From Ramlibacter cellulosilyticus (GTDB lineage: Bacteria > Pseudomonadota > Gammaproteobacteria > Burkholderiales > Burkholderiaceae_C), in assembly GCF_014297465.1 (NCBI RefSeq), contig NZ_JACORT010000007.1, positions 248,001-312,000 on the forward strand: a DNA stretch of 64,000 nucleotides, given 5' to 3'. Within the stretch, counting starts at the first letter, position 1. The number at the start of each line of letters is the position of its first letter. Positions 1 through 64,000 of this stretch are shown piece after piece. The notes under the pieces are model-generated. The model ran no database searches. It was not told the origin of the DNA and saw only the letters and a list, made by a program, of their open reading frames with translations. A program made the translations under genes and the position numbers.

Positions 1-870
1 GCCGTTGAAGCTCCCTGCGTCCGCGGCTTCCACGCCTGCCGCATGACGCAAGCCGCGCAAGGCGCGCGCCACCACCGCCTCGTCGGCACCTTCCGAGTAG
101 ACGGCGTACGCGGGGTAAGGGAACTCGGGCGCGCCGGGAACGCGCCTGAGCCGGCCCGACTCCAGGTGCGAGCGCACGACGCCGAGCCGGAAGTAGCCGG
201 CCCCTCCCACGGACAGCAGGTGTTCGCGGACGAGGGGCCCGAAGTCCGAGGAGAGCGAGGGGCGCGACCATTCGGGGTACAGCAGCCGGTGCTGTTCGCC
301 GAACTCCGGCCCCCAGTCCACGTACACGTACTCGTGCGGCTCCGGCGGTGACGCGGCCTCGTCCGTGGTCACCAGCACCAGCCGTTCCTCGATCAACAGT
401 TCCACGCGCAGTCCGGGCCGGTGGTGCGGCGCGTAGACGATCGCGATGTCCAGCGTGCCGCTCGCGATCTGCTCCAGCAGCTTGCCGGACGAGCTGATTT
501 CCGCGCGCACGGCCAGCTCCGGCGCTTCCTTCTTCATCCAGCCCAGCCAGTCGCGCAGGAGCGGGTCCCACAGGCTCGGTTCGCACCCGAGCACGACCAC
601 CGCATCGCGCCCCGAGGGCAGCGCGACCTGGTGGCGCGCGCGTTCCCAGACCTGGAGCAGCGCGGACGCGTAGGGCAGGAAGCGTTCACCGGCCGCGGTC
701 AGCACGGTGCCCGCCTTGTGCCGCCGGAACAGCGGCGTGCCGAGCTGCTCCTCCAGGCTCTTGACCCTGGCACTCACCGCCGTCTGCGTGAGGTGCAGCC
801 GCTGGGCGGCCGCGACGAAGCTGCCTTGGGCGACGATTTCCAGGAAGGTCCTGGCGAGCGCGATGTCCAC
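1..870 (-). CDS. LysR-family transcriptional regulator (C-terminus cut by window edge)
   Basis: DNA-binding regulator with an N-terminal winged helix-turn-helix (residues ~1-60; TQTAVSARVKSLEEQLG, then LFRR) and a periplasmic-binding-like effector domain after residue ~90. 290 codons are visible and no stop is reached before the window edge; the family is usually about 300 residues, so little is missing. The start is GTG at 870, chosen because GGAGG lies 6 bases upstream (877-881). It is divergent from the CBS-BON gene, 98 bases away, so it may control that gene; the effector is unknown. Confidence 0.88.
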   Translation of the reverse strand, partial: MDIALARTFLEIVAQGSFVAAAQRLHLTQTAVSARVKSLEEQLGTPLFRRHKAGTVLTAAGERFLPYASALLQVWERARHQVALPSGRDAVVVLGCEPSLWDPLLRDWLGWMKKEAPELAVRAEISSSGKLLEQIASGTLDIAIVYAPHHRPGLRVELLIEERLVLVTTDEAASPPEPHEYVYVDWGPEFGEQHRLLYPEWSRPSLSSDFGPLVREHLLSVGGAGYFRLGVVRSHLESGRLRRVPGAPEFPYPAYAVYSEGADEAVVARALRGLRHAAGVEAADAGSFNG

Positions 871-914
871 GGTGTGCCTCCAATTTCCTTGCTGCCTGGC
901 TGCAAGCGAAGTCG

Positions 915-944
915 TTTTACCCCGCCGGTGCCGGCTCCTATATT
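915..944 (+). promoter_or_regulatory. Candidate sigma70 promoter of the CBS-BON gene
   Basis: TTTTAC (915-920) and TATATT (939-944) are separated by 18 bases, with the -10 box about 25 bases before the ATG of the CBS-BON gene. This AT-rich patch stands out in the divergent intergenic region shared with the LysR gene. Assigned by pattern only. Confidence 0.4.
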
Positions 945-968
945 GATGCAAATGGAAAAGGAAATGCG

Positions 969-1670
969 ATGAATGCCAGCGACATCATGAGCAGCCCGGT
1001 CCTGTCGGTCGATCCGGCAACCCCGGTCCTGCAGGTCGCCGCCCTGCTGCAGGAAAGGCGCATCGGCGGGGTCCCCGTCCTCGCGGACCGGGAGCTGGTG
1101 GGCATCGTGACCGAAACGGACCTCCTGCACCGGCGGGAACTCGGCACCCAACGCCGGAACCTGTCCTCCGCATGGTGGCGGCGCGTGATGCAGCCACACC
1201 TGGCGCCGGCCTGGTACATCAAGTCGCACGGGCGGTGCGCCCGGCACGTGATGACCCGTGGCGTCGTCGTCGTGGAGCCGCGCACCTCCTTGCCGGAGAT
1301 CACCCGCCTGTTCGACAAGCACGGCATCGGCCGCGTGCCGGTCGTGCAGGACCGCCGCGTGATCGGCATCGTGGCGTCGGCGGATCTCGTGCGGGCGCTG
1401 AGCCGCGGGGCGGGGCTCCCTGCGGCCGCTCCGCACCTGCCGGGTGACGACGGCATCCGCGCCGCCCTGCTCGCGGAGCTTCGCCACCAGCCGTGGTGGA
1501 ACGCCAGCATCGTCGCCGTCGAGGTCAGCGGCGGCGTGGTGCGGTTCACGGGCTTCTACGACAACGACGCCCAGCGGCGCGCTTCGCTGGTCGCCGCGGA
1601 AAACATCCGCGGGGTGCGGGACGTCCAGGACGAGCGCCACCCCATGGCGGAGTTCGCGGGCATGGTCTGA
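969..1670 (+). CDS. CBS-domain pair protein with C-terminal BON domain
   Basis: 233 residues. Two CBS motifs form a Bateman module (residues ~4-60 and ~94-142; MSSPVLSVDPATPV, then MTRGVVVVEPRTSLPEITRL), which in this family binds adenosine nucleotides. They are followed by a BON domain (~160-225; VEVSGGVVRFTGF), often associated with membranes or phospholipid. CBS-BON proteins are usually soluble sensors of energy state; the partner here is unknown. It is divergently transcribed from the LysR regulator, which is a plausible controller. Confidence 0.85.
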   Translation: MNASDIMSSPVLSVDPATPVLQVAALLQERRIGGVPVLADRELVGIVTETDLLHRRELGTQRRNLSSAWWRRVMQPHLAPAWYIKSHGRCARHVMTRGVVVVEPRTSLPEITRLFDKHGIGRVPVVQDRRVIGIVASADLVRALSRGAGLPAAAPHLPGDDGIRAALLAELRHQPWWNASIVAVEVSGGVVRFTGFYDNDAQRRASLVAAENIRGVRDVQDERHPMAEFAGMV

Positions 1671-1804
1671 CGCGCACGCGCTGGTGGGCAACGGGCGGTC
1701 GGACCCGTGCGCCCGTGCCGCCGCGAAGGGCCATTGAAAGCAGCCTGAAAGGCGCGCGCCGCCAAAGTCCCTGCGCTCCGGCACGATGCCGGCCAGAGGA
1801 TCCC

Positions 1805-2785
1805 ATGAACCCGACGAGACGTACCCTCCTCGGCGCCGCCGGCGCCGCCTCCCTTGCCGGCGCGCTGCCGCTGCGGGCCTTCGCGCAGAGCTGGCCCTCC
1901 AAGCCGATCCGCTTCGTGGTGCCGTTCGCGCCGGGCGGCAGCTCCGAGATCATCGCCCGCTCCGCCGCCGCGGAGATGGCGAAGACGCTGGGCCAGAACG
2001 TTTTCGTCGACAACAAGCCGGGCGCGTCCGGCAACATCGCGATGGCCGAGGTGGCCCGCGCCGACGACCAGCACACCGTGATCCTCGGCCACATCGGCAC
2101 GCTGGCCGTCAATCCCTACATGTACGACAAGCTCCCGTACGACGCCAACAAGGACTTCAAGGCGGTGAGCCTGCTCGCGAAGGTCCCGAGCCTGTACGTG
2201 GTGAATCCCGCCGTGCCCGCGAAGGACCTGAAGGAATTCATCGCCCTCGTGAAGGCGAAGCCGGGCACGATGAACTACGGCTCGGCCGGCAACGGCAGCG
2301 CCGGCCACCTCGCGATGGAATACCTGAAGATGACGGCCAACATCTTCATCACGCACATCCCGTACAAGGGCACGGGCCCGCAACTCACCGACCTGCTCGC
2401 CGGCCGGCTCGAGGCAGCCTCCGTCGGCGCCTCGGCCATCCTGCAGCACATCAAGGCCGGCAAGCTGCGCTGCATCGCCACCGGCTCCGCGCAGCGCCTG
2501 CCGCAGCTGCCCGACGTGCCCACCGTGGCGGAGCAGGGCTTCCCCGGCTTCGAGATGACGCAGTGGTACGGCCTGCTCGCCCCGGCCACCATGGCGCAGG
2601 CCAACGTGGACCGCCTGGCGGCCGAAGCGCAGAAGGCGATGAAGTCGCAGGGCGCGCTGGAGCGCCTGAACCAGGACGCGGCCCAGTCGGTGGGCGGCAG
2701 CCCCGCGCAGTTCGCGCAGTTCATCGCCAGCGAGCAGAAGCGCTGGAAGCAGGTGGTGGATCGGGCGAGAATCAAGCCCGAGTGA
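1805..2785 (+). CDS. Bug/TctC-type tripartite tricarboxylate transporter substrate-binding protein
   Basis: 326 residues. A Tat-like signal peptide (RRTLLGAAGAASLAG ... AFAQ) precedes the typical mature start WPSKPIRFVVPFAPGGSSE, with the conserved GxxGxSGN region and the Asp-containing second ligand loop (HIPYKGTGPQLTDLLAG). It is a periplasmic ligand-binding protein; family members bind carboxylates or small organic acids. No TctA or TctB membrane subunit is in the window. It lies 43 bases upstream of a TctD-like regulator and may be co-transcribed with it, suggesting a ligand-sensing role. Confidence 0.92.
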   Translation: MNPTRRTLLGAAGAASLAGALPLRAFAQSWPSKPIRFVVPFAPGGSSEIIARSAAAEMAKTLGQNVFVDNKPGASGNIAMAEVARADDQHTVILGHIGTLAVNPYMYDKLPYDANKDFKAVSLLAKVPSLYVVNPAVPAKDLKEFIALVKAKPGTMNYGSAGNGSAGHLAMEYLKMTANIFITHIPYKGTGPQLTDLLAGRLEAASVGASAILQHIKAGKLRCIATGSAQRLPQLPDVPTVAEQGFPGFEMTQWYGLLAPATMAQANVDRLAAEAQKAMKSQGALERLNQDAAQSVGGSPAQFAQFIASEQKRWKQVVDRARIKPE

Positions 2786-2828
2786 ACAGCTGCGCTCCCG
2801 GGGCGCGGTCAACCCCGCCCTTCCCGCC

Positions 2829-3494
2829 ATGCGCATCCTCCTGGTCGAAGACGAACACGCCCTGGGCACCTGGCTGTCCAAGGCACTGGGCGCGGCCGGG
2901 ATCGTCGTGGAATGGGTCGGCGACGGTCGCACCGCGCTGGCGGCGGCCGCGGCCGGCGACCACGACGTCATCGTGCTGGACCTCGGCTTGCCGGACCGCG
3001 ACGGGCAGGACGTCCTCGCGGACATCCGTCGGCGAGACCCCCGCGTGCCGACCCTGGTGCTCACGGCGCGCGACGCGCTGGACGACAAGGTGCGCGCCTT
3101 CCACGCCGGCGCCGACGACTTCCTGACCAAGCCCTTCGAGCTGCAGGAGCTGCAGGTCCGCCTGCACGCCCTCCTGCGCCGCGCGCGCGGCGTCGAAGCG
3201 GCGCGCCTCGCCTGCGGGCCCCTCGCCTACGACCTCGCGCTGCGCCGGTTCACCCTGGAAGGCCAGCCGCTGCCGCTGTCGCCGCGCGAAGCCGCGGTGC
3301 TGCGCGTGCTGCTGCAGCACGCAGGCGAACCGATGTCCAAGCAGCAGATCCTGGAACGCGTGGTGTCCGACGAAAAGGACATCCAGCCGGAGGCGGTGGA
3401 GGTCATCGTGCACAGGCTTCGCAAGCGCATCGACGGTCCCGGCCTGCGCATCACCACCTACCGGGGCCTCGGGTATGCGCTGGAAGCGGCCTAG
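2829..3494 (+). CDS. OmpR/TctD-family response regulator
   Basis: 221 residues. Receiver domain (1-115) with acidic pocket E7/D8, phosphoacceptor D51 (VLDLGLPDRDG), T79 and K101 (LTKPFE), followed by an OmpR-type winged helix (~125-220; VIVHRLRKRID, TTYRGLGYALE). Its 3' end overlaps the downstream kinase start by 20 bases, so the two are translationally coupled. The neighbouring Bug proteins and TctE-like kinase suggest it controls uptake of a carboxylate, as TctD does for tricarballylate/citrate. Confidence 0.93.
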   Translation: MRILLVEDEHALGTWLSKALGAAGIVVEWVGDGRTALAAAAAGDHDVIVLDLGLPDRDGQDVLADIRRRDPRVPTLVLTARDALDDKVRAFHAGADDFLTKPFELQELQVRLHALLRRARGVEAARLACGPLAYDLALRRFTLEGQPLPLSPREAAVLRVLLQHAGEPMSKQQILERVVSDEKDIQPEAVEVIVHRLRKRIDGPGLRITTYRGLGYALEAA

Positions 3495-4878
3495 CCGGCT
3501 GCGGCTCGCGCAGCAACTGCTGCTGCTGCTGCTCCCCATGCTGGTGCTGCTGTCCCTGGCGGAGCTGCGCCTCACGGCGCAGGACGTCCGCCGCGCCGCG
3601 GATGCCGCGTACGACCGGTCGCTGCTCGGCGCGCTCAAGTCGATCGACGCGAACGTCTCGACCGAGTCGGGCGGGCTCGCGGTGGAACTGCCCTACCGCC
3701 TGTTCGAGTTCTTCGAACTGACGGCGAGCGGGCCCGTGCAGTACCGCGTCGCGACCGCCGACGGCCTGGTCGAGCTGGGCAGCCCCGACCTGCCCGCGCC
3801 GCCGCGCAGCCTGCAGCTCGGCGTGCCGCAGTTCTACGACGGCACCTATTTCGGTTCCCCCGTGCGCATCGCCGCCTATGCGCGGGAGCTGGAGAAGCCG
3901 GCCCATGGTTCCGCCTCGCGGCAGGTGGTCATCCAGGTCGCGGAAGGAACACAGTCGCGCGACGAGTTCCGCCGCACGTTCGTGCGCCGCGCGGCCTGGT
4001 CGAACGCGGCCTTCCTCGTGCTCGCCACGTCCGCCTGCATCGTGGCCGTCGTCTTCGTGCTGCGGCCGCTGGGCCGCCTCTCGCGCGAAGTCGCGCAGCG
4101 CTCGCCCGGCGAGCTGCAGCCGCTCGCCGACGGGAACCTGCCCGGCGACGTGCGGCCGCTCGTGGACGCGATCAACCAGCACATGCAGCGCACCCATGCC
4201 CTGGGAGCACAGCAGCGCATGTTCCTGGACGACGCCTCGCACCAGCTGCGCACCCACCTGACCACCTTGCGCATGCAGGTGGACTTCGCGCTGCGCGAGC
4301 ACGACCCGCGCGAGGTACGCGCCACCCTCGCCGCGTTGGGGGAGGAGCTGCAGCGCGCGACACGCAGCACCAACCAGCTCCTGAGCTTCGCGCGCAGCGA
4401 AGCCGTCGACCTGCACCTGGCCTTCTTCGATGCGCGCGAACTCCTGCAGGAGGTGGCGCGCCAGTTCCTCCCGACCGCGCGCGCCAAGGGCCTCGACCTC
4501 GGCGTGGAGGCCGAGGCGCTGCAGGCGCGGGGCGACGCCGCCTTGCTGCGCGAGGCCCTGGTGAACCTGGTGGCCAACGCCGTCGGGTACGTGCCGGAGG
4601 GGAGCATCACCTTGCGCGCCGCGGAAGATGCGAGCGGCTGGAGCCTGTCCGTGGAGGACACCGGCCCCGGCCTGCCGGCGGAGCTGCAGGGCCGCGCGGG
4701 CTCGCGCTTCGCGCGCGGCCAGGGCGGCCGCGCGGGCGGCTCGGGGCTGGGCCTCGCGATCGCGGGGGCGATCGCCGCCCGCCACGCCGGCACCTTGCGG
4801 CTGGAGGCCGGCGCGGACGGCCGCGGCCTCGTCGCGACCCTGCGTTGGCCGCGCGCCTCGACGGTGCGGGAGAACTGA
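3475..4878 (+). CDS. TctE-like sensor histidine kinase
   Basis: 467 residues. Two membrane helices (~10-30 and ~176-196) flank a periplasmic sensor domain of about 145 residues of the 2CSK_N/TctE kind. The HisKA domain has phosphoacceptor H256 (DASHQLRTHLTTL), followed by an N box (VNLVANAVGY, ~363-372), G1 DTGPGLP (395-401) and G2 GSGLGLA (422-428). The usual proline of HQLRTPL is histidine here. It is coupled to the regulator upstream and abuts the substrate-binding gene downstream with no spacing, suggesting a binding-protein-assisted sensor. Confidence 0.92.
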   Translation: MRWKRPSRLRLAQQLLLLLLPMLVLLSLAELRLTAQDVRRAADAAYDRSLLGALKSIDANVSTESGGLAVELPYRLFEFFELTASGPVQYRVATADGLVELGSPDLPAPPRSLQLGVPQFYDGTYFGSPVRIAAYARELEKPAHGSASRQVVIQVAEGTQSRDEFRRTFVRRAAWSNAAFLVLATSACIVAVVFVLRPLGRLSREVAQRSPGELQPLADGNLPGDVRPLVDAINQHMQRTHALGAQQRMFLDDASHQLRTHLTTLRMQVDFALREHDPREVRATLAALGEELQRATRSTNQLLSFARSEAVDLHLAFFDARELLQEVARQFLPTARAKGLDLGVEAEALQARGDAALLREALVNLVANAVGYVPEGSITLRAAEDASGWSLSVEDTGPGLPAELQGRAGSRFARGQGGRAGGSGLGLAIAGAIAARHAGTLRLEAGADGRGLVATLRWPRASTVREN

Positions 4879-5847
4879 ATGCGCATTCGTGTCCCACTGG
4901 TCCTGCTTGCCACGCTGGTCGCGGCGTGCGCCCACGCCGCGCCGCGCACGGAGTGCATCGCGCCGGCCAAGGCCGAAGGCGGTTTCGACCTCACCTGCCA
5001 GCTCCTGCGCGACCTGCTGCGCCTGCCCGCGGCGGCGCCACCCGCCGACGTGGACGTGCGCTACCTGCCCGGCGGGATCGGCGCGGTGGCCTTCGACCGC
5101 GCGGTCACGCAGCGCTGGAGCGACCCGCGCACGGTGGTCGCCTTCTCCACCGGATCGCTCGTCAACCTCGCGCAGGGCAAGTTCGGCCCGCATCCGCCGG
5201 ATGCGGTGCGCTGGCTGGCGACGCTCGGCACCGAGTACGGCGTCGTGGCCGTGCGCCGCAATTCGCAGATCGACTCGCTGTCGACGCTGCGCATGCGCCT
5301 GCGGGCGGATCCGGCAGGCCTGGTCTTCGGAGCCGGCGGCGGCGTGGGCAGCCAGGACTGGATCAAGGCGGCCTTGCTCGTGAAGGCGGCCGGCAAGGAC
5401 CACCGCGCGATGCGCTTCGTGTCGTTCGAAGGCGGCGGCCAGGCCGTCGCCGCCCTGCGAGGCGGGCACGTGGACGTCTTCTGCGGCGATGCCGCCGAAG
5501 CGACGAAGGCCTTCCTGGCGGGGGAGATCAAGCTCGTCGCAGTGCTCGCGCCGCAGCGCCTCGCCGGGCCGCTCGCGCACGTGCCGACCGCGCGCGAACA
5601 GGGCCTGGACCTCACCTGGCCGACGGTCCGCGGGCTGTACATGGGACCGGACGTGCCCGCGCGCGACTACGAGGACTGGGTTCGCACGCTGCGCCGGATC
5701 ATGGCGACGCCGGAATTCGCCCGCGCCACGCGCGCCCGCGGGCTGGAACCCCGGCCGATGGCCGGCGCCGAAGTCGAGCAATACGTGCGTGCGGAGGTGG
5801 AACGCATGCGCGAACTGGCACGGTCGCTGCACCTGCCGGTTCGCTGA
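4879..5847 (+). CDS. Divergent TctC-like periplasmic substrate-binding protein
   Basis: 322 residues with a short signal peptide ending near AHA-A (20-21). The mature N-terminus (CIAPAKAEGGFDLTC) differs from the usual WPxKPI...PGG start. It belongs to the TctC-like subgroup in which two cysteines (about residues 26 and 40) could form a disulfide. The start codon directly follows the TctE-like kinase stop, so the operon reads binding protein, regulator, kinase, binding protein. It may present ligand to the kinase; this is inferred from order only. Confidence 0.85.
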   Translation: MRIRVPLVLLATLVAACAHAAPRTECIAPAKAEGGFDLTCQLLRDLLRLPAAAPPADVDVRYLPGGIGAVAFDRAVTQRWSDPRTVVAFSTGSLVNLAQGKFGPHPPDAVRWLATLGTEYGVVAVRRNSQIDSLSTLRMRLRADPAGLVFGAGGGVGSQDWIKAALLVKAAGKDHRAMRFVSFEGGGQAVAALRGGHVDVFCGDAAEATKAFLAGEIKLVAVLAPQRLAGPLAHVPTAREQGLDLTWPTVRGLYMGPDVPARDYEDWVRTLRRIMATPEFARATRARGLEPRPMAGAEVEQYVRAEVERMRELARSLHLPVR

Positions 5848-5858
5848 CGGACGGATGC

Positions 5859-5875
5859 GTTAAGAAAACGCTAAG
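5859..5875 (+). promoter_or_regulatory. Direct-repeat operator candidate (GTTAAG-N5-GCTAAG)
   Basis: GTTAAG (5859-5864) and GCTAAG (5870-5875) recur with an 11-base period, about 25 bases before the first cytochrome gene. Spacing and sequence resemble the CTTAA-N5-CTTAA half-site pairs bound by PmrA/QseB-type regulators. The operon downstream encodes a QseB-like regulator, so this is a reasonable candidate for its own operator. Pattern only. Confidence 0.45.
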
Positions 5876-5899
5876 CCCCCCTCCGCACCATCGGCATCC

Positions 5900-6310
5900 A
5901 TGGAGATGCCGAACCTTTCCCCCCTTCGCCGCGGCGCCCTCGCCGCGCTCCTGACCGCCTGCGGTGCCGCGGCCCATGCCGCCGGCCCCGCGGAGCTCGC
6001 CGCGGGCTACGCGGCGCAGGCCGCCGCCCCGCCCTCCGCGGCGCGCGGCGAGCAGTTCTTCACCCAGGCGCACGGGCGCGAGTGGAGCTGCGCCTCCTGC
6101 CACGGCACGCCGCCCACCGCGAGCGGCAAGCACGCCGCCACGGGCAAGTCCATCGCGCCGCTCGCGCCCGCCTTCAACCCGGACCGCTTCACCGACCCCG
6201 CGAAGGTGGAGAAATGGTTCCGCCGCAACTGCAACGACGTCGCCGGGCGCGAGTGCAGCGCCGGCGAGAAGGCCGACGTGCTGGCCTGGTTGATGACGCT
6301 CAAGAAGTGA
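5900..6310 (+). CDS. Periplasmic cytochrome c with DUF1924-type domain
   Basis: 136 residues. Signal peptide (LSPLRRGALAALLTACGAAA..HAA, cleavage near 27), then one haem-binding motif CASCH (~63-67) and a C-terminal CxxC-like segment (RRNCNDVAGRECS). A methionine near the C-terminus (WLMTLKK) could be the axial ligand. First gene of an operon with a diheme cytochrome c, a membrane cytochrome b and a two-component pair, so it probably receives electrons from the cytochrome b. ATG at 5906 is an equally possible start. Confidence 0.87.
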   Translation: MEMPNLSPLRRGALAALLTACGAAAHAAGPAELAAGYAAQAAAPPSAARGEQFFTQAHGREWSCASCHGTPPTASGKHAATGKSIAPLAPAFNPDRFTDPAKVEKWFRRNCNDVAGRECSAGEKADVLAWLMTLKK

Positions 6311-6317
6311 GGCCGCC

Positions 6318-6791
6318 ATGCATGCCAGACTGAACCTCAAAGGCTGCGTGGCCGCAGCGCTCGCCGTCGCGGCGGTGGTCCCGGCCCTGGCCGACGAACG
6401 CCGCGCCGCCGTGCCCCTGCTGCCCCAGTACCGCTCGGAATGCGCCGCCTGCCACATCGCCTACCCGCCCGGCATGCTGCCGGCCGCGTCGTGGCAGCGG
6501 CTGATGGCGAACCTGCCGCAGCACTTCGGCACGGATGCCTCGCTCGACGCGGCCACCGTCCAGTCCATCTCGCACTGGCTGCAGGCCAACGCGGGCACTT
6601 ACAAGCGCGTGCGCGAGGAGCCGCCGCAGGACCGCATCACGCGCTCGGCCTGGTTCCAGCGCAAGCACGACGATGTTTCGCCGGCCACGTGGAAGCTCCC
6701 CGCCGTGAAGAGCCCCGCCAATTGCGCCGCCTGCCACACCACCGCCGACCAGGGAGTCTTCGATGAACACCGTGTCCGCATCCCCCGCTGA
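6318..6791 (+). CDS. Diheme cytochrome c
   Basis: 157 residues. Signal peptide (~1-26, cut after PALA), followed by two CxxCH haem motifs, CAACH near residue 42 and CAACH near residue 136. It starts 7 bases after the preceding cytochrome gene and its end overlaps the cytochrome b gene by 29 bases. The protein is periplasmic and probably shuttles electrons between the membrane cytochrome b and the mono-haem protein. The terminal partner cannot be told from sequence. Confidence 0.87.
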   Translation: MHARLNLKGCVAAALAVAAVVPALADERRAAVPLLPQYRSECAACHIAYPPGMLPAASWQRLMANLPQHFGTDASLDAATVQSISHWLQANAGTYKRVREEPPQDRITRSAWFQRKHDDVSPATWKLPAVKSPANCAACHTTADQGVFDEHRVRIPR

Positions 6792-7458
6792 ACGCAAGCC
6801 GCGCACCCTGGTGTGGGACCTGCCCACCCGCCTGTTCCACTGGCTGCTGGCCGGCAGCTTTGCCGTCGCCTGGATCAGCGCGGAGAGCGAGCGCTGGCAG
6901 CTCGTGCACGTCACCGCCGGCTACACGGTCGCGGGTCTCGTCGTGTTCCGCCTGCTGTGGGGCCTGGTGGGCACGCGGCACGCGCGCTTCACGGACTTCG
7001 TGCGCGGCCCGCGCGCGGTGCTCGGCTACCTGCGCTCGCTGGCGAGCGGCCGCCCCGAACACCACGCCGGGCACAACCCCGCGGGCGCGCTGGCGATCGT
7101 CGGCCTGCTCGCGCTCGCCGCGCTGACCACGGCGACGGGGTGGGCGAACTACGCCGACCTGGGCGGACACTGGCTGGAGGAAGTGCACGAGGCCCTCGCG
7201 AGCGGCATGCTGGCGCTGGTGGCCGTGCACATCGTCGCCGTCGTCGTGAGCAGCCGCCTGCACCACGAAAACCTGGTGGCGTCCATGGTCCACGGCCGCA
7301 AGCCGGTCCCGCCCACCGAAGGCATCCGCAGTGCCCGGCGCACCGTCGGCGCGCTGATGCTCGTGGCAGTGCTGGGGTTCTGGTGGACGCAGTGGCAATC
7401 GGCGCCCGCGAACGGCGGCGCGACGCCGTTCGCGAGCCAGGCCGAAGAGGACGACTGA
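6763..7458 (+). CDS. Cytochrome b561-type membrane protein
   Basis: 231 residues with about four main transmembrane helices (~24-42, ~54-70, ~108-126, ~144-164) and a C-terminal anchor near 192-208. Histidines suited to two b-type haems lie in RLFHWLLAG (~26), QLVHVTAG (~50), EVHEALASGMLALVAVHIV (~143 and ~157). It resembles the prokaryotic Ni-hydrogenase/cytochrome b561 family, which passes quinol electrons to periplasmic cytochromes. It overlaps the diheme gene by 29 bases and precedes the regulator gene by 4. Confidence 0.88.
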   Translation: MNTVSASPAERKPRTLVWDLPTRLFHWLLAGSFAVAWISAESERWQLVHVTAGYTVAGLVVFRLLWGLVGTRHARFTDFVRGPRAVLGYLRSLASGRPEHHAGHNPAGALAIVGLLALAALTTATGWANYADLGGHWLEEVHEALASGMLALVAVHIVAVVVSSRLHHENLVASMVHGRKPVPPTEGIRSARRTVGALMLVAVLGFWWTQWQSAPANGGATPFASQAEEDD

Positions 7459-7462
7459 AGCC

Positions 7463-8131
7463 ATGCGCATCCTGCTCGTCGAGGACGACGCGCTGCTCGG
7501 GGACGGGCTGCAATCCGGCCTGCGCCAGCTCGGGTTCGCGGTGGACTGGGTGCGCGACGGCGACGCGGCGGAGCGCGAGCTGCGCAGCGGCGCGTACGCC
7601 GCCGCCGTCCTCGACCTGGGGCTGCCCCGCCGCGACGGGTTGGACGTGCTCGCGCAGGTGCGCAAGGCCGGCGTGCGCGCGCCCATTCTCGTGCTGACCG
7701 CACGCGATGCCATCCCCGACCGCGTCCGCGGCCTCGACCTCGGCGCGGACGACTACGTGCTCAAGCCCGTGGACCTGCAGGAGCTCGCGGCACGGCTGCG
7801 CGCGCTGGTGCGCCGCGCCCACGGCCAGCCGAGCGAAGTGCTCGCCCTGGACGACCTGGAGCTCGACCCCGCCGCGCGCACGGTGCGCCAGGCAGGGCGG
7901 CCGGTCGCGCTGCAGTCGCGCGAGTTCGACCTGCTGCACGCGCTGATGCTCCACGCGGGCCGCGTCCTCACGCGCGAGCAGCTGGAGCAGCACCTGTACT
8001 CCTGGGGCCGCGAGGTGGACAGCAACGCCGTGGAAGTGCACGTGCACCACCTGCGCCGCAAGCTGGGCAGCGACCGCATCCGCACCGTGCGCGGCGTGGG
8101 CTACCTGCTGCAGCGGGAGGCGCCCGGGTGA
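7463..8131 (+). CDS. QseB/PmrA-like OmpR-family response regulator
   Basis: 222 residues. Receiver domain with D8/D9, phosphoacceptor D51 ([11 protein letters not shown]), T79 and K101, then a winged-helix DNA-binding domain ([22 protein letters not shown]). The kinase start overlaps its stop by 4 bases (GTGA). It is the fourth gene of the cytochrome operon, so it probably regulates its own operon; a QseB/PmrA-like direct repeat lies upstream of the operon at 5859-5875. Confidence 0.92.
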
Positions 8132-9477
8132 CGACGCCGGCGCGTTCGCTGCAGGCGCGCCTGCTCACGCTGGTGCTGGGCACCGCGCTCTGCGTATGGC
8201 TCGCGGCCGGGGTGCTCGCCTGGCGCGATGCGCGGCACGAACTCGACGAACTGCTCGACGGCCACCTGGCGCAGGCTGCCGCGCTGCTGGTCGCGCAGCA
8301 GGCGCACGGCGAGGACGACGAGCGCATCGACGCGCCTTCGCTGCACCGCTACGCGCCGCGCGTGAGCTTCCAGGTCTTCCACGAAGGCCGCCTGGCGCTG
8401 CGTTCCGCCAATGCGCCGGCCACGCCCCTCGTCACCGGCGGCCGCCGCTCCGTGCACGGTTTCTACACCGTGGACCTCGGTGGCGAGCGCTGGCGCGTCT
8501 TCGCCACGCGCGGCGCCGAGCAGGACGTGCAGGTCTTCGTCGGCGAGCGCGAGGCGTCCCGCGCTTCCATCCTGAAGGCGGTGCTGCGCAGCACCTTGTG
8601 GCCGGTCGCCATCGCCCTGCCGCTGCTGGCGCTCGCCGCCTGGGTGGCAGTGCGCGTGGGGCTGCGGCCCCTGCGTTCGGCCGGCAAGGCCCTGGGGGCA
8701 CGCGACCCGGGCGACCTGCAGGCCTTGCCGACCGAAGACGCGCCGCGCGAGGTGCGCGCGCTGCTGGAGCCGCTCAACGCGCTGTTCGCGCGCATCGCCA
8801 CCCTGCTGGAGCGGGAGCGCCGCTTCACCGGCGATGCCGCGCACGAACTGCGCACGCCCATCGCGGCGATCCGCGCGCAGGCGCAGGTCGCGCTCGCCGC
8901 GGCGGACGACGCCCAGCGGCGGCATGCGCTGCAGGCGACGCTCGCGGGATGCGACCGCGCGACGCGGCTCGTCGAGCAGCTGCTCACGCTGTCTCGGCTG
9001 GAAGCGGGAGCCGCGCCCGCCGCGCGCCGGGTGGACCTGGCAGAGGTCGTCCGCGGCGTGATCGCGGACCTGGCGCCGGCGAGCCTCGCGCGCGGGCAGT
9101 CGCTGGAACTCGAAGCGCCCGGCGCCGCATCGGTGCTGGGGGACGAAACGCTGCTGGCCGTGCTGGCCCGCAACGCAATCGACAACGCCATCCGCTACGG
9201 CCCGGACGGTGCGCGGATCCTCGTGCAGGTGTTCCCGCGCGCCGGCCAGGTGGAATTCACCGTGGACGACAGCGGCCCCGGGCTGCCGCCGGAACAGCTG
9301 CGGCGCCTGGGCGAGCGCTTCTTCCGCGGGGAAGGCACGGGGGCGAGCGGCAGCGGCCTGGGCTGGTCCATCCTCCAGCGCATCGCCGCAGCCCACGGCG
9401 GCAGCGTGCACGCGAGCCGGTCCGGGCGGCTCGGCGGGCTGGCGGTGCAGGCGCTGTTCCCGGCGGCGCGCGGGTAA
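8128..9477 (+). CDS. QseC-like sensor histidine kinase
   Basis: 449 residues; GTG start overlapping the regulator stop. Membrane helices at ~12-32 and ~157-177 enclose a periplasmic domain of about 120 residues. Phosphoacceptor H239 sits in a canonical box ([15 protein letters not shown]), followed by an N box ([12 protein letters not shown]), a G1 (DDSGPGLP) and a G2 ([10 protein letters not shown]). Co-transcribed with cytochromes, so its signal may be redox or membrane stress; this is inferred. Confidence 0.92.
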
Positions 9478-9540
9478 GGGGCAGCCGTCGCCGCCCCTTC
9501 GCCGGAATGCGCCCGCCCCGGCCGCTCGGGACACTGGGGC

Positions 9541-9681
9541 ATGCGCATCCTCCTCATCGCGGTCCTGCTGGCCCTCGCCGGCTGCACCATCCCCTTCACG
9601 CCCGGCGACGCCAAGCCGGCCACGTACACCCCGTCGGATCCCGTCCGGGCCGCCAGCTCGCCGGGCCCGTCCCGGTATTGA
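9541..9681 (+). CDS. Small lipoprotein, 46 residues
   Basis: Short reading frame [15 protein letters not shown] followed by a proline/serine-rich tail ending PSRY. The hydrophobic leader and lipobox LALAGC (lipidated Cys15) are textbook features, and only about 31 residues would remain after processing. It lies between the kinase gene and ttcA and is too short for most gene finders. No function can be assigned; loss of the lipobox in relatives would argue against it being real. Confidence 0.55.
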
Positions 9682-9725
9682 CCCAGCCCGGGCGTCTTCC
9701 GCCGCCGGGTGAGAAAATGCGGCGC

Positions 9726-10643
9726 ATGAGCGCCGTCTGGATCCCCCAAGAACCGTCCCCCGAGGCGGACCGCCGCATCGAGCGCGAGAACCACAAGCTC
9801 GAGAAGCGCCTGTGCCGGCTCATGGGCCAGGCCATAGTCGACTACAACATGATCGAGGCCGGCGACAAGGTCATGGTCTGCCTCTCGGGTGGCAAGGACA
9901 GCTATGCCTTGCTGGACATCCTGCTGAAGCTGCAGCGGCGCGCGCCGGTGCACTTCGACATCGTGGCGGTCAACCTGGACCAGAAGCAGCCCGGCTTCCC
10001 CGAGCACATCCTCCCCGGATACCTGAAGTCCCTCGGCGTCCCCTTCCACATCGAGGAGCAGGACACCTACTCCATCGTCAAGGACAAGATCCCCGAGGGC
10101 AAGACGATGTGCAGCCTGTGCAGCCGGCTGCGCCGCGGCATCCTGTACCGGGTGGCGGACGAACTGGGCGCGACCAAGATCGCCCTGGGCCACCACCGCG
10201 ACGACATGCTGCAGACGCTCTTCCTGAACATGTTCTTCGGCGGCAAGCTCAAGGGCATGCCGCCGAAGCTGGTGTCCGACGACGGCAGGCACATGGTGAT
10301 CCGGCCCCTGGCCTACGTGGACGAGAAGGACCTGGTGCGCTGGGCCGAGGTGCAGGCCTTCCCCATCATCCCGTGCACGCTGTGCGGCAGCCAGGAGAAC
10401 CTGCAGCGCAAGCAGGTCGGCGCCATGCTGAAGGAATGGGACAAGCGCTTCCCCGGCCGCCTGGACAACATGCTCCACGCGTTACAGAACGTGGTGCCGT
10501 CCCACCTGGCGGACGCATCCCTGTACGATTTCAAGGGCCTGGTCGCCCATGGCGAGGCCGACCCGGAGGGGGACCGTGCCTTCGACCACGAAGACTTCCC
10601 CGCCCCGGCCGCCCTGCCCGCGCTCCAGGTCATCAAGCTCTGA
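9726..10643 (+). CDS. ttcA: tRNA 2-thiocytidine(32) synthetase TtcA
   Basis: 305 residues, cytoplasmic. The PP-loop ATP-binding motif SGGKDS (54-59) and the cysteine pairs C129/C132 (CSLC) and C217/C220 (CTLC) match TtcA, which uses a [4Fe-4S] cluster to thiolate cytidine 32 of some tRNAs. The PP-loop and the family signature GHHRDD are intact. An in-frame ATG nine bases upstream (9717) is an alternative start. No operon partner is apparent. Confidence 0.95.
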
Positions 10644-10671
10644 GGCGCCGCGCCTCGCCATGGGAGGCCGC

Positions 10672-11274
10672 ATGCTGCGTACGATGAAGTTCCTGGTCGC
10701 CGCCGCGGCCGCCGTGCTCCTGTTCACCGGGTGCGCGAACACCTACCTGCTGGACAACCAGGTCCAGTCCTTCTCGCAGCTGCCGGCCCTGCCGGCGCAG
10801 CCGACCTTCCGCTACGAGCGCTCGCTCGCGCAGCAGGCGGACCCAACGCAGCCCGGGCTGGAGGCCCTGGCCGACGCCGCGCTGTTCCGCGCGGGCCTGC
10901 GCCGCGACGACACCGCGCCGCAGTTCAGCGTGCAGGTGAGCGCCCGCACCGAGCAGGTGCTGTCCCCCTATGCCGACCCGTACTGGGGCTGGCCCGGCGG
11001 CTGGAGCATCGGCATCGGCGGGCACCACGGCGCCATCGGCTTCGGCGGCCCCTGGCCGCGGGCGGACTCCTACTGGTTCCGCCGGGAGGTGGGCGTCATC
11101 ATCCGCGAGCTGTCGTCCAACCGCGTCGTCTACGAGACCCATGCGCTCAGCGACGGGCCGGTCCTGGACAACCGGGTGGTGCTGCCCGCCATGTTCGACG
11201 CGGCGATGCAGGGCTTCCCCCACCCGCCGCCCGGACCGCGCCGCGTCGCCATCCAGCTCGGGGCCAATTCGTAA
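10672..11274 (+). CDS. DUF4136-type outer-membrane lipoprotein
   Basis: 200 residues. Lipoprotein signal with lipobox LLFTGC (Cys21), then a globular domain with a glycine/tryptophan-rich stretch (DPYWGWPGGWSIGIGG). It resembles the DUF4136 family of envelope lipoproteins of unknown role. The start at 10672 is favoured by GGAGG at 10663-10667; ATG at 10684 is the alternative. It begins 28 bases after ttcA and may be co-transcribed. Confidence 0.78.
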   Translation: MLRTMKFLVAAAAAVLLFTGCANTYLLDNQVQSFSQLPALPAQPTFRYERSLAQQADPTQPGLEALADAALFRAGLRRDDTAPQFSVQVSARTEQVLSPYADPYWGWPGGWSIGIGGHHGAIGFGGPWPRADSYWFRREVGVIIRELSSNRVVYETHALSDGPVLDNRVVLPAMFDAAMQGFPHPPPGPRRVAIQLGANS

Positions 11275-11328
11275 CACGTCCATCCGGCCGGGTTGGTTTC
11301 CGCGGCGCCCTCCCTACAATGCAACGCC

Positions 11329-11973
11329 ATGGAAGCCACTCGCATCATTGCCGTGCGGCATGGCGAGACGGCCTGGAACGTGGACTCGCGCATCCAGGGC
11401 CAGCTCGACATCCAGCTGAACGACACCGGGCGGTGGCAAGCGCGCCGCGTGGGCCATGCCCTCGCCGCCGAACCGCTCAGCGCCGTGTATTCCAGCGACC
11501 TCGGTCGCGCCCATGAAACCGCCCGCGCCATCGCGGACGCCTCCGGCGTGCCGGTGGTGGCCCATCCCGGCCTGCGCGAGCGCCGCTTCGGCATGTTCGA
11601 AGGCAAGACCTTCGACGAGATCCAGCAGAACTGGCCGGAAGACGCGCTGAACTGGAAGAAGCGCATCCCCGAGTGGCAACCGCCGCAGGGCGGCGAGTCG
11701 CTGCTGCAGCTGCGCGAGCGCGTCACGCGCACGGTGAGCGACCTCGCCGCCCGCCATTGCGGCGAACAGATCGCCGTGGTGGCCCACGGGGGCGTGCTCG
11801 ACGCCCTCTACCGCATCGCCACGGGCCAGGAAGTGAACTCGCCGCGCACGTGGCAACTGCCCAACGGGGCGATCAACCGGTTGCTGTGGACGCCCCAGGG
11901 CTTCACGCTCGTGGGCTGGTCGGACACCCAGCACCTGGACCATGCATCCTTCGACGAAAACACCTCTTTCTGA
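11329..11973 (+). CDS. Histidine phosphatase (phosphoglycerate-mutase superfamily)
   Basis: 214 residues. The catalytic RHG motif (VRHGETAWN, His10), second-site arginine and glutamate (SSDLGRAHETA; LRERRFGMFEG) and the C-terminal histidine (VVAHGGVLDAL) are all present, so it should be an active phosphatase. Members include GpmB/CobC-like phosphatases with varied substrates; no cobalamin or glycolysis gene is adjacent. The downstream PLP-enzyme gene overlaps its last 32 bases. Confidence 0.88.
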   Translation: MEATRIIAVRHGETAWNVDSRIQGQLDIQLNDTGRWQARRVGHALAAEPLSAVYSSDLGRAHETARAIADASGVPVVAHPGLRERRFGMFEGKTFDEIQQNWPEDALNWKKRIPEWQPPQGGESLLQLRERVTRTVSDLAARHCGEQIAVVAHGGVLDALYRIATGQEVNSPRTWQLPNGAINRLLWTPQGFTLVGWSDTQHLDHASFDENTSF

Positions 11974-13135
11974 GGACCTCAAGCGGCTGGTCGGCCAGCC
12001 CGTCTCCGCCATCGATACCCCCGCGCTCGTCGTCGACCTCGACGCGATGCAGCGCAACCTGAGCCGCATGGCGGAGTTCGCGCGCAAGCACGACATCCGC
12101 TGGCGCCCGCACGCCAAGATGCACAAGAGCGCGGCCATCGCGCGGCTGCAGATGCAGGCCGGCGCGGTCGGCGTGTGCGTGCAGAAGACGAGCGAAGCCG
12201 AGGCCATGGTCGCCGGCGGCGTCTACAACGTCTACATCAGCAACGAGGTGATCGCGCCCGCCAAGCTCGCGCGCGTCGCCGACCTCGCGCACCAGGTCGC
12301 GGCCGAACGCGGCCAGCTCGCGATCGCCGTCGACAGCGTGGAAGGCGTGCGCCGCCTCGCGCACGAGATGAACGAGCGCCGCCGCGGCGGGCAGCCCGCG
12401 ATCATCGACGTCTTCGTGGAGCTCGACGTGGGCCAGGGCCGCTGCGGCGTCACGCCGGGGCAGTCCGCGGTGGACCTCGCGCTGGAAGTGCGCAAGCACC
12501 CGCCCCTGCGCTTCGCCGGCCTGCAGGCCTACCACGGCAAGGCGCAGCACCTGCGCACGCCGCGCGAGCGGCGCGAAGCGATCGCGGTGGTGGCGCGCGA
12601 CGTGCGCTTCACGAAGAAGCTGATCGAGGATGAAGGCGTGACGGTCGGCCTCGTCACGGGCGCCGGGACCGGCAGCATGTTGTACGAGACGGCGAGCGGC
12701 GTGTACGGCGAGCTGCAGGCCGGGTCCTTCCTGTTCATGGATGCGGACTACGCGGCCAACGAGCGCGACCCCGCGCAGCCCGCGTTCGAACACGCGCTGT
12801 TCGTGAAGTCGCAGGTCATGAGCTCCGGGCTGCTGCATGCCGTGTGCGACGCGGGCCACAAGAGCCACGCGATCGATTCCGGCCTGCCCCGGGTGCTCAC
12901 GCTGGATCCCACCGGCGAACTGGAATTCGCCAACGGCGGCGACGAGCACGGCATCCTGAAGCCGGCCAACGGCAACAAGCGCGTGCCGCACCTGGACGAG
13001 ACCATCTGGCTGATCCCCGGCCACTGCGATCCGACCGTGAATCTCCACAACCAGATGATCGGCGTGGTGGGCGGGCTGGTGAACGGGCGCGTGGACAAGA
13101 TCATCCGGGTGGATGCCCGTGGCGCCCTGAGCTGA
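11942..13135 (+). CDS. DSD1-family PLP-dependent enzyme (D-threonine aldolase/D-serine dehydratase-like)
   Basis: 397 residues. The N-terminal alanine-racemase-fold barrel has the PLP lysine in RPHAKMHK (K59). The C-terminal domain has the HxC metal-binding pair expected of the family (IPGHCDPTVN). Such enzymes act on D-threonine, D-serine or 3-hydroxyaspartate; the exact substrate is not predictable. It overlaps the phosphatase gene by 32 bases and is followed 19 bases later by the hydroxylase-YhhN fusion. Confidence 0.85.
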   Translation: MHPSTKTPLSEDLKRLVGQPVSAIDTPALVVDLDAMQRNLSRMAEFARKHDIRWRPHAKMHKSAAIARLQMQAGAVGVCVQKTSEAEAMVAGGVYNVYISNEVIAPAKLARVADLAHQVAAERGQLAIAVDSVEGVRRLAHEMNERRRGGQPAIIDVFVELDVGQGRCGVTPGQSAVDLALEVRKHPPLRFAGLQAYHGKAQHLRTPRERREAIAVVARDVRFTKKLIEDEGVTVGLVTGAGTGSMLYETASGVYGELQAGSFLFMDADYAANERDPAQPAFEHALFVKSQVMSSGLLHAVCDAGHKSHAIDSGLPRVLTLDPTGELEFANGGDEHGILKPANGNKRVPHLDETIWLIPGHCDPTVNLHNQMIGVVGGLVNGRVDKIIRVDARGALS

Positions 13136-13154
13136 CCTGCACCAGAATGGGGGC

Positions 13155-14951
13155 ATGGACTTGTCCCCCACGCAGGTCATCGTCCTCGCGACACCCGTCT
13201 TCTTCCTGCTGATCGGCCTGGAGTTCGCCTGGGGCCTCTGGCGCGGGAAGAACACCTATCGCCTGAACGATGCGATCAACAGCATCTCGCTCGGCACGCT
13301 GAGCGAGATCAGCAAGGTGCTCACGCGGCTGCTGCGCGTCGGCATCTACACCGCGGTGTTCTCCTGGGTCTCGGTGTGGCACAACGAGGCCTTCTGGACC
13401 TCCATCCCGGGCTGGATCCTCGCGCTGCTGTTCTACGACTTCTGCTACTACTGGCTGCACCGCGCGGGCCACGAAGTGGCGGTGTTCTGGGCGGCGCACG
13501 TGGTGCACCACCAGAGCCAGGACTACAACCTCTCCACCGCGCTGCGCCAGACCAGCTCCGGCGCGTTGCTCGGTTGGGTGTTCTACCTGCCGATGGCGAT
13601 GGCGGGCGTGCCGCCGGCGGTGTTCGCGGTGGTGGCGCTCATCGACCTTCTGTACCAGTTCTGGGTGCACACGGAGCACGTGCCCAAGCTGGGCTGGTTC
13701 GACCGCTGGTTCGTCTCTCCGTCCAACCACCGCGTGCACCACGCGGTGAACGACGAGTACCTCGATCGCAACTACGGCGGCATCCTGGTCGTGTGGGACC
13801 GCCTCTTCGGCAGCTTTCGCGAAGAGGACGCGAAGTGCGTGTACGGCACGCGCGCGCCGCTGGAAAGCTGGGACCCGCTGTGGTCCAACTTCGAGGTGTA
13901 CTGGGCGCTTGCCAGGGACAGCTGGCACGCGCGCTCCTGGGGCGACAAGCTGCGCGTGTGGTTCAAGCCGCCGGGCTGGCGTCCGGCGGACGTGGCGGAG
14001 CGCTTCCCGCGCACGCCTTTCGCGATGGAGCGCGTCACGCGCTACCACCCGCCCATGACGCGCGCGGTGGCATGGTTCGCGGCGATCCAGTTCGGGCTGC
14101 TGCTGCAGGGCGCGACGCTGTTCCTGTGGCGCGCCGACCAGATGGCGCTGTCGCAGTCCGTGGTGTGGCTCGTGGCTCTCGGGGCGGCCTTGTGGGCCGT
14201 GGGTGCGGTGATGCAGGGCCGCCTCGGCATGCTGGAAGTGCTGCTGGTCGAGGCCGCGGCGCTGGCGACGGCGACGGCCGCCGACGGCATGATCGAGCTG
14301 CACCGCGTGTTCAAGCCGCTGGCGATGGTGCTGGCCATCGCGCTGGTCGCGAGCCGGCCGGGGTGGATGCGCCAGGACCGCGCCTTCGACCTGAAGCTCC
14401 TCGCGGCGCTGCTGCTGTGCCTGGCGGGCGACGTGTTCCTGATGCTGCCCGGACCGTTCATTCCGGGACTGGTGAGCTTCCTGTGCGCGCACCTGTGCTA
14501 CCTGGCCTTGTTCCGGCAGGGCCAGCCGTGGTTCGCGAGCCGGCGCGCCCTCGCGGGGACGTTGGCAGCGGCCGTCGTGATGTACGCGATCCTGTTCCCG
14601 CACCTCGGGCCGGTGCTGCAGGTGGCCGTAGCGGCGTACGCGCTGGTGATCGCCCTGATGGCGGCGCAGGCGATCGGCCGCGCCACGGTGCTGCGCGATC
14701 CCGCGGCGATGGGCGTCGCGGTGGGCGCGGTGTTCTTCATGCTCAGCGACGCGCTGCTGGCGATCAACCGCTTCGCGCAGCCGCTGCCGATGGCGCAGTT
14801 CCTGGTGCTGGCGACCTATTACGTGGCGCAGGTGCTGATCGTGCGGAACGTGCGGGGGGTGGGGGCGGAGCGCTGGGGTGAGCTTCGCTCAACCCAGCCT
14901 ACGAGTGCGGCGAGTGCGGCGAATGCGGCGAATGCGAGGGTGACCCCGTAG
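13155..14951 (+). CDS. Fatty-acid-hydroxylase-superfamily domain fused to YhhN/TMEM86 (lysoplasmalogenase-like) domain
   Basis: 598 residues, polytopic membrane protein. Residues ~1-290 carry the diiron histidine clusters HRAGH (102-106), HVVHH (115-119), HTEH (172-175) and NHRVHH (191-196), in the arrangement of sterol-desaturase/alkylglycerol-monooxygenase-like hydroxylases. Residues ~305-580 are a second multi-helix domain with YhhN/TMEM86 hallmarks: HRVFKPL (383-389), GDVFLML (425-431), FLCAHLCYLALF (442-453) and a late MLSDALLAINRF. The first activity would hydroxylate an alkyl chain, perhaps opening an ether lipid; YhhN proteins cleave lysoplasmalogen. Residues 573-583 are encoded by an intergenic palindromic repeat, so the C-terminal tail looks acquired. 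Confidence 0.85.
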   Translation: MDLSPTQVIVLATPVFFLLIGLEFAWGLWRGKNTYRLNDAINSISLGTLSEISKVLTRLLRVGIYTAVFSWVSVWHNEAFWTSIPGWILALLFYDFCYYWLHRAGHEVAVFWAAHVVHHQSQDYNLSTALRQTSSGALLGWVFYLPMAMAGVPPAVFAVVALIDLLYQFWVHTEHVPKLGWFDRWFVSPSNHRVHHAVNDEYLDRNYGGILVVWDRLFGSFREEDAKCVYGTRAPLESWDPLWSNFEVYWALARDSWHARSWGDKLRVWFKPPGWRPADVAERFPRTPFAMERVTRYHPPMTRAVAWFAAIQFGLLLQGATLFLWRADQMALSQSVVWLVALGAALWAVGAVMQGRLGMLEVLLVEAAALATATAADGMIELHRVFKPLAMVLAIALVASRPGWMRQDRAFDLKLLAALLLCLAGDVFLMLPGPFIPGLVSFLCAHLCYLALFRQGQPWFASRRALAGTLAAAVVMYAILFPHLGPVLQVAVAAYALVIALMAAQAIGRATVLRDPAAMGVAVGAVFFMLSDALLAINRFAQPLPMAQFLVLATYYVAQVLIVRNVRGVGAERWGELRSTQPTSAASAANAANARVTP

Positions 14952-14979
14952 GCTGGGTTTCGCGCCAGCGAACCCCAGC
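14872..14979. repeat. REP-type palindromic repeat, inverted pair (BIME 1)
   Basis: Unit on the minus strand at 14872-14903 and on the plus strand at 14947-14979, separated by a GCG-rich near-tandem stretch. Each unit starts with GTAG, followed by an imperfect hairpin (GCTGGGTT...AACCCAGC type). The first copy lies inside the 3' end of the hydroxylase-YhhN gene and is translated. Confidence 0.85.
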
Positions 14980-15081
14980 AGCACCACACCCCCTGGCCCA
15001 GCCATACCGTAGGACCCACCGCACGCACACGAGCGCACCGGCCCGATGGCGCGCGACCCCACGTGATAGCACAGTGGCCGG

Positions 15082-16524
15082 ATGCACATCGGACAACAAG
15101 AATGGCGGCAATTGCAGTCCATGCCGGGAGCGGAGGAAGCGGCGGGACCCGCTTCCTTCCACAAGGAGCTGTACCACCGACTCGCCGATCGCGAGCCTGA
15201 CGAAGGCACGCGGCGCGAGGCCGCCGACTTCCTGCGCGCCAAGCTGCTGGACGTCGCGTCCGAGCCCGGCGACCTGCCGGATGCCCCCGAAGGCCTCGTC
15301 GCCTGGATGGAGCAGAACACGCGCGACGTGCACGCGCGATACGCCGCCTACCTGCAAGAGCGCAAGGCCGGCGCGCCGCGCCGCTACTTCTTCAACCGCG
15401 CCCACGCGCTCTACGTCCTGCGCTCCGTCGCACCCACCAAGCTCGTCGACGGCGCGTGGCTGTACGGCCTGCTGCCGCACTGGCAAAGCCCGCGCCTGGG
15501 CGACCTGGTCCGCACCTACGTGGAGGAACTCGGCGAAGGCGCCGTGGACAAGAACCACGTCGTGCTCTATCGCAACCTGCTGGCGCGCTACGCGCTGGAC
15601 CCGCTCGACGACCTCGACGACGCGCTGTACGAACAGGGCCTCATCCAGCTGGCGCTCGCGTGGAATGCCGAGGCCTTCCTGCCGGAGGTGGTCGGCTTCA
15701 ACCTCGGCTACGAGCAGCTGCCGCTGCACCTGCTGATCACCTCGTACGAATTGAACGAGCTGGGGCTCGATCCCTATTACTTCACGCTGCACGTCACCGT
15801 CGACAACGGCGACACCGGGCACGCGCGCCGCGCCTGCCAGGCCGTGCTGGACATGCTGCCGCGCCTGGACGATGGCGGCGCATTCTGGCAGCGCGTACGT
15901 GCCGGGGCGAAGCTCTCGTGCGCGGGGCTGGGCACGACCGACGTCATCGCGAGCTTCGACGGCGAGCGCGAGGCGCTGCGCATCCTCGCGCGCAAGGCGA
16001 CGGCCGGCCACGGCGCGCATTCCGAATACTGCCGCGTCGCGGGCCGCAGCATCAACGACTGGCTCGGCACGCCGCAGGACATGCCCGGTTTCGTCGCGGC
16101 GCTGGAGCAGGCGGGCTGGATCCGCTTCGGCGAGCCGGCGGAGAACAGCCGCTTCTGGAGCCTGCTGCAAGGCCCGCGCGCCGAGATGTTCGGCGTGTTC
16201 TCCACCTACGAGCTGCAGGTGCTGCACGACTGGATGCGCGGCCCGGCGAGTGCCGACGGGCGCCCGTTCACGGAGACCGCGCCGGCGGGCGACAAGCCGA
16301 AGCGGCGCGCCACCTTCCGCGCGCTGGCGCGCAACGGTGCCGGCCTGGCCGCGCCGGCCGATGACGCGCTCGACCCCGACCTGATGCTGCTGCGCGAGCA
16401 GATGCGCACGGCGGACGACGAGCAGCGCACGGCCTTGCTGGTGCGGGCCATGTCGCCCGCGCAGCACTGGACGCCGGCGGGGCTGGAGGCGACGCGGGTG
16501 TTCTGGGGGGCGCTGGCGGGGTAA
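15082..16524 (+). CDS. Iron-containing redox enzyme, haem-oxygenase-like diiron oxidase fold (large form)
   Basis: 480 residues, no signal peptide. The central helical region fits the haem-oxygenase-like diiron oxidase (HDO) pattern: E152-x6-H159 (ELGEGAVDKNH), an acidic helix with E202 and E211 (PEVVGFNLGYE), and H237/D241/D244-x2-H247 (LHVTVDNGDTGH). HDOs oxidise N- or C-substrates in small-molecule pathways, but no biosynthetic cluster surrounds this gene. The extra ~230 residues at the C-terminus are not recognised. It stands alone between a repeat pair and the rhomboid gene. Confidence 0.7.
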   Translation: MHIGQQEWRQLQSMPGAEEAAGPASFHKELYHRLADREPDEGTRREAADFLRAKLLDVASEPGDLPDAPEGLVAWMEQNTRDVHARYAAYLQERKAGAPRRYFFNRAHALYVLRSVAPTKLVDGAWLYGLLPHWQSPRLGDLVRTYVEELGEGAVDKNHVVLYRNLLARYALDPLDDLDDALYEQGLIQLALAWNAEAFLPEVVGFNLGYEQLPLHLLITSYELNELGLDPYYFTLHVTVDNGDTGHARRACQAVLDMLPRLDDGGAFWQRVRAGAKLSCAGLGTTDVIASFDGEREALRILARKATAGHGAHSEYCRVAGRSINDWLGTPQDMPGFVAALEQAGWIRFGEPAENSRFWSLLQGPRAEMFGVFSTYELQVLHDWMRGPASADGRPFTETAPAGDKPKRRATFRALARNGAGLAAPADDALDPDLMLLREQMRTADDEQRTALLVRAMSPAQHWTPAGLEATRVFWGALAG

Positions 16525-16579
16525 GCGCCCACCGGTGGGGTTCGCTGCCGCTCACCTTCCGCGGCTTCGCCGCGCCACC

Positions 16580-18244
16580 CTACTTCCTGAGGGCCGCTGC
16601 CTGCTCGTTCATGCGGCGGTGGATCGCCTCGATCTCGCCCTTGAGCGCTTCCGCGCGCATGTCGTCGCCCGGCCGGGCCTCGCCGCGATGCTGCCGCAGC
16701 GCCACCTCGAGGCCCTCGATCATCTTCGCCGCGAGCGATTCCATGGCCACGGTGATGAAGGCGCGCGGATCGCCTTCGCCGCGCGGGACCTGCGCCAGCT
16801 CGGCCTGCGTGCGGCGCATCGCGGGCAGGTGCACGGTTTCCACACGGCGAATGAATTCGTCCTCGGTGATGCGCTGCGCCTTGGCGGCCTCGACGTCCTT
16901 CTGCGTCGCCGCGATGGCCGCCTGCGCGCGCGGCATGACGTCCGTCATCATGCGCGTCGCCGCGAACATGCGGCCGTGGTCCACGCGCGGCGCCGGGGTC
17001 GTGGCCACCACCAGGCCCACGGCCGCGGCCAGCACGATGGCGGCGAAGGTGGCACGCAGCCGGCGCATGTCCCTGCCGCCCGACTCCCCGGCGCCCGCGA
17101 GCACCACGCCCATCGCGGCACCCGCCAGCAGGCCGCCCACGTGCGCGGCGTTGTCGATGCCCTGCCGGGTGAAGCCATTGAGCAGCGCATAGGCCAGGAA
17201 CACCGCTTCGCTGGTCATGATCTGCTGCACCATCGCCTTGGGCAGGTGTTCGCGGCGCCGGCGCACGGCGGCGACCAGTGCGCCGACGACGCCGAACACG
17301 GCGCCGGAAGCGCCGACCGAGACCGCCGTCTGCGCGCCGAAGTGCAGGCTCGCCGACGCGCCCGCCAGCGCGCTGAGCAGGTAGACCAGCAGGAACTGCC
17401 CGTTGCCGACCATCCGGTTCAGCAGCTTGCCCGCGCCCCACAGGCCCAGCATGTTCATGAACAGGTGGACGGCCCCGCCGTGCAGGAAGGTGCCGGCCAG
17501 CAGCCGCCAGTACTCGTGGTCGTGCGTCACGGCCCACGCGGAGATCGCGCCCCAGCGGAACAGGTCCTGCGACGAGGGCCGCATGGGCGACATGCCGGCT
17601 GCGAGATTCAGGACCCAGATGCCGACGTTCAGGGCGACGACGAGGTACAAGGCCCAGGTCACCTTCGTGTGCCGCGCGAGCTGCTGCTCGAACTCGGCCT
17701 CGGCGCGGGCCTCCTCCTGGCGGGCTTCGATGGCCGCTGCCGCATGGTCGCGAGCCCGCTCCGCAAAAGTCGCCATGGCGGCCTCGGCCGCCTCGGCCGC
17801 CTGCGCCTTGCGCAGGCCGTTCAGCACGATGCGCCGCTCCGTCTTGCGTCCACTCAGCCAGCGCTTCGTCTTCTCCAGGGAATCCGTCGCTCCGGGCGCG
17901 ATGTCGACGACGAGGAAGGTGTTGCCCTGCACGGTCTCCACGCGCAGGTCACGCACGTCGCGCCACGGCACGGTGCGCCCATTCAGCAGGTAGCCGCTGA
18001 TGCCGCGCGGCCCGACGCGCACGATCCAGTCGCGGGTGAAGAGGGGCTTGCCGAGCAGCCACGCCAGGCCGCCGAAGAACAGGACGCCCAGCCAGAAGAG
18101 GATGCCGCCGCGCGGCGCCGCGAGCGCGACGAGCGCCGTGAACAGCGCGAACACCAGCATCGCGATGGTGAGCGAGCCGAGCGTGCTGCGCCAGCTCGCC
18201 TTGTATTGCCAGACGCCCTCGGGCGTGGCTTCCTTGTCTTTCAC
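16580..18244 (-). CDS. Rhomboid-family intramembrane serine protease with N-terminal PH-like domain
   Basis: 554 residues. Two N-terminal membrane helices (~21-43, ~47-65) precede a soluble PH-like segment (~70-145), an Ala/Glu-rich predicted coiled coil (~145-192), and a rhomboid core with HGGAVHLFMN (255-264), catalytic S313 in GASG (311-314) and H368 in AHVGG. About 170 residues follow the core, with one more helix. The catalytic dyad is intact. The combination of PH-like and coiled-coil parts suggests regulated cleavage of a membrane partner, which is unknown. Confidence 0.87.
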   Translation of the reverse strand: MKDKEATPEGVWQYKASWRSTLGSLTIAMLVFALFTALVALAAPRGGILFWLGVLFFGGLAWLLGKPLFTRDWIVRVGPRGISGYLLNGRTVPWRDVRDLRVETVQGNTFLVVDIAPGATDSLEKTKRWLSGRKTERRIVLNGLRKAQAAEAAEAAMATFAERARDHAAAAIEARQEEARAEAEFEQQLARHTKVTWALYLVVALNVGIWVLNLAAGMSPMRPSSQDLFRWGAISAWAVTHDHEYWRLLAGTFLHGGAVHLFMNMLGLWGAGKLLNRMVGNGQFLLVYLLSALAGASASLHFGAQTAVSVGASGAVFGVVGALVAAVRRRREHLPKAMVQQIMTSEAVFLAYALLNGFTRQGIDNAAHVGGLLAGAAMGVVLAGAGESGGRDMRRLRATFAAIVLAAAVGLVVATTPAPRVDHGRMFAATRMMTDVMPRAQAAIAATQKDVEAAKAQRITEDEFIRRVETVHLPAMRRTQAELAQVPRGEGDPRAFITVAMESLAAKMIEGLEVALRQHRGEARPGDDMRAEALKGEIEAIHRRMNEQAAALRK

Positions 18245-18304
18245 TGCTTCTTCTCCCTGCGGGCCCGGGACGTGTGTCGCCCCGTGGTCCCCTTCCCCGC
18301 GAGC

Positions 18305-19369
18305 CTAGTTCGCGTCGAACAATTCTCCCCCGCCCGCATTCGGCGGCACCACCCCCAAATGGCGGTACGCCGCCATCGTGGCGATCCGGCCGCGCGGCGT
18401 GCGCTGCAGGTAGCCCTGCTGGATCAGGTAGGGCTCGATCACGTCCTCGATGGTGTCGCGCTCCTCGCCGATCGAAGCCGCGACGTTGTCCAGTCCCACC
18501 GGGCCGCCGTCGAAGCGGTGGATCACCGCCTCCAGCAGCTTGCGGTCCATGACGTCGAAGCCGAGCGGGTCCACGTCCAGCATGGCCAGCGCCTTCTGCG
18601 CGATGGCCTGGTCGATGCGGCCCGTGCCCTTCACGTCCGCGTAGTCGCGCACGCGGCGCAGCAGGCGGTTGGCGATGCGGGGCGTGCCGCGCGAGCGCCG
18701 CGCGATCTCGGCGGCGCCCTGTTCGTCGATCGGCGCATTCAGCAGGCCCGCGCTGCGGTGGACGATGCGCGTGAGCTCCTCCGCCGTGTAGAACTCCAGC
18801 CGCGCGACGATGCCGAAGCGGTCGCGCAGCGGGTTGGTGAGCATGCCCGCGCGCGTCGTGGCGCCCACGAGCGTGAAAGGCTGCAGGTCCAGCTTGATCG
18901 AGCGGGCGGCCGGGCCCTCGCCGATCATGATGTCGATCTGGTAGTCCTCCAGCGCGGGATAGAGGATTTCCTCCACCACGGGTGAGAGTCGATGGATCTC
19001 GTCGATGAACAGGACGTCGTTGCGTTCCAGGTTCGTCAGCAGCGCCGCGAGGTCCTTGGGCTTTTCCAGCACGGGGCCGGAGGTCTGGCGCAGGTTCACG
19101 CCCAGCTCGTTGGCGATGATGTGCGACAGCGTCGTCTTGCCCAGGCCCGGCGGGCCGAACAGCAGCACGTGGTCCAGCGCCTCGCCGCGCTTGCGCGCCG
19201 CGCCGATGAAGATCTCCAGCTGCTCGCGGGTCTTGGCCTGGCCGACGTACTCCTTCAGGCCCTTGGGCCGCAGGGCGCGTTCCAGCGCTTCTTCCTGGGG
19301 CGAAGCGGGCGCGGCCGAGACCACGCGCTTGGAAGGCGCCGGGGCGAAATCGTCGGTCTGGATGGCCAT
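18305..19369 (-). CDS. ruvB: Holliday junction branch-migration helicase RuvB
   Basis: 354 residues. AAA+ motor of the RuvABC resolvasome with Walker [12 protein letters not shown], Walker B FIDEIHRL, sensor and arginine finger ([15 protein letters not shown]), and the C-terminal winged helix ([14 protein letters not shown]). Length is normal for the family. Lies 7 bases downstream of ruvA on the same strand; ruvC is not in the window. Confidence 0.97.
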
Positions 19370-19376
19370 TGGCCCG

Positions 19377-19952
19377 CTATCTTGCCAGCGCCTTCAGCGC
19401 CAGCTTGATGCCTTCGCTCACGCCGACGTCCTTGGGCAGCGGCTTCAGGGCAGCCTGCGCTTCCTTGTCGCTGTACCCCAACGCCACGAGCGCCTGCAGG
19501 ATGTCGCCCTGCGCATCGTCGACCACGTGGCCGGCGGCGACGCCGATGTCGGCGCCGATCTTGCCCTTGAGCTCCAGCAGCAGGCGCTCCGCCGTCTTCT
19601 TGCCGATGCCGGGAATTTTCACGAGCCGGCTCGCCTCCTGCTGCGTGACGGCCTGGGCTATGTCGCCCACGCTCATGCCGCTCAGGACGGCGAGCGCCGT
19701 GCGCGGGCCGACGCCCGAGATCTTGATCAGCTGGCGGAAGGCCTCGCGCTCGCCCGCCGAGCCGAAGCCGAACAGGATCTGCGCGTCCTCGCGCACGACG
19801 AAGTGCGTGAGCAGCGACACCTTCTCTCCCAGCCCGGGCAGGTTGTAGAACGTGCTCATGGGCACGTCGACTTCGTAGCCGACGCCATGGCAGTCCACCA
19901 GCACCTGCGGCGGGTTCTTTTCGGCCAACGTCCCCGTCAATCTGCCTATCAT
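19377..19952 (-). CDS. ruvA: Holliday junction branch-migration protein RuvA
   Basis: 191 residues. OB-fold domain I ([20 protein letters not shown]), tandem helix-hairpin-helix domain II ([34 protein letters not shown]) and the C-terminal three-helix domain III (~147-191; [16 protein letters not shown]) that binds RuvB. Forms the tetramer that holds the junction. First gene of ruvAB; its start lies only 27 bases from the proposed start of phoH on the other strand. Confidence 0.97.
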
Positions 19953-19979
19953 TGCGGTCCCTCTGCCGGGATTATCAGC

Positions 19980-20924
19980 TTGATTCTCCGCCACGCCTTC
20001 AGCCCCCTGAACAACACCCGCCTCATGCACCTGTGCGGGCCCATGGACGAACACCTGCGGACGATCGAGACGGCGCTGCAGGTGCGCATCTCCCACCGGC
20101 AGGAACACTTCCGCGTCGAAGGGCCCAAGGCCAAGGCCGAACGCGCCCTGGACGTGCTGCAGGCCCTGTACGAGATGGCGGGCCGGAGCATCTCCAAGGA
20201 GAAGGTGCAGCTGATGGTGGCCGGCGAATCGGCCCCGCTGGTCGAGGACGAGGATGGCGCGCTGGTGCTGCACACGCGCCGCACCGACCTCAAGGCGCGC
20301 ACGCCCAACCAGAGCGTGTACCTGGACAACATCGCCAACCACGACATCACCTTCGGCATCGGCCCCGCCGGCACGGGCAAGACCTACCTCGCCGTCGCCT
20401 GCGCGGTGGACGCGCTGGAGCGCAGCGCCGTGCAGCGCATCGTGCTCACGCGTCCCGCGGTGGAAGCCGGCGAGAAGCTGGGCTTCCTGCCCGGCGACCT
20501 GACGCAGAAGGTCGACCCCTACCTGCGGCCGCTGTACGACGCGCTCTACGACCTCATGGGCTTCGACCGCGTCACCAAGGCGTTCGAACGCAACGCGCTG
20601 GAGATCGCGCCCTTGGCCTTCATGCGCGGCCGCACGCTGAACAACGCCTTCGTGATCCTGGACGAGGCGCAGAACACGACGCCGGAGCAGATGAAGATGT
20701 TCCTCACCCGCATCGGCTTCGGCAGCAAGTGCGTGGTCACGGGCGACATCAGCCAGATCGACCTGCCCAAGGGCTCCCTGTCCGGCCTCGTCGATGCCGA
20801 GCGCGTGCTCCGCCGCGTGAAGGGCATCGCCCACACGCGCTTCACGAGCGCCGACGTGGTGCGGCACCCGCTGGTGGCGCGCATCGTCGACGCCTACGAC
20901 GCCGCGCGCAAGAAGGACGCGTGA
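19980..20924 (+). CDS. PhoH-family ATPase (YbeZ)
   Basis: 314 residues from a TTG start ([14 protein letters not shown]), chosen because that N-terminus resembles annotated betaproteobacterial PhoH proteins; ATG at 20025 would give 299 residues. KH-like N-terminal part, Walker [12 protein letters not shown] and Walker B ([10 protein letters not shown]). PhoH/YbeZ acts with the endonuclease YbeY in RNA processing, and ybeY follows with a one-base overlap (TGATG). Confidence 0.92.
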
Positions 20925-21370
20925 TGCCGGAGGCGGACATCTCGCTGCAGTTCGGCACCTTTCCGGGCGCGGGCGTGCACAAGGCGATCCTGAGCCCCGC
21001 GCGCGTGCGCAAGTGGGTGGGCATGGCGCTGGACGCGCCGGCGGAGATCGCGGTGCGCATCGTGGGCGTGGAGGAAGGCCGGACGCTGAACCGCCAGTAC
21101 CGCAGCAAGGACTACGCGACCAACGTGCTCACCTTCGACTACACGCGCGAACCCGTCGTCTCCGCCGACCTGGTGCTGTGCGCGCCGGTGGTGGAGCGCG
21201 AGGCGAAGGAACAGGGCAAGACGCTGGAAGCGCACTACGCGCATTTGCTGGTGCATGGGGCCTTGCATGCGCAAGGGTTCGACCATGAGGCGGGGGAGCA
21301 GGGGGCGCTGGAGATGGAGGCGCTGGAGATCCTGCTGATGGGGGTGTTGGGGTATCCGAATCCCTATTGA
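20924..21370 (+). CDS. ybeY: Endoribonuclease / rRNA maturation factor YbeY
   Basis: 148 residues. The three-histidine zinc site [11 protein letters not shown] is intact, as is the conserved [16 protein letters not shown] segment. YbeY processes 16S rRNA 3' ends and takes part in ribosome quality control. It overlaps phoH by one base, the usual phoH-ybeY pairing. Followed by a repeat cluster and then dtd on the opposite strand. Confidence 0.95.
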
Positions 21371-21379
21371 GCGCGGCAT

Positions 21380-21495
21380 GCTGGGGTGCGCTTCGCGCAA
21401 CCCAGCCTACGAAGACTGCGCGCAACCCAGCCTACGAAGACCGCGCCAGCCGCGTGCCCGCCCCGTAGGCTGGGTTGCGCGCAGCGCACCCCAGC
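21380..21495. repeat. REP-type palindromic repeats, inverted (BIME 2)
   Basis: Minus-oriented unit at 21380-21411, a partial second minus-oriented copy at about 21419-21436 (a local duplication of the AACCCAGCCTACG end), and a plus-oriented unit at 21464-21495. The cluster fills the whole gap between the convergent ends of ybeY and dtd. Confidence 0.87.
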
Positions 21496-21496
21496 T

Positions 21497-21937
21497 TCAC
21501 CGCACGGTCATCGGGATCGTCACCGGCCCATCGTTCACCAGGTGCACCTGCATGTCCGCCGCGAACTCGCCGGTCTGCACCACGGGATGCGCCTCGCGCG
21601 CTTTCGCCACGAAGTATTCGTAGAGCCGCCTGCCCTCGTCCGGCGGCGCGGCATTCGTGAAACTGGGGCGGTTCCCGCCGCTGGTTTCCGCCGCCAGCGT
21701 GAACTGGCTGACCACCAGCAGCCCGCCGCCCACGTCCTGCACGCTGCGGTTCATCTTGCCCGCCTCGTCGCTGAAGATCCGCAGCTTCAGCAGCTTCGCG
21801 AGCAGCTTGTCGGCCTGCGCCTCGCCGTCGCCGCGCTCCGCGCAGACCAGCACCAGCAGGCCCTGGCCGATCGCGCCCGTCGTCCCGCCGGCCACCACCA
21901 CCTTCGCCTCGCGCACGCGCTGCACCACCGCCAGCAT
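21497..21937 (-). CDS. dtd: D-aminoacyl-tRNA deacylase
   Basis: 146 residues. Family motifs SQFTLAA (~77-83) and the Gly-cisPro-type loop in [10 protein letters not shown] are present, with N-terminal MLAVVQRV. Removes D-amino acids (and glycine mis-charged on tRNA-Ala) from tRNA. Its ATG overlaps the stop of the upstream cation-efflux gene (TGATG), so the two form an operon. Stops 2 bases from a repeat cluster. Confidence 0.95.
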
Positions 21938-22854
21938 CAGATCAGGTCCTCTTCGTCGTCGAAATGCGCCTCCACGTCGCTGGGAAGCAGCTGGATGGAA
22001 GCGCGCAGCCCCGGCACGGCGCTCATGAGCGCCTGCTCCACGGTCGTGCGCAGCGCTGCCGCCCGGCCGAGAGTCCAGTTGGCCGGCATGTGCATGTGCA
22101 TGTCCACGAAGCGCCGCTTGCCGGAGCGGCGGGTGGACACGTGGTCGAAGCGGATCGTGTGGTGGCGGAACTGCTCCAGCGTCCTGTCGATCTCCGCCAG
22201 CACCTCGGGTTCCAGCGCGCGGTCCATCAGGCCTTCCGTGGACTTCCACATCAGGTGCACGCCTTCGCGCAGGATGTTGGCCGCGACCGCGATGGCAATC
22301 ACGGGGTCGAGCCAGAGCCAGTCCGTGGCGGCCACGAGCCCCACGCCGACGATCACGCCGACCGAGGTCCACACGTCCGTCATCAGGTGGCGCGCGTCGC
22401 CTTCCAGCGCCATCGACCTGTGCGCCCGCCCCGACTGGAACATCAGCCAGGCCAGCCCGCCGTTGAAGGCCGAACTCACCACCGACAGCACCAGGCCTAT
22501 GCCGACCTGCTCCAGCGGCTGCGGGGCGCGGAAGCGCAGCAGCGCAGCCCAGGCAATGCCTGCCGCGGCCACGATGATCATCAGGCCCTCGAAGCCCGCC
22601 GAGAAGTATTCCGCCTTGTGGTGGCCGTACGGGTGGTCCTCGTCGGCGGGGCGCGCCGCGATCTTCACCATCAGCAGCGCGAAGGCGGCGCTCGCCAGGT
22701 TGACGATGGATTCCATCGCATCCGACAGCAGGCCGACCGACCCGGTGAGCCACCACGCGAGCGTCTTCAGGGCGATGGTCACCGCCGCGACCGCGACGGA
22801 CCAGCGCAGGAGCACCTGGGGCGGGATGCGCTGCGCGGAGGAGGCCAGGGTCAT
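21937..22854 (-). CDS. Cation diffusion facilitator family metal efflux protein
   Basis: 305 residues with about five to six membrane helices in the first 200 and a cytoplasmic ferredoxin-like domain (~210-300). Metal-site motifs are SDAMES in helix 2, [15 protein letters not shown] in the following loop, and a DxxxD-type site in helix 5 (MTDVWTS). Likely a Zn/Fe/Mn/Co:H+ antiporter; the metal cannot be told. The C-terminal HMHMPANW segment adds possible metal ligands. Co-transcribed with dtd. Confidence 0.9.
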
Positions 22855-22893
22855 GCCTGCATTGTGGGGGATGGCGCGTGCAAGAATGGCCGC

Positions 22894-24342
22894 ATGCGAC
22901 TGCCCGGCCGCCATCGCGCCCCGCTGGCCCTCTGGCTCGCCCTGAGCGTGGCGGGCGGCGTGCTGCTCGCGCGCGCGGAACTGCAGCGGTTGCGCGAAGC
23001 CTTCGAGACCGACGCGCGCATCGCGCACCGTCTCCTCAGCCAGCGCGCGGTGCAGCACGACGCGGTGCTGGCCACGCTGGCCCTGCTGCAGCCGGGCGAC
23101 GGCGCGCCGGAGCAGCGGCTGCCGGCGCTGTACCCGCAGATCCTGTCCGTGCAGCGGCGCGATGCCGGCGCTTCCTGGCCGGACGTGGCGCTCGCCGCGG
23201 CCGAAGCGCGGTCCCGCGTGGAGCGGCGGCCGGCGCTCGCCGATGCGGACCTGGCCGCCGGCCGTTATCGCCTCGTCCTCGCCGCGGAGCCAGCCAGCTT
23301 CGCCGCCGCCCTCGACCTGCGCCAGGTCGTGCCCTGGAACGAATGGCCGATGGCCGTCGACACGAGCCCGGTGCGCGTCGCGCTCGAAAACGGCGGCCAG
23401 CAGTTCACGGTGCAGCCGGGGCGCGGCGAAGGCCCGTGGCGCTTCACCTTCCGCAAGCACCTCGCGGCGGAGAGCCAGCCTTTCGACGTCGTCGCGGAAC
23501 GCACCGTCGGCTGGGCGGAGCTGCCCTGGCGCGCGATGGTCGCCTGGGCCGCCGCGATGGCGCTGGGCGTGGCGCTGTGGCAATGGTCGCGTCGGCAGCG
23601 TGCGGAACGGGAGCGCGCCGAGGAGCTGCTGCGCCTGGGACAGGTGGCGCGGCTCAACACGCTCGGCGAACTCGCCGCGGGCATGGCGCACGAGTTGAAC
23701 CAGCCGCTCGCTGCGCTGCTCGCGAACACGCAGGCCGCGCGCCGGCTGCTGGACGACGATCCGCCGGAGCTCGCGACCGCGCAGGGCGCGATGCGCCAGG
23801 CGGAGGAACAGGCGAAGCGCGCGGCCGACGTGCTCGCGCGCCTGCGCCGCGGCGTGGAGCGCCCCGCGGACTCCGCCGCACTGCAGCCCGTGGTGCTGCA
23901 GGACGCGGTGCGCAACGCCTTCTACCTGCTGGAGCCGGAGTTCGCCAGGCGCCAGGTCGCGCCGAAGTTGCAGGCCGGCGGCGCATCGCTCGCCGTGCAG
24001 GCGGAGCCCGTCGCGCTGGAACAGATCATCCACAACCTGCTCACGAACGCGCTGCAGGCGCTGGACCAGGTGCCCGCCCAGGAACGCGAGCTCTCGGTGG
24101 AACTGCAGCAGGACCGCGGCCAGGGCATGCTCACCGTGGGCGACAGCGGCCCGGGCATCGCGCCCGAGGTGCTGCCGCGCATCTTCGAACCCTTCTTCAC
24201 CACGCGCGAGAACGGGCTCGGCTTGGGCCTCAGCCTGTGCGAGAGCCTTGCGGCCGGCATGGGTGGCGAGCTCGGCGTGCAGCCCCGCGCGCCGCGCGGC
24301 GCCGCCTTCACCTTGAGACTTCCGCTCGCATCCCCTGCATGA
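22894..24342 (+). CDS. Membrane sensor histidine kinase (FixL/DctB-like catalytic core)
   Basis: 482 residues. Membrane helices at ~10-28 and ~210-230 bound a periplasmic domain of about 180 residues. Phosphoacceptor H266 lies in [16 protein letters not shown], the HELNQPL form typical of FixL/DctB-class kinases, followed by N box ([13 protein letters not shown]), G1 (DSGPGIAP), F box ([10 protein letters not shown]) and G2 (GLGLGLS). The response regulator overlaps its stop by 4 bases (ATGA). The ligand is unknown. Confidence 0.92.
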
Positions 24343-24965
24343 ACGCCCCGCTCTCGCCCCTGGTCCACCTGATCGACGACGACGAGGCGGTGCGCAGCAG
24401 CCTCGCGCTGCTGATCTCCACCGTGGGCCTGCGCGTGCAGGGCTGGGCGGACCCGCAGGCCTTCCTGCGCGACTTCCCGCGGCAGGACATCGGCGCGATC
24501 GTGCTGGACGTGCGCATGCCGGGCATCAGCGGGCTCACGGTGCTGGACACGCTGGTCGCCCAAGGCGTGGACCAGCCGGTGATCATGCTGACCGGGCACG
24601 GGACGGTGGAGATGTGCCGGCGCGCGTTCAAGGCCGGCGCGGCGGAGTTCCTGGAGAAGCCCGTCGACGACGAGGCCTTGCTGGAGGCCGTGCAGAACGC
24701 GGTGCGGCAGCACGTGCAGTCGCGCGAGCGGCTGTCCGCGGACCGGGTCGCGCGCGAACGGTATGCGCAGCTGTCCGAGCGCGAGAAGGAAGTCGTGGGG
24801 CTGATCGTGCAGGGGCTCACGAACAAGGAGATCGGGCGGGCGCTCTCGCTCTCGCCGCGCACGGTGGAGACGCATCGCGCGAACCTGTTCGCGAAGCTGC
24901 AGGCGGAGTCGCTGGCGCAGTTGATCCGCCAGTATGCGGCGGTGGTCGATGAAGGGGATGGGTAG
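24339..24965 (+). CDS. FixJ/LuxR-family response regulator
   Basis: 208 residues. Receiver with D13-D15 acidic pocket, phosphoacceptor D57 (VLDVRMPGISG), T84 and K109 (LEKPVDDEA), followed by a LuxR-type helix-turn-helix (SEREKEVVGLIVQGLTNKEI, RTVETHRANLFAKL). Coupled to the FixL-like kinase upstream. The next genes on the same strand encode haem-binding and ankyrin proteins and are preceded by a perfect inverted repeat, so they may be targets. Confidence 0.93.
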   Translation: MNAPLSPLVHLIDDDEAVRSSLALLISTVGLRVQGWADPQAFLRDFPRQDIGAIVLDVRMPGISGLTVLDTLVAQGVDQPVIMLTGHGTVEMCRRAFKAGAAEFLEKPVDDEALLEAVQNAVRQHVQSRERLSADRVARERYAQLSEREKEVVGLIVQGLTNKEIGRALSLSPRTVETHRANLFAKLQAESLAQLIRQYAAVVDEGDG

Positions 24966-24982
24966 GGAAGCAAACCCACCGC

Positions 24983-24998
24983 TCCGTATTTCTACGGA
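24983..24998. promoter_or_regulatory. Inverted-repeat operator candidate TCCGTA-N4-TACGGA
   Basis: Perfect 6+4+6 palindrome (24983-24988 and 24993-24998), 18 bases after the FixJ-like regulator stop and about 80 bases before the haem-binding-protein gene. A dyad of this size is suitable for a LuxR-type dimer. Candidate operator only. Confidence 0.45.
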
Positions 24999-25076
24999 AC
25001 CCGCGGCGTAGCCGTACGAATGTTCGCCACCCTCCGCAATTCCTACAGTTCTCCCACCAACCACGAAGGAGAACCC

Positions 25077-25568
25077 ATGCGCCTCATCCCCGCCACCCTC
25101 GCCGCCGCCCTGGCCTTCACCGCCCTCGCGGCCAATGCCCAGGCCGTCCGCAGCGAACGCAACATCTCGCTCGCCCTCGCCGGCCAGATCGCCACGGAAG
25201 CCGTGAACGCCTGCGCCGCGAACGGCTATGCCGTGGCCGCGACGGTGGTCGACCGCGCCGGCACCGTGCGCGCCGTCATGCGCGCCGACAATGCCGGCCC
25301 GCACACGCTGGCTTCCAGCGAGCGCAAGGCGTGGACATCCGCTTCCGCGAAGAACGCCACGCAAGCCATGATGGAAGGCGCGCAGAAGAACCCCGCGGCC
25401 GCCAACCTCGTCTACCTGCCCGGCTTCCTGCTCCTGGGCGGCGGCGTGCCGGTCAAGGTGGGCAACGACACGATCGGCGCGGTGGGCGTGGGCGGCGCGC
25501 CGGGCGGCCACCTCGACGAGCAGTGCGCCGTCGCCGCGATCGAGAAGGTGAAGGGCCAGCTGCAATGA
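25077..25568 (+). CDS. Secreted GlcG/HbpS-family haem-binding protein
   Basis: 163 residues with a clear signal peptide (MRLIPATLAAALAFTALAANA, cut after ~22). The mature part is a GlcG/DUF336 domain with VVDRAGTVRAVMRAD and the glycine-rich GFLLLGGGVPVKVG and GAVGVGGAPGG loops. Family members bind haem or corrinoid; some report to two-component kinases (HbpS). Start supported by AAGGAG at 25066-25071. The ankyrin gene overlaps its stop by 4 bases (ATGA). Confidence 0.87.
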   Translation: MRLIPATLAAALAFTALAANAQAVRSERNISLALAGQIATEAVNACAANGYAVAATVVDRAGTVRAVMRADNAGPHTLASSERKAWTSASAKNATQAMMEGAQKNPAAANLVYLPGFLLLGGGVPVKVGNDTIGAVGVGGAPGGHLDEQCAVAAIEKVKGQLQ

Positions 25569-26251
25569 AGACGCTGCAGGCCCTGATGCTGGCGCTGTGC
25601 CTCGCGGGCACGGCCTCCGTGCACGCGCAGGTCGGCCCCACGGCCGCCGAGGCGGCCCGCTACCAGGGCCTGCACGCGGCGGCGCAGGCAGGCGATGCCG
25701 CGCGCATCGCTTCGCTGGCGACCGCCGGCGCCGACCTGGACGCGCGCGACGCGCACGGCCGCACGCCGCTGCACGTCGCCACCTTCGCCCAGAAGCGCGC
25801 GGCGATCCAGGCGCTGGCCAAGGCCGGCGCGAAGCTGGACCTGCTGGAGAACGACCGCTACGACGCGGTCACCATCGCCTCGGTCGCGAACGACGAGGAG
25901 ACGCTGCGGCTGCTGCTGTCGCTGGGCGCGAGCGCGAAGCAGGTGACGAGCCGCTACGACGGGACGGCGCTCATCGCCGCGGCCCACCTGGGTCACGCGG
26001 GCGTGGTGCAGCAGCTGATCGCCGCCGGCGCGCCGCTGGACCACGTGAACAACCTGCACTGGACGGCCGTGATCGAGTCCATCGTGCTGGGCGACGGCGG
26101 ACCGAGGCACCAGGCGACGCTGAAGGCGCTGGTGGATGCGGGCGCGAACCTGCAGCTCGGCGACCGCGAAGGCCGCACGCCGCTGCAGCTCGCGCAGGCG
26201 CGCGGCTACGCAGAGATGGTGAAGATGCTGCAGGCCGCGAAAGGCCGCTGA
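25565..26251 (+). CDS. Secreted ankyrin-repeat protein
   Basis: 228 residues. Signal peptide (1-~22, VHA-Q), then about five to six ankyrin repeats of ~33 residues; clear ones read DAHGRTPLHVATF, YDGTALIAAAHLGHAGVVQQLI and REGRTPLQLAQARGYAEMVKML. Ankyrin stacks bind proteins; in many bacteria a periplasmic ankyrin protein accompanies a haem enzyme such as catalase. Here it is coupled to the haem-binding protein upstream, suggesting a periplasmic pair. Confidence 0.87.
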   Translation: MKTLQALMLALCLAGTASVHAQVGPTAAEAARYQGLHAAAQAGDAARIASLATAGADLDARDAHGRTPLHVATFAQKRAAIQALAKAGAKLDLLENDRYDAVTIASVANDEETLRLLLSLGASAKQVTSRYDGTALIAAAHLGHAGVVQQLIAAGAPLDHVNNLHWTAVIESIVLGDGGPRHQATLKALVDAGANLQLGDREGRTPLQLAQARGYAEMVKMLQAAKGR

Positions 26252-26255
26252 AAGT

Positions 26256-26663
26256 TCAGTGGGGCCGGCCCGGGAAGATCATGAGGGCCGGTTCCACCTG
26301 CGCGAGCGCGAAGAAATCGCGGTCGTTGTGGACCAGCAGCGCGCCGTGCTCCAGTGCGAGTGCAGCGATGAGGCAGTCGTTGGGACTGCGGATCGTGAAG
26401 CCGGCGGCGCGCGCGCTTCGGTGCAGTTGCGCGGCCACCTCGTACGTTGAGAGCTCGCGCGGGTGGAGCAGGAGGGTCGACCAGAGCACCTCCCGCATGT
26501 ACTCGTACTCGGATTCCGAACGGATGCCTTGCAGCACCTCCTGGAAGATGATGCCGGTGGTGGCGAGCTCTTCGCTTTCTTCCCGCGCCTCGACGTAGCG
26601 CGTCGCTGCCGTCGACCGGGCCCGGTGGATGTCGACCCATACGCTGGAATCGAGGAGCAGCAT
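26256..26663 (-). CDS. vapC: VapC-type PIN-domain toxin
   Basis: 135 residues. PIN-domain acidic residues are visible: D6 (LLDSSVWVD), a mid-protein Glu (FQEVLQG), D97-region aspartate (SPNDCLIAALA) and a late aspartate (VHNDRDF). Such toxins are Mg-dependent ribonucleases that cleave tRNA or rRNA. Starts at ATG 26663, sharing one base with the antitoxin stop (TGATG); a GTG directly before it is an alternative. Confidence 0.9.
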   Translation of the reverse strand: MLLLDSSVWVDIHRARSTAATRYVEAREESEELATTGIIFQEVLQGIRSESEYEYMREVLWSTLLLHPRELSTYEVAAQLHRSARAAGFTIRSPNDCLIAALALEHGALLVHNDRDFFALAQVEPALMIFPGRPH

Positions 26664-26950
26664 CACTTCTTCCTGGACGTCCGCGGCGGCGGGGGCACGA
26701 CCCGGTAGCTGGCGACGCCCTGTTCCACGCGGTGCGCGCCCGCGGGCTCGCCCGGCTGCGTCTTGGGGTCGTAGTCCGGCCAGTAGGTCTCCTCCGTCGC
26801 CCGCCCCCAGACATCCTTCAGGCGCGGCCGCCTGGCCCGCGCCACCATGTCCCGCAGGGCGCGATCGACGACCTCGCGCTTGGTACGCGCGCCCGACACC
26901 TTCATCGCCTCTGCGACGAGGTCTTCATCGATGTCGATGTTGGTGATCAT
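26663..26950 (-). CDS. vapB: VapB-type antitoxin
   Basis: 95 residues. N-terminal ribbon-helix-helix (NIDIDEDLVAEAMKVSGA, then RTKREVVDRALRDMV) for DNA binding and toxin repression, followed by an unusually long basic/proline-rich C-terminal tail (PPPPRTSRKK) that would wrap the toxin. Upstream of and overlapping vapC, the normal gene order. Located between tyrS and the ankyrin gene, with no mobile element visible. Confidence 0.87.
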   Translation of the reverse strand: MITNIDIDEDLVAEAMKVSGARTKREVVDRALRDMVARARRPRLKDVWGRATEETYWPDYDPKTQPGEPAGAHRVEQGVASYRVVPPPPRTSRKK

Positions 26951-26991
26951 GGGGTCGATTGTACATCCGACCCACATGGACGACACACCAT

Positions 26992-28227
26992 CTATCCGAG
27001 CGTCACCCGTGCAAATTTCCGCTTGCCGACCTGCACGACGTACTTGCCGGCCTCGAGCTTCAGCCCCTTGTCGCTGACCGCGCTGGAATCCACCCGCACG
27101 CCGCCGCCGTCGATCAGGCGGTTGGCCTCGCTGGTCGACGGCGCCAGGCCCGCCTGCTTCAGCAGCTGCGCAATGCCCAGGGGCGCGCCCGAGAGCGTCA
27201 CCTCCGGGATGTCGTCCGGCACCCCGCCCTTGCTGCGGTTCACGAAATCCTGCTCGGCGCCCTCCGCCGCGGCGGCATCGTGGAAGCGCGCCGTGATCTC
27301 CTTCGCGAGCATCACCTTGGCGTCGCGCGGGTTGCGCCCGCCGTCGATCTCGGACTTCAGTTTCTCGATCTCCGCCTGGCTGCGGAAGCTCAGGAGCGTG
27401 TACCACCGCCACATGAGCGTGTCCGAAATGGACATCACCTTGGCGAACATGGTGTTCGGCTCCTCGGTCACGCCGATGTAGTTGCCCTTGCTCTTGGACA
27501 TCTTCTCGACGCCGTCCAGGCCTTCCAGCAGCGGCATGGTCAGGATGCACTGCGGCTCCTGGCCGTATTCCTGCTGCAGGTGGCGGCCCATGAGCAGGTT
27601 GAATTTCTGGTCCGTGCCCCCGAGTTCCAGGTCCGACTTCAGCGCCACGCTGTCGTAACCCTGCATCAGGGGATAGAGAAATTCGTGAATGGAGATCGGG
27701 CGGCCTTCGGTGAATCGCTTATGGAAGTCGTCCCGTTCCATCATCCGCGCCACCGTGTACTTCGCCGCCAGCTGGATCATCCCGCGGGCGCCCAGCGGGT
27801 CGCTCCACTCCGAGTTGTAGCGAAGCTCGGTCTTCGCAGGATCCAGGATCTTGTCGGCCTGCGCGCGGTAGGTCTCGGCGTTCGCCTTGATCTGCTCGGC
27901 CGTCAGCGGCGGCCGGGTCGTGTTGCGCCCGGACGGGTCGCCGATCATCGAGGTGAAGTCGCCGATGAGGAAGATCACCTGGTGCCCCAGGTCCTGCAGC
28001 TGGCGCATCTTGTTCAGCACGACCGTGTGGCCGATGTGGATGTCCGGCGCGGTGGGGTCCAGCCCCAGCTTGATCCGCAGGGGCACGCCGGTGGCGGCGG
28101 ACCGGGCCAGCTTCTGCTCCCAGTCCTCCTTCGGCAGCAGCTCCTCGGCCCCCCGCAGGCTGACCGCCATCGCCTCCCGGACCGCGTCGGTCACCGGGAA
28201 TTTTTTTGTAACAAGCTCTTGATTCAT
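26992..28227 (-). CDS. tyrS: Tyrosyl-tRNA synthetase
   Basis: 411 residues, class I synthetase of the TyrZ-like subgroup. HIGH motif at 64-67 (DIHIGHT), KMSKS at 242-246 (KMSKSKGN), and a C-terminal S4 RNA-binding domain (~345-405; [17 protein letters not shown]). Essential cytoplasmic enzyme charging tRNA-Tyr. Divergent from the M23 peptidase gene with a 182-base gap, which is standard order in Burkholderiales. Confidence 0.97.
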
Positions 28228-28409
28228 AAGGGGTTTTACAGGGGCTCGGCCGGTTCAGCTGGCTATACTGCGGCTCGTTTTGTGGCTGCCGATTCTAGTT
28301 GCGGCAGCCTTTCGACCTCTCCCGCCATCGGCGCGCACCGCGCCAGTGTGCAGGGCAACACCCGACCGGCTTGTAGGACAAACCGCCGGCGGGCGACAAG
28401 GAAACTTGA

Positions 28410-29765
28410 GTGAAGCAAACCTGGTGGACCCTCGGGGAGCAGTTCGTGTCCCGCGCAGCCCATGCGCTGGAACACCATCCCCGCAAGGTCACGGCGCTCG
28501 TCGCCGCCCTGCTGCTGACCGGCGGTGGCGGTGCGTTCGCGGTGGCTTCCCTCGGTCCGGATCCCGCCGCCCTGCCGGTGCGCGAGATCCTGGAGTCCGT
28601 GGACACCCTTCCCCTGGACGCGCAGAGCGAGGCGCTCGACGGCCACCGCTTCAGCCTGTATGCCGCGGAGCAGGTGCGCTCCAGCGACACGGCCGAAGGC
28701 CTGCTCGCCCGCCTGGGCGTCAACGATCCGGCCGCCGCGGCCTTCCTGCGCCAGGACGGCCTCGCCCGTGCCCAGGTGCTGGGCATGCCCGGCCGCAGCA
28801 TCAACGCCGAGATCACGGACGACCGCAACCTGCGCCGCCTGCAGGTGCGCTGGGCGACCGACGACAAGCACTTCCAGCGCCTCGTGGTGGAGCGCCAGCC
28901 TTCGGGCCAGTTCGCCAGCCGCATCGAGATCGCGCCCCTGGTGGCGTCCCTGCGCGTGGGCGCCGGCAGCATCCGCAGCACGCTGTTCGCCGCGGTGGAC
29001 GAGGCCGGCATCCCCGACGCCGTGACCAACCAGGTCGTCGACATCTTCTCCGGCGACGTCGACTTCCACCGCCTGCGCGTGGGCGACCGCTTCTCGGTCG
29101 TCTACGAGACGCTGGAGGCGGACGGCGAACCCCTGCGCACCGGCCGCGTGGTGTCGGCGCAGTTCGAGAACGGCGGCCGCACGCTGCAGGCCTTCTGGTT
29201 CCAGGAAGCCGGCCAGCGCGGCGGCTACTTCGACGCCCAGGGCCGCAGCCAGGAACGCGCCTTCCTCGCTTCGCCGATGGAGATCACGCGCATCACCAGC
29301 ACGTTCAAGATGCGCTTCCACCCGATCCACCACACCTGGCGCGCCCACACCGGCGTCGACTACGGCGCCCCGACCGGCGCGCCCGTGCGCACGGTGGGTG
29401 ACGGCGTGGTGGACTTCGCCGGCCAGATGAACGGCTACGGCAACGTGGTGAAGATCGAGCACGGCGGCGCCAACAGCACGCTGTACGCGCACCTTTCGCG
29501 CATCGACGTGCGCCGCGGCCAGCGCGTGGAGCGCGGCCAGCGCATCGGCGCCGTCGGTTCCACCGGCTGGGCGACCGGCCCGCACCTGCACTTCGAGTTC
29601 CGCGAAGGCGGCGCGCTGAAGGACCCGCTCGAGGTGGCCAAGCGCTATGCCCCCGCCCAGGAGCTGAGCGCGCAGTCGCGCGTGCAGTTCCAGCAGGTCG
29701 CGCGGGCGATGCAGGCGCAGCTGACCGTGGCCGCCACGGCCAACATGGTCGCTTCCGCCCGGTAA
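28410..29765 (+). CDS. M23-family murein endopeptidase (membrane-anchored)
   Basis: 451 residues from a GTG start. One N-terminal membrane helix (~27-48), a long regulatory region containing an OapA/LysM-like segment (DTAEGLLARLGV), then a LytM catalytic domain with zinc ligands H313 and D317 (HTGVDYGAP) and HLH at 392-394. All metal ligands are present, so it is probably an active D,D-endopeptidase cutting peptide cross-links. Neighbouring anmK recycles anhydro-MurNAc, so the pair fits cell-wall turnover. TATACT at 28264-28269 may be its -10 box. Confidence 0.92.
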   Translation: MKQTWWTLGEQFVSRAAHALEHHPRKVTALVAALLLTGGGGAFAVASLGPDPAALPVREILESVDTLPLDAQSEALDGHRFSLYAAEQVRSSDTAEGLLARLGVNDPAAAAFLRQDGLARAQVLGMPGRSINAEITDDRNLRRLQVRWATDDKHFQRLVVERQPSGQFASRIEIAPLVASLRVGAGSIRSTLFAAVDEAGIPDAVTNQVVDIFSGDVDFHRLRVGDRFSVVYETLEADGEPLRTGRVVSAQFENGGRTLQAFWFQEAGQRGGYFDAQGRSQERAFLASPMEITRITSTFKMRFHPIHHTWRAHTGVDYGAPTGAPVRTVGDGVVDFAGQMNGYGNVVKIEHGGANSTLYAHLSRIDVRRGQRVERGQRIGAVGSTGWATGPHLHFEFREGGALKDPLEVAKRYAPAQELSAQSRVQFQQVARAMQAQLTVAATANMVASAR

Positions 29766-29793
29766 ACGACCCTGGGGCGCTAGGATGCGCCCC

Positions 29794-30888
29794 ATGCAGG
29801 ATCTCTTCATCGGCCTGATGTCCGGCACGTCCATGGACGGCGTGGACGGCGTCATCGCCGATTTCTCCTCCGGCGTGCGCGTGCTGCAGCATGCCAGTGC
29901 GCCTTTCGACGATGCGCTGCGCTCGGAGCTGATGGCGCTGAACGCGTCCGGTCCCGACGAACTGCACCGCGGCTGGCTGGCCGGCAATGCCTTGATGCGG
30001 GTCTACGCGCGCGTGGTGGCCGACCTGCTGGCGCAGTCCGGCGTGGCAGCTTCCGCCATCGCCGCCATCGGCGCCCATGGCCAGACCGTGCGCCACCGCC
30101 CGCAGCAGTTCGACGGCACCGGCTACACCATCCAGCTCGCGCAGCCCGCCTTGCTGGCGGAGCTCACCGGCATCCGCGTGGTCGCGGATTTCCGCAGCCG
30201 CGACGTCGCCGCGGGCGGCCAGGGCGCGCCGCTGGCGCCCTTCTTCCACCGCGCGGTGTTCGCCAGGCCCGGCGAGGCCGTCGGCGTCATGAACATCGGC
30301 GGAATCTCCAACATCACGCTCCTGCGCGCCGACGGCTCCATGCAGGGTTTCGATTGCGGCCCCGGCAACGCGCTGATGGACGCCTGGTGCCTCCAGCACA
30401 CCGGCAAGCCCTACGACGAGGACGGCCGCTGGGCCGCGAGCGGCAAGGTGCTGCCGGACCTGCTGGCGGCGCTGCTGCGCGAGCCGTACTTCGCGCAGAC
30501 GCCGCCCAAGAGCACGGGCCGCGACCTGTTCAACCGCCCCTGGCTGGATGCGCATCTCGCCCGCTTCCCGGGCTCCGCGCCCGGCGACGTGCAAGCCACC
30601 CTGACCGAGCTGACCGCCCGCGCCTGCGCGGCGGACGCGAAGGGCCTCTCCAAGCTCATCGTCTGCGGCGGCGGCGCCCTCAACGGGCAGCTGATGCGCC
30701 GCCTGCAGTCCCTGCTGTCCTCCACCGCCGTCGTGAGCAGCGCGGACGAGGGCCTGCCGCCCCAGCAGGTCGAGGCCGCCGCCTTCGCCTGGCTGGCCAT
30801 GCAGTGCCTGCGCGGCGAAAAACTGGACCTCCAAAGCACCACGGGCGCCCGAGGCGCCCGTGTATTGGGAGGAATCTACCCGGCGTGA
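29794..30888 (+). CDS. anmK: Anhydro-N-acetylmuramic acid kinase
   Basis: 364 residues. ATP/sugar-kinase fold with the family start LFIGLMSGTSMDGVDGV, the phosphate loop GAHGQTVRHRP and adenosine motif (CGGGALNGQLM). Converts anhydro-MurNAc from murein recycling to MurNAc-6-phosphate in the cytoplasm. Follows the M23 peptidase by 28 bases. An ATG at 29785 would add three residues. Ends near a tandem repeat cluster. Confidence 0.95.
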   Translation: MQDLFIGLMSGTSMDGVDGVIADFSSGVRVLQHASAPFDDALRSELMALNASGPDELHRGWLAGNALMRVYARVVADLLAQSGVAASAIAAIGAHGQTVRHRPQQFDGTGYTIQLAQPALLAELTGIRVVADFRSRDVAAGGQGAPLAPFFHRAVFARPGEAVGVMNIGGISNITLLRADGSMQGFDCGPGNALMDAWCLQHTGKPYDEDGRWAASGKVLPDLLAALLREPYFAQTPPKSTGRDLFNRPWLDAHLARFPGSAPGDVQATLTELTARACAADAKGLSKLIVCGGGALNGQLMRRLQSLLSSTAVVSSADEGLPPQQVEAAAFAWLAMQCLRGEKLDLQSTTGARGARVLGGIYPA

Positions 30889-30898
30889 CCGGGCCGGC

Positions 30899-30953
30899 AG
30901 GCTGGGTTTCGCGAAGCGAACCGTAGGCTGGGTTTCGCGAAGCGAACCCCAGC
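30899..30953 (+). repeat. REP-type palindromic repeats, direct tandem (cluster 3)
   Basis: A truncated unit (30899-30921) followed directly by a full unit (30922-30953), both in plus orientation, between the convergent ends of anmK and erpA. The hairpin core here is GGTTTCGCGAAGCGAACC, showing compensating changes relative to other copies. Confidence 0.87.
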
Positions 30954-30962
30954 AATCCGCCC

Positions 30963-31328
30963 TCAAGTCGAAAAACTCGACCCGCACCCGCACGTCGTCG
31001 TCGCGTTCGGATTCTTGATCACGAACTGCGCGCCCTGCAGGTCTTCCTTGTAGTCGATCTCGGCGCCGACCAGGTACTGGTAGCTCATCGCGTCGATCAG
31101 CAGCGAGACGCCGTTCTTGGTCATCACGGTGTCGTCGTCGTTGGCGATCTCGTCGAAGGTGAAGCCGTACTGGAAGCCGGAGCAGCCGCCACCCTGCACG
31201 AAGACGCGCAGCTTGAGATCGGGATTGCCTTCCTCGGCGATCAGTTCAGCGACCTTGGCCGCGGCGCTGTCCGTGAACAGCAGCGGGGCGGGCATGTCGG
31301 TGGAAACGTTCTCGGCAACAGCGCTCAT
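30963..31328 (-). CDS. erpA: Iron-sulfur cluster insertion protein ErpA
   Basis: 121 residues. A-type carrier with the three cluster cysteines C49 ([11 protein letters not shown]), C113 and C115 (TCGCGSSF). Delivers [4Fe-4S] clusters to apo-enzymes such as IspG/H. Start at 31328 has AGAGGA nine bases upstream; an ATG three codons earlier (31337) leaves no spacing to it. Conserved neighbour of anmK and bactofilin in this order. Confidence 0.95.
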
Positions 31329-31386
31329 GGGATTCATTCCTCTGGTTGGACGCCATGGTACCGCGGCCCGTGGGGGCCGCCATGGC

Positions 31387-31794
31387 TCAGGCCGTCTTGG
31401 CCAGTTTCAGCAAGGGTTTTTCTTCCTCGCCGGGCGCCGCTGCAACGAGCGGCTTCAACTGACCGGAGATGGTGGCGCCCTGGTGCATTTCCAGGGCCAC
31501 GTACGAGACGTCGCCTTCGATCCTGGCCTTGGGCTGCAGCTCCAGCAGCTCGCGGGCGTGGACGGGGCCGCGCACCGTGCCGTTGATGATGACGTGGTCG
31601 GCCACCACCGCGCCCTGCACCACGGAGGCCTCGGAGATCACGAGCAGGCTGCCCGCGTCCTCGGCGGCCGTCTGGATGTCGCCATACACCTCGCCGTCGA
31701 CCCGCAGGCCTTCGGTGAACTTCACGTTGCCCTCGATGCGCGTGCCTTGCGCGATCAGGCTCTTGATGGGCGGCTGGGCTTTCTTGCCAAACAT
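31387..31794 (-). CDS. Bactofilin (polymer-forming cytoskeletal protein)
   Basis: 135 residues. Right-handed beta-helix core (~20-115) built of short repeats such as [31 protein letters not shown] and [11 protein letters not shown], with a short N-terminal tail (MFGKKAQPP) and a charged C-terminus ([10 protein letters not shown]). Bactofilins polymerise without nucleotide and position wall enzymes; the M23 peptidase and anmK lie nearby in the same conserved block. Confidence 0.93.
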
Positions 31795-31834
31795 GGGGAG
31801 CTCCTCAACGAACGATCAACTGTCAACGACTTGC

Positions 31835-32539
31835 TTACAACGATACCGTCTGCACGGCCCGGCTGACCGAGCCCTCCACGATGCGCGCCGAGACGTTTTT
31901 CACGACAACCTCGGGCGGCAGCTCCATCACGCCTTCGAGGCGCCGGTATTGGCGGAATTGCAACGGCTGGCCGCCCGGCAAGGGCATGCTCCAGGGCTTG
32001 CCGTCCTGGGTGCCGGTCAGGCTCAGCTCGAGCCTGCCGCGGAATTCGGGTGCGTTCTTCACGGGCTGGATCACCAGCACCTGCCACTTGAGCTGGGTGC
32101 CGCCCAGCATCTCGGCCTGCAGGCCGCGGATGGCGACGGCCTCGCCGCCGTTCACGGGCGTGAGCTTCTCGAAGAAGCCGAGGTCCTCCCGCAGCGACCG
32201 GTTCTCGGCTTCGAGCGAGCGGATCTGCGTGGCCAGGCGCTCCTGCGTGGCGCGCTCCACGGTGATGGCGCTGCCCGAGGTGTTCAGGATGGACTGGATG
32301 CGATCGCGCTCGGCCCGCAGGTGCACGACCTCGTCGCGCAGCTGGGCGAGTTCTTCCTTCGCGCCCTCGTCGACGCCGGCGATCTCCTTGCCCTTCTCGA
32401 AGGCCCAGAGGCTGATCGCGCCGCAGAAACCGAGCACCACGGCGGCGGCGGCCCACTGCACGGGCCAGGGCATGGCGCTGCGCACCCTCATCCTAGGCGC
32501 GCTGATGGTCAGTCTTCGCCTGAGCAGCTTGAAACGCAT
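31835..32539 (-). CDS. Single-pass membrane coiled-coil protein (DUF6776-like)
   Basis: 234 residues. Basic N-terminus (MRFKLLRRRL), one membrane helix (~25-46), a coiled coil (~55-122; KEELAQLRDEVVHLRAERD, SLEAENRSLREDLGFFEKL) and a beta-rich C-terminal domain. Probably faces the periplasm. It sits 40 bases upstream of the bactofilin gene on the same strand, so it may anchor or regulate the bactofilin; that is inferred from position. Family assignment is by resemblance. Confidence 0.75.
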   Translation of the reverse strand: MRFKLLRRRLTISAPRMRVRSAMPWPVQWAAAAVVLGFCGAISLWAFEKGKEIAGVDEGAKEELAQLRDEVVHLRAERDRIQSILNTSGSAITVERATQERLATQIRSLEAENRSLREDLGFFEKLTPVNGGEAVAIRGLQAEMLGGTQLKWQVLVIQPVKNAPEFRGRLELSLTGTQDGKPWSMPLPGGQPLQFRQYRRLEGVMELPPEVVVKNVSARIVEGSVSRAVQTVSL

Positions 32540-32643
32540 GGATGAGGATGCTGCCCAAACCCGACGTCCCGGGCAAGTCTGTTCTTGTGTGGCTTCGTGT
32601 CGGAACAGACGCCGAACGCCGTAGTCGCAAGCCGCGCGTAAAG

Positions 32644-32672
32644 AAAAAAGCCCGGCAGGGCCGGGCTTTTCG
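32644..32672 (-). terminator. Intrinsic terminator of rplM-rpsI
   Basis: Read on the minus strand, AAAGCCCGGC-CCT-GCCGGGCTTT forms a 10-bp GC-rich stem, followed by a T run (TTTTTT at 32649-32644). It lies 14 bases after the rpsI stop, the expected place for termination of the ribosomal-protein operon. Confidence 0.85.
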
Positions 32673-32686
32673 GGGGGCGGAGCGGT

Positions 32687-33079
32687 TTAGCGCTTGCTGA
32701 ACTGCTTGCGGCGGCGTGCGGAGTGCAGGCCGACCTTCTTGCGCTCGACTTCGCGGGCGTCGCGGGTCACGAAACCGGCAGCGGACAGCTGGGGCTTCAG
32801 GGCCGCGTCGTAGTCGATCAGGGCACGGGTGATGCCGTGGCGCACGGCGCCGGCCTGGCCGGATTCACCGCCGCCGTGGACGTTGACCTGGATGTCGAAC
32901 GCCTCGCCGTTGCCGGTCAGCAGCAGGGGCTGCTTGGCGATCATGATCGACGTCTGGCGGCCGAAGAACTGTTCGATGTCCTTGCCGTTGACCGTGATCT
33001 TGCCGGAGCCCTTCTTCAGGAAGACACGGGCCACGCTGCTCTTGCGGCGGCCGGTGCCGTTGTTCCATTCACCGATCAT
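32687..33079 (-). CDS. rpsI: 30S ribosomal protein S9
   Basis: 130 residues. Canonical S9: [16 protein letters not shown] at the start, [20 protein letters not shown], and the basic tail ending RRRKQFSKR whose last arginine touches P-site tRNA. Two bases downstream of rplM; a strong terminator follows. Confidence 0.98.
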
Positions 33080-33081
33080 GC

Positions 33082-33513
33082 TCAGATCTCCAGGGGCTTC
33101 GGTTGCTGCGCGGTATGCGGGTGCTCGGCGCCACCGTAGACCTTCAGCTTCTTGATCATGGCGTAGCCCAGCGGGCCCTTGGGCAGCATGCCCTTCACGG
33201 CCTTCTCCAGCGCGCGGCCGGGGTGCTTGGCCTGCATTTCCTTGAAGGTCTGCTGGCGGATGCCGCCGGGGTAGCCGGTGTGGCGGTAGTAGACCTTGTC
33301 GGTCTCCTTCGTGCCGGTGACACGCAGCTTGGATGCGTTGATGACGACGATGAAGTCGCCGGTGTCGACGTGAGGCGTGTAGATGGCCTTGTGCTTGCCG
33401 CGCAGTCGGAGGGCAGCTTCGCTGGCTACCCGTCCGAGCACCTTGTCGGTGGCGTCAATCACAAACCACTCGTGCTTCACGTCAGCGGGCTTGGCGCTGA
33501 CAGTGGTGGTCAT
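33082..33513 (-). CDS. rplM: 50S ribosomal protein L13
   Basis: 143 residues. Canonical L13 with [16 protein letters not shown], the [11 protein letters not shown] segment and the [19 protein letters not shown] signature. First gene of rplM-rpsI. A TATAAT box lies about 120 bases upstream, leaving a long leader that could hold autoregulatory structure. Confidence 0.98.
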
Positions 33514-33632
33514 AAGACTCTCGAGTACGGTTTGGCGGGCCCTTTTCCTCGGTCGGTGTCCCTCTGGCGGGGACCTCTTAGGAGGTGGGAAAGCTTTCCG
33601 TCGCGGGGCCCAGGAGCGCTACGGAACCCGGC

Positions 33633-33638
33633 ATTATA
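33633..33638 (-). promoter_or_regulatory. -10 box and leader of rplM-rpsI
   Basis: Perfect TATAAT on the minus strand (33638-33633), no good -35. The transcript leader would be about 110 bases and contains small hairpins (CCTC-CTAA-GAGG and GTCC-N9-GGAC near 33559-33585). A leader of this kind could mediate r-protein feedback, but no match to a known L13 leader can be claimed by eye. Confidence 0.5.
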
Positions 33639-33669
33639 GCGGCAGATGCCCGGGCCCGCCCACGCGCAC

Positions 33670-33751
33670 CGCAGGCTGGGTTCCGCGAAGCGGACCCCAG
33701 CATTTTCCCCGCACGCCCTGCCGGGGTGCGCTGGCGCGCAACCCAGCCTAC
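33670..33751. repeat. REP-type palindromic repeats, head-to-head pair (cluster 4)
   Basis: Plus-oriented unit at 33670-33701 (GCAG instead of GTAG, hairpin CCGCGAAGCGG) and minus-oriented unit at 33721-33751. This is one of two clusters in which the pair faces the other way, and the only one between divergent gene starts (rplM and rlmJ). Confidence 0.83.
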
Positions 33752-33793
33752 ATTCCGAAGCGGACCCGACGCTCAAAGTACCATCGCACCCCC

Positions 33794-34681
33794 ATGTTCA
33801 GCTACCGCCACGGTTTCCACGCCGGCAACCACGCCGACGTCCTCAAGCACATGGTCCTGGTCGCGGTGCTGAAGCACCTGCAGGCCAAGCCCACGGCCAT
33901 CACCGTCGTCGACACCCACGCCGGCGCCGGCCTCTACCGCCTCGACTCCGACTTCGCCGGCACCTCCGGCGAGGCGCAGGACGGCATCGTCAAGCTGCTG
34001 GCCAGCCCCCTGGCCGCCGAACCGCCACCCCTGCTGGCCGACTACCTGGCGATGGTCGCGGGCTTCAACCCCTCGGGGCGCAACAAGGTCTACCCCGGTT
34101 CCCCCTTCGTCACCGGCTCCATGCTGCGGCAGGAGCCCCGCGACCGGCTGTGGCTGTTCGAACTGCACCCGACCGACAGCAAGGCGCTGCTCGGCCACGT
34201 GGACCAGCTCGCAACGAAGCGGCAGGTGGGCGTGAAGCGCGAGGACGGCTTCGAAGGCCTGCGCGCCCTGATCCCGCCGCCCTCCCGCCGCGGCCTCGTG
34301 CTCATCGACCCCAGCTACGAGATCAAGAACGACTACGCCAAGGTGGCGCACTGCGTGCAGGAGTCGCTCAAGAAGTTCGCCACCGGCACCTACATGGTCT
34401 GGTACCCGGTGATCCCGCGGCCCGAGGCGCACGAGCTGCCTCGGCGGCTGAAGACGCTGGCCAACCAGGCCGGCAAGCCCTGGCTGCACGCGGCGCTCAA
34501 CATCGGGCTGCCGGCGCACGAACCCGGCGAGCAGGCCGGCCGCCCGGGGCTGACCGCGAGCGGCGTGTTCCTCGTCAACCCGCCGCACACGCTGAAGGCG
34601 GCGTTGCAGGAGACGCTGCCGCCGCTCGTCGAGGTGCTCGGCCGCGGTCGCGGCCAGGGGCACACGCTGGAATCGTCCTGA
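33794..34681 (+). CDS. rlmJ: 23S rRNA (adenine-2030-N6)-methyltransferase RlmJ
   Basis: 295 residues. Family start MFSYRHGFHAGNHADVLKH, SAM-binding loop (VVDTHAGAGLY), and catalytic N6-adenine motif IDPSYE (variant of DPPY). Methylates A2030 of 23S rRNA. Monocistronic, divergent from rplM and separated from it by a repeat pair. Confidence 0.95.
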   Translation: MFSYRHGFHAGNHADVLKHMVLVAVLKHLQAKPTAITVVDTHAGAGLYRLDSDFAGTSGEAQDGIVKLLASPLAAEPPPLLADYLAMVAGFNPSGRNKVYPGSPFVTGSMLRQEPRDRLWLFELHPTDSKALLGHVDQLATKRQVGVKREDGFEGLRALIPPPSRRGLVLIDPSYEIKNDYAKVAHCVQESLKKFATGTYMVWYPVIPRPEAHELPRRLKTLANQAGKPWLHAALNIGLPAHEPGEQAGRPGLTASGVFLVNPPHTLKAALQETLPPLVEVLGRGRGQGHTLESS

Positions 34682-34841
34682 CGCGCGCCCGCCTGCGCGC
34701 CAGCGAGGGCGCCCCGTCGTTCTCGTCGGCCGTCCCGGCCTGCCCCGATGGCACAGCCGGGCAGGCCGGCGCCATGCAAGCTGTCACAAAGCCGCGGCCC
34801 GCCGCGCCCCCCGCGTCCGGCCCGCCGGGGAGAATCCGCGC

Positions 34842-35732
34842 ATGGACATGGAGATCCTGGAATCGCCGCCTGCGCTGTCCGGCGCGCTGGGCGGCGCCTG
34901 GTCGCTGCGGCCGCTGCACGCGAGCAGCTTCTGCGACACCTGGGAAGCGAGCCAGGGCACGCTGCGCCTGTTCGTGAAGAGCGCGCCGCGCGCCGGCGCG
35001 GGCCAGTTGCGCGCGGAAGCGGACGGCCTGCGCGCGCTGGCCGCCACCGGCTGCATCCGCGTGCCGCAGGTGCATGCGCTCACGGACCTCGCGGGCGGCG
35101 GTGCCGCGCTCGCCATGGAGTGGCTCGATTTCCGCGCGCCGGACGCGAGATTCGGCGCACGCTTCGGCGAGGCGATGGCGGCGCTGCACGCGCACCCTTG
35201 CCCGCTGGAGCCGGCGGGCTTCGGCTGGCGCGGGGACAACTGCATCGGCGGCACGCCCCAGCGCAACACGCCGTTGCAGCCCGCGAGCTGGGGCGGCTGG
35301 CTGCAGTTCTGGGGCCGCTCGCGCTTGTGCCCCATGCGCGACCGCCTCCCGGCGTCGGCCAGCGCATTGCGCGAAGCCGTCGACGCGGTGATCGAGCGCA
35401 TGCCCGATCTCTTCTCCGACGGCTACCAGCCCCGTCCCGCGCTGATCCACGGCGACCTGTGGCAGGGCAACTGGGACATGCTCGCGGACGGCACGCCCGT
35501 GATCTTCGACCCGGCGGTCTCCTGCTCCGACCCGGAAGCGGAGATCGCGATGATGGAGCTGTTCGGCAGCCCGCCCGCGGGCTTCCGCGCCGCGTACGAG
35601 GCGGCCGGCGGCCGCTGGCCGTCGCCGCAGCGCATGAAGCTGTACCAGCTGTACCACCTGCTCAATCACGTGGTGCTGTTCGGGGGCGGCTACGCGGTCC
35701 AGGCGCTGCAGGTGGCGCGCGCCCTCGCCTGA
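34842..35732 (+). CDS. Fructosamine-kinase family protein
   Basis: 296 residues, aminoglycoside-phosphotransferase-like kinase fold. Catalytic loop HGDLWQGNWD (from H203) and metal-binding IFDPAVSCSDPEAEIAM are intact, and the N-terminal lysine region (LRLFVKSAP) fits ATP binding. Family members phosphorylate fructosamines or ribulosamines on glycated proteins to start repair. No related pathway gene is adjacent. Confidence 0.88.
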   Translation: MDMEILESPPALSGALGGAWSLRPLHASSFCDTWEASQGTLRLFVKSAPRAGAGQLRAEADGLRALAATGCIRVPQVHALTDLAGGGAALAMEWLDFRAPDARFGARFGEAMAALHAHPCPLEPAGFGWRGDNCIGGTPQRNTPLQPASWGGWLQFWGRSRLCPMRDRLPASASALREAVDAVIERMPDLFSDGYQPRPALIHGDLWQGNWDMLADGTPVIFDPAVSCSDPEAEIAMMELFGSPPAGFRAAYEAAGGRWPSPQRMKLYQLYHLLNHVVLFGGGYAVQALQVARALA

Positions 35733-35776
35733 GGCTTTCGCGATTCGTGCATGATGCCGGCATGCAAGGAGTGAGC

Positions 35777-36370
35777 ATGGAGCATCCCGATCCCGAAACC
35801 CCGGCCGCAACGGCCGAGCCCCGCAACGCGTTTCTCGAAGAGAAGGCATTCAAGTCCCGCACGGTGCTGCTGTTCGGCGCCATCTCCGACCAGTCGGCCA
35901 GCGACATCGCCCGCCGCCTGATCGCGCTGGACGCCGATTCGCTGGCGCCCATCGACATGATCGTGAGCTCGCCCGGCGGCCACCTGGAGTCCGGCGACGC
36001 GATCCACGACATGATCCGCTTCATCGCCGCCCCGGTGAACATGATCGGCACCGGCTGGGTGGGCAGCGCCGCGACGCACCTCTACCTGTCCGTGCCGAAG
36101 GAGCGCCGCTTCTGCACGCCCAACACGCGCTTCCTGATCCACCAGCCGTCCGGCGGCGCCGGCGGCCCGGCGAGCGACATCGCCATCCACGCGCAGGAGA
36201 TCATCAAGGCCCGCGAACGCATCGCGCAGACGATCGCGCGCGAGACCGGCCGGCCGCTGGACGGCGTGCTCGAGGACATCGAGCGCGACCGGTGGCTGTC
36301 GGCGGAGGAAGCGATCGAGTACGGCCTGGTGGGCCGCATCATCAGCAACAAGAGCGATATCAAGCGGTAG
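35777..36370 (+). CDS. ClpP-like serine protease (orphan)
   Basis: 197 residues. ClpP fold (VSSPGGHLESGDAIHDMI), with the whole triad kept: S97 (GWVGSAATHL), H122 (LIHQPSGG) and D171 (ERDRWLSAEEAIEYGLVG). Spacing between S97 and H122 is the same as in classical ClpP, although the GQAASMG context is replaced. No ClpX/ClpA ATPase is adjacent and the canonical ClpP is probably elsewhere. ATG at 35777 is preferred because AAGGAG lies 5 bases before it; ATG at 35762 is possible. Confidence 0.87.
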   Translation: MEHPDPETPAATAEPRNAFLEEKAFKSRTVLLFGAISDQSASDIARRLIALDADSLAPIDMIVSSPGGHLESGDAIHDMIRFIAAPVNMIGTGWVGSAATHLYLSVPKERRFCTPNTRFLIHQPSGGAGGPASDIAIHAQEIIKARERIAQTIARETGRPLDGVLEDIERDRWLSAEEAIEYGLVGRIISNKSDIKR

Positions 36371-36379
36371 GCGCGGAAC

Positions 36380-36466
36380 GCTGGGGTGCGCTTCGCGCAA
36401 CCCAGCCTACGAAACCGCTACGAAGGTAGTGACTTGTAGGCTGGGTTGCGCAACGCGCACCCCAGC
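36380..36466. repeat. REP-type palindromic repeats, inverted pair (BIME 5)
   Basis: Minus-oriented unit 36380-36411 and plus-oriented unit 36436-36466, separated by 24 bases, filling the gap between the convergent ends of the ClpP-like gene and metF. Confidence 0.87.
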
Positions 36467-36472
36467 TTCCCG

Positions 36473-37297
36473 TCACCCCGCGAGTTCCCGGCTCAGCGCC
36501 AGCGTCGCCGCCGCCTGGTTCATCGTGTAGAAGTGGATGCCCGGCGCGCCACCGCGCACCAGCCGCCGGCACAGGTCCGCCACCACCTCGTGGCCGAAGG
36601 CCTTGATCGACTGCGCGTCGTCGCCGTAGCTTTGCAGCCGCAGGCGGATCCAGCGCGGCACCTCGGCGCCGCAGGCGTCGGAAAAGCGCAGCAGCTGGCT
36701 CGAATTGGTGATCGGCATGATGCCCGGCACCACCGGCACGTCCACGCCTTGCCTGCGCGCGTCGTCGACGAAACGGAAGTAGGAGTCCGCGTTGTAGAAG
36801 TACTGCGTGATCGCGGAATCGGCGCCGGCCTTCACCTTGCGCACGAACGCGTCCAGGTCCGTCTGCGGCGTCTTCGCCTGCGGGTGCACCTCGGGATAGC
36901 ACGCCACCTCGATGCGGAAGGCGTTGCCGGTCTCGGCGCGGATGAACTCGACCAGCTCGCTCGCGTACTGGAACTCGCCGCCGATGCCGTAGCCGCTGGG
37001 CAGGTCGCCGCGCAGGGCCACGAGGCGCTTGACGCCCATGGCCTGCAGCTGCGCCAGCTGGTCGCGCACGCGGGCGCGCGTCGCGCCGATGCAGGAGAAG
37101 TGGCAGGCCGCCTCCACGCCTTCGTCGAGGATCTCGGCGACGGTGGTGAAGGTGCCGGCGTGGGTGGACCCGCCGGCGCCGTAGGTGACCGAGCAGAACT
37201 CGGGTTGCAGCGCGTAGAGCTGGGCACGCGCGGCGCGCAGCTTCTCGCTGCCTTCCGCCGTCTTGGGCGGGAAGAATTCCAGGCTGATGGGAAGCAT
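36473..37297 (-). CDS. metF: Methylenetetrahydrofolate reductase
   Basis: 274 residues. TIM-barrel FAD enzyme with LEFFPPKTAEG at the start, the conserved TYGAGGS and the folate/FAD segments RGDLPSG and AITQYFYNADSYFRF. Makes 5-methyl-THF for methionine synthesis. Its ATG overlaps the tlyA stop (TGATG); it is the last gene of ahcY-tlyA-metF and so lies under the ahcY riboswitch. Confidence 0.96.
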   Translation of the reverse strand: MLPISLEFFPPKTAEGSEKLRAARAQLYALQPEFCSVTYGAGGSTHAGTFTTVAEILDEGVEAACHFSCIGATRARVRDQLAQLQAMGVKRLVALRGDLPSGYGIGGEFQYASELVEFIRAETGNAFRIEVACYPEVHPQAKTPQTDLDAFVRKVKAGADSAITQYFYNADSYFRFVDDARRQGVDVPVVPGIMPITNSSQLLRFSDACGAEVPRWIRLRLQSYGDDAQSIKAFGHEVVADLCRRLVRGGAPGIHFYTMNQAAATLALSRELAG

Positions 37298-38040
37298 CAA
37301 TGGCTCCTGGTCTGGGCGTGGAGGAAGAACTCGCGGTTGCCGTCGCCGCCCGCGATGGGGCTGTCGTACCAGCCGATGACGGCGAGTCCGAGCGTGGCGC
37401 AGCATTCGCGCAGCCGCTGCTCCACCTGCCGGTGGAGCGCGGGGTCGCGCACGACGCCGCCCTTGCCGATGTCGCCGGGCTGCAGCTCGAACTGCGGCTT
37501 GGCGAGCATCAGCAGGTGGCCCGTCGGTTTCAACAACGGTGCGAGCGCGGGCAGCACCAGCGTCAACGAAATGAACGACAGGTCGCCGGTCACGAGGTCG
37601 AACGGCGCCGCCACCTGCTCGGCGCGCAGCTCGCGCGCATTGAGCTTCTCGATGGCGACCACGCGCGGGTCGCGCCGCAGCTTCTCGTGCAGCTGGCCGT
37701 GGCCGACGTCGATGCCGGTGACGCGCGCAGCGCCCTGCTGCAGCAGGCAGTCGGTGAAGCCGCCGGTGGACTGGCCCACGTCGAGGCAGTTCCAGCCCTT
37801 CACGTCCAGGCCCGCGGCGCGCAAGGCGCCTTCCAGCTTCAGCCCGCCGCGCGAGACGTAGCGCGCCTCGGCCGCGTCCAGCAGCTCGAGCTGCGCCGCC
37901 TCGGGAAGCTCGTCGCCGTTCTTGGCGACGCGCTTCCAGGCAGCGCCGTCGAACCACTGCACGCCGGACGCGATCAGGCGCTGCGCCTGCGACCGCGAAG
38001 CGGCGAGGCCGCGTTCGACGAGGAGCTGGTCGGCACGCAT
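37297..38040 (-). CDS. tlyA: TlyA-family rRNA 2'-O-methyltransferase
   Basis: 247 residues. N-terminal S4 RNA-binding domain (~1-60; RADQLLVERGLAASRSQAQR), linker YVSRGGLKLEGAL, then an FtsJ-like Rossmann methyltransferase (~80-245) with SAM loop CLDVGQSTGGFTDCLLQ and the K-D-K-E-type residues (GIDVGHGQL, TGDLSFISL, KPQFEL). TlyA modifies cytidines in 16S and 23S rRNA, producing SAH. It lies between ahcY and metF, 11 bases from the former. Confidence 0.9.
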   Translation of the reverse strand: MRADQLLVERGLAASRSQAQRLIASGVQWFDGAAWKRVAKNGDELPEAAQLELLDAAEARYVSRGGLKLEGALRAAGLDVKGWNCLDVGQSTGGFTDCLLQQGAARVTGIDVGHGQLHEKLRRDPRVVAIEKLNARELRAEQVAAPFDLVTGDLSFISLTLVLPALAPLLKPTGHLLMLAKPQFELQPGDIGKGGVVRDPALHRQVEQRLRECCATLGLAVIGWYDSPIAGGDGNREFFLHAQTRSH

Positions 38041-38051
38041 GTGCCCGACTA

Positions 38052-39488
<1,437 letters not shown>

Positions 39489-39493
39489 GGTGG

Positions 39494-39616
39494 CTCCGGA
39501 ACGTGATGTGGGAAAACCCACGCTTCCGGAGGACTCACCGCACGGAAGCGTGGGTGAGCGTCGTTGCAGGATTGCCGAGCCTCGCGTCCATGGCGGACGC
39601 TGCAACGCTCCTCGGT
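39494..39616 (-). promoter_or_regulatory. SAH riboswitch with translational expression platform
   Basis: Reading the minus strand: P1 CCGAG (39615-39611) pairs with CTCGG (39579-39575); an inner hairpin GCGTCC/GGACGC (39600-39595/39589-39584); and the pseudoknot GAGCG (39610-39606) with CGCTC (39560-39556), flanked by CGTTGCAG/CTGCAACG. This matches the conserved ahcY-associated SAH aptamer (GAGGAGCG ... AGGCTCGG ... ACGCTCACC). Downstream are two exclusive structures: CTCACC/GGTGAG (39558-39553/39539-39534) versus a 13-bp stem ACCCACGCTTCCG (39555-39543) with CGGAAGCGTGGGT (39528-39516), plus an anti-Shine-Dalgarno CTCCGGAA (39531-39524) matching TTCCGGAG (39501-39494). Confidence 0.92.
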
Positions 39617-39623
39617 TGCCGCC

Positions 39624-39629
39624 ATTATA
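39624..39629 (-). promoter_or_regulatory. -10 box of ahcY-tlyA-metF
   Basis: Perfect TATAAT on the minus strand (39629-39624). Transcription would begin about 7 bases on, just before the first base of riboswitch helix P1. No convincing -35 hexamer is present. Confidence 0.65.
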
Positions 39630-39651
39630 GGGGGGTGCCGCTGGCGCGCAC

Positions 39652-40287
39652 TCACTCCGGCTGGATCAACCCCCACCGCAGGGCCACGAGCGTGAGTTCC
39701 GCCTGGTTTCCGGCATGCAGCTTCTGCTTCACGTTGTACAAGTGGGTGCCCACGGTGCTGGGGGCCAGCTTGAGGTTGTCGGCGATCTGCGCCACCGCGA
39801 GGCCGCGCGCGAGCTGGAGGAAAACCGCGAACTCGCGCTCGGTGAGCACGTCGCTGGGGTTGGCCCCGCCCTCGATCTGCGCCAGCGCCATGCGATGGCC
39901 CACCTGCGCGTCCAGGTAGCGGCGGCCGGCGGCCACGGCGCGCACCGCCTCGATCAGCGCTTCCGGTGCGCCGCGCTTGGACAGGTAGCCGAGCGCGCCG
40001 GCACCGAACACCCGCTGCGGATAGGCCGTGGCCTCCAGCGCCGACAACGCGAGGATGCGCGCACCGGGATCCCGCGCCAGCAGCCGGCGCACGGCCTCCA
40101 GCCCGCCCATGCCCGGCATGGAGAGGTCCATCACCACCACCTCCGGCCGCGCCTCGGCATAGCCGCGCAACGCCTCCTCGCCGGTCTCGGCCTCGGCCAC
40201 CACCTGCACGTCGGCGGTCTCCAGCAGCATGCGGAAGCCCATGCGCACCACCGCATGGTCGTCCACCAGCATCACGCGGATCGTCAT
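39652..40287 (-). CDS. NarL/UvrY-family response regulator
   Basis: 211 residues. Receiver with DD9-10, phosphoacceptor D54 ([12 protein letters not shown]) and K104 (LSKRGAPEA), then a LuxR-type helix-turn-helix ([37 protein letters not shown]). Starts inside the kinase stop (ATGA overlap). Last gene of a three-gene operon with a hydrolase, next to pqq genes and convergent with nothing; a target cannot be named. Confidence 0.92.
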
Positions 40288-41627
40288 GCGGCCAGCGGCA
40301 GGTCCGCCCTCAGTTCGGTGCCGCCGCCGGGCCGGCGCGCGATCGCGAGCGAGCCGCCGAGCGCTTCCGCGCGCTCGGTGAGCCAGCGCAGGCCGAAGTG
40401 CCCGCGGGCGCGCCAGTCGTCCGGGACGCCGAGGCCGTCGTCCTCCACGCCCACGGCCAGCCGGCCGGCCGCGGTCTCCGCGTGGATCCGCACCTGGTGC
40501 GCCCGGCCGTGGCGCAGCGCGTTCGTCAGGCCCTCCTGCACGACGCGGTAGGCGACCAGCGCGACGGCCTCGCGCAGGTCCCCGGGGAGCGCCGCGACCT
40601 CCAGTTCGATGCGCGCCGCGGGCTGGCTCGCCTGCACGCGTTCCACCAGGTCGTCCAGCGCCTCGGCCAGCCCCAGGTGGTCCAGCGCCATCGGCGCGAG
40701 GCGCGGGATCATCCCGTGCATGTGGTCGTACAGGCGTGCCGCCTCCTCGCTGATCAGCCGCGCCGCCTGCGCGGCCTGCCCATCGTCGTCCGCGCTGCGC
40801 AGGGCCACGGATTGCGCGAGGCTGCGGATCGCGGTCACCGACTGCCCCAGTTCATCGTGCAGGGCACGTGCGATCTCGTGGCGTTCCGCCTCGATGCGGC
40901 CTTCGATCAGGCGGGCGAGTTCGCGCGTGTCGGACAGCCGCCGCTCGGCTTCGAACGCGCGCTGCCGGTTGTCCATGTTCTCCTTCAGCACGGCCAGCAT
41001 GCGGTTGAACGCGGTGCCGATCGCGCCGGCTTCCTTCCCGGACAGCGGCGGCAGCGCGGTATCGAAATCGCCGGCCTCCAGGCGGTTGAGGCCCTGCACG
41101 ATGCGCGAGAACGGCTGCACCGCGCGGCCGACCGCCCAGAACACCAGCACGTTGATCGCCAGCAGCAGGCCGGCGCCGGCGGTGGCGAGCGCCACCATGT
41201 CGTCCCAGCCGTCGAGCACGGCACGCGAGGGCTCCGCCTCGACGGTGAGGCGCGTGCCGGGGAGCACGATCACCTGCCGCGACGCCTTGGGCACCATGAG
41301 CGCGGAGAACCACTCCGGGGCCTCGCGGCCCTGCTTGTACGTCGAGGGCGGGGAGCGGTACAGCACCTCGCCGGCTTCGTCGGCGACCGTGATCTCGTTG
41401 GCCCGCACGCGCCCGAGCTGCTGGAAGAAATGCACCAGCTGCTGCTGGTCGGCGCCCGCGTAGAACAGGCCGACCCGGTAGAGCAGTTGCACCGTGACGC
41501 GGTTGGTGGCGAGCATCTCCTCGCGCACCGAGCGCCGCACGCCTTCGAGCTGCAGCGCGATGATCGCCAGCACGCCGAGCGTGATGACGCCGGCGACGAT
41601 CAGGTTGATCTTCAGCCGCAGGCTCAT
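40284..41627 (-). CDS. NarX/UhpB-type sensor histidine kinase with HAMP domain
   Basis: 447 residues. Helices at ~8-26 and ~146-168 flank a periplasmic sensor of about 115 residues. HAMP (~168-220), then a HisKA_3 dimerisation domain with H257 in ALHDELGQSVTAIRSL and a HATPase_c with RVVQEGLTNALRHG and DDGLGVP. The family pairs with NarL-type regulators, as here. Both neighbours overlap by 4 bases (ATGA). Confidence 0.92.
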   Translation of the reverse strand: MSLRLKINLIVAGVITLGVLAIIALQLEGVRRSVREEMLATNRVTVQLLYRVGLFYAGADQQQLVHFFQQLGRVRANEITVADEAGEVLYRSPPSTYKQGREAPEWFSALMVPKASRQVIVLPGTRLTVEAEPSRAVLDGWDDMVALATAGAGLLLAINVLVFWAVGRAVQPFSRIVQGLNRLEAGDFDTALPPLSGKEAGAIGTAFNRMLAVLKENMDNRQRAFEAERRLSDTRELARLIEGRIEAERHEIARALHDELGQSVTAIRSLAQSVALRSADDDGQAAQAARLISEEAARLYDHMHGMIPRLAPMALDHLGLAEALDDLVERVQASQPAARIELEVAALPGDLREAVALVAYRVVQEGLTNALRHGRAHQVRIHAETAAGRLAVGVEDDGLGVPDDWRARGHFGLRWLTERAEALGGSLAIARRPGGGTELRADLPLAA

Positions 41628-42583
41628 GGCCTTCGCGCCTCCGTGGCGGCCAGGAGCCGGTCCAGCGCGGCGCGCGCCGCCTGGACCATCGCCGGATGGA
41701 AGGGGTCGTGCCCGGCGCCCGCGACTTCCGTGAACCGGCTGCGAGGCAGCAGTTGCTGCAGCTCGCGCGCAGCGGCCGGCCGGCAGACGAGATCCTCCGC
41801 ACCGTGCACGAATTCGACCGGCAGGCGGGCGACGGCCCGCGCGGCCTCCGCCACTCCCTCGCGTCCGAGCCAGCACTGCCGCAGCAGATAGTGCACCTGG
41901 ATGCGGCAGCGGTCCACGGCCGCGCGCGCCGATGCCGGCGGCAGCGGCTGCGGGGCGGCACCGGAGAGCACCTGCTCCCACGCCACCCACGCCCGCGCGG
42001 CGGCAGCCTGTTCGTCGTCGCTGCCGTCGGCGAACAGGTGCGCGAACCCCTGCAAGGGAGCGCGATGCGCATCGGGCGGCAACACCGACACGAACTCCGC
42101 CCACGCGCGCGGGAAACGCGCGGACGCGCCGCGGAAGAACCAGTCCAGCGACGCGGCATCCGGCACGAACAGGTTGCGCAGCAGCAGGCCCGCGACCGCC
42201 GCGGGATGCTGCCCCGCATAGGCGAGCGCCAGGGTGCCGCCCCAGGAACCGCCCGCCACCAGCCAGCGGCGGACCTCCAAGGTGGACCGCAACCGCTCGA
42301 TGTCGGCGACCAGGCGCTGCGTGTCGTTGGCCCGCGTCTCGCCGCGCGGCGTGCTCTCGCCGCAGCCGCGCTGGTCGAAGCCGACGATGCGCAGGCCGAA
42401 CGCGTCGAACGCGTCCGCGAGGCGCGACGACCAGGCGGATCCGGGCCCGCCATGCAGCAGCAGCAAGGCGGGGGCCTGCTCCGGGCCGGACACCTGCCAG
42501 GCGATCGCGTGTCCCTCGCCCACGGCGAGCCGGCCGCTGCGGCACGGCGCGGACAGTTCGGACGATGGCGCGCGGAAGGACAT
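41624..42583 (-). CDS. Alpha/beta hydrolase of the proline-iminopeptidase family (S33)
   Basis: 319 residues. HGGPG oxyanion motif (44-48), GFDQRGCGES, nucleophile S113 in GGSWGG, catalytic Asp in EFVHGAEDLVC and His in GAGHDPFHPA, all as in proline iminopeptidases. Heads an operon with a kinase and regulator and is divergent from pqqA. The role near PQQ genes is unproven; PQQ peptide processing is normally done by M16 metalloproteases, so this is not an obvious substitute. ATG at 42592 is another possible start. Confidence 0.85.
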   Translation of the reverse strand: MSFRAPSSELSAPCRSGRLAVGEGHAIAWQVSGPEQAPALLLLHGGPGSAWSSRLADAFDAFGLRIVGFDQRGCGESTPRGETRANDTQRLVADIERLRSTLEVRRWLVAGGSWGGTLALAYAGQHPAAVAGLLLRNLFVPDAASLDWFFRGASARFPRAWAEFVSVLPPDAHRAPLQGFAHLFADGSDDEQAAAARAWVAWEQVLSGAAPQPLPPASARAAVDRCRIQVHYLLRQCWLGREGVAEAARAVARLPVEFVHGAEDLVCRPAAARELQQLLPRSRFTEVAGAGHDPFHPAMVQAARAALDRLLAATEARRP

Positions 42584-42618
42584 CCCGGCCATGCTAGCAA
42601 GCCGGGCCGTCGTGCGAT

Positions 42619-42633
42619 TCATGAAAATCATGA
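42619..42633. promoter_or_regulatory. Symmetric site TCATGA-AAA-TCATGA between divergent operons
   Basis: Two TCATGA palindromes 3 bases apart (42619-42624 and 42628-42633) in the 160-base gap between the hydrolase operon and pqqA. The AT-rich dyad stands out and could be an operator. Alternatively its ATGs could encode a longer N-terminus of the hydrolase. Weak evidence. Confidence 0.3.
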
Positions 42634-42742
42634 GTGCTCTTTCCAGAGCCTCGCCACGGCGCCGCAAGGCACCCGTCATAGCCTGTAGGGGAAGACGCAC
42701 CCGCGCCTTCGGCCGCAAGGCCCGCCCTACCGAGGAGAGACC

Positions 42743-42817
42743 ATGACCTGGCAGACCCCGCAAGCCTGCGATTTCCGCTTCGGCTTCGAAATCACGATGT
42801 ACGTGGCCGCGCGCTGA
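42743..42817 (+). CDS. pqqA: PQQ precursor peptide PqqA
   Basis: 24 residues, with the Glu16-x3-Tyr20 pair (FEITMY) that becomes the PQQ backbone when PqqE links the two side chains. GAGGAG at 42732-42737 gives a strong ribosome site, fitting the need for much precursor. First gene of pqqABCDE. A 14-bp hairpin follows before pqqB. Confidence 0.95.
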   Translation: MTWQTPQACDFRFGFEITMYVAAR

Positions 42818-42826
42818 GCGCGGCCC

Positions 42827-42858
42827 ACGGCGGAACCCGCAGCCGCGGGTTCCGCCGT
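42827..42858 (+). ncRNA. Strong stem-loop between pqqA and pqqB
   Basis: ACGGCGGAACCCGC (42827-42840), loop AGCC, GCGGGTTCCGCCGT (42845-42858): a perfect 14-bp stem without a T run. Placed just after the pqqA stop, it probably stabilises pqqA mRNA or reduces read-through so that the peptide exceeds the enzymes. pqqB itself lacks a clear ribosome site. Confidence 0.75.
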
Positions 42859-42874
42859 CCCTGCCTGTCCCCTC

Positions 42875-43795
42875 ATGCTGGTCCACGTCCTGGGTTCCGC
42901 CGCGGGTGGCGGCTTCCCGCAATGGAATTGCAACTGCCGCCAGTGCGCCGGCGTGCGCGCCGGCACCCTGCGCGCCCGGCCCCGCACCCAGTCCTCGCTG
43001 TGCGTGCGCGGCGACGGCGGCGCCGACTGGGCGCTGGTGAATGCCTCGCCGGACATCCTGGCGCAGATCCGCGCCACGCCCGCGCTGCAGCCGAACCGGG
43101 GCCCGCGCGACAGCGGCATCGCCGGCGTGATCCTCATCGACGGCCAGGTCGACCACACCACCGGCCTCTACATGTTGCGTGAACGCGGCTCCCCGCTGCC
43201 GGTCTGGTGCACCGAGCCGGTGGCCGAGGACCTCACGCGCGGCAACCCCATCCTGCAGGTCCTGGGCCATTTCTGCGGCGTCGAGCGCCACCGGCTGCCC
43301 GTGGACGGCAGCGAGTTCGCGCTCGCCGGCGTGCCGGGGGTCCGCTTTTCGGCGCTGCCGCTGGCGAGCAAGGCGGCGCCCTACTCCCCGCATCGCGAGC
43401 AGCCGGTGCCCGGCGACAACATCGGCCTGACGATGATCGATGGTGCGAGCGGCCGGCGGCTCTTCTATGCGCCGGGCCTGGGCGCGCGCGACGGCGACGT
43501 CGACGCGGCGATGCGCAGCGCCGATTGCGTGCTGGTCGACGGCACCTTCTGGACCGACGACGAGATGATCGCGCTCGGCTTCTCCAGGAAGACCGGGCGC
43601 AGCATCGGCCACCTGCCGCAGTCCGGTGCCGGCGGAATGATCGAGTGGCTGGACACCCTGCCGCGCACGACGCGCAAGGTGCTCATCCACGTCAACAACA
43701 CCAACCCCATCCTGGACGAGGACTCGCCCGAGCGCGCCGAGCTGGCGCGGCACGGCATCGAGGTGGCCTGGGACGGCATGGAGATCGCGCTGTGA
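42875..43795 (+). CDS. pqqB: PQQ biosynthesis protein PqqB
   Basis: 306 residues, metallo-beta-lactamase fold. Starts [21 protein letters not shown] with the conserved zinc CxCxxC region, and carries the [11 protein letters not shown] and VHVNNTNP-like ([10 protein letters not shown]) metal segments. Thought to act in the hydroxylation steps on the cross-linked Glu-Tyr intermediate. Second gene of the operon. Confidence 0.96.
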
Positions 43796-43859
43796 ACGCG
43801 CATCACGGGAGCCCATCATCGCCCTGATCGACGTTTCGCTCGCGCCGCCGCGGGCCCCC

Positions 43860-44558
43860 GTGGACGCCCCGGCGTGGAGCCGCGCGGCGTTCGAGGCGCA
43901 GCTGCGCGAGCGCGGCAAGAGCTACCACATCCACCATCCGTTCAACGTCATGCTCAACACGGGCAAGGCGACGCCGGAGCAGATCCGCGGCTGGGTGGCG
44001 AACCGCTTCTACTACCAGATCGCGATCCCGGTGAAGGATGCGGCGGTGCTCTCCAACTGCCCGGACCGCGAGGTGCGGCGCGGCTGGGTGCAGCGCATCC
44101 TGGACCACGACGGCGCCGGCGAGGACCCCGGCGGCATCGAGGCGTGGATCCGCCTCGGCGTCGCGACGGGGCTCGCGCGCGAGGAGGTCACGGACCTGCG
44201 CCATGTGCTGCCCGCGATCCGCTTCGCAGTGGACGCCTACGTCAACTTCGCGCGCCGCGCGCCGTGGCAGGAGGCGGTGTGCTCGTCGCTCACCGAGCTG
44301 TTCGCCCCGGAGATCCACAAGCAGCGCCTGGCGGGCTGGCCGGAGCACTATCCCTGGATCGAAAGCGCCGGCCTGCAGTATTTCCGCAACCGCGTGAGCC
44401 AGGCGCGGCGCGACGTGGAGCAGGGGCTGGCCCTCACGCTGGACCACTTCGCCACGCGCGCGCAGCAGGAGCGGGCGCTGGACATCCTGCAGTTCAAGCT
44501 GGACATCCTGTGGGCGATGAACGATGCCCTGGCGCAGCACTACGGGGTGCGCACATGA
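43860..44558 (+). CDS. pqqC: Pyrroloquinoline-quinone synthase PqqC
   Basis: 232 residues from GTG 43860. All-helical cofactor-free oxidase catalysing the last ring closure and oxidation to PQQ; core motifs [28 protein letters not shown] and RILDHDGA are intact. The start is uncertain: no ribosome site precedes the GTG, whereas GGGAG (43807-43811) would suit a non-ATG start near 43824 that adds 12 residues. pqqD overlaps its stop by 4 bases. Confidence 0.94.
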
Positions 44559-44809
44559 CTCCCCGCATCGCGCCCGGCTTCCGGCTGCAGTGGGAAGAGG
44601 TGCAGCAGGCCCACGTGCTGCTCTACCCGGAAGGGATGGTGAAGCTCAACCAGAGCGCGGGCGAGATCCTGAAGCGCTGCGACGGCACGCGCGACGTGCC
44701 CGCGATCGTCGCGGAACTGGAAGGCGCGTTCCACGCGCAGGGGCTCGCGCCGGAAGTGCAGGCCTTCCTCGACATCGCGCTGAAGCAGCGCTGGGTGGTG
44801 CCGTCGTGA
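44555..44809 (+). CDS. pqqD: PQQ peptide chaperone PqqD
   Basis: 84 residues, winged-helix-like RiPP recognition element that delivers PqqA to PqqE. Conserved segments are [20 protein letters not shown] and [15 protein letters not shown]. Overlaps pqqC (ATGA) and pqqE (GTGA), so all three are tightly coupled; it is a separate gene here, not fused to pqqC or pqqE. Confidence 0.95.
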
Positions 44810-45948
44810 ACGTCGGGCCGCCCCTGTGGCTGCTGGCGGAGCTCACGTACCGCTGCCCGCTGCACTGCGCCTTCTGCTACAACCCGGTCGACTTCGCCGC
44901 GCACGACGACGAGCTGGACACCGAAGGCTGGCTGCGGGTGCTGCGCGAGGCGCGCGCGCTCGGCGCGGTGCAGTGCGGCTTCTCCGGCGGCGAACCGATG
45001 CTGCGCGAGGATCTCGAGGTGCTGGTGGCCGAGGCCCACCGCCTCGGCTACTACACCAACCTGCTCACCTCCGGCGTCGGCCTCACCGAGGCGCGGGCGC
45101 AGGCGCTCAAGGCCGCGGGCCTGGACCACGTGCAGCTGTCCTTCCAGGACTCGACCCGCGAGATGAACGACTTCCTCTCGCACACGCGCACCTTCGAATT
45201 GAAGAACCGCGTGGCCCGCACGATCAAGGACCAGGGCTGGCCGATGGTGATGAACGTGGTGCTGCACCGGCTCAACATGGACCACGTGGGCCGCATCATC
45301 GAGATGGCCGACGCGCTCGGCGCCGAATACCTGGAACTGGCCAACACGCAGTACTACTCCTGGGCGCTGGAGAACCGCGAGCACCTGCTGCCGACGCGGG
45401 CGCAACTGCAGGCCGCCGAGGCCATCGTCGATGGCTACCGCAAGCAGCTGGAGGACCGCATGCGCCTGTTCTTCGTGGCGCCCGACTACCACGAAGGCCG
45501 GCCGAAGAAGTGCGTCAACGGCTGGGGCAGCATGTTCCTCACGGTCACGCCGGACGGCACCGCCCTGCCGTGCCACACGGCACGCATGCTGCCGGGCCTG
45601 GAGTTTCCCAGCCTGCGGACCAGCAGCGTCGCCGAGGCCTGGTTCGCGTCGGAAGCCTTCAACCACTACCGCGGCACCGGCTGGATGAAGGAGCCTTGCG
45701 CAAGCTGCGAGCGCAAGGAGGAAGACCTGGGCGGCTGCCGCTGCCAGGCGTACATGCTCGCGCAGGATGCCGACGCGGCGGACCCCGTCTGTCCCAAGAG
45801 CCCGCGTCACGGCGTGGTGCTGGACGCGGTGCGCCGTGCCGAAGCGGGCGAGGTCGCGGCGCGGCCGCTGGTGTTTCGCGACCCCAAGGCATCGCGCGAA
45901 TTCCTCGCGCGAGGCGACGCCCTCTCCCTGCCGGGCTGCGGACGCTGA
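44806..45948 (+). CDS. pqqE: Radical SAM enzyme PqqE
   Basis: 380 residues from a GTG start overlapping pqqD. Radical SAM cluster C17/C21/C24 (CPLHCAFC), SAM motif GFSGGEPMLRED, and a SPASM domain with cysteines in CVNGWGSMFL, PCHTARML and PCASCERKEEDLGGCRCQA for two auxiliary Fe-S clusters. Forms the Glu16-Tyr20 carbon bond in PqqA. No pqqF/pqqG peptidase follows; a DNA ligase gene begins 45 bases later. Confidence 0.97.
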   Translation: MNVGPPLWLLAELTYRCPLHCAFCYNPVDFAAHDDELDTEGWLRVLREARALGAVQCGFSGGEPMLREDLEVLVAEAHRLGYYTNLLTSGVGLTEARAQALKAAGLDHVQLSFQDSTREMNDFLSHTRTFELKNRVARTIKDQGWPMVMNVVLHRLNMDHVGRIIEMADALGAEYLELANTQYYSWALENREHLLPTRAQLQAAEAIVDGYRKQLEDRMRLFFVAPDYHEGRPKKCVNGWGSMFLTVTPDGTALPCHTARMLPGLEFPSLRTSSVAEAWFASEAFNHYRGTGWMKEPCASCERKEEDLGGCRCQAYMLAQDADAADPVCPKSPRHGVVLDAVRRAEAGEVAARPLVFRDPKASREFLARGDALSLPGCGR

Positions 45949-45993
45949 CCGGCCGCGCGCCCCCACGGCGCGCCGGGCGCGGTACAAAGCGGC

Positions 45994-47067
45994 ATGGCCA
46001 TTGCCCAACCCGCCCCCCCGATCGAACCGATGCTGGCCAAGATCGCCGACGTCCTGCCGGCCGAGCCCGGCTTCCTCTTCGAGCCCAAGTGGGACGGCTT
46101 CCGCGCCCTGGTCTTCCGCGGCGCGGAACAGACCTACCTGCAGAGCCGCGACCTGCGGCCGCTGAACCGCTACTTCCCCGAGCTGGAGAAAGCCCTGCAC
46201 GACGCGCTGCCCAAGGGCTGCGTGCTGGACGGCGAGATCGTGGTCGCGACGCCGCGCGGGCTGGACTTCGACGCGCTGCAGATGCGCCTGCACCCCGCCG
46301 CCTCGCGCGTCGCGAGGCTGTCGAAGGAGACGCCCTCGAGCTTCGTGGCCTTCGACCTGCTGGCGGCCGGCGGCAAGTCGACGATGGAGCTGCCGCAGTC
46401 GGAGCGCCGCGCGCGCCTGGAGCGCCTGCTCGGAAAGGCCAGGCCGCCGCTGCACCTCACGCCGGTGACGCGCGACCGCGCCGAAGCGGAGCGCTGGCTG
46501 CAGGAGTTCGAAGGCGCGGGCCTCGATGGCGTGATCGCCAAGCTGGAGTCCGCGACCTACCAGCCCGGCAAGCGGGCGATGCTGAAGATCAAGCACGTGC
46601 GCAGCGCCGACTGCGTGGTGGCGGGCTTCCGCTGGTACAAGGACCGCGACGACGCGGTCGGCTCGCTGCTGCTCGGCCTGCACGACGACGCCGGCGTCCT
46701 GCAGCACGTGGGCGTCACGTCCTCGTTCACCATGGACATGCGCAAGCAGCTGGCGCAGGAGCTGGAGCCGCTGCGCAAGGATGCGCTGCAGGACCATCCC
46801 TGGCGCGAATGGGCGGGCGCGGTCACCGGCGACGCGCAGCGCATGCCGGGCGCGCAGAGCCGCTGGAGCGGCGGCAAGGACCTGAGCTGGGAGCCGCTGC
46901 GGCCGGAGCGCGTGTGCGAGGTCAAGTACGACCACCTGCAGGGCAACCGCTTCCGCCACGCGGCGGTGTTCCTGCGCTGGCGCCCGGACAAGCCGCCGGA
47001 GGATTGCCGCTACGACCAGCTGGAAGTGACGACGCCGTTCGAGCTGGCGAAGGTGTTCGGGGCTTGA
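45994..47067 (+). CDS. ATP-dependent DNA ligase (LigC-type)
   Basis: 357 residues. Nucleotidyltransferase domain with adenylated K32 in EPKWDGFRA, DGEIVV, FVAFDLLA, GVIAKLESATY and motif V MLKIKHVR, then an OB-fold domain (~225-355). The length is that of stand-alone ligases such as LigC, without polymerase or nuclease domains. A LigD-type polymerase domain is encoded separately at 49979-51199, so the two may act together in break repair. Confidence 0.92.
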   Translation: MAIAQPAPPIEPMLAKIADVLPAEPGFLFEPKWDGFRALVFRGAEQTYLQSRDLRPLNRYFPELEKALHDALPKGCVLDGEIVVATPRGLDFDALQMRLHPAASRVARLSKETPSSFVAFDLLAAGGKSTMELPQSERRARLERLLGKARPPLHLTPVTRDRAEAERWLQEFEGAGLDGVIAKLESATYQPGKRAMLKIKHVRSADCVVAGFRWYKDRDDAVGSLLLGLHDDAGVLQHVGVTSSFTMDMRKQLAQELEPLRKDALQDHPWREWAGAVTGDAQRMPGAQSRWSGGKDLSWEPLRPERVCEVKYDHLQGNRFRHAAVFLRWRPDKPPEDCRYDQLEVTTPFELAKVFGA

Positions 47068-47075
47068 GGTGCAGC

Positions 47076-47183
47076 GCTGGGGTGCGCGTGCGCGCAACCC
47101 AGCCTACGGGCCGCGCGCGTCCCGTTCCGCATGTACACGGCGTCGCGTCTCCGTAGGCTGGGTTGAGCGAAGCTCACCCCAGC
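47076..47183. repeat. REP-type palindromic repeats, inverted pair (BIME 6)
   Basis: Minus-oriented unit 47076-47108 and plus-oriented unit 47152-47183, between the convergent ends of the ligase and tag. The second copy runs into tag and supplies its last codons and stop (47174-47176). Confidence 0.87.
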
Positions 47184-47746
47184 GTTTCACGCCGCCGAAA
47201 ACAATCGACGGCATGATCGTCCACGATCCCCACCGCCTGCATCCACGCATACACGATCACCGGCCCCACGAACTTGAACCCGCGCCGCTTCAGTTCCTTC
47301 GAGATCTCCTCGGACTTCGGCGTGCTCACGGGCACGTGCCGGCCGTCGCCGACGATCACCTTCCCGTCGGTGAACGACCAGCAGAAAGCGTCGAACGATT
47401 CCCCGGCGTCCCGCATCCCGCAGTAGATCCGCGCCGCCCCGATCGCAGCCTCGATCTTCGCCCGGGACCGGATGATCCCCGGGTCCTCCAGCAGCTTCGC
47501 GACCTGCTTCTCGCCGAAGCGCGCCACCTTGTCCGGGTCGAACCCCGCAAAGGCCTTGCGGAACGCCTCCCGCTTGTGCAGGATGGTCCGCCACGAAAGC
47601 CCCGCCTGGAAGCCTTCCAGCACCAGCATCTCCCAGAGCATCCGCGGGTCGTGCTGCGGCACGCCCCATTCCTCGTCGTGGTAGCGCGCCATGAGGGCGT
47701 CGTCGCCCTGGGCCCAGGTGCAGCGGTGGAGTTCCTTGCCAGCCAT
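47174..47746 (-). CDS. tag: DNA-3-methyladenine glycosylase I
   Basis: 190 residues. Zinc-snap HhH glycosylase: HRCTWAQGDDALMARYHDEEW gives the catalytic Glu region and the first zinc Cys/His, and the C-terminal HAVDCFRR supplies the others. Removes 3-methyladenine from alkylated DNA. The CTG-GGG-TGA end lies inside a REP repeat. ATG 47746 is preferred; a TTG at 47755 is unlikely. Confidence 0.94.
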   Translation of the reverse strand: MAGKELHRCTWAQGDDALMARYHDEEWGVPQHDPRMLWEMLVLEGFQAGLSWRTILHKREAFRKAFAGFDPDKVARFGEKQVAKLLEDPGIIRSRAKIEAAIGAARIYCGMRDAGESFDAFCWSFTDGKVIVGDGRHVPVSTPKSEEISKELKRRGFKFVGPVIVYAWMQAVGIVDDHAVDCFRRRETLG

Positions 47747-47848
47747 GGCCCGCAATGTACGGGCTTCGCGCTAAGGGTTCGCCGGGATGCGCCGGCCGCG
47801 CACCGCCGGGAAGATGCGCCGTCGCGTCCACCACGAGGAGAGCCCCGC

Positions 47849-48796
47849 ATGCCCACCGACCATTCCTCCGGCGTCCCCGGCAACGACGTCCGCTGGAGCG
47901 GCGGCGAGACGCACTGGACCAGCCGCCTGGGCGGGGAGGTGGAGCTGTTCCTCTGGCACAAGCCGGCCGCGCCGGGCGTGCCGTTCCAGGGCACGATCCT
48001 GTTCGTGCACGGTTCGTCGATGGCCTCGCAGCCGACCTTCGACCTGGCGGTGCCCGGCCGCCCCGACTCCTCGGCGATGGACTGGTTCCGCGCCCGCGGC
48101 TTCGACACGTGGACCATGGACAACGAGGGCTACGGGCGGTCCAGCAAGCACCGGGCCATCAACTTCGGCATCGTCAACGGCGCGGAAGACCTCGCCGCCG
48201 GCAGCGCCTACATCCTGGAGCGGGCGCGCAGCGACAAGCTGATGGTCTACGGCATCTCCTCCGGCGCGCTGAAGGGGGCCCTCTTCGCGCAGCAGCATCC
48301 GGAACGCGTGGCGCGGCTCGCGCTCGACGCCTTCGTGTGGACCGGCGACGGCAGCCCCACGCTGGAGAAGCGGCGCCAGAAGATGGCGGAGTGGACGGCG
48401 GGCAACCGCAGGAAGATCGACCGCGACTTCGTCTACAGCATCTTCAACCGCGACCATCCCGGCACGGCGGAAGACCGGGTGATCGATGCCTTCGCGCAGG
48501 CCATCCTGACGCTGGACGACTCCATGCCGACCGGAACCTACGTCGACATGTGCTCGAAGCTGCCGCTGGTGGATCCGGAGAAGATCAACGTGCCGACGCT
48601 GATCCTGCGCGGGGAGTGGGACGGCATCGCCAGCGTGGAGGACCTGATCGCCTTCTTCATGAAGCTGCCGCACCAGGACAAGCAGTTCTCCGTGATGAAG
48701 GGCATCTCGCATGCCAGCTTCCAGCAGAAGAACTACCGCAACGTCTACCACCTGCTGCACGCGTTCCTCACGCAGCCGGCGCAGGTGTATCCCTGA
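47849..48796 (+). CDS. Alpha/beta hydrolase
   Basis: 315 residues, no signal peptide. Oxyanion region FVHGSSMASQPTFD, nucleophile S137 in GISSG, Asp in LRGEWDGIA and His in GISHASFQ, so the triad looks complete. GAGGAG lies 9 bases before the ATG. Substrate unknown; the family includes haloalkane/ester hydrolases. Its stop is 3 bases from that of the convergent Bug gene. Confidence 0.85.
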   Translation: MPTDHSSGVPGNDVRWSGGETHWTSRLGGEVELFLWHKPAAPGVPFQGTILFVHGSSMASQPTFDLAVPGRPDSSAMDWFRARGFDTWTMDNEGYGRSSKHRAINFGIVNGAEDLAAGSAYILERARSDKLMVYGISSGALKGALFAQQHPERVARLALDAFVWTGDGSPTLEKRRQKMAEWTAGNRRKIDRDFVYSIFNRDHPGTAEDRVIDAFAQAILTLDDSMPTGTYVDMCSKLPLVDPEKINVPTLILRGEWDGIASVEDLIAFFMKLPHQDKQFSVMKGISHASFQQKNYRNVYHLLHAFLTQPAQVYP

Positions 48797-48799
48797 AGC

Positions 48800-49780
48800 T
48801 CACTCCAGCTTGATGCCGGCTTCCTTGACCACCTTGCCCCAGCGCGCGAGTTCGTCGACCAGGTAGGCGGACATCTCCTCGGGGCTGGACGGCGTCGGCT
48901 CCACGCCGGCGTCGAACAAGGCCTTCTGCGTGTCGGGTGCGGCCATCAGCCGCGCGACCTCCGTGTTCAACTTCGCCACGATTTCCGGCGGCGTGCCGGC
49001 CGGCGCCAGCAGCGCGAGCCACACGGAGGCCGCGTAGCCCGAGACGCCGGCCTCCTGCATCGTGGGCACGTCGGGCAGCTGCGGCGCGCGCCTGGCCGTC
49101 GTGACGGCCAGCGCCTTGAGCCGGCCTTGCGGCACCTGCGCGAGCGCGTTCGGCACGCCGGCGAAGCTGCTTTCCACGGTGCCGGCGACGAGGTCCTGCG
49201 CAGCGCCCGAACTGCCCTTGTAAGGCACGTGCTTGAGCGGTGCGCCCGTCATGGCGGCGAACAGGCCGCCCATGAGGTGCTGGGCGCTGCCGTTCCCCGA
49301 GGACGCATAGTGGATCGTCTCCGGCGCCGCCTTCGCGAGCGCGATGAACTCCTGCACGTTCTTCGCCTGCACCTTCGGGTGCACGAGGAGCACGTAGGGC
49401 GAATCGACCAGCTTGCCGACCACGGTGAAGCTCTTGACGGGGTCGTACGGCAGGCTCTTGTAGATCCAGGGGCTGATCACGTGCGTGCTGGACACCATCA
49501 GCAGCGTGTAGCCGTCGGGCGGCGACTTCGCGACCAGGTCGCTGCCGATGGTGGAGCCGGCGCCGGGCTTGTTCTCGATCACGAACTGCTGGCCCAGGGA
49601 CTGCGACAGCTTCTGCCCCAGGATGCGCGCCACCACGTCGGTGAAGCCACCGGGGGCGAAGGGCACGACCAGCTTCACGGGGCGCGTGGGGTACGCGTGC
49701 GGCTGGCCCTGCGCGGCCGCAGGAAGGGCCCCCGCGGCGAGCGCGAAGGCGAAGACCAGACCCGGGACAGAACTGCGCAT
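48800..49780 (-). CDS. Bug/TctC-type substrate-binding protein
   Basis: 326 residues. Sec signal peptide (FAFALAAGALPAAAQ), mature YPTRPVKLVVPFAPGGFTD, second ligand loop HVPYKGSSGAAQDLVAG. Periplasmic binding protein without TctAB partners in the window. GGAGG at 49787-49791 supports the ATG. It is convergent with the alpha/beta hydrolase, and Bug genes often sit beside the catabolic enzyme for their ligand, so the two may share a substrate. Confidence 0.92.
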   Translation of the reverse strand: MRSSVPGLVFAFALAAGALPAAAQGQPHAYPTRPVKLVVPFAPGGFTDVVARILGQKLSQSLGQQFVIENKPGAGSTIGSDLVAKSPPDGYTLLMVSSTHVISPWIYKSLPYDPVKSFTVVGKLVDSPYVLLVHPKVQAKNVQEFIALAKAAPETIHYASSGNGSAQHLMGGLFAAMTGAPLKHVPYKGSSGAAQDLVAGTVESSFAGVPNALAQVPQGRLKALAVTTARRAPQLPDVPTMQEAGVSGYAASVWLALLAPAGTPPEIVAKLNTEVARLMAAPDTQKALFDAGVEPTPSSPEEMSAYLVDELARWGKVVKEAGIKLE

Positions 49781-49884
49781 GCGAGCCTCCCTGTGCGAGG
49801 ACGGCCAGTGTTGCACCGGGTCCGGGCAGGTGCATCAGGGTGCGCCCGGATGGGGGATACACGGACGAGGGGTGGTTGTGCATC

Positions 49885-49970
49885 GCTGGGGTGCGCTGTC
49901 GCGCAACCCAGCCTACGGCGCTCGCAGTGTGCGAATTCCGTAGGCTGGGTTGCGCGCAGCACACCCCAGC
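49885..49970. repeat. REP-type palindromic repeats, inverted pair (BIME 7)
   Basis: Minus-oriented unit 49885-49917 and plus-oriented unit 49939-49970 in the gap between the Bug gene and the LigD-like gene, both on the minus strand. This is one of the few clusters not between convergent gene ends. Confidence 0.87.
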
Positions 49971-49978
49971 AAGCCCCC

Positions 49979-51199
49979 CTACGTCGGCTTGTCCGACTTC
50001 GGCCGCAGCCGCGCCGGCACGTGCTCCAGGTTGATCCGCACGCGGTACCAGAGCGAGGACCTGCCGCGCATGCGGTCCACCAGCACGTCGGCCGGCTCCA
50101 GGTGCGCAGCCGCCCTGGGATGCTTCGCCTTCCACTCTTCCGCCGCCGCCACCGCCTCGGCTTCGCGCTCGCTGCGCGCCACCTCGATCAGCGGCTTCTT
50201 CACGCGGGGCGCGGTCGAAGGCGGGGCGCGCCGCGGCTCGCCGGCCGCCTTGCGGTAGTGCGGCGGCCAGGGCGCATCGCCCTCGCCCTGCGCGTCGGCC
50301 AGCGCGAGCAGCGGCTCGAGCGAGCAGCGCCAGTGATCGATGTCCGCATGCGGGTCGCCGATGCGGCGAAAGCGCTCCGGCATCGTATGCAGCGTGAAGT
50401 CGGCCGGGTTGCACGCGGCCAGCTCCTTCCACGTCACCGGCGCCGAGACGCGCGCGTCCGGCTTCGGCCGCACCGAGTACGCGGACGTGACGGTGCGGTC
50501 CTTCGCGTTCTGGTTGTAGTCGACGAAGACGCCGCGGCGCTCTTCCTTCCACCACTTGCTGCTCGCGAGGGTGGGCGCCCGCCGCTCCACCTCGCGGGCC
50601 AGCGCCAGGGCCGCGCGCCGTACCTCGTCGAAAGTCCAGCGCGGCTCGATGCGCACCAGCACGTGGATGCCGCGGGAGCCGGAGGTCTTGGGCCAGCCCT
50701 TGAGCCCCAGCTCCGTCAGCACCTCGTGCACGACGTCGGCCACCTGCACGATCTGCGGCCACTCGACGCCGGGCACCGGGTCCAGGTCCACGCGAAGCTC
50801 ATCGGGATGGTCCAGGTCCTCGGCGCGCACGGGATGGGGATGCAGTTCCAGGCAGGCGAGGTTGGCCATCCACGCCAGGTCGGCCGGATGCCGCGGCACC
50901 ACCTCTTCGGCGCTGCGGCCGGAGGGGAAGCGGATCTCCGCCACCTCCAGCCAGTCCGGCCGCTTGGTGGGGGCCCGCTTCTGGAAGAAGAACTCGTCGT
51001 CGACGCCGTTCGGATACCGCACCAGGATGCAGGGCCGGCCCCCCGCGCCGCGCAAGGCGCCTTCGGCAACAGCCAGGTAATAGTTCACGAGGTCGATCTT
51101 CCGCACGTTGGCGGAGGCGATGAGCAGCTTGTCCGGGTGGGTGATCACCACCTCCCGGCCGCCAATCTCCAGCGTGACCTCGTCCTTGCTCGTACCCAT
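49979..51199 (-). CDS. LigD polymerase (PrimPol/PolDom) domain protein
   Basis: 406 residues. Archaeo-eukaryotic primase fold of the NHEJ polymerase LigD: N-terminal THPDKLL, active-site LRVDLDP with the two catalytic aspartates, the conserved SGSRGIHVLVR, and DYNQNAKDRTVTSAYSVR. The domain alone is ~300 residues; the C-terminal ~100 residues are lysine/arginine-rich and may bind DNA. No ligase or nuclease domain is fused and no Ku gene is in the window. The separate ligase at 45994 may be its partner. Confidence 0.9.
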   Translation of the reverse strand: MGTSKDEVTLEIGGREVVITHPDKLLIASANVRKIDLVNYYLAVAEGALRGAGGRPCILVRYPNGVDDEFFFQKRAPTKRPDWLEVAEIRFPSGRSAEEVVPRHPADLAWMANLACLELHPHPVRAEDLDHPDELRVDLDPVPGVEWPQIVQVADVVHEVLTELGLKGWPKTSGSRGIHVLVRIEPRWTFDEVRRAALALAREVERRAPTLASSKWWKEERRGVFVDYNQNAKDRTVTSAYSVRPKPDARVSAPVTWKELAACNPADFTLHTMPERFRRIGDPHADIDHWRCSLEPLLALADAQGEGDAPWPPHYRKAAGEPRRAPPSTAPRVKKPLIEVARSEREAEAVAAAEEWKAKHPRAAAHLEPADVLVDRMRGRSSLWYRVRINLEHVPARLRPKSDKPT

Positions 51200-51233
51200 G
51201 CCAAACCGTACACCGCTGGCACGCGCAGACGGG

Positions 51234-54200
51234 TCAGACACTGCCGCCAAGCGCATCTCCTGCTGGCCGATCCAGGAGCGACGCATTCCTTGCAGCCTTG
51301 AACAGGACCGATCGGTTCTCGATCTCCTGTTCCGCGAAGTCCCTGAGGAGCTGCAGGTCCGTGCGTCGCGCCATTGCACAGATAAAGGCAACGAGCTCAC
51401 GACGATCCCCGGGCCTCACGGCCGTACCTTCCCAAAGCTTCGGGGTATCCAGCAGCGCGAGGGTGCTTCGGATGTCCTCCGCGACGTAGACGACCCGCCG
51501 GGCAGCCACGTACGCGCGCATGAGGTCGTGACGGAACTCGAACGCGGCCGCGCGCCGCACGACGATGCGAGCCGCAGCCATGGGCTCCAACAATCCTGCG
51601 GGCAGTGCTGCGGACTCCGTAAACCGGCGGTCCCCGCTCAGGAACATGTCCCAAGCCACGTTCGCGAGCGCGCCGTCGACCACCTCAGGCACTGCGGCGC
51701 CCTGCAACCCCTCTTCGTATGCAGCGTCATAGAGCTGCAGGCGGGTCCGTGGAAGCCGCTTTCCCGACTGCACACATTGCGCGATGAGCTGGACGTCGTA
51801 CCCGGAGCGAACACTCGCCACGAGTTGCTCGTTGAGCTGCGCGATCGTACGTTCGCCCGCCTCCTGTCCCAGCATGTTGACGAGCAAGGAAGAAATGAGT
51901 GCACGGTCGAAAACGGGGAGCATGAGACATCGGATGTCCCAAGCTCTTGGCAGGGACTGCGAAGTCGCCAGAAGCCTGACGGAGGATCCCACGACGTTGC
52001 AGTACCGCTGGAGTGCGGCATCGCGATCCACTTCGTTCATTCCATCGATGACGAGACACACATCGCCGGTGCGGAGAAGGCGATAGAAGAACGCCGCGTC
52101 CTGCACCTGCAACCCGACCGAGGAGAACTGATGGCGCGCCATCTCCGCCGCCCACGGCGCATCGGGCGTGTCCGGTGTGTCCGGGAAATCGCGTGCGCGG
52201 ACCACGATGGGCATGAATCCGTACTCGCGTATGGCCTGCTCCCATGATCCGGTCGAGTAGAACGCTCGCTCGAACGCGGAGACCAGTTCGGACTTTCCTG
52301 TTCCGGCCTCGCCCTGGATCCAGAGAGGTCTCCCCTCGACCAGTTCCTTGTGAATCTCGTTCGACCAGCTGACTGGATTTCGGCGCTCCAGCAACTGCAC
52401 TGGAACGTAGGCGCCTTGTGCGTCTGCGTTGCCACGCGCCATGATCAGAGCTCGCCTCCGATCGAAATAGGCGGCCAGCAGCCATAGCCTGAGCGGGCGA
52501 ACATGGAAGATGACTGGCCTGTACCAGACTTTCAGCGCCTCCCAGTTCGGAGCGGTGAGGAACTCGAAGCACCAGCGGTTTCTTCTCGCGCCCCAGAGGA
52601 GAGCGGCGCTAGCCAAGGCACCGAGGAACGCGGTCGATAGCGCACCAGCGGCCACGAGATCCTGCGCTGCTTGCTGCCAAGTTCTCTCGAGCGTGAACAC
52701 GGGTGTCCGGAAACCTCTGCCGAACCTCGGCTCGGCCGGGTCCTGGAGCGAGACTTCCACCAGGTAGTCACCGCTCTCTCCCAGCTTCTCCCCGTTCACG
52801 ATGGCGGATGCCTGACCCGGATTAGCCCCCTCGGGCCGCAGGATCGACGCTGCGCCCACCTCGACACCGTCGCGATACAGCTTCGCTACCGTCCGGAATG
52901 CACCCTCGACGCCGAGGCACGGGTGCCGGTCTGCGATCGTGCGCCACGCGACCTGTAGGTCGGAGCCCCTCGTGTGCCGCACCCGAGGAGGCATGGTGAA
53001 GGTCAGGTCGCCATCGTTCAACGGCGCGTCGATGTACTTGAACAATCCGGCGTCGTACAGGACGTGGGCCGAATCCAAGGGACTCTTGAGTGGGAAGATT
53101 CCGCTGACACGGGTGCCTCGCACTCCGGCCACCGGCGCAAGCTGCCCGTTCTCTAGCGTCCGGTACAGATTCCCCTCTTTCGTTCCGATCAGGATCCGCT
53201 TGCCGATTCTGCTCGCCGCGCTGAGCGATCCCTCAAGGTTTCCGATGATGCGGTACGTTCCGGCTCCATCAAGCAGGCCCACGCCCACCTTGGACTCCAG
53301 CAGAATGTCGCGTCCCAACACATGGGCATTCATCACATCGCCGGCTTCGGCAGGCAATCGTGTGGCACTTCCCTCGTGGATGACATACGTGCCGGATTCC
53401 CCATGCGCCAGAACGCCGCCCGGGATGGCAGACACGCTCTTTAAGGCTCCCTCGACGCCCTCGACCTTTATCACCTTGCCCGCCTGCGAAATGGAATAGA
53501 GCAAGTTGCCGGCGTTGACATAGGCGTCCGACCCGGCCCTGTGCAGTCGGGCATTCGCCGGAAGTTCCACGGAAAGTACTTGCTCCATCGTCGTACCGGG
53601 CACCCGCCGGAACACACCCTGTTGCGAGGCCAGAAGGAGCGCTCCGGGAAAGGTTTCGACAGCGTGGATCTTCCCGAGGGCCGGCCCACCGACGGCACCC
53701 AGCTGAAACATGCCAGTACGGACGGCCAGCCCGGAGGCGCCCCGAATCAGAAGTTCATCTCCATTCTTGATGAACGCTTCGAACCCGCCGATGTCGCCGA
53801 GCGGAAAAGGCTTGATTTCGCCAGCGGGTGACACGGCAAATACGCCGTTCTCCGAGCTCAAGAGCACCCCGAAGCGGTCGACCGCCGCATCCAGAACCCG
53901 CCCGACGACGGGCAAGGTACTGGCCAACCGCAACCCGTTGGGGAGGATGATGTAGGAGCCCAGATCGTCAGTTTGGCGGATCAGGTCTCCCGAACTGCTC
54001 ATGGAACCCGATCGCCCGATCGAGCCAGGCAGTTTGCTCACCTTGCCAGACTCTGCCACCCAGTAGCTGGCGGTACCGGGGAGATCGCGTATCAGCATCC
54101 CGGCAGAAGTTGCAAATGAACCGAATGCGCTAACGCGGGCCACATCGGGCGGAAGCGTGACCCGGTTCAGACCTGCATCCGGACTGATGCGATACAGCTG

Positions 54201-54632
54201 ACCGTCCACCACAACCCACACTCCGCGGGTCGATCGGCCGCCCTGGACAATCTCTGGAGTCGACAGGCTGGAGACGAGCAAGGACGACCGGCCCTCTTCA
54301 TCCAGGCGGTACAGCCCGTTGCTCGCTGTGAAGACGAGTTGCTTGCCCAGCCAGAAGGAATCCTTCACCTTGTCGAAGTTACCCTCCCGCTTTGCGATGT
54401 CGCCCGTCTCAGACACGCTGAAGAGGCCGTTCTGCTCCAGCAGAATGGTGGGAGGGCCCTGACCGGCAGGAAAACGGGCGACCAGCCGGCTCGAGGCAGC
54501 CGTCGGGACGACGCATGCAATGGCGGCAGCGTCGCCGGGGACGATGAGCGCGGTGATGGCGAGAAGCACGAACGTCCGACGATATGTCTGCTCGGGCGTC
54601 GTCAGGGGCGGCACGCAGCGAGACGCCTTCAT
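51234..54632 (-). CDS. Transmembrane NACHT NTPase with periplasmic double beta-propeller sensor
   Basis: 1132 residues. Signal/anchor helix (~19-38); residues ~60-540 hold about 13 blade-like repeats of ~38 residues (QNGLFSVSETG, SNGLYRLDEEG, ENGVFAVSPAG, QQGVFRRVPG, EGNLYRTLENG); an Ig-like segment (~545-650; GDYLVEVSLQD) resembles Y_Y_Y domains; a membrane helix (~658-681); then a cytoplasmic NACHT domain with Walker A GEAGTGKS (774-781), Walker B VCLVIDGMNEVDRD (858-871), ATSQS (889-893) and FEFRHDLMRAYVAARR (1031-1046). The start has GAGGAG six bases upstream. Composition is markedly less GC-rich than its neighbours. The periplasmic half is like hybrid two-component sensors, but the kinase is replaced by a STAND NTPase. 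Function unknown; surveillance or defence is possible. Confidence 0.87.
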   Translation of the reverse strand: MKASRCVPPLTTPEQTYRRTFVLLAITALIVPGDAAAIACVVPTAASSRLVARFPAGQGPPTILLEQNGLFSVSETGDIAKREGNFDKVKDSFWLGKQLVFTASNGLYRLDEEGRSSLLVSSLSTPEIVQGGRSTRGVWVVVDGQLYRISPDAGLNRVTLPPDVARVSAFGSFATSAGMLIRDLPGTASYWVAESGKVSKLPGSIGRSGSMSSSGDLIRQTDDLGSYIILPNGLRLASTLPVVGRVLDAAVDRFGVLLSSENGVFAVSPAGEIKPFPLGDIGGFEAFIKNGDELLIRGASGLAVRTGMFQLGAVGGPALGKIHAVETFPGALLLASQQGVFRRVPGTTMEQVLSVELPANARLHRAGSDAYVNAGNLLYSISQAGKVIKVEGVEGALKSVSAIPGGVLAHGESGTYVIHEGSATRLPAEAGDVMNAHVLGRDILLESKVGVGLLDGAGTYRIIGNLEGSLSAASRIGKRILIGTKEGNLYRTLENGQLAPVAGVRGTRVSGIFPLKSPLDSAHVLYDAGLFKYIDAPLNDGDLTFTMPPRVRHTRGSDLQVAWRTIADRHPCLGVEGAFRTVAKLYRDGVEVGAASILRPEGANPGQASAIVNGEKLGESGDYLVEVSLQDPAEPRFGRGFRTPVFTLERTWQQAAQDLVAAGALSTAFLGALASAALLWGARRNRWCFEFLTAPNWEALKVWYRPVIFHVRPLRLWLLAAYFDRRRALIMARGNADAQGAYVPVQLLERRNPVSWSNEIHKELVEGRPLWIQGEAGTGKSELVSAFERAFYSTGSWEQAIREYGFMPIVVRARDFPDTPDTPDAPWAAEMARHQFSSVGLQVQDAAFFYRLLRTGDVCLVIDGMNEVDRDAALQRYCNVVGSSVRLLATSQSLPRAWDIRCLMLPVFDRALISSLLVNMLGQEAGERTIAQLNEQLVASVRSGYDVQLIAQCVQSGKRLPRTRLQLYDAAYEEGLQGAAVPEVVDGALANVAWDMFLSGDRRFTESAALPAGLLEPMAAARIVVRRAAAFEFRHDLMRAYVAARRVVYVAEDIRSTLALLDTPKLWEGTAVRPGDRRELVAFICAMARRTDLQLLRDFAEQEIENRSVLFKAARNASLLDRPAGDALGGSV

Positions 54633-54774
54633 GTCTAGCTCCTCTTTGCGCGCCCAGCATGTCACAAGTGGCTTGCGCCGATCTCCACCTCTTGGGGGAG
54701 GCAAGACAGGCACAATAGAGGGATCTGTGCGGCCGTGCGTCCAAGCCCGGCCGTTTGCAATTCCGGAGCCCCCC

Positions 54775-56415
54775 TTGTCCGCCTCGCCCTTTGGCGCCGA
54801 AGTCCGGCGCCGCCGCACCTTCGCCATCATCTCCCACCCCGACGCGGGCAAGACCACGCTGACGGAAAAGCTGCTGCTGTTCTCCGGCGCGATCCAGATC
54901 GCGGGCGCGGTGAAGGGCCGCAAGGCTTCGCGCCACGCCACCTCGGACTGGATGGAGATCGAGAAGCAGCGCGGCATCTCGGTGGCCTCGTCCGTCATGC
55001 AGATGCTGTACCGCGACCACGTCGTCAACCTGCTCGACACGCCCGGCCACAAGGACTTCTCCGAAGACACCTACCGCGTGTTGACGGCCGTGGACGCGGC
55101 GCTGATGGTGATCGACGCCGCGAACGGCGTGGAAGCGCAGACGAAGCGCCTGATCGAGGTCTGCCGCCAGCGCGACACGCCCATCATCACCTTCGTCAAC
55201 AAGATGGACCGCGAGGTGCGCGACCCGCTCGACATCCTCGACGAGGTCGAGCGCGAGCTGGGGATGCCGTGCGTTCCCATGACCTGGCCGGTCGGCAAGG
55301 GCAAGCTGTTCGGAGGCATCATGAACCTGCGCACGCAGGCGATGACGGTGTTCGAGTCCGGCAGCGAGCGCCGCCCGCAGGACTTCGACACGATCCCGCT
55401 GTCCGACGCCGCCACGCTGCAGCAGCGCTTCGGCCCCGAGTACGACGCCGCGGCCGAGAGCATGGAGCTCGCCACCGGCGCCTCGCCGGAATGGGACCAC
55501 CCCGCTTTCCTCGCGGCGAAGCAGACACCCGTCTTCTTCGGTTCCGCCGTCAACAACTTCGGCGTCATGGAAGTGCTGGACGCGCTGGTGGACCTCGCCC
55601 CCCCGCCGCAGCCGCGCAAGAGCAACGCGACGGTGAACCGCCAGGTGGTGGAGCGCACGGTGCAGCCGGACGACACCGCCTTCTCCGGCGTGGTGTTCAA
55701 GGTGCAGGCCAACATGGACCCGTCGCACCGGGACCGCATCGCCTTCGTGCGCATGGCGTCCGGCAAGTTCACGCCCGGCATGAAGCTGAAGGTGCAGCGC
55801 ACGGGCAAGGAACTGCGGCCCACCTCGGTCGTGACCTTCATGTCGCAGCGGCGCGAAGCGGTCGACGAGGCGTACGCGGGGGACATCATCGGCTTCACCA
55901 CGCACGGCGGCGTGCAGCTGGGCGACACCATCACCGACGGCTCGGTGAGCCTGCAGTACACCGGCCTGCCTTTCTTCGCGCCGGAACTGTTCCAGGTCGT
56001 CGTGCTGAAGAACCCCCTGCGCACCAAGCAGCTGCAGCAGGGGCTGGAGCAGCTCGGAGAGGAAGGCGCGATCCAGGTGTTCCGGCCGGAGGTCGGCGGC
56101 CCCATGCTGCTGGGTGCCGTCGGCCAGCTGCAGTTCGAGGTGGTGCAGCACCGGCTGAAGACCGAGTACGACTGCGACGTGCGGCTGGAAAGCTGCCCGT
56201 ACACGGGCGCCCGGTGGATCACGGCGGACACGCCGGCCGAGCTCAAGGCCTTCACCGACGCCTATCCCCAGCGCCTCGCGCTCGACGCGGCGAACGCGCT
56301 CGCCTTCCTGTGCACCTCGCCGTACGACGTGCGCCTGGCGCAGGAACGTTTCCCGAAGATCCATTTCCACCTGTTACGCGAACACGCGGGCCTGGCGCTG
56401 CAAAGCGCCTCGTGA
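54775..56415 (+). CDS. prfC: Peptide chain release factor 3
   Basis: 546 residues from TTG 54775, chosen because GGAG lies 6 bases upstream and the usual RF3 N-terminus follows. GTPase with G1 SHPDAGKTTL, switch SVASSVMQM, G3 DTPGHKDFSEDTYR, G4 NKMDRE, then the EF-Tu-like domain II and RF3 C-terminal domain. Recycles RF1/RF2 from the ribosome. Divergent from the NACHT gene, 142 bases away. Confidence 0.96.
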   Translation: MSASPFGAEVRRRRTFAIISHPDAGKTTLTEKLLLFSGAIQIAGAVKGRKASRHATSDWMEIEKQRGISVASSVMQMLYRDHVVNLLDTPGHKDFSEDTYRVLTAVDAALMVIDAANGVEAQTKRLIEVCRQRDTPIITFVNKMDREVRDPLDILDEVERELGMPCVPMTWPVGKGKLFGGIMNLRTQAMTVFESGSERRPQDFDTIPLSDAATLQQRFGPEYDAAAESMELATGASPEWDHPAFLAAKQTPVFFGSAVNNFGVMEVLDALVDLAPPPQPRKSNATVNRQVVERTVQPDDTAFSGVVFKVQANMDPSHRDRIAFVRMASGKFTPGMKLKVQRTGKELRPTSVVTFMSQRREAVDEAYAGDIIGFTTHGGVQLGDTITDGSVSLQYTGLPFFAPELFQVVVLKNPLRTKQLQQGLEQLGEEGAIQVFRPEVGGPMLLGAVGQLQFEVVQHRLKTEYDCDVRLESCPYTGARWITADTPAELKAFTDAYPQRLALDAANALAFLCTSPYDVRLAQERFPKIHFHLLREHAGLALQSAS

Positions 56416-56473
56416 GGCGTCCCTCCCCGCGCGCGGCGTGGCGATAATGCGCCGTCGACGGGAGAAGCACACC

Positions 56474-57697
56474 ATGAAGAAGCACGCCCTGTTCCGTTCC
56501 CTGGCCGCCTGCGCGACGGCCGCCTGGCTGCTGGCCGGCTGCGGCGGCGGGGGAGGCGACGGCGGCGGGTCCTCCACCCTGGGGCCGCCGCCTTCGGCGC
56601 GCTTCGGTGCCTCCACCCAGTTCGAGGGCATCTGCGACCTGCCGACGCAGAAGCGCTTCGTGCGCTCGTACCTCGACGAGGTCTACCTCTGGTACAACGA
56701 AGTGCCGGAGGTGAACGCCGCCGCGTACAGCAACATCCCGGATTACTTCAACGCGCTGCTGGTGCGCACGCCGGACGCCAACGGCCAGCCCAAGGACCGC
56801 TTCAGCGCCGTGCTGCCGGCCTCGCAGGCCAGCGACGTGCTGGCGCAGGCCGCCCTGCAGTTCGATGCCACGCAGCTGCTTTCGGCGGGCACCGGCACCT
56901 TCGTGCCGCTGGTGTTCACCGACAGCACCGGCAGCGGGCGCCGCTTCGGCTACATCCAGTTCACCGACCACGACGTCGGCGCGCAGGACCAGCTGATCGC
57001 CGCCTTCCAGCAGGTGCGCGACGCGGGCGCGCAGGACCTCGTGCTGGACCTGCGCCGCAACTCCGGCGGCTTCCTCTACATCGCGCTGACGGCCGCTTCC
57101 ATGGTCACGGGCCCCGGCAGCAGCGGGCAGGTGTTCGAGCGCCTGCGCTACAACGACAAGCGCACGGCGGAAAGCAACGCGAGCACGCTGTTCTTCTCCA
57201 GCACCGTGCAGTTCGCGGAGACCCAGCACCCGGTCGGCAGCCCGCTGCCGCAGCTCGGGTTGCCGCGCGTGTTCGTGCTCACCACGGGGCAGACCTGCTC
57301 GGCGAGCGAGTCGATCATCAACGCGCTGCAGGGCATCGGCGTGCAGGTGGTCCGCATCGGCACCACGACCTGCGGCAAGCCTTACGGCTTCCGCCAGAAG
57401 AACAACTGCGGCTGGGCGTTCTTCCCCATCGAGTTCCAGGGCACCAACGCGAAGGGCTTCGGCGACTACACCACCGGCTTCCGGCCGACGTGCGAGGTGC
57501 AGGACAACGCCACGGCAGGCGCCGGCAGCGCGTCCGACCCGCTGCTCACCGCGGCGAAGTTCTACATCGACAACGGCCAATGCCCCGCCGGCACGGCCAC
57601 GGGCGGCCTGCAGAGCGCCGCCACGCCGATCACGACGCAGGAAAGTCCGCGACGTCCCGCCTGGGCGGGTCGCCTGCTGCGGCCGGACCAGCGTTGA
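56474..57697 (+). CDS. S41-family peptidase lipoprotein
   Basis: 407 residues. Lipobox LLAGC (C23) followed by a Gly-rich tether, an N-terminal segment DEVYLWYNEVPE, then an S41 (tail-specific protease) domain with LVLDLRRNSGG, the serine region TCSASES (274-280) and a lysine segment (TTTCGKPYG, ~298-306). No PDZ domain can be seen between the N-terminal part and the catalytic core, unlike CtpA. Anchored in the envelope, probably at the outer membrane. Fills an operon position between prfC and the HAD gene. Confidence 0.85.
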   Translation: MKKHALFRSLAACATAAWLLAGCGGGGGDGGGSSTLGPPPSARFGASTQFEGICDLPTQKRFVRSYLDEVYLWYNEVPEVNAAAYSNIPDYFNALLVRTPDANGQPKDRFSAVLPASQASDVLAQAALQFDATQLLSAGTGTFVPLVFTDSTGSGRRFGYIQFTDHDVGAQDQLIAAFQQVRDAGAQDLVLDLRRNSGGFLYIALTAASMVTGPGSSGQVFERLRYNDKRTAESNASTLFFSSTVQFAETQHPVGSPLPQLGLPRVFVLTTGQTCSASESIINALQGIGVQVVRIGTTTCGKPYGFRQKNNCGWAFFPIEFQGTNAKGFGDYTTGFRPTCEVQDNATAGAGSASDPLLTAAKFYIDNGQCPAGTATGGLQSAATPITTQESPRRPAWAGRLLRPDQR

Positions 57698-57708
57698 GCC
57701 CGCGCCCC

Positions 57709-58512
57709 ATGCAGCCGCTGGCCACCTGGCCGGCGCAGGACCGCGCCGGGATCGCCGGCGTGCTGACCGACATCGACGACACGCTCACGACGGAAGGCGC
57801 CGTGACGCCCGACGTGCTGCAGGCGCTCGCAGCGCTTGCGGATGCGGGGCTGCACGTCATCCCCATCACCGGCCGTCCCGTGGGCTGGAGCGAACCCTTC
57901 GCTCTGGCGTGGCCGGTGGATGCGATCGTGGCCGAGAACGGGTCCGTCGCTCTCACGCGCGAAGGCGGCAAGCTGCGCAAGCTGTACATCCAGGACGCGG
58001 CGGAGCGCGCCACGAACTACGCGCGCATGCAGGAGGTCGCCCGCCGCATCGTGCGCGAGGTGCCCGGCGCCACCCTCTCGCGCGACAGCGACGGCCGCGA
58101 GACCGACATCGCCATCGACCACAGCGAGTTCACGCACCTGCCCCAGGACGCGATCGACCAGGTCGTCGCGATCATGCGCAGCGAAGGCATGAACGCGACG
58201 GTGAGCTCCATCCACGTCAACGGCTGGTACGGCGGCCACCACAAACTGGCCGGCGCGCGCTGGGTCGTGCGCGAGCTGCTCGGGCGCGACCTCGATGCGG
58301 AGCTGCAGCGCTGGGTGTACGTGGGAGATTCGACGAACGACGTGCTGATGTTCGAACACTTCCCGCACAGCGTGGGCGTCGCGAACATCCGGCGGTTCGA
58401 GGCGCAGCTGGCGCACAAGCCGCGGTACGTGACGCCGTCGGAGCGGGGAGCGGGGTTCGCGGAGGTGGCGCGGGCGATTCTCGCGGCCCGTCATTCCCGG
58501 CTCGGTTCGTAG
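57709..58512 (+). CDS. HAD-IIB phosphatase (mannosyl-3-phosphoglycerate phosphatase-like)
   Basis: 267 residues. HAD motif I LTDIDDTLT with nucleophile and acid/base aspartates, motif II ITGRP, motif III Lys in HHKLAGARW and motif IV GDSTNDVLMFEH. The family includes sugar phosphatases and MPG phosphatase; the substrate here is unknown. A TTG at 57694 overlapping the S41 stop would add five residues. The TAG stop is the first GTAG of a REP repeat. Confidence 0.87.
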   Translation: MQPLATWPAQDRAGIAGVLTDIDDTLTTEGAVTPDVLQALAALADAGLHVIPITGRPVGWSEPFALAWPVDAIVAENGSVALTREGGKLRKLYIQDAAERATNYARMQEVARRIVREVPGATLSRDSDGRETDIAIDHSEFTHLPQDAIDQVVAIMRSEGMNATVSSIHVNGWYGGHHKLAGARWVVRELLGRDLDAELQRWVYVGDSTNDVLMFEHFPHSVGVANIRRFEAQLAHKPRYVTPSERGAGFAEVARAILAARHSRLGS

Positions 58513-58587
58513 GCTGGGTTTCGCGCCAGCGAACCCCAGCGATCGCGCGGGGTTGCTGGGGTGCGCATACGCGCAACCCAGCCTACG
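58508..58587. repeat. REP-type palindromic repeats, head-to-head pair (cluster 8)
   Basis: Plus-oriented unit 58508-58540 and minus-oriented unit 58555-58587, between the convergent ends of the HAD gene and the amidotransferase. The plus copy's GTAG contributes the HAD stop codon TAG (58510-58512). Confidence 0.86.
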
Positions 58588-58608
58588 GGCGGCGAGCGGG
58601 CCCCGGTT

Positions 58609-59418
58609 TCAGGCCACGATCGGCGTCAACGGCCTTTCCTTCACCCCCGTCCTCCTCGCCAGCCGCTCCCAGCACGCGCGCACGAACGCATTCATGATGC
58701 GTCCGTAGGCCGGGTGCCAGCGCCAGCCCCATTCCGGGTGGAACTGGAAGCCCCAGCAGAAGGAAGCCTCGTCGTGCCAGCGGAAGGCTTCCACGAGGCC
58801 GTCGTCGGCGTGCGCTTCGGCGACGAGGCCATCGCCGAGGCGGTTCACGCCCTGCGAATGCAGCGAGCTCGCGGGAAATCGGTGCATCCCCGTGATGCGC
58901 TCCAGCGCGCCGCCGGTCGTGCAGGTCACGAAGTGGCGCTCCACGTACTGCTCGTCCAGCGTTTCGTCCGGGTCCTCCCAGTGCTTCACCACGCCCGGCA
59001 TGTCGCGCAGCCACTGGTGCAGGCTGCCGCCCATCGCGACGTTGATGTCGTGGCAGCCGTGGCAGAAGCCGAGGACCGGCACCTGGCGCGCGACAGCGAG
59101 GCGGATGAGCGGATGGGCGAGGTCATCGCGCTCGTGGTCGATCTCGAATTCCTCGCGCGCGGGCTCCTCGCCGAACAGGCGCGGATTCACGTTGGTGTCG
59201 GAGCCGCCCAGCAGGATGCCGTCCACGGAGGCAAGCATGGCTTCGACCCGCTCCGGCGGCACGCGCGGAAGGCAGACCGGCTGCAGGCCCATGTTCAGCA
59301 GCGTGCGCTGCCCCGCCTCGTCGACCACGGTGTACAGCTGCGTGTGCCCGGACGGGTTGGTGAGCTCGCGGTGGCTCGCCACCACCCAGACCAGCGGCAC
59401 CGCGTGGGTCTCCGGCAT
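58609..59418 (-). CDS. Gamma-glutamyl-GABA hydrolase-like class I amidotransferase, divergent paralogue
   Basis: 269 residues. PuuD/peptidase C26 fold with nucleophile C119, but the elbow reads GFCHGCHDINV instead of GxCRGxQEINV; the His-x-Glu pair H227/E229 (FQFHPEW) is intact. Enzymes of this family hydrolyse gamma-glutamyl-GABA in putrescine breakdown. Its ATG overlaps the stop of its canonical paralogue (TGATG). The altered elbow may mean a different substrate. Confidence 0.85.
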   Translation of the reverse strand: MPETHAVPLVWVVASHRELTNPSGHTQLYTVVDEAGQRTLLNMGLQPVCLPRVPPERVEAMLASVDGILLGGSDTNVNPRLFGEEPAREEFEIDHERDDLAHPLIRLAVARQVPVLGFCHGCHDINVAMGGSLHQWLRDMPGVVKHWEDPDETLDEQYVERHFVTCTTGGALERITGMHRFPASSLHSQGVNRLGDGLVAEAHADDGLVEAFRWHDEASFCWGFQFHPEWGWRWHPAYGRIMNAFVRACWERLARRTGVKERPLTPIVA

Positions 59419-60185
59419 CAATCCTCCTTCCGTTCGCGGTAGTCGCGGCAGGCCTGCGCAAAGGCTTCCAGCGTGCGCTGGTAGAACGGATGCTGGTCGT
59501 GGCGCCACTCGGGATGCCACTGCACGGCGTACGCGAAAGCACCGGCGCCCTGCACGCGCACGCCTTCCACCAAGCCGTCCGGCGCGCGCGCTTCGGCAAC
59601 GAGGCCTTCGCCCAGCCGCTTGATGCCCTGGCCATGCAGCGAGTTCACGCGCGCGCGGGTGCCGCCGGCCCATTCGGCAAAGGCGCTGCCGGGTTCCAGC
59701 AGCACGTCGTGGCGCTCGGCGAACTGCACCGCGAGGTCCTCGTCCTCGGGTTCGCGGTGGTCCAGCATGCCCTCTTCGCCGTGCACCGACTGGTACAGGC
59801 TGCCGCCCAGGGCCACATTGATCTCCTGCAGCCCGCGGCAGACGCCGAACAGCGGCACCTCCTTGGCGAGCGCTTCGCGCACGAGGTGCATGGTGAGCTG
59901 GTCGCGGCGCGGGTCCAGCAGGTCGGTGCTCAGGGCGGTGGCGCCGAAGTGCGTCGCCTCCACGTTCGAGGGCGAGCCGGTGAGCAGCACGCCGTCGACG
60001 AGGGGCAGCAGGCAGGGGATGTCCTCCGCCTGCGCCATCGGGTACAGCACCGGCTGCAGCCCGAGCTGGGTGACGGCCAGCGCGTAGCGGTCCGCGAGCA
60101 CGCTGTAGCCGCCGGGGTCATCCAGGTCCAGGTTGCGGTGGCAGGCTGGCAGCCACACCAGGGGCTTGTGGAATTTCTTGGGCAT
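59418..60185 (-). CDS. Gamma-glutamyl-GABA hydrolase-like amidotransferase (PuuD family)
   Basis: 255 residues. Canonical nucleophile elbow GVCRGLQEINVALGG (C116) and H224/E226 (VQWHPEW), with oxyanion LTGSPSNV. Expected to hydrolyse gamma-glutamyl amides such as gamma-glutamyl-GABA. Followed at once by a diverged paralogue and preceded by a Bug protein and an acetylpolyamine amidohydrolase-like gene, which together suggest polyamine catabolism. ATG at 60206 is an alternative start. Confidence 0.88.
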   Translation of the reverse strand: MPKKFHKPLVWLPACHRNLDLDDPGGYSVLADRYALAVTQLGLQPVLYPMAQAEDIPCLLPLVDGVLLTGSPSNVEATHFGATALSTDLLDPRRDQLTMHLVREALAKEVPLFGVCRGLQEINVALGGSLYQSVHGEEGMLDHREPEDEDLAVQFAERHDVLLEPGSAFAEWAGGTRARVNSLHGQGIKRLGEGLVAEARAPDGLVEGVRVQGAGAFAYAVQWHPEWRHDQHPFYQRTLEAFAQACRDYRERKED

Positions 60186-60272
60186 GGGCGTGGCCTCGCT
60201 GCCCATGGTGCCGCGCCGCGCGCGGCCGTGCTGGCCGCGGCGGCGCTTGCGCGCGTCGGACGGCGACTACGC

Positions 60273-61235
60273 TCAGTTCGGCTTGGCCAGCCCGAGCTTC
60301 TCGATCAGCGCCTTTTCGCGCGCGAAGGTTTCCTGCGCGAAGCGCGTGTACTGCGCGGAGTCCATGTAGATCGGCACCATGTCGTAGCCGGCCAGCGCGC
60401 GCTGGTAGCTCGGCTCCTCCATCGCCTGCTTGAAGGCGTCGTGCAGCTTCTTCACGACCTCGGGCGGCGTGCCACGCGGCGCGCCGATGCCGAAAGGCGA
60501 GTTCTGCACGACGTCGAGGCCCAGCTCCTTGAGCGTGGGCACGTCCGGGAACTTCTCCAGGCGCTTCTCGCCCCAGGTGTTCAGCACGCGCACCTTGCCG
60601 GCCTGCACCAGCGGCGCGAAGCCCGTGGAGTCGGCCATGGCCATGATGTGGCCGCCGCCGATGGCCGTCGCCAGGTCCGCGCTGCCCTTGTACGGGATGT
60701 GGTTCAGCTGGATGCCGAGCTTCTGGGCGATCAGCTCGGTGGTGAGGTGCGGGCTGGTCAGCGTGCCGGTGGAGCCGTAGCTCAGCTTGCCGGGGTTCGC
60801 CTTCGCGTACGCGACGAAGTCGTTCCAGTTCTTGAACGGGCTGTCCGCGGGCACCGCGATGCCGAAGGCATAGCCGGTGACGTTGATGACGTAGCTGATG
60901 TCCTTGACCGGATCCCAGTTGATCTTGGTCGTGTACGGCAGCCGGAACACGCCCAGCGGGATCTGCGCGAGCGTGTAGCCGTCAGGGGCAGAAGTCTGCA
61001 GCAGTTGCGCGGGCAGCGAGCCGGCGGCGCCCGGCTTGTTCTCGACCACCACCGGCTGGCCCAGGATCTTGCCGGCGTTGTCGGCGAGCTGCCGCATGGT
61101 GATGTCGGTGGGCCCGCCCGCCGGGAAGGCGATCACGAGCTTGATCGGCTTGGCGGGAAAGGACTGGGCTTGGACACCCAGGCTCGCGACCGCGAGGGTG
61201 GCGGCGGCGAGCTGGACGAGGTGGCGACGGCGCAT
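60273..61235 (-). CDS. Bug/TctC-type substrate-binding protein
   Basis: 320 residues. Signal peptide (RRRHLVQLAAATLAVASLGVQA) then FPAKPIKLVIAFPAGGPTD; ligand loop [22 protein letters not shown] lies 5 bases before the ATG. It lies between the acetylpolyamine amidohydrolase-like and PuuD-like genes (gaps of 102 and 87 bases), suggesting that it binds a polyamine-derived or gamma-glutamyl acid. No transporter membrane genes are nearby. Confidence 0.92.
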   Translation of the reverse strand: MRRRHLVQLAAATLAVASLGVQAQSFPAKPIKLVIAFPAGGPTDITMRQLADNAGKILGQPVVVENKPGAAGSLPAQLLQTSAPDGYTLAQIPLGVFRLPYTTKINWDPVKDISYVINVTGYAFGIAVPADSPFKNWNDFVAYAKANPGKLSYGSTGTLTSPHLTTELIAQKLGIQLNHIPYKGSADLATAIGGGHIMAMADSTGFAPLVQAGKVRVLNTWGEKRLEKFPDVPTLKELGLDVVQNSPFGIGAPRGTPPEVVKKLHDAFKQAMEEPSYQRALAGYDMVPIYMDSAQYTRFAQETFAREKALIEKLGLAKPN

Positions 61236-61337
61236 CGGGACTCCTGGAGGGTTAGCGTCGAAAAACCCGTCCATTCCACCGCAGGCGCGTGCCGGCGCGC
61301 ATCGGGAGTGTCCCGCGCCGCCGGTCGCCATGGTGAC

Positions 61338-62384
61338 TCAGCGCGCGCGCTGGGCGAAACCTTCCAGGACGTTCACCGCGTTCACCCCGACTTCCGCCAC
61401 GGCATACCCGCCTTCGAACACGAACAGGGTCGGCAGGCCCGCAGCCGCCAGGTCCTCGCCGATGCGCAGGTAGTCGTCGCCCGCCAGCGTGAAGCCCGCG
61501 ATGGGATCGCCCGCGAAGGTGTCGAGGCCGAGTGACACGACCAGCGCTTCGGCCCGCCACGCGGCGATGGCCTGCAATGCGTCGGCCATCGCCTGGCGCC
61601 AGCGATCGAACCCGGTCCCGCGCGGCAGCGGCAGGTTGAGGTTGCACCCGAGTCCCGCGCCCGCGCCGCGCTCGTCCGCGTAGCCGAGGTAGTAAGGGTA
61701 TTCCGTGTGCGGGTCGCCGTGCACGCTGGCGAAGAAGACGTCGGCACGCTCGTAGAAGATCGCCTGCGTGCCGTTGCCGTGGTGGTAGTCGATGTCCAGG
61801 ACGGCCACGCGTTGCAGGCCGCCGTCGCGCAGGACTTGCGCGGCAATGGCCCCGTTGTTCAGGAAGCAGTAGCCGCCGAAGAAGTCGTGGCCCGCATGGT
61901 GCCCCGGCGGCCGGGTCAGGACGAAGGCGCAGCGCTCGCCTTGCAGCAGCGACCGCGCCCCGGCCACCGCGCAGGACGCGCCCTGGCGCGCCGCCTCCCA
62001 GGTGCCCGCGGTGATCGGCGACCCGGCGTCGTACGAGAACAGGCCCATGCGCGCCGGAAAGCTGGCCGGCAGCACGTCGCTGCGGAAGGTGCGGATCGGC
62101 CAGTAGGAAGGCAGGGCATCCCGCTCCGCGTTCGACGGGTCCAGCGCCACCCACTCCTGCCAGGCGGTCGACAGGAACTGCAGGTAGCGCGGCGCGTGGA
62201 TGCGCTCGAACACCTCCAGGGGCGCGTCGGGCGCGCCCTGCACCGGACCGAGCCCGCGCGAGCGGACCTCCTGCAGCACGTAGTCCGCGCGGGCGGGCAC
62301 CTCGAAGCAGGGCACCAGCTGCCCGCGGAACATCTCGTGGCGGCCGTGGTGCAGGGCGTGTCTATCGTTATGGAAAACGAGCAT
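61338..62384 (-). CDS. Histone-deacetylase-family amidohydrolase (acetylpolyamine amidohydrolase-like)
   Basis: 348 residues. Arginase-like fold with catalytic HH dyad in RPPGHHAGHDF, zinc ligands D and H in VLDIDYHHGNGTQ and a third in SLGLDTFAGDPIAGF, plus FEGGYAV. The N-terminus MLVFHNDRHALHHGRHEM matches acetylpolyamine amidohydrolases, which deacetylate acetylputrescine and acetylcadaverine. First gene of a four-gene minus-strand set with a Bug protein and two PuuD-like enzymes. Confidence 0.88.
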   Translation of the reverse strand: MLVFHNDRHALHHGRHEMFRGQLVPCFEVPARADYVLQEVRSRGLGPVQGAPDAPLEVFERIHAPRYLQFLSTAWQEWVALDPSNAERDALPSYWPIRTFRSDVLPASFPARMGLFSYDAGSPITAGTWEAARQGASCAVAGARSLLQGERCAFVLTRPPGHHAGHDFFGGYCFLNNGAIAAQVLRDGGLQRVAVLDIDYHHGNGTQAIFYERADVFFASVHGDPHTEYPYYLGYADERGAGAGLGCNLNLPLPRGTGFDRWRQAMADALQAIAAWRAEALVVSLGLDTFAGDPIAGFTLAGDDYLRIGEDLAAAGLPTLFVFEGGYAVAEVGVNAVNVLEGFAQRAR

Positions 62385-62513
62385 GCCCCATTGTGGCGCC
62401 AAGGCTACGCGGCGGCTTCCTGCCGTGTTGACGTTCCCGGCTCCGCCTGCGGACACTGGAGCAACCCTCTCCGGGGTGCCAGAACAAGCCCACCAACCAT
62501 CCAAGGGAACGCA

Positions 62514-63074
62514 ATGAAACGACTCGCCATCGCGGCCGCGGCCGCCCTCGCCATGCTGGGCACCGCCCACGCCCAGCAGTTCTCGATGTCCAATGCCTAC
62601 GGTGAACTCGGGTACACCTTCCTGCACATCGATGGCGGCGACTTCTCGGTGCGCCCGCAGGCCATCCGCGGCATCCTCGGCTACGACTTCCATCCTTACC
62701 TCGGCGCCGAGCTGATGCTGATGGGCGGCGTCAACGACGACGACACCAACGTCGCGGTGTTCGGCGTGCCGACGAACGTGAACGTGAAGCTGGAACACTC
62801 CTGGGGCATCTACGCGAAGCCGAAGTACACCTGGAACAACCAGGTCGAACTGTTCGCGCGCCTCGGCTGGGCGAAGAGCAAGGTGAAGGCGTCCGTCTCC
62901 GCGCTCGGCCTGAGCAGCAGCGGCAGCGACAGCGACGACGACTTCTCCTGGGGCCTGGGCGCCAACTACATGTTCAACCCGCGCATGGGCGTGGGGCTGG
63001 ACTACACCGTCTACTACGACAAGGGCGACACCAAGGTCGACGGCTGGTCCGTGAACTTCCGCTATCGCTTCTGA
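62514..63074 (+). CDS. Outer-membrane beta-barrel protein (first paralogue)
   Basis: 186 residues. Signal peptide (MKRLAIAAAAALAMLGTAHA-Q), then alternating beta-strands typical of an eight-stranded OmpW/OmpA-like barrel: YGELGYTFLHIDGG, GILGYDFHPYLGAELMLMGG, WGIYAKPKYTW, LFARLGWAKSKVKAS, GVGLDYTVYYDKG, ending in the BAM signal FRYRF. A serine/aspartate-rich loop (SSGSDSDDD) probably faces outside. Paralogous to the next gene. Confidence 0.88.
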   Translation: MKRLAIAAAAALAMLGTAHAQQFSMSNAYGELGYTFLHIDGGDFSVRPQAIRGILGYDFHPYLGAELMLMGGVNDDDTNVAVFGVPTNVNVKLEHSWGIYAKPKYTWNNQVELFARLGWAKSKVKASVSALGLSSSGSDSDDDFSWGLGANYMFNPRMGVGLDYTVYYDKGDTKVDGWSVNFRYRF

Positions 63075-63095
63075 GGACGCCTCCCTGCCCTGCAC

Positions 63096-63120
63096 AGGCC
63101 CGCCGCGCGCGGGCCTTCCT
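63096..63120 (+). terminator. Weak intrinsic terminator after first barrel gene
   Basis: AGGCCCGC-N5-GCGGGCCT stem (63096-63116) followed by a short pyrimidine run (TCCTGTTTCC), 22 bases after the stop. The T tract is poor, so efficiency is doubtful, but it separates the two paralogues. Confidence 0.5.
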
Positions 63121-63252
63121 GTTTCCGTTCGTGCGGTGTTGCGCGGCCGACGCGCTTGCCCTTTCGTCCAATAGCCCCAGCGAGCGCGGCAGTCCGACAC
63201 TGGTCCCGGCTCCCCTCCGAGCCCTTCCCCGAACGACCACAGGATTCCTGAA

Positions 63253-63816
63253 ATGAAACGCTTGACTCTCGCGGCAGCTGCCGCACTCGTGGCGATGGGC
63301 AGCGCCCACGCCCAGATGATGATGCCGTCCGCCTCGCAGGTGTACGGCGAGCTCGGCTACACCTGGCTCAAGATCGACGCCGCGGGGACCAGCGGGCGCC
63401 CCTCCGCCATCCGCGGCATCCTCGGATGGGAGTTCCACCCCATGTTCGCGGGCGAATTCATGCTGGCCGGCGGCGTGAACGACGACAACAAGGGCGTGTC
63501 CGTCAACGGCGTGCCCACCAACGTCGAATTCGAGTTGAAGAACATGTACGGCCTCTTCCTGAAGCCGCGCTACCTGGTGCAGCAGGCGGAGCTGTTCGCG
63601 CGCCTCGGCTACGCGCACACGAAGGTGCGCGCGGCCTCGACGAACAACAACCTCATCCAGGGCCAGGACCAGAGCGACAACGACTTCGCCTGGGGCATCG
63701 GCGCCAACTACCGCTTCAACCCGCGCATGTACGTGGGGCTGGACTGGATGCGGTATTCGAACCAGAGCGGGCACAAGGTGGATGGGCTGACGCTGGGGTT
63801 CGGGTACCACTGGTAG
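63253..63816 (+). CDS. Outer-membrane beta-barrel protein (second paralogue)
   Basis: 187 residues, clearly duplicated from the upstream gene: signal MKRLTLAAAAALVAMGSAHA-Q, then YGELGYTWLKIDAAG, IRGILGWEFHPMFAGEFMLAGG, YGLFLKPRYL, ELFARLGYAHTKVRA, GANYRFNPRMYVGLDWMRY, ending GFGYHW. Outer-loop segments differ most between the two (TNNNLIQGQDQSD here). It has its own 178-base upstream region, so it is probably expressed separately. Confidence 0.88.
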   Translation: MKRLTLAAAAALVAMGSAHAQMMMPSASQVYGELGYTWLKIDAAGTSGRPSAIRGILGWEFHPMFAGEFMLAGGVNDDNKGVSVNGVPTNVEFELKNMYGLFLKPRYLVQQAELFARLGYAHTKVRAASTNNNLIQGQDQSDNDFAWGIGANYRFNPRMYVGLDWMRYSNQSGHKVDGLTLGFGYHW

Positions 63817-63824
63817 GCGCCAAC

Positions 63825-63954
63825 GCTGGGGTTCGCTGACGCGAAACCCAGCCTACCCATCCACGCGCGTACGCTGGGTTGCGCGAACGCGCACCGTAGG
63901 CTGGGTTGCGCGAACGCGCACCGTAGGCTGGGTTGCGCGAACGCGCACCCCAGC
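63825..63954. repeat. REP-type palindromic repeats with tandem amplification (cluster 9)
   Basis: Minus-oriented unit 63825-63856, then three plus-oriented copies: 63869-63894 (GTACG variant, truncated), 63895-63921 (truncated) and a full one 63922-63954. The truncated copies repeat with an exact 27-base period and end before the CCCCAGC tail. Located between convergent gene ends. Confidence 0.87.
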
Positions 63955-63965
63955 GAATCCGCGCG

Positions 63966-64000
63966 TCACCGCGCCAGCACCGGCGCCAGCACCTTCCCCG
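63966..64000 (-). CDS. C-terminal fragment of a gene entering from the right edge
   Basis: On the minus strand one frame reads GKVLAPVLAR and then TGA (63968-63966), directly beside the repeat cluster, like other gene ends in this window. Only 11 codons are visible, too few to name a product. Confidence 0.35.
   Translation of the reverse strand, partial: GKVLAPVLAR

Follow-up and report, generated by a model that had tools for sequence, protein, structure and literature searches.

A single-gene insert between ligD-pol and prfC

The window (the whole stretch of DNA analysed here, 64,000 nucleotides of Ramlibacter cellulosilyticus) carries between ligD-pol and prfC a stop-free minus-strand open reading frame, which runs from 54632 down to 51234 and encodes 1132 aa; the earlier sequence-only reading named no strand. 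From the N- to the C-terminus, the protein comprises a signal-like segment, a repeat ectodomain, a membrane helix and a NACHT-like STAND NTPase (Table 1). The sequence ahead of the ATG, AAAGAGGAG, holds the ribosome-binding site of the 1132-codon frame. Neither a sigma-70 nor a terminator match was found on the promoter side of the gene. A Pfam scan of the protein returned P-loop NTPase matches only; DNA-binding, kinase, receiver, fused nuclease, TIR and protease domains were not among its matches. The family is not named in the protein-family libraries scanned with the window protein and its relatives.

Table 1. Features of the propeller–NTPase gene and its insertion site (positions in the window)
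Feature	Coordinates	Strand	Basis
Approximate insert between ligD-pol and prfC	51217..54708		11 empty-site relatives; GC3 contrast
Whole gene	51234..54632	minus	1132 aa; ORF and translation; codon usage and GC3 unlike neighbours
N-terminal segment, residues 1-42	54507..54632	minus	hydrophobic stretch 24-42, signal peptide-like; ends ACVV with conserved Cys40
Repeat ectodomain, residues 62-540	53013..54449	minus	13 propeller-type units, ~38 residues each; HMM from relatives' units
Ig-like segment, residues 541-655	52668..53012	minus	invariant HPC (Cys572); possible Y_Y_Y-like domain
Membrane helix, taken as residues 659-681	52590..52658	minus	hydropathy peak 659-678
Juxtamembrane segment, residues 682-759	52356..52589	minus	aligns with relatives; with second clade by hhalign
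P-loop NTPase core, residues 760-898	51939..52355	minus	Walker A GEAGTGKS (774), Walker B VIDGMNE, TSQ at sensor-1 place (890-892)
C-terminal helical/winged-helix-like part, residues 899-1132	51237..51938	minus	FRHDLMRAYVAA at 1033-1044

An earlier sequence-only reading of the locus had proposed horizontal gain at this junction, pointing to GC counts of 36/60 in one row of the gene (53221-53280) and 43/60 in prfC (55621-55680). The recount was identical, and wider comparison bears the proposal out. Over the whole gene GC is 63.3%, and GC3 is 0.748 versus 0.909-0.955 in six neighbours. Among relatives that have both neighbours, 23 of 28 carry less than 300 bp between ligD-pol and prfC, and the gene was found in a single one of the 60 genomes of the genus search, its own. 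Profile A5 had 0 matches in 59 genus genomes, a result that carries no weight in a set without a positive genome. Judged against 11 empty-site loci (L017, with its 731-bp spacer, left out), flank homology ends at ~51187-51222 on the left and at 54709 on the right, and the insert of ~3.5 kb consists of the propeller–NTPase gene alone, with <100 bp on either side. By composition and by comparison with these sites, the gene is a foreign single-gene insert the GC3 of which has not been ameliorated. GGCAC occurs at both insert ends, possibly by chance, and two TctC receptor genes are present in the neighbourhood.

The site was also considered as a defence hotspot, a notion weakened by the contents of the five larger spacers among the 28 relatives, one of which holds a recognised defence system (type I R-M). 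The others contain DUF1501/DUF1800 genes, an oxidoreductase with a sigma factor, RTX and IS1595 genes over 12 kb (no PADLOC match at E<=1e-5) and, in L017, 731 bp.

Ectodomain, membrane helix and NTPase core

The signal anchor claimed by the sequence-only reading corresponds to the hydropathy peak at residues 24-42, and a hydrophobic N-terminal segment was flagged by script in seven of nine family members; A39, C40 and P43 are invariant in the three propeller members. Division of the ectodomain by eye gave twelve units between 36 and 42 aa long and a final one of only 19 aa, in agreement with the ~13 repeats of ~38 residues noted earlier. Raw self-autocorrelation is weak (lag 73, z=2.5; lag 38, z=2.0). 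An HMM of units from two relatives, containing no window sequence, gave the window ectodomain 18.9 bits, a score equalled by none of 1000 shuffles (474 scored); an HMM based solely on the near-identical repeats of Variovorax did not reach significance, as 32 of 500 shuffles (288 scored) matched the real score. Of the propeller sensor proposed by the earlier reading, propeller-type repeats on the outside are supported. The number of blades is not fixed: the three propeller members have 12, 13 and 13-14 units by eye.

The predicted structure of the window protein alone has a pLDDT of 34.6. A partial model of the Variovorax relative reaches 49.8 overall and shows four-stranded blades, with pLDDT blocks in the propeller mostly at 50-81 and a dip at 211-240. 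In a Foldseek search with this model, each of PDB ranks 1-15 was a domain that lies in the periplasm or outside the cell in Bacteroides sensors of the hybrid two-component or ‘one component’ type, among them BT4663 (4a2l/4a2m), BT4673 (3ott/3va6) and BT3049 (3v9f); the best E was 2.4e-19 and the TM-scores were low (0.15-0.27), which therefore points to local blade similarity only. The list continues with other propellers beyond the two-component sensors. The HPC motif of the Ig-like segment is identical across the three propeller members, each of which has exactly two ectodomain Cys; in the window protein, Cys40 and Cys572 are the only Cys outside the membrane beyond the signal-like segment. 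The suggested Y_Y_Y identity of the Ig-like segment was not confirmed: Pfam gave no Y_Y_Y or propeller match in the window protein even at E<=10, and the corresponding region of the relative's model consists of strands at low pLDDT.

The claimed single membrane helix was recovered as one hydropathy peak, and a peak at the matching position is present in all eight relatives. It precedes Walker A and is the only helix; no peak in hydropathy exceeds 1.5 in the stretch that separates the two Walker motifs. Both Walker motifs proved intact, as had been read from the sequence: GEAGTGKS is at 774 and VIDGMNE at 861-867 (CLVIDGMNE from 859), the latter fitting hhhhDG.[DN]E. The FRHDLM-type motif was likewise located, at residue 1033, in a part that we take to be winged-helix-like. 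Walker A, Walker B and F.HD occur in 9/9 family members, and EFRHD.MRA..AA is unchanged in the three propeller members.

The NACHT identity assigned earlier holds in part. Besides the Walker and F.HD motifs, it is favoured by an hhalign comparison of four members with an ordinary NACHT protein, L065 (probability 90.2, E=1.5e-6, 177 columns; one outside protein), in which TSQ pairs with TSR, the Arg after strand 4 being presumably that of sensor 1. Against it, the Pfam NACHT score of the window protein lies below the gathering cut-off (17.7 versus 26.7 bits, E=0.0034), and Gln occupies the sensor-1 place in all nine members (TSQ in five, ASQ in three, TTQ in one). By its motifs, the domain is a NACHT-like STAND NTPase, though no textbook NACHT. 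Protein G191 (E=9.8e-6) was rejected as a family member, being by eye an ordinary cytoplasmic NACHT protein, and was kept as the outside comparison. The own genome contains ten weak NACHT places, window gene included; of the others, one looks by eye like a helicase and one like a LuxR/MalT-like ATPase.

Relatives with exchanged ectodomains

A motif scan yielded two relatives with the same layout, from Variovorax sp. J22R133 (28% identity, E=3e-41) and Pseudomonas vancouverensis (29% identity, E=2e-35), both aligning with the window protein over a region that starts where the membrane helix ends and stops shortly before the C-terminus. A second Variovorax copy combines the same core with HEAT repeats (Pfam HEAT_2, E=4.6e-13), and its core matches that of the window protein at E=3.6e-19. 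One Variovorax genome holds both the HEAT and the propeller version, and one Variovorax copy has near-identical tandem blades; together, these observations suggest fast sensor change. A second clade, of rhizobial and cyanobacterial plasmid proteins, has a homologous core: hhalign of disjoint sets with no sequence in common linked the two clades from the juxtamembrane segment to the FRHD motif (E=1.2e-14, 340 columns). Its members have a conserved, exported-looking partner of 166-168 aa, the gene of which overlaps by 4 bp in the three rhizobial records. Sequence comparison shows a conserved membrane–NTPase core on which the predicted outside part, propeller or HEAT/alpha-solenoid, has been exchanged. 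The earlier idea that a STAND NTPase had replaced the kinase output implies descent from a two-component sensor and has to be turned around: the core has its own history and it is the outside part that varies.

Conflict-type genes lie near relatives, namely those for a TIR–membrane protein (one relative), a caspase and a trypsin–endo/exonuclease protein, as do IS elements, some annotated and some recognised by eye. Neither the window locus nor, on inspection by eye, that of Pseudomonas showed a TIR neighbour. PADLOC gave nothing convincing: one weak match for the window protein (mad8, E=0.016, over the Walker region), none or HEAT-type matches for six relatives and TIR-type matches for a Variovorax neighbour.

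Whole-protein searches of plasmids, phages, genome contigs and viral contigs returned nothing real, and nothing was found in viral contigs with relative P0008 and alignment A4, in plasmids with P0008, the HEAT-type core and P0007, or in phages with P0008. The motif was present in 0 stretches of viral contigs and in a single one of 249 phylum genomes, that of the window; a third genome-contig match (Buttiauxella L046) was dropped, as no listed ORF (>=250 aa) ran across the motif. In 399 family genomes, with at most two candidates scored per genome, the matches listed comprised the own gene and two weak ones, both antisense to ordinary genes. A C-terminal query against 399 order genomes found the own gene and six weak places in five genomes, of which the two examined are unrelated genes. 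The Pseudomonas search scored at most five candidates per genome among the matches listed.

A possible transmembrane STAND receptor

The layout combines traits of several known systems. Hybrid two-component sensors have two seven-bladed propellers, with a signal, an Ig-like domain and one membrane helix, followed by histidine kinase, receiver and AraC output. The window protein resembles those of Bacteroides in that a signal-like N-terminus is followed by numerous propeller-type units, perhaps an Ig-like segment, and a single helix, but the propeller members of its family have 12-14 units by count and carry the NACHT-like NTPase instead of those output domains. KAP NTPases (PifA, Kidins220) are likewise membrane-bound, STAND-related P-loop proteins, with a role in phage exclusion; in these, however, the membrane helices interrupt the P-loop domain between its two Walker motifs, whereas the window helix lies ahead of Walker A. 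With bNACHT (e.g. bNACHT25) and Avs proteins, the window protein shares the STAND P-loop with Walker A/B, the C-terminal F.HD, repeats as the presumed sensor and patchy occurrence. Bacterial NACHT proteins, as described in the excerpts of PMC12169576, have an N-terminal effector, a central NACHT and a C-terminal sensor; in the window protein the order is inverted, with N-terminal repeats predicted outside and a C-terminal NTPase, a recognised effector domain is absent and Gln replaces the sensor-1 Arg. Targets of diversity-generating retroelements in Thiohalocapsa PB-PSB1 also fuse NACHT to a putative antigen sensor and, according to the excerpts of PMC10907252, one is predicted to have NACHT and CLec both periplasmic, and hence on the same side, whereas in the window protein the helix separates NTPase and sensor. 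The signal–propeller–helix–NACHT order is not described in the excerpts of PMC7159879, PMC8195603, PMC10907252 and PMC12169576, a sample of open-licence literature and thus weak evidence of absence.

We propose that the protein is a receptor that crosses the inner membrane once, with a NACHT-like STAND switch coupled to a ligand sensor outside the cytoplasm, and that it most likely serves in conflicts with phages or competitors; we give this proposal about equal chances of being right or wrong. By hydropathy, the N-terminus would be exported; by analogy with known families, the repeats would fold as one or two beta-propellers, the ends of which may be tied by a Cys40–Cys572 disulphide, and the NTPase would rest in the cytoplasm, closed around ADP. 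A periplasmic or surface ligand, such as a phage tail or lysis protein, damaged wall or a glycan, would shift the propeller stalk, the movement of which would open the NTPase via the membrane helix, and ATP binding would drive oligomerisation. Since no nuclease, TIR or protease domain is fused to it according to Pfam, the protein would act either through its membrane and juxtamembrane helices, which on clustering would permeabilise or depolarise the membrane, or through a partner that it recruits. The ATP cycle is less sure because of the sensor-1 Gln and the sub-threshold NACHT score, and the low pLDDT of both models (34.6 for the window protein, 49.8 for the relative) counts against the receptor reading. 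So do the lack of a convincing PADLOC match, the single recognised defence system among the five larger spacers of the site and the missing TIR neighbour at the window and Pseudomonas loci. Defence is the likeliest role, as predicted from sequence and context; the variable spacer with a type I R-M system in one relative and the conflict-type genes near relatives count in its favour.

MalT-type STAND proteins regulate transcription, and the protein could similarly be a nutrient or polysaccharide sensor, with a propeller that recognises a glycan and an NTPase switch that acts on some regulator or transporter. The nearest solved folds of the relative's model, Bacteroides sensor domains including the heparin sensor BT4663, speak for such a role. 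We nevertheless regard it as unlikely, given that Pfam shows no DNA-binding, kinase or receiver domain, that the insert is a single gene without a catabolic or transport operon (albeit near the TctC receptor genes), that HEAT/alpha-solenoid ectodomains on the same core suit protein recognition more than one sugar ligand, and that occurrence is very patchy. It is less probable still that the machine works inside-out, the cytoplasmic NTPase sensing inside and driving a periplasmic propeller or HEAT scaffold on wall, secretion or adhesion: PorZ of the type IX secretion system at Foldseek rank 18 and the exported-looking partner of the second clade with its overlapping gene would fit, yet STAND switches, from what is known of the family, as a rule signal from repeat sensor to NTPase, the cytoplasmic side has no other sensor domain recognised by Pfam, and the window copy came without a partner gene. 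Chance acquisition of an orphan that is decaying or does not function, as the single positive genome of 60 and the unameliorated GC3 might suggest, is the least probable reading in view of the intact frame, the ribosome-binding site and motifs kept with respect to ~25-30% identical relatives in other genera.

Returning to the receptor reading, we tentatively extend it, with somewhat less confidence than for the window protein itself, to a class of bacterial transmembrane NLR-like proteins, in which a conserved helix–juxtamembrane–STAND core would carry swapped sensors (beta-propeller, HEAT or other alpha-solenoid) and keep watch on the envelope instead of the cytoplasm, clustering would open the membrane or recruit a TIR-type partner, and the genes would come singly or with a small exported partner. 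In known bacterial NLR-like proteins, as far as the source excerpts describe them, the sensor is C-terminal to the NTPase and both as a rule share one compartment. If the proposal is true, bacteria too link outside recognition directly to a STAND switch, in a chain that somewhat resembles a cell-surface receptor fused to an NLR, and it becomes testable whether a cell can sense adsorbing phage, lysis proteins or a damaged wall ahead of detection in the cytoplasm, or with no such detection at all. As to possible partners, the TIR–membrane protein gene stands near one relative, and the window copy entered alone.

Anatomy of the protein and type of its NTPase

The window gene is real, intact and unusual. 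It runs on the minus strand from 54632 to 51234 as 1132 codons in a frame without interruption (ORF and translation), with AAAGAGGAG upstream of its ATG. Pfam yielded only three P-loop matches, all sub-threshold (AAA_16, E=0.0033; NACHT, E=0.0034; NPHP3_N, E=0.0037), so that the Pfam NACHT cut-off was missed, and an NCBIfam scan gave no match. The sequence-only reading had described the anatomy correctly overall, including the repeats, the single membrane helix and the nucleotide-binding motifs; its assignment of a Y_Y_Y domain found no confirmation. In the stretch that follows the signal-like segment and precedes the helix, all three propeller members (the window protein and its relatives in Variovorax sp. 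J22R133 and Pseudomonas vancouverensis) have exactly two cysteines, one near the N-terminus and one in HPC, which suggests an extracytoplasmic disulphide.

Features of the window protein (residue numbers)
Feature	Location	Basis or detail
Hydrophobic segment leading to ACVVP	N-terminus	hydropathy
13 repeat units of ~38 residues each	62-540	12 units of 36-42 aa, final unit 19
Segment with HPC	541-655	
Single hydrophobic helix	peak 659-678	hydropathy
Juxtamembrane stretch	between helix and Walker A	
Walker A GEAGTGKS	774	
VIDGMNE, then TSQ	between Walker A and 1033	
FRHDLMRAYVAA	1033-1044	

Alignment with hhalign of four members of the family against one ordinary NACHT protein gave E=1.5e-6, and the NTPase of the window protein is, judged by its motifs and profile, NACHT-like. 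At the position aligned with the arginine of TSR, all nine members carry glutamine (TSQ in five, ASQ in three, TTQ in one). In the known bacterial NLR-like STAND defence proteins (bNACHT/Avs) the sensor lies C-terminal to the NTPase; the window protein has the reverse order, with the membrane separating its sensor from its switch. By the domain order that defines bNACHT/Avs, it falls outside that group. It is not a member of the hybrid two-component systems (HTCS) either, but a new variant within the STAND/NLR-like kind.

Relatives with a common core and different ectodomains

Ordinary searches of plasmids, phages, genome and viral contigs, and genus, family and order genomes returned no relative of the window protein. 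The back-translated pattern FRHD.MRA[FY].AA occurred in three stretches among 84,980 species genomes, two of which belong to true relatives with the layout of the window protein, in Variovorax sp. J22R133 (1148 aa) and P. vancouverensis (1190 aa); these are the two other proteins of propeller-TM-NACHT order that profile and motif searches brought to light. The third, in Buttiauxella, contains no such ORF and was dropped. Over the part that begins where the helix ends and stops shortly before the C-terminus, the Variovorax and Pseudomonas proteins are 28% (E=3e-41) and 29% (E=2e-35) identical to the window protein, respectively. A profile of this part matched one of 298 genomes around P. vancouverensis, namely P. 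vancouverensis itself, and two of 101 around J22R133, namely J22R133, with two copies, and the nearby genome G1460 (weak match). Across 220 family genomes, a five-member profile recovered the window gene itself, one ordinary NACHT protein and nothing else.

In the second J22R133 copy, HEAT repeats (Pfam HEAT_2, E=4.6e-13) replace the propeller, and its core matches that of the window protein with E=3.6e-19. Its HEAT stretch is 29% identical over 114 aa (E=6e-6) to that of the Calothrix member named below, which may be general HEAT similarity. The G1460 member (1464 aa) has a different ectodomain, probably helical as judged by eye, and its core matched four plasmid records at 33.8-51.7% identity (two of Rhizobium leguminosarum, one each of Mesorhizobium onobrychidis and Calothrix sp. 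PCC 7716), all annotated as ‘hypothetical’ or ‘unknown’; the Calothrix ectodomain consists of HEAT repeats. When the window clade (four members) was aligned to the second clade (five members) with hhalign, the two sets being disjoint, the probability was 98.3 and E=1.2e-14, for an alignment of 340 columns that begins in the juxtamembrane stretch and reaches the FRHD motif. A membrane-helix peak ahead of Walker A was flagged in all nine members and a hydrophobic N-terminal segment in seven; in the HEAT-type Variovorax copy this segment is discernible by eye only, and the R. leguminosarum A1 protein, taken from the start that is annotated, lacks it. The sequence-only reading had derived the protein from a two-component sensor whose kinase output was exchanged for a STAND NTPase. 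The HEAT-type copy and the homology to the second clade argue instead for a transmembrane STAND core that takes different ectodomains, the outside part being what has evidently been exchanged.

The HEAT-type Variovorax copy is adjoined (locus L059, 3504-11043) by genes assigned by eye to an LCAT-like hydrolase, an IS transposase and another apparent STAND NTPase. Upstream of the Mesorhizobium member (L067, 14-2128) lies a gene for a protein with trypsin-like and endonuclease/exonuclease/phosphatase domains.

Repeats and predicted fold

Autocorrelation within the window ectodomain is weak. A blade HMM built from nothing but the Variovorax repeats failed to distinguish the window protein from shuffles (its score was reached by 32 of 500, 288 of which were scored); with an HMM of Pseudomonas and Variovorax units, free of window sequence, the ectodomain scored 18.9 bits, a value reached by none of 1000 shuffles (474 scored). 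Structure prediction from the window protein alone gave a pLDDT of 34.6, and a model of the Variovorax propeller relative, from three-sequence input, an overall pLDDT of 49.8. In the latter, the repeats (residues 66-510) form regular four-stranded blades (pLDDT mostly 50-81, lower at 211-240), and strands alternate with helices in the NTPase part (about 28-64). In the PDB, Foldseek's first fifteen ranks were all taken by periplasmic or extracellular domains from Bacteroides sensors of the hybrid two-component (or ‘one component’) type, with many other propellers below; E-values of 2.4e-19 to 2.3e-16 combined with TM-scores of 0.15-0.27 mean that the modelled similarity to propeller blades is clear locally, and fixes neither global arrangement nor blade number. 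The Variovorax propeller gene contains near-identical tandem DNA repeats (L044, 6301-7509; period about 120 bp, 78-83% matches), suggestive of recent blade duplication; none were found in the window and P. vancouverensis genes.

A foreign single-gene insert and its putative role

The window gene has a GC3 of 0.748, whereas six neighbours lie at 0.909-0.955, and among nine genes compared none has a more distant codon usage. A search with the protein hit one of 60 genus genomes, its own. Counting its own genome, prfC is present in 55 and ligD-pol in 30 of 59 genus genomes; among the other 29 with ligD-pol, one lacks a prfC match and 28 carry both genes divergently on one contig. The spacing between matched parts is below 300 bp in 23 of these 28 relatives, against 3575 bp in the window, bearing out the horizontal gain proposed from GC figures for sample rows, themselves exact on recount. 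At base level, 11 relatives align with the window along either flank, and 34-201 bp separate the two aligned parts; this places the insert at about 51217-54708, an estimate that comprises the gene and <100 bp on each side.

The spacer is enlarged in five of the 28 relatives, one of which (L015, relative G011) holds a type I restriction-modification operon that looks complete; that of relative G007 (L016) measures 12 kb, with a 1993-aa RTX-repeat protein and an IS1595-type transposase. Nearby in the window, the NHEJ ligase has its ATP-ligase and its primase-polymerase function encoded by separate genes on opposite strands (45994-47067 and 49979-51199), and two TctC-type solute receptor genes lie near the insert (48800-49816 and 60273-61331).

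A putative role in conflict is favoured for the window gene because of mobility, patchiness, sensor exchange and the neighbours of its relatives (TIR, caspase, trypsin-nuclease, IS). The N-terminal part would be exported, its repeats would sense a ligand, and ATP would drive oligomerisation of the NTPase; the output might come from membrane and juxtamembrane helices that cluster, or from a partner that is recruited. The idea of a partner stems from a TIR-membrane gene (TIR_2, E=5.3e-19) close to the Variovorax propeller copy and from an exported-looking protein of 166-168 aa conserved 3′ of second-clade genes (L062, L066, L067 and L069), with a 4-bp overlap in three rhizobial records; neither is present within the window insert. 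A counterpart of the latter follows the G1460 gene, by eye, and a Pfam scan of the one from L066 gave no match. Downstream of the Variovorax propeller copy (L044, 1411-3897), the TIR-domain membrane protein gene and a gene for a 349-aa membrane protein lie about 30 bp apart, possibly as an effector pair.
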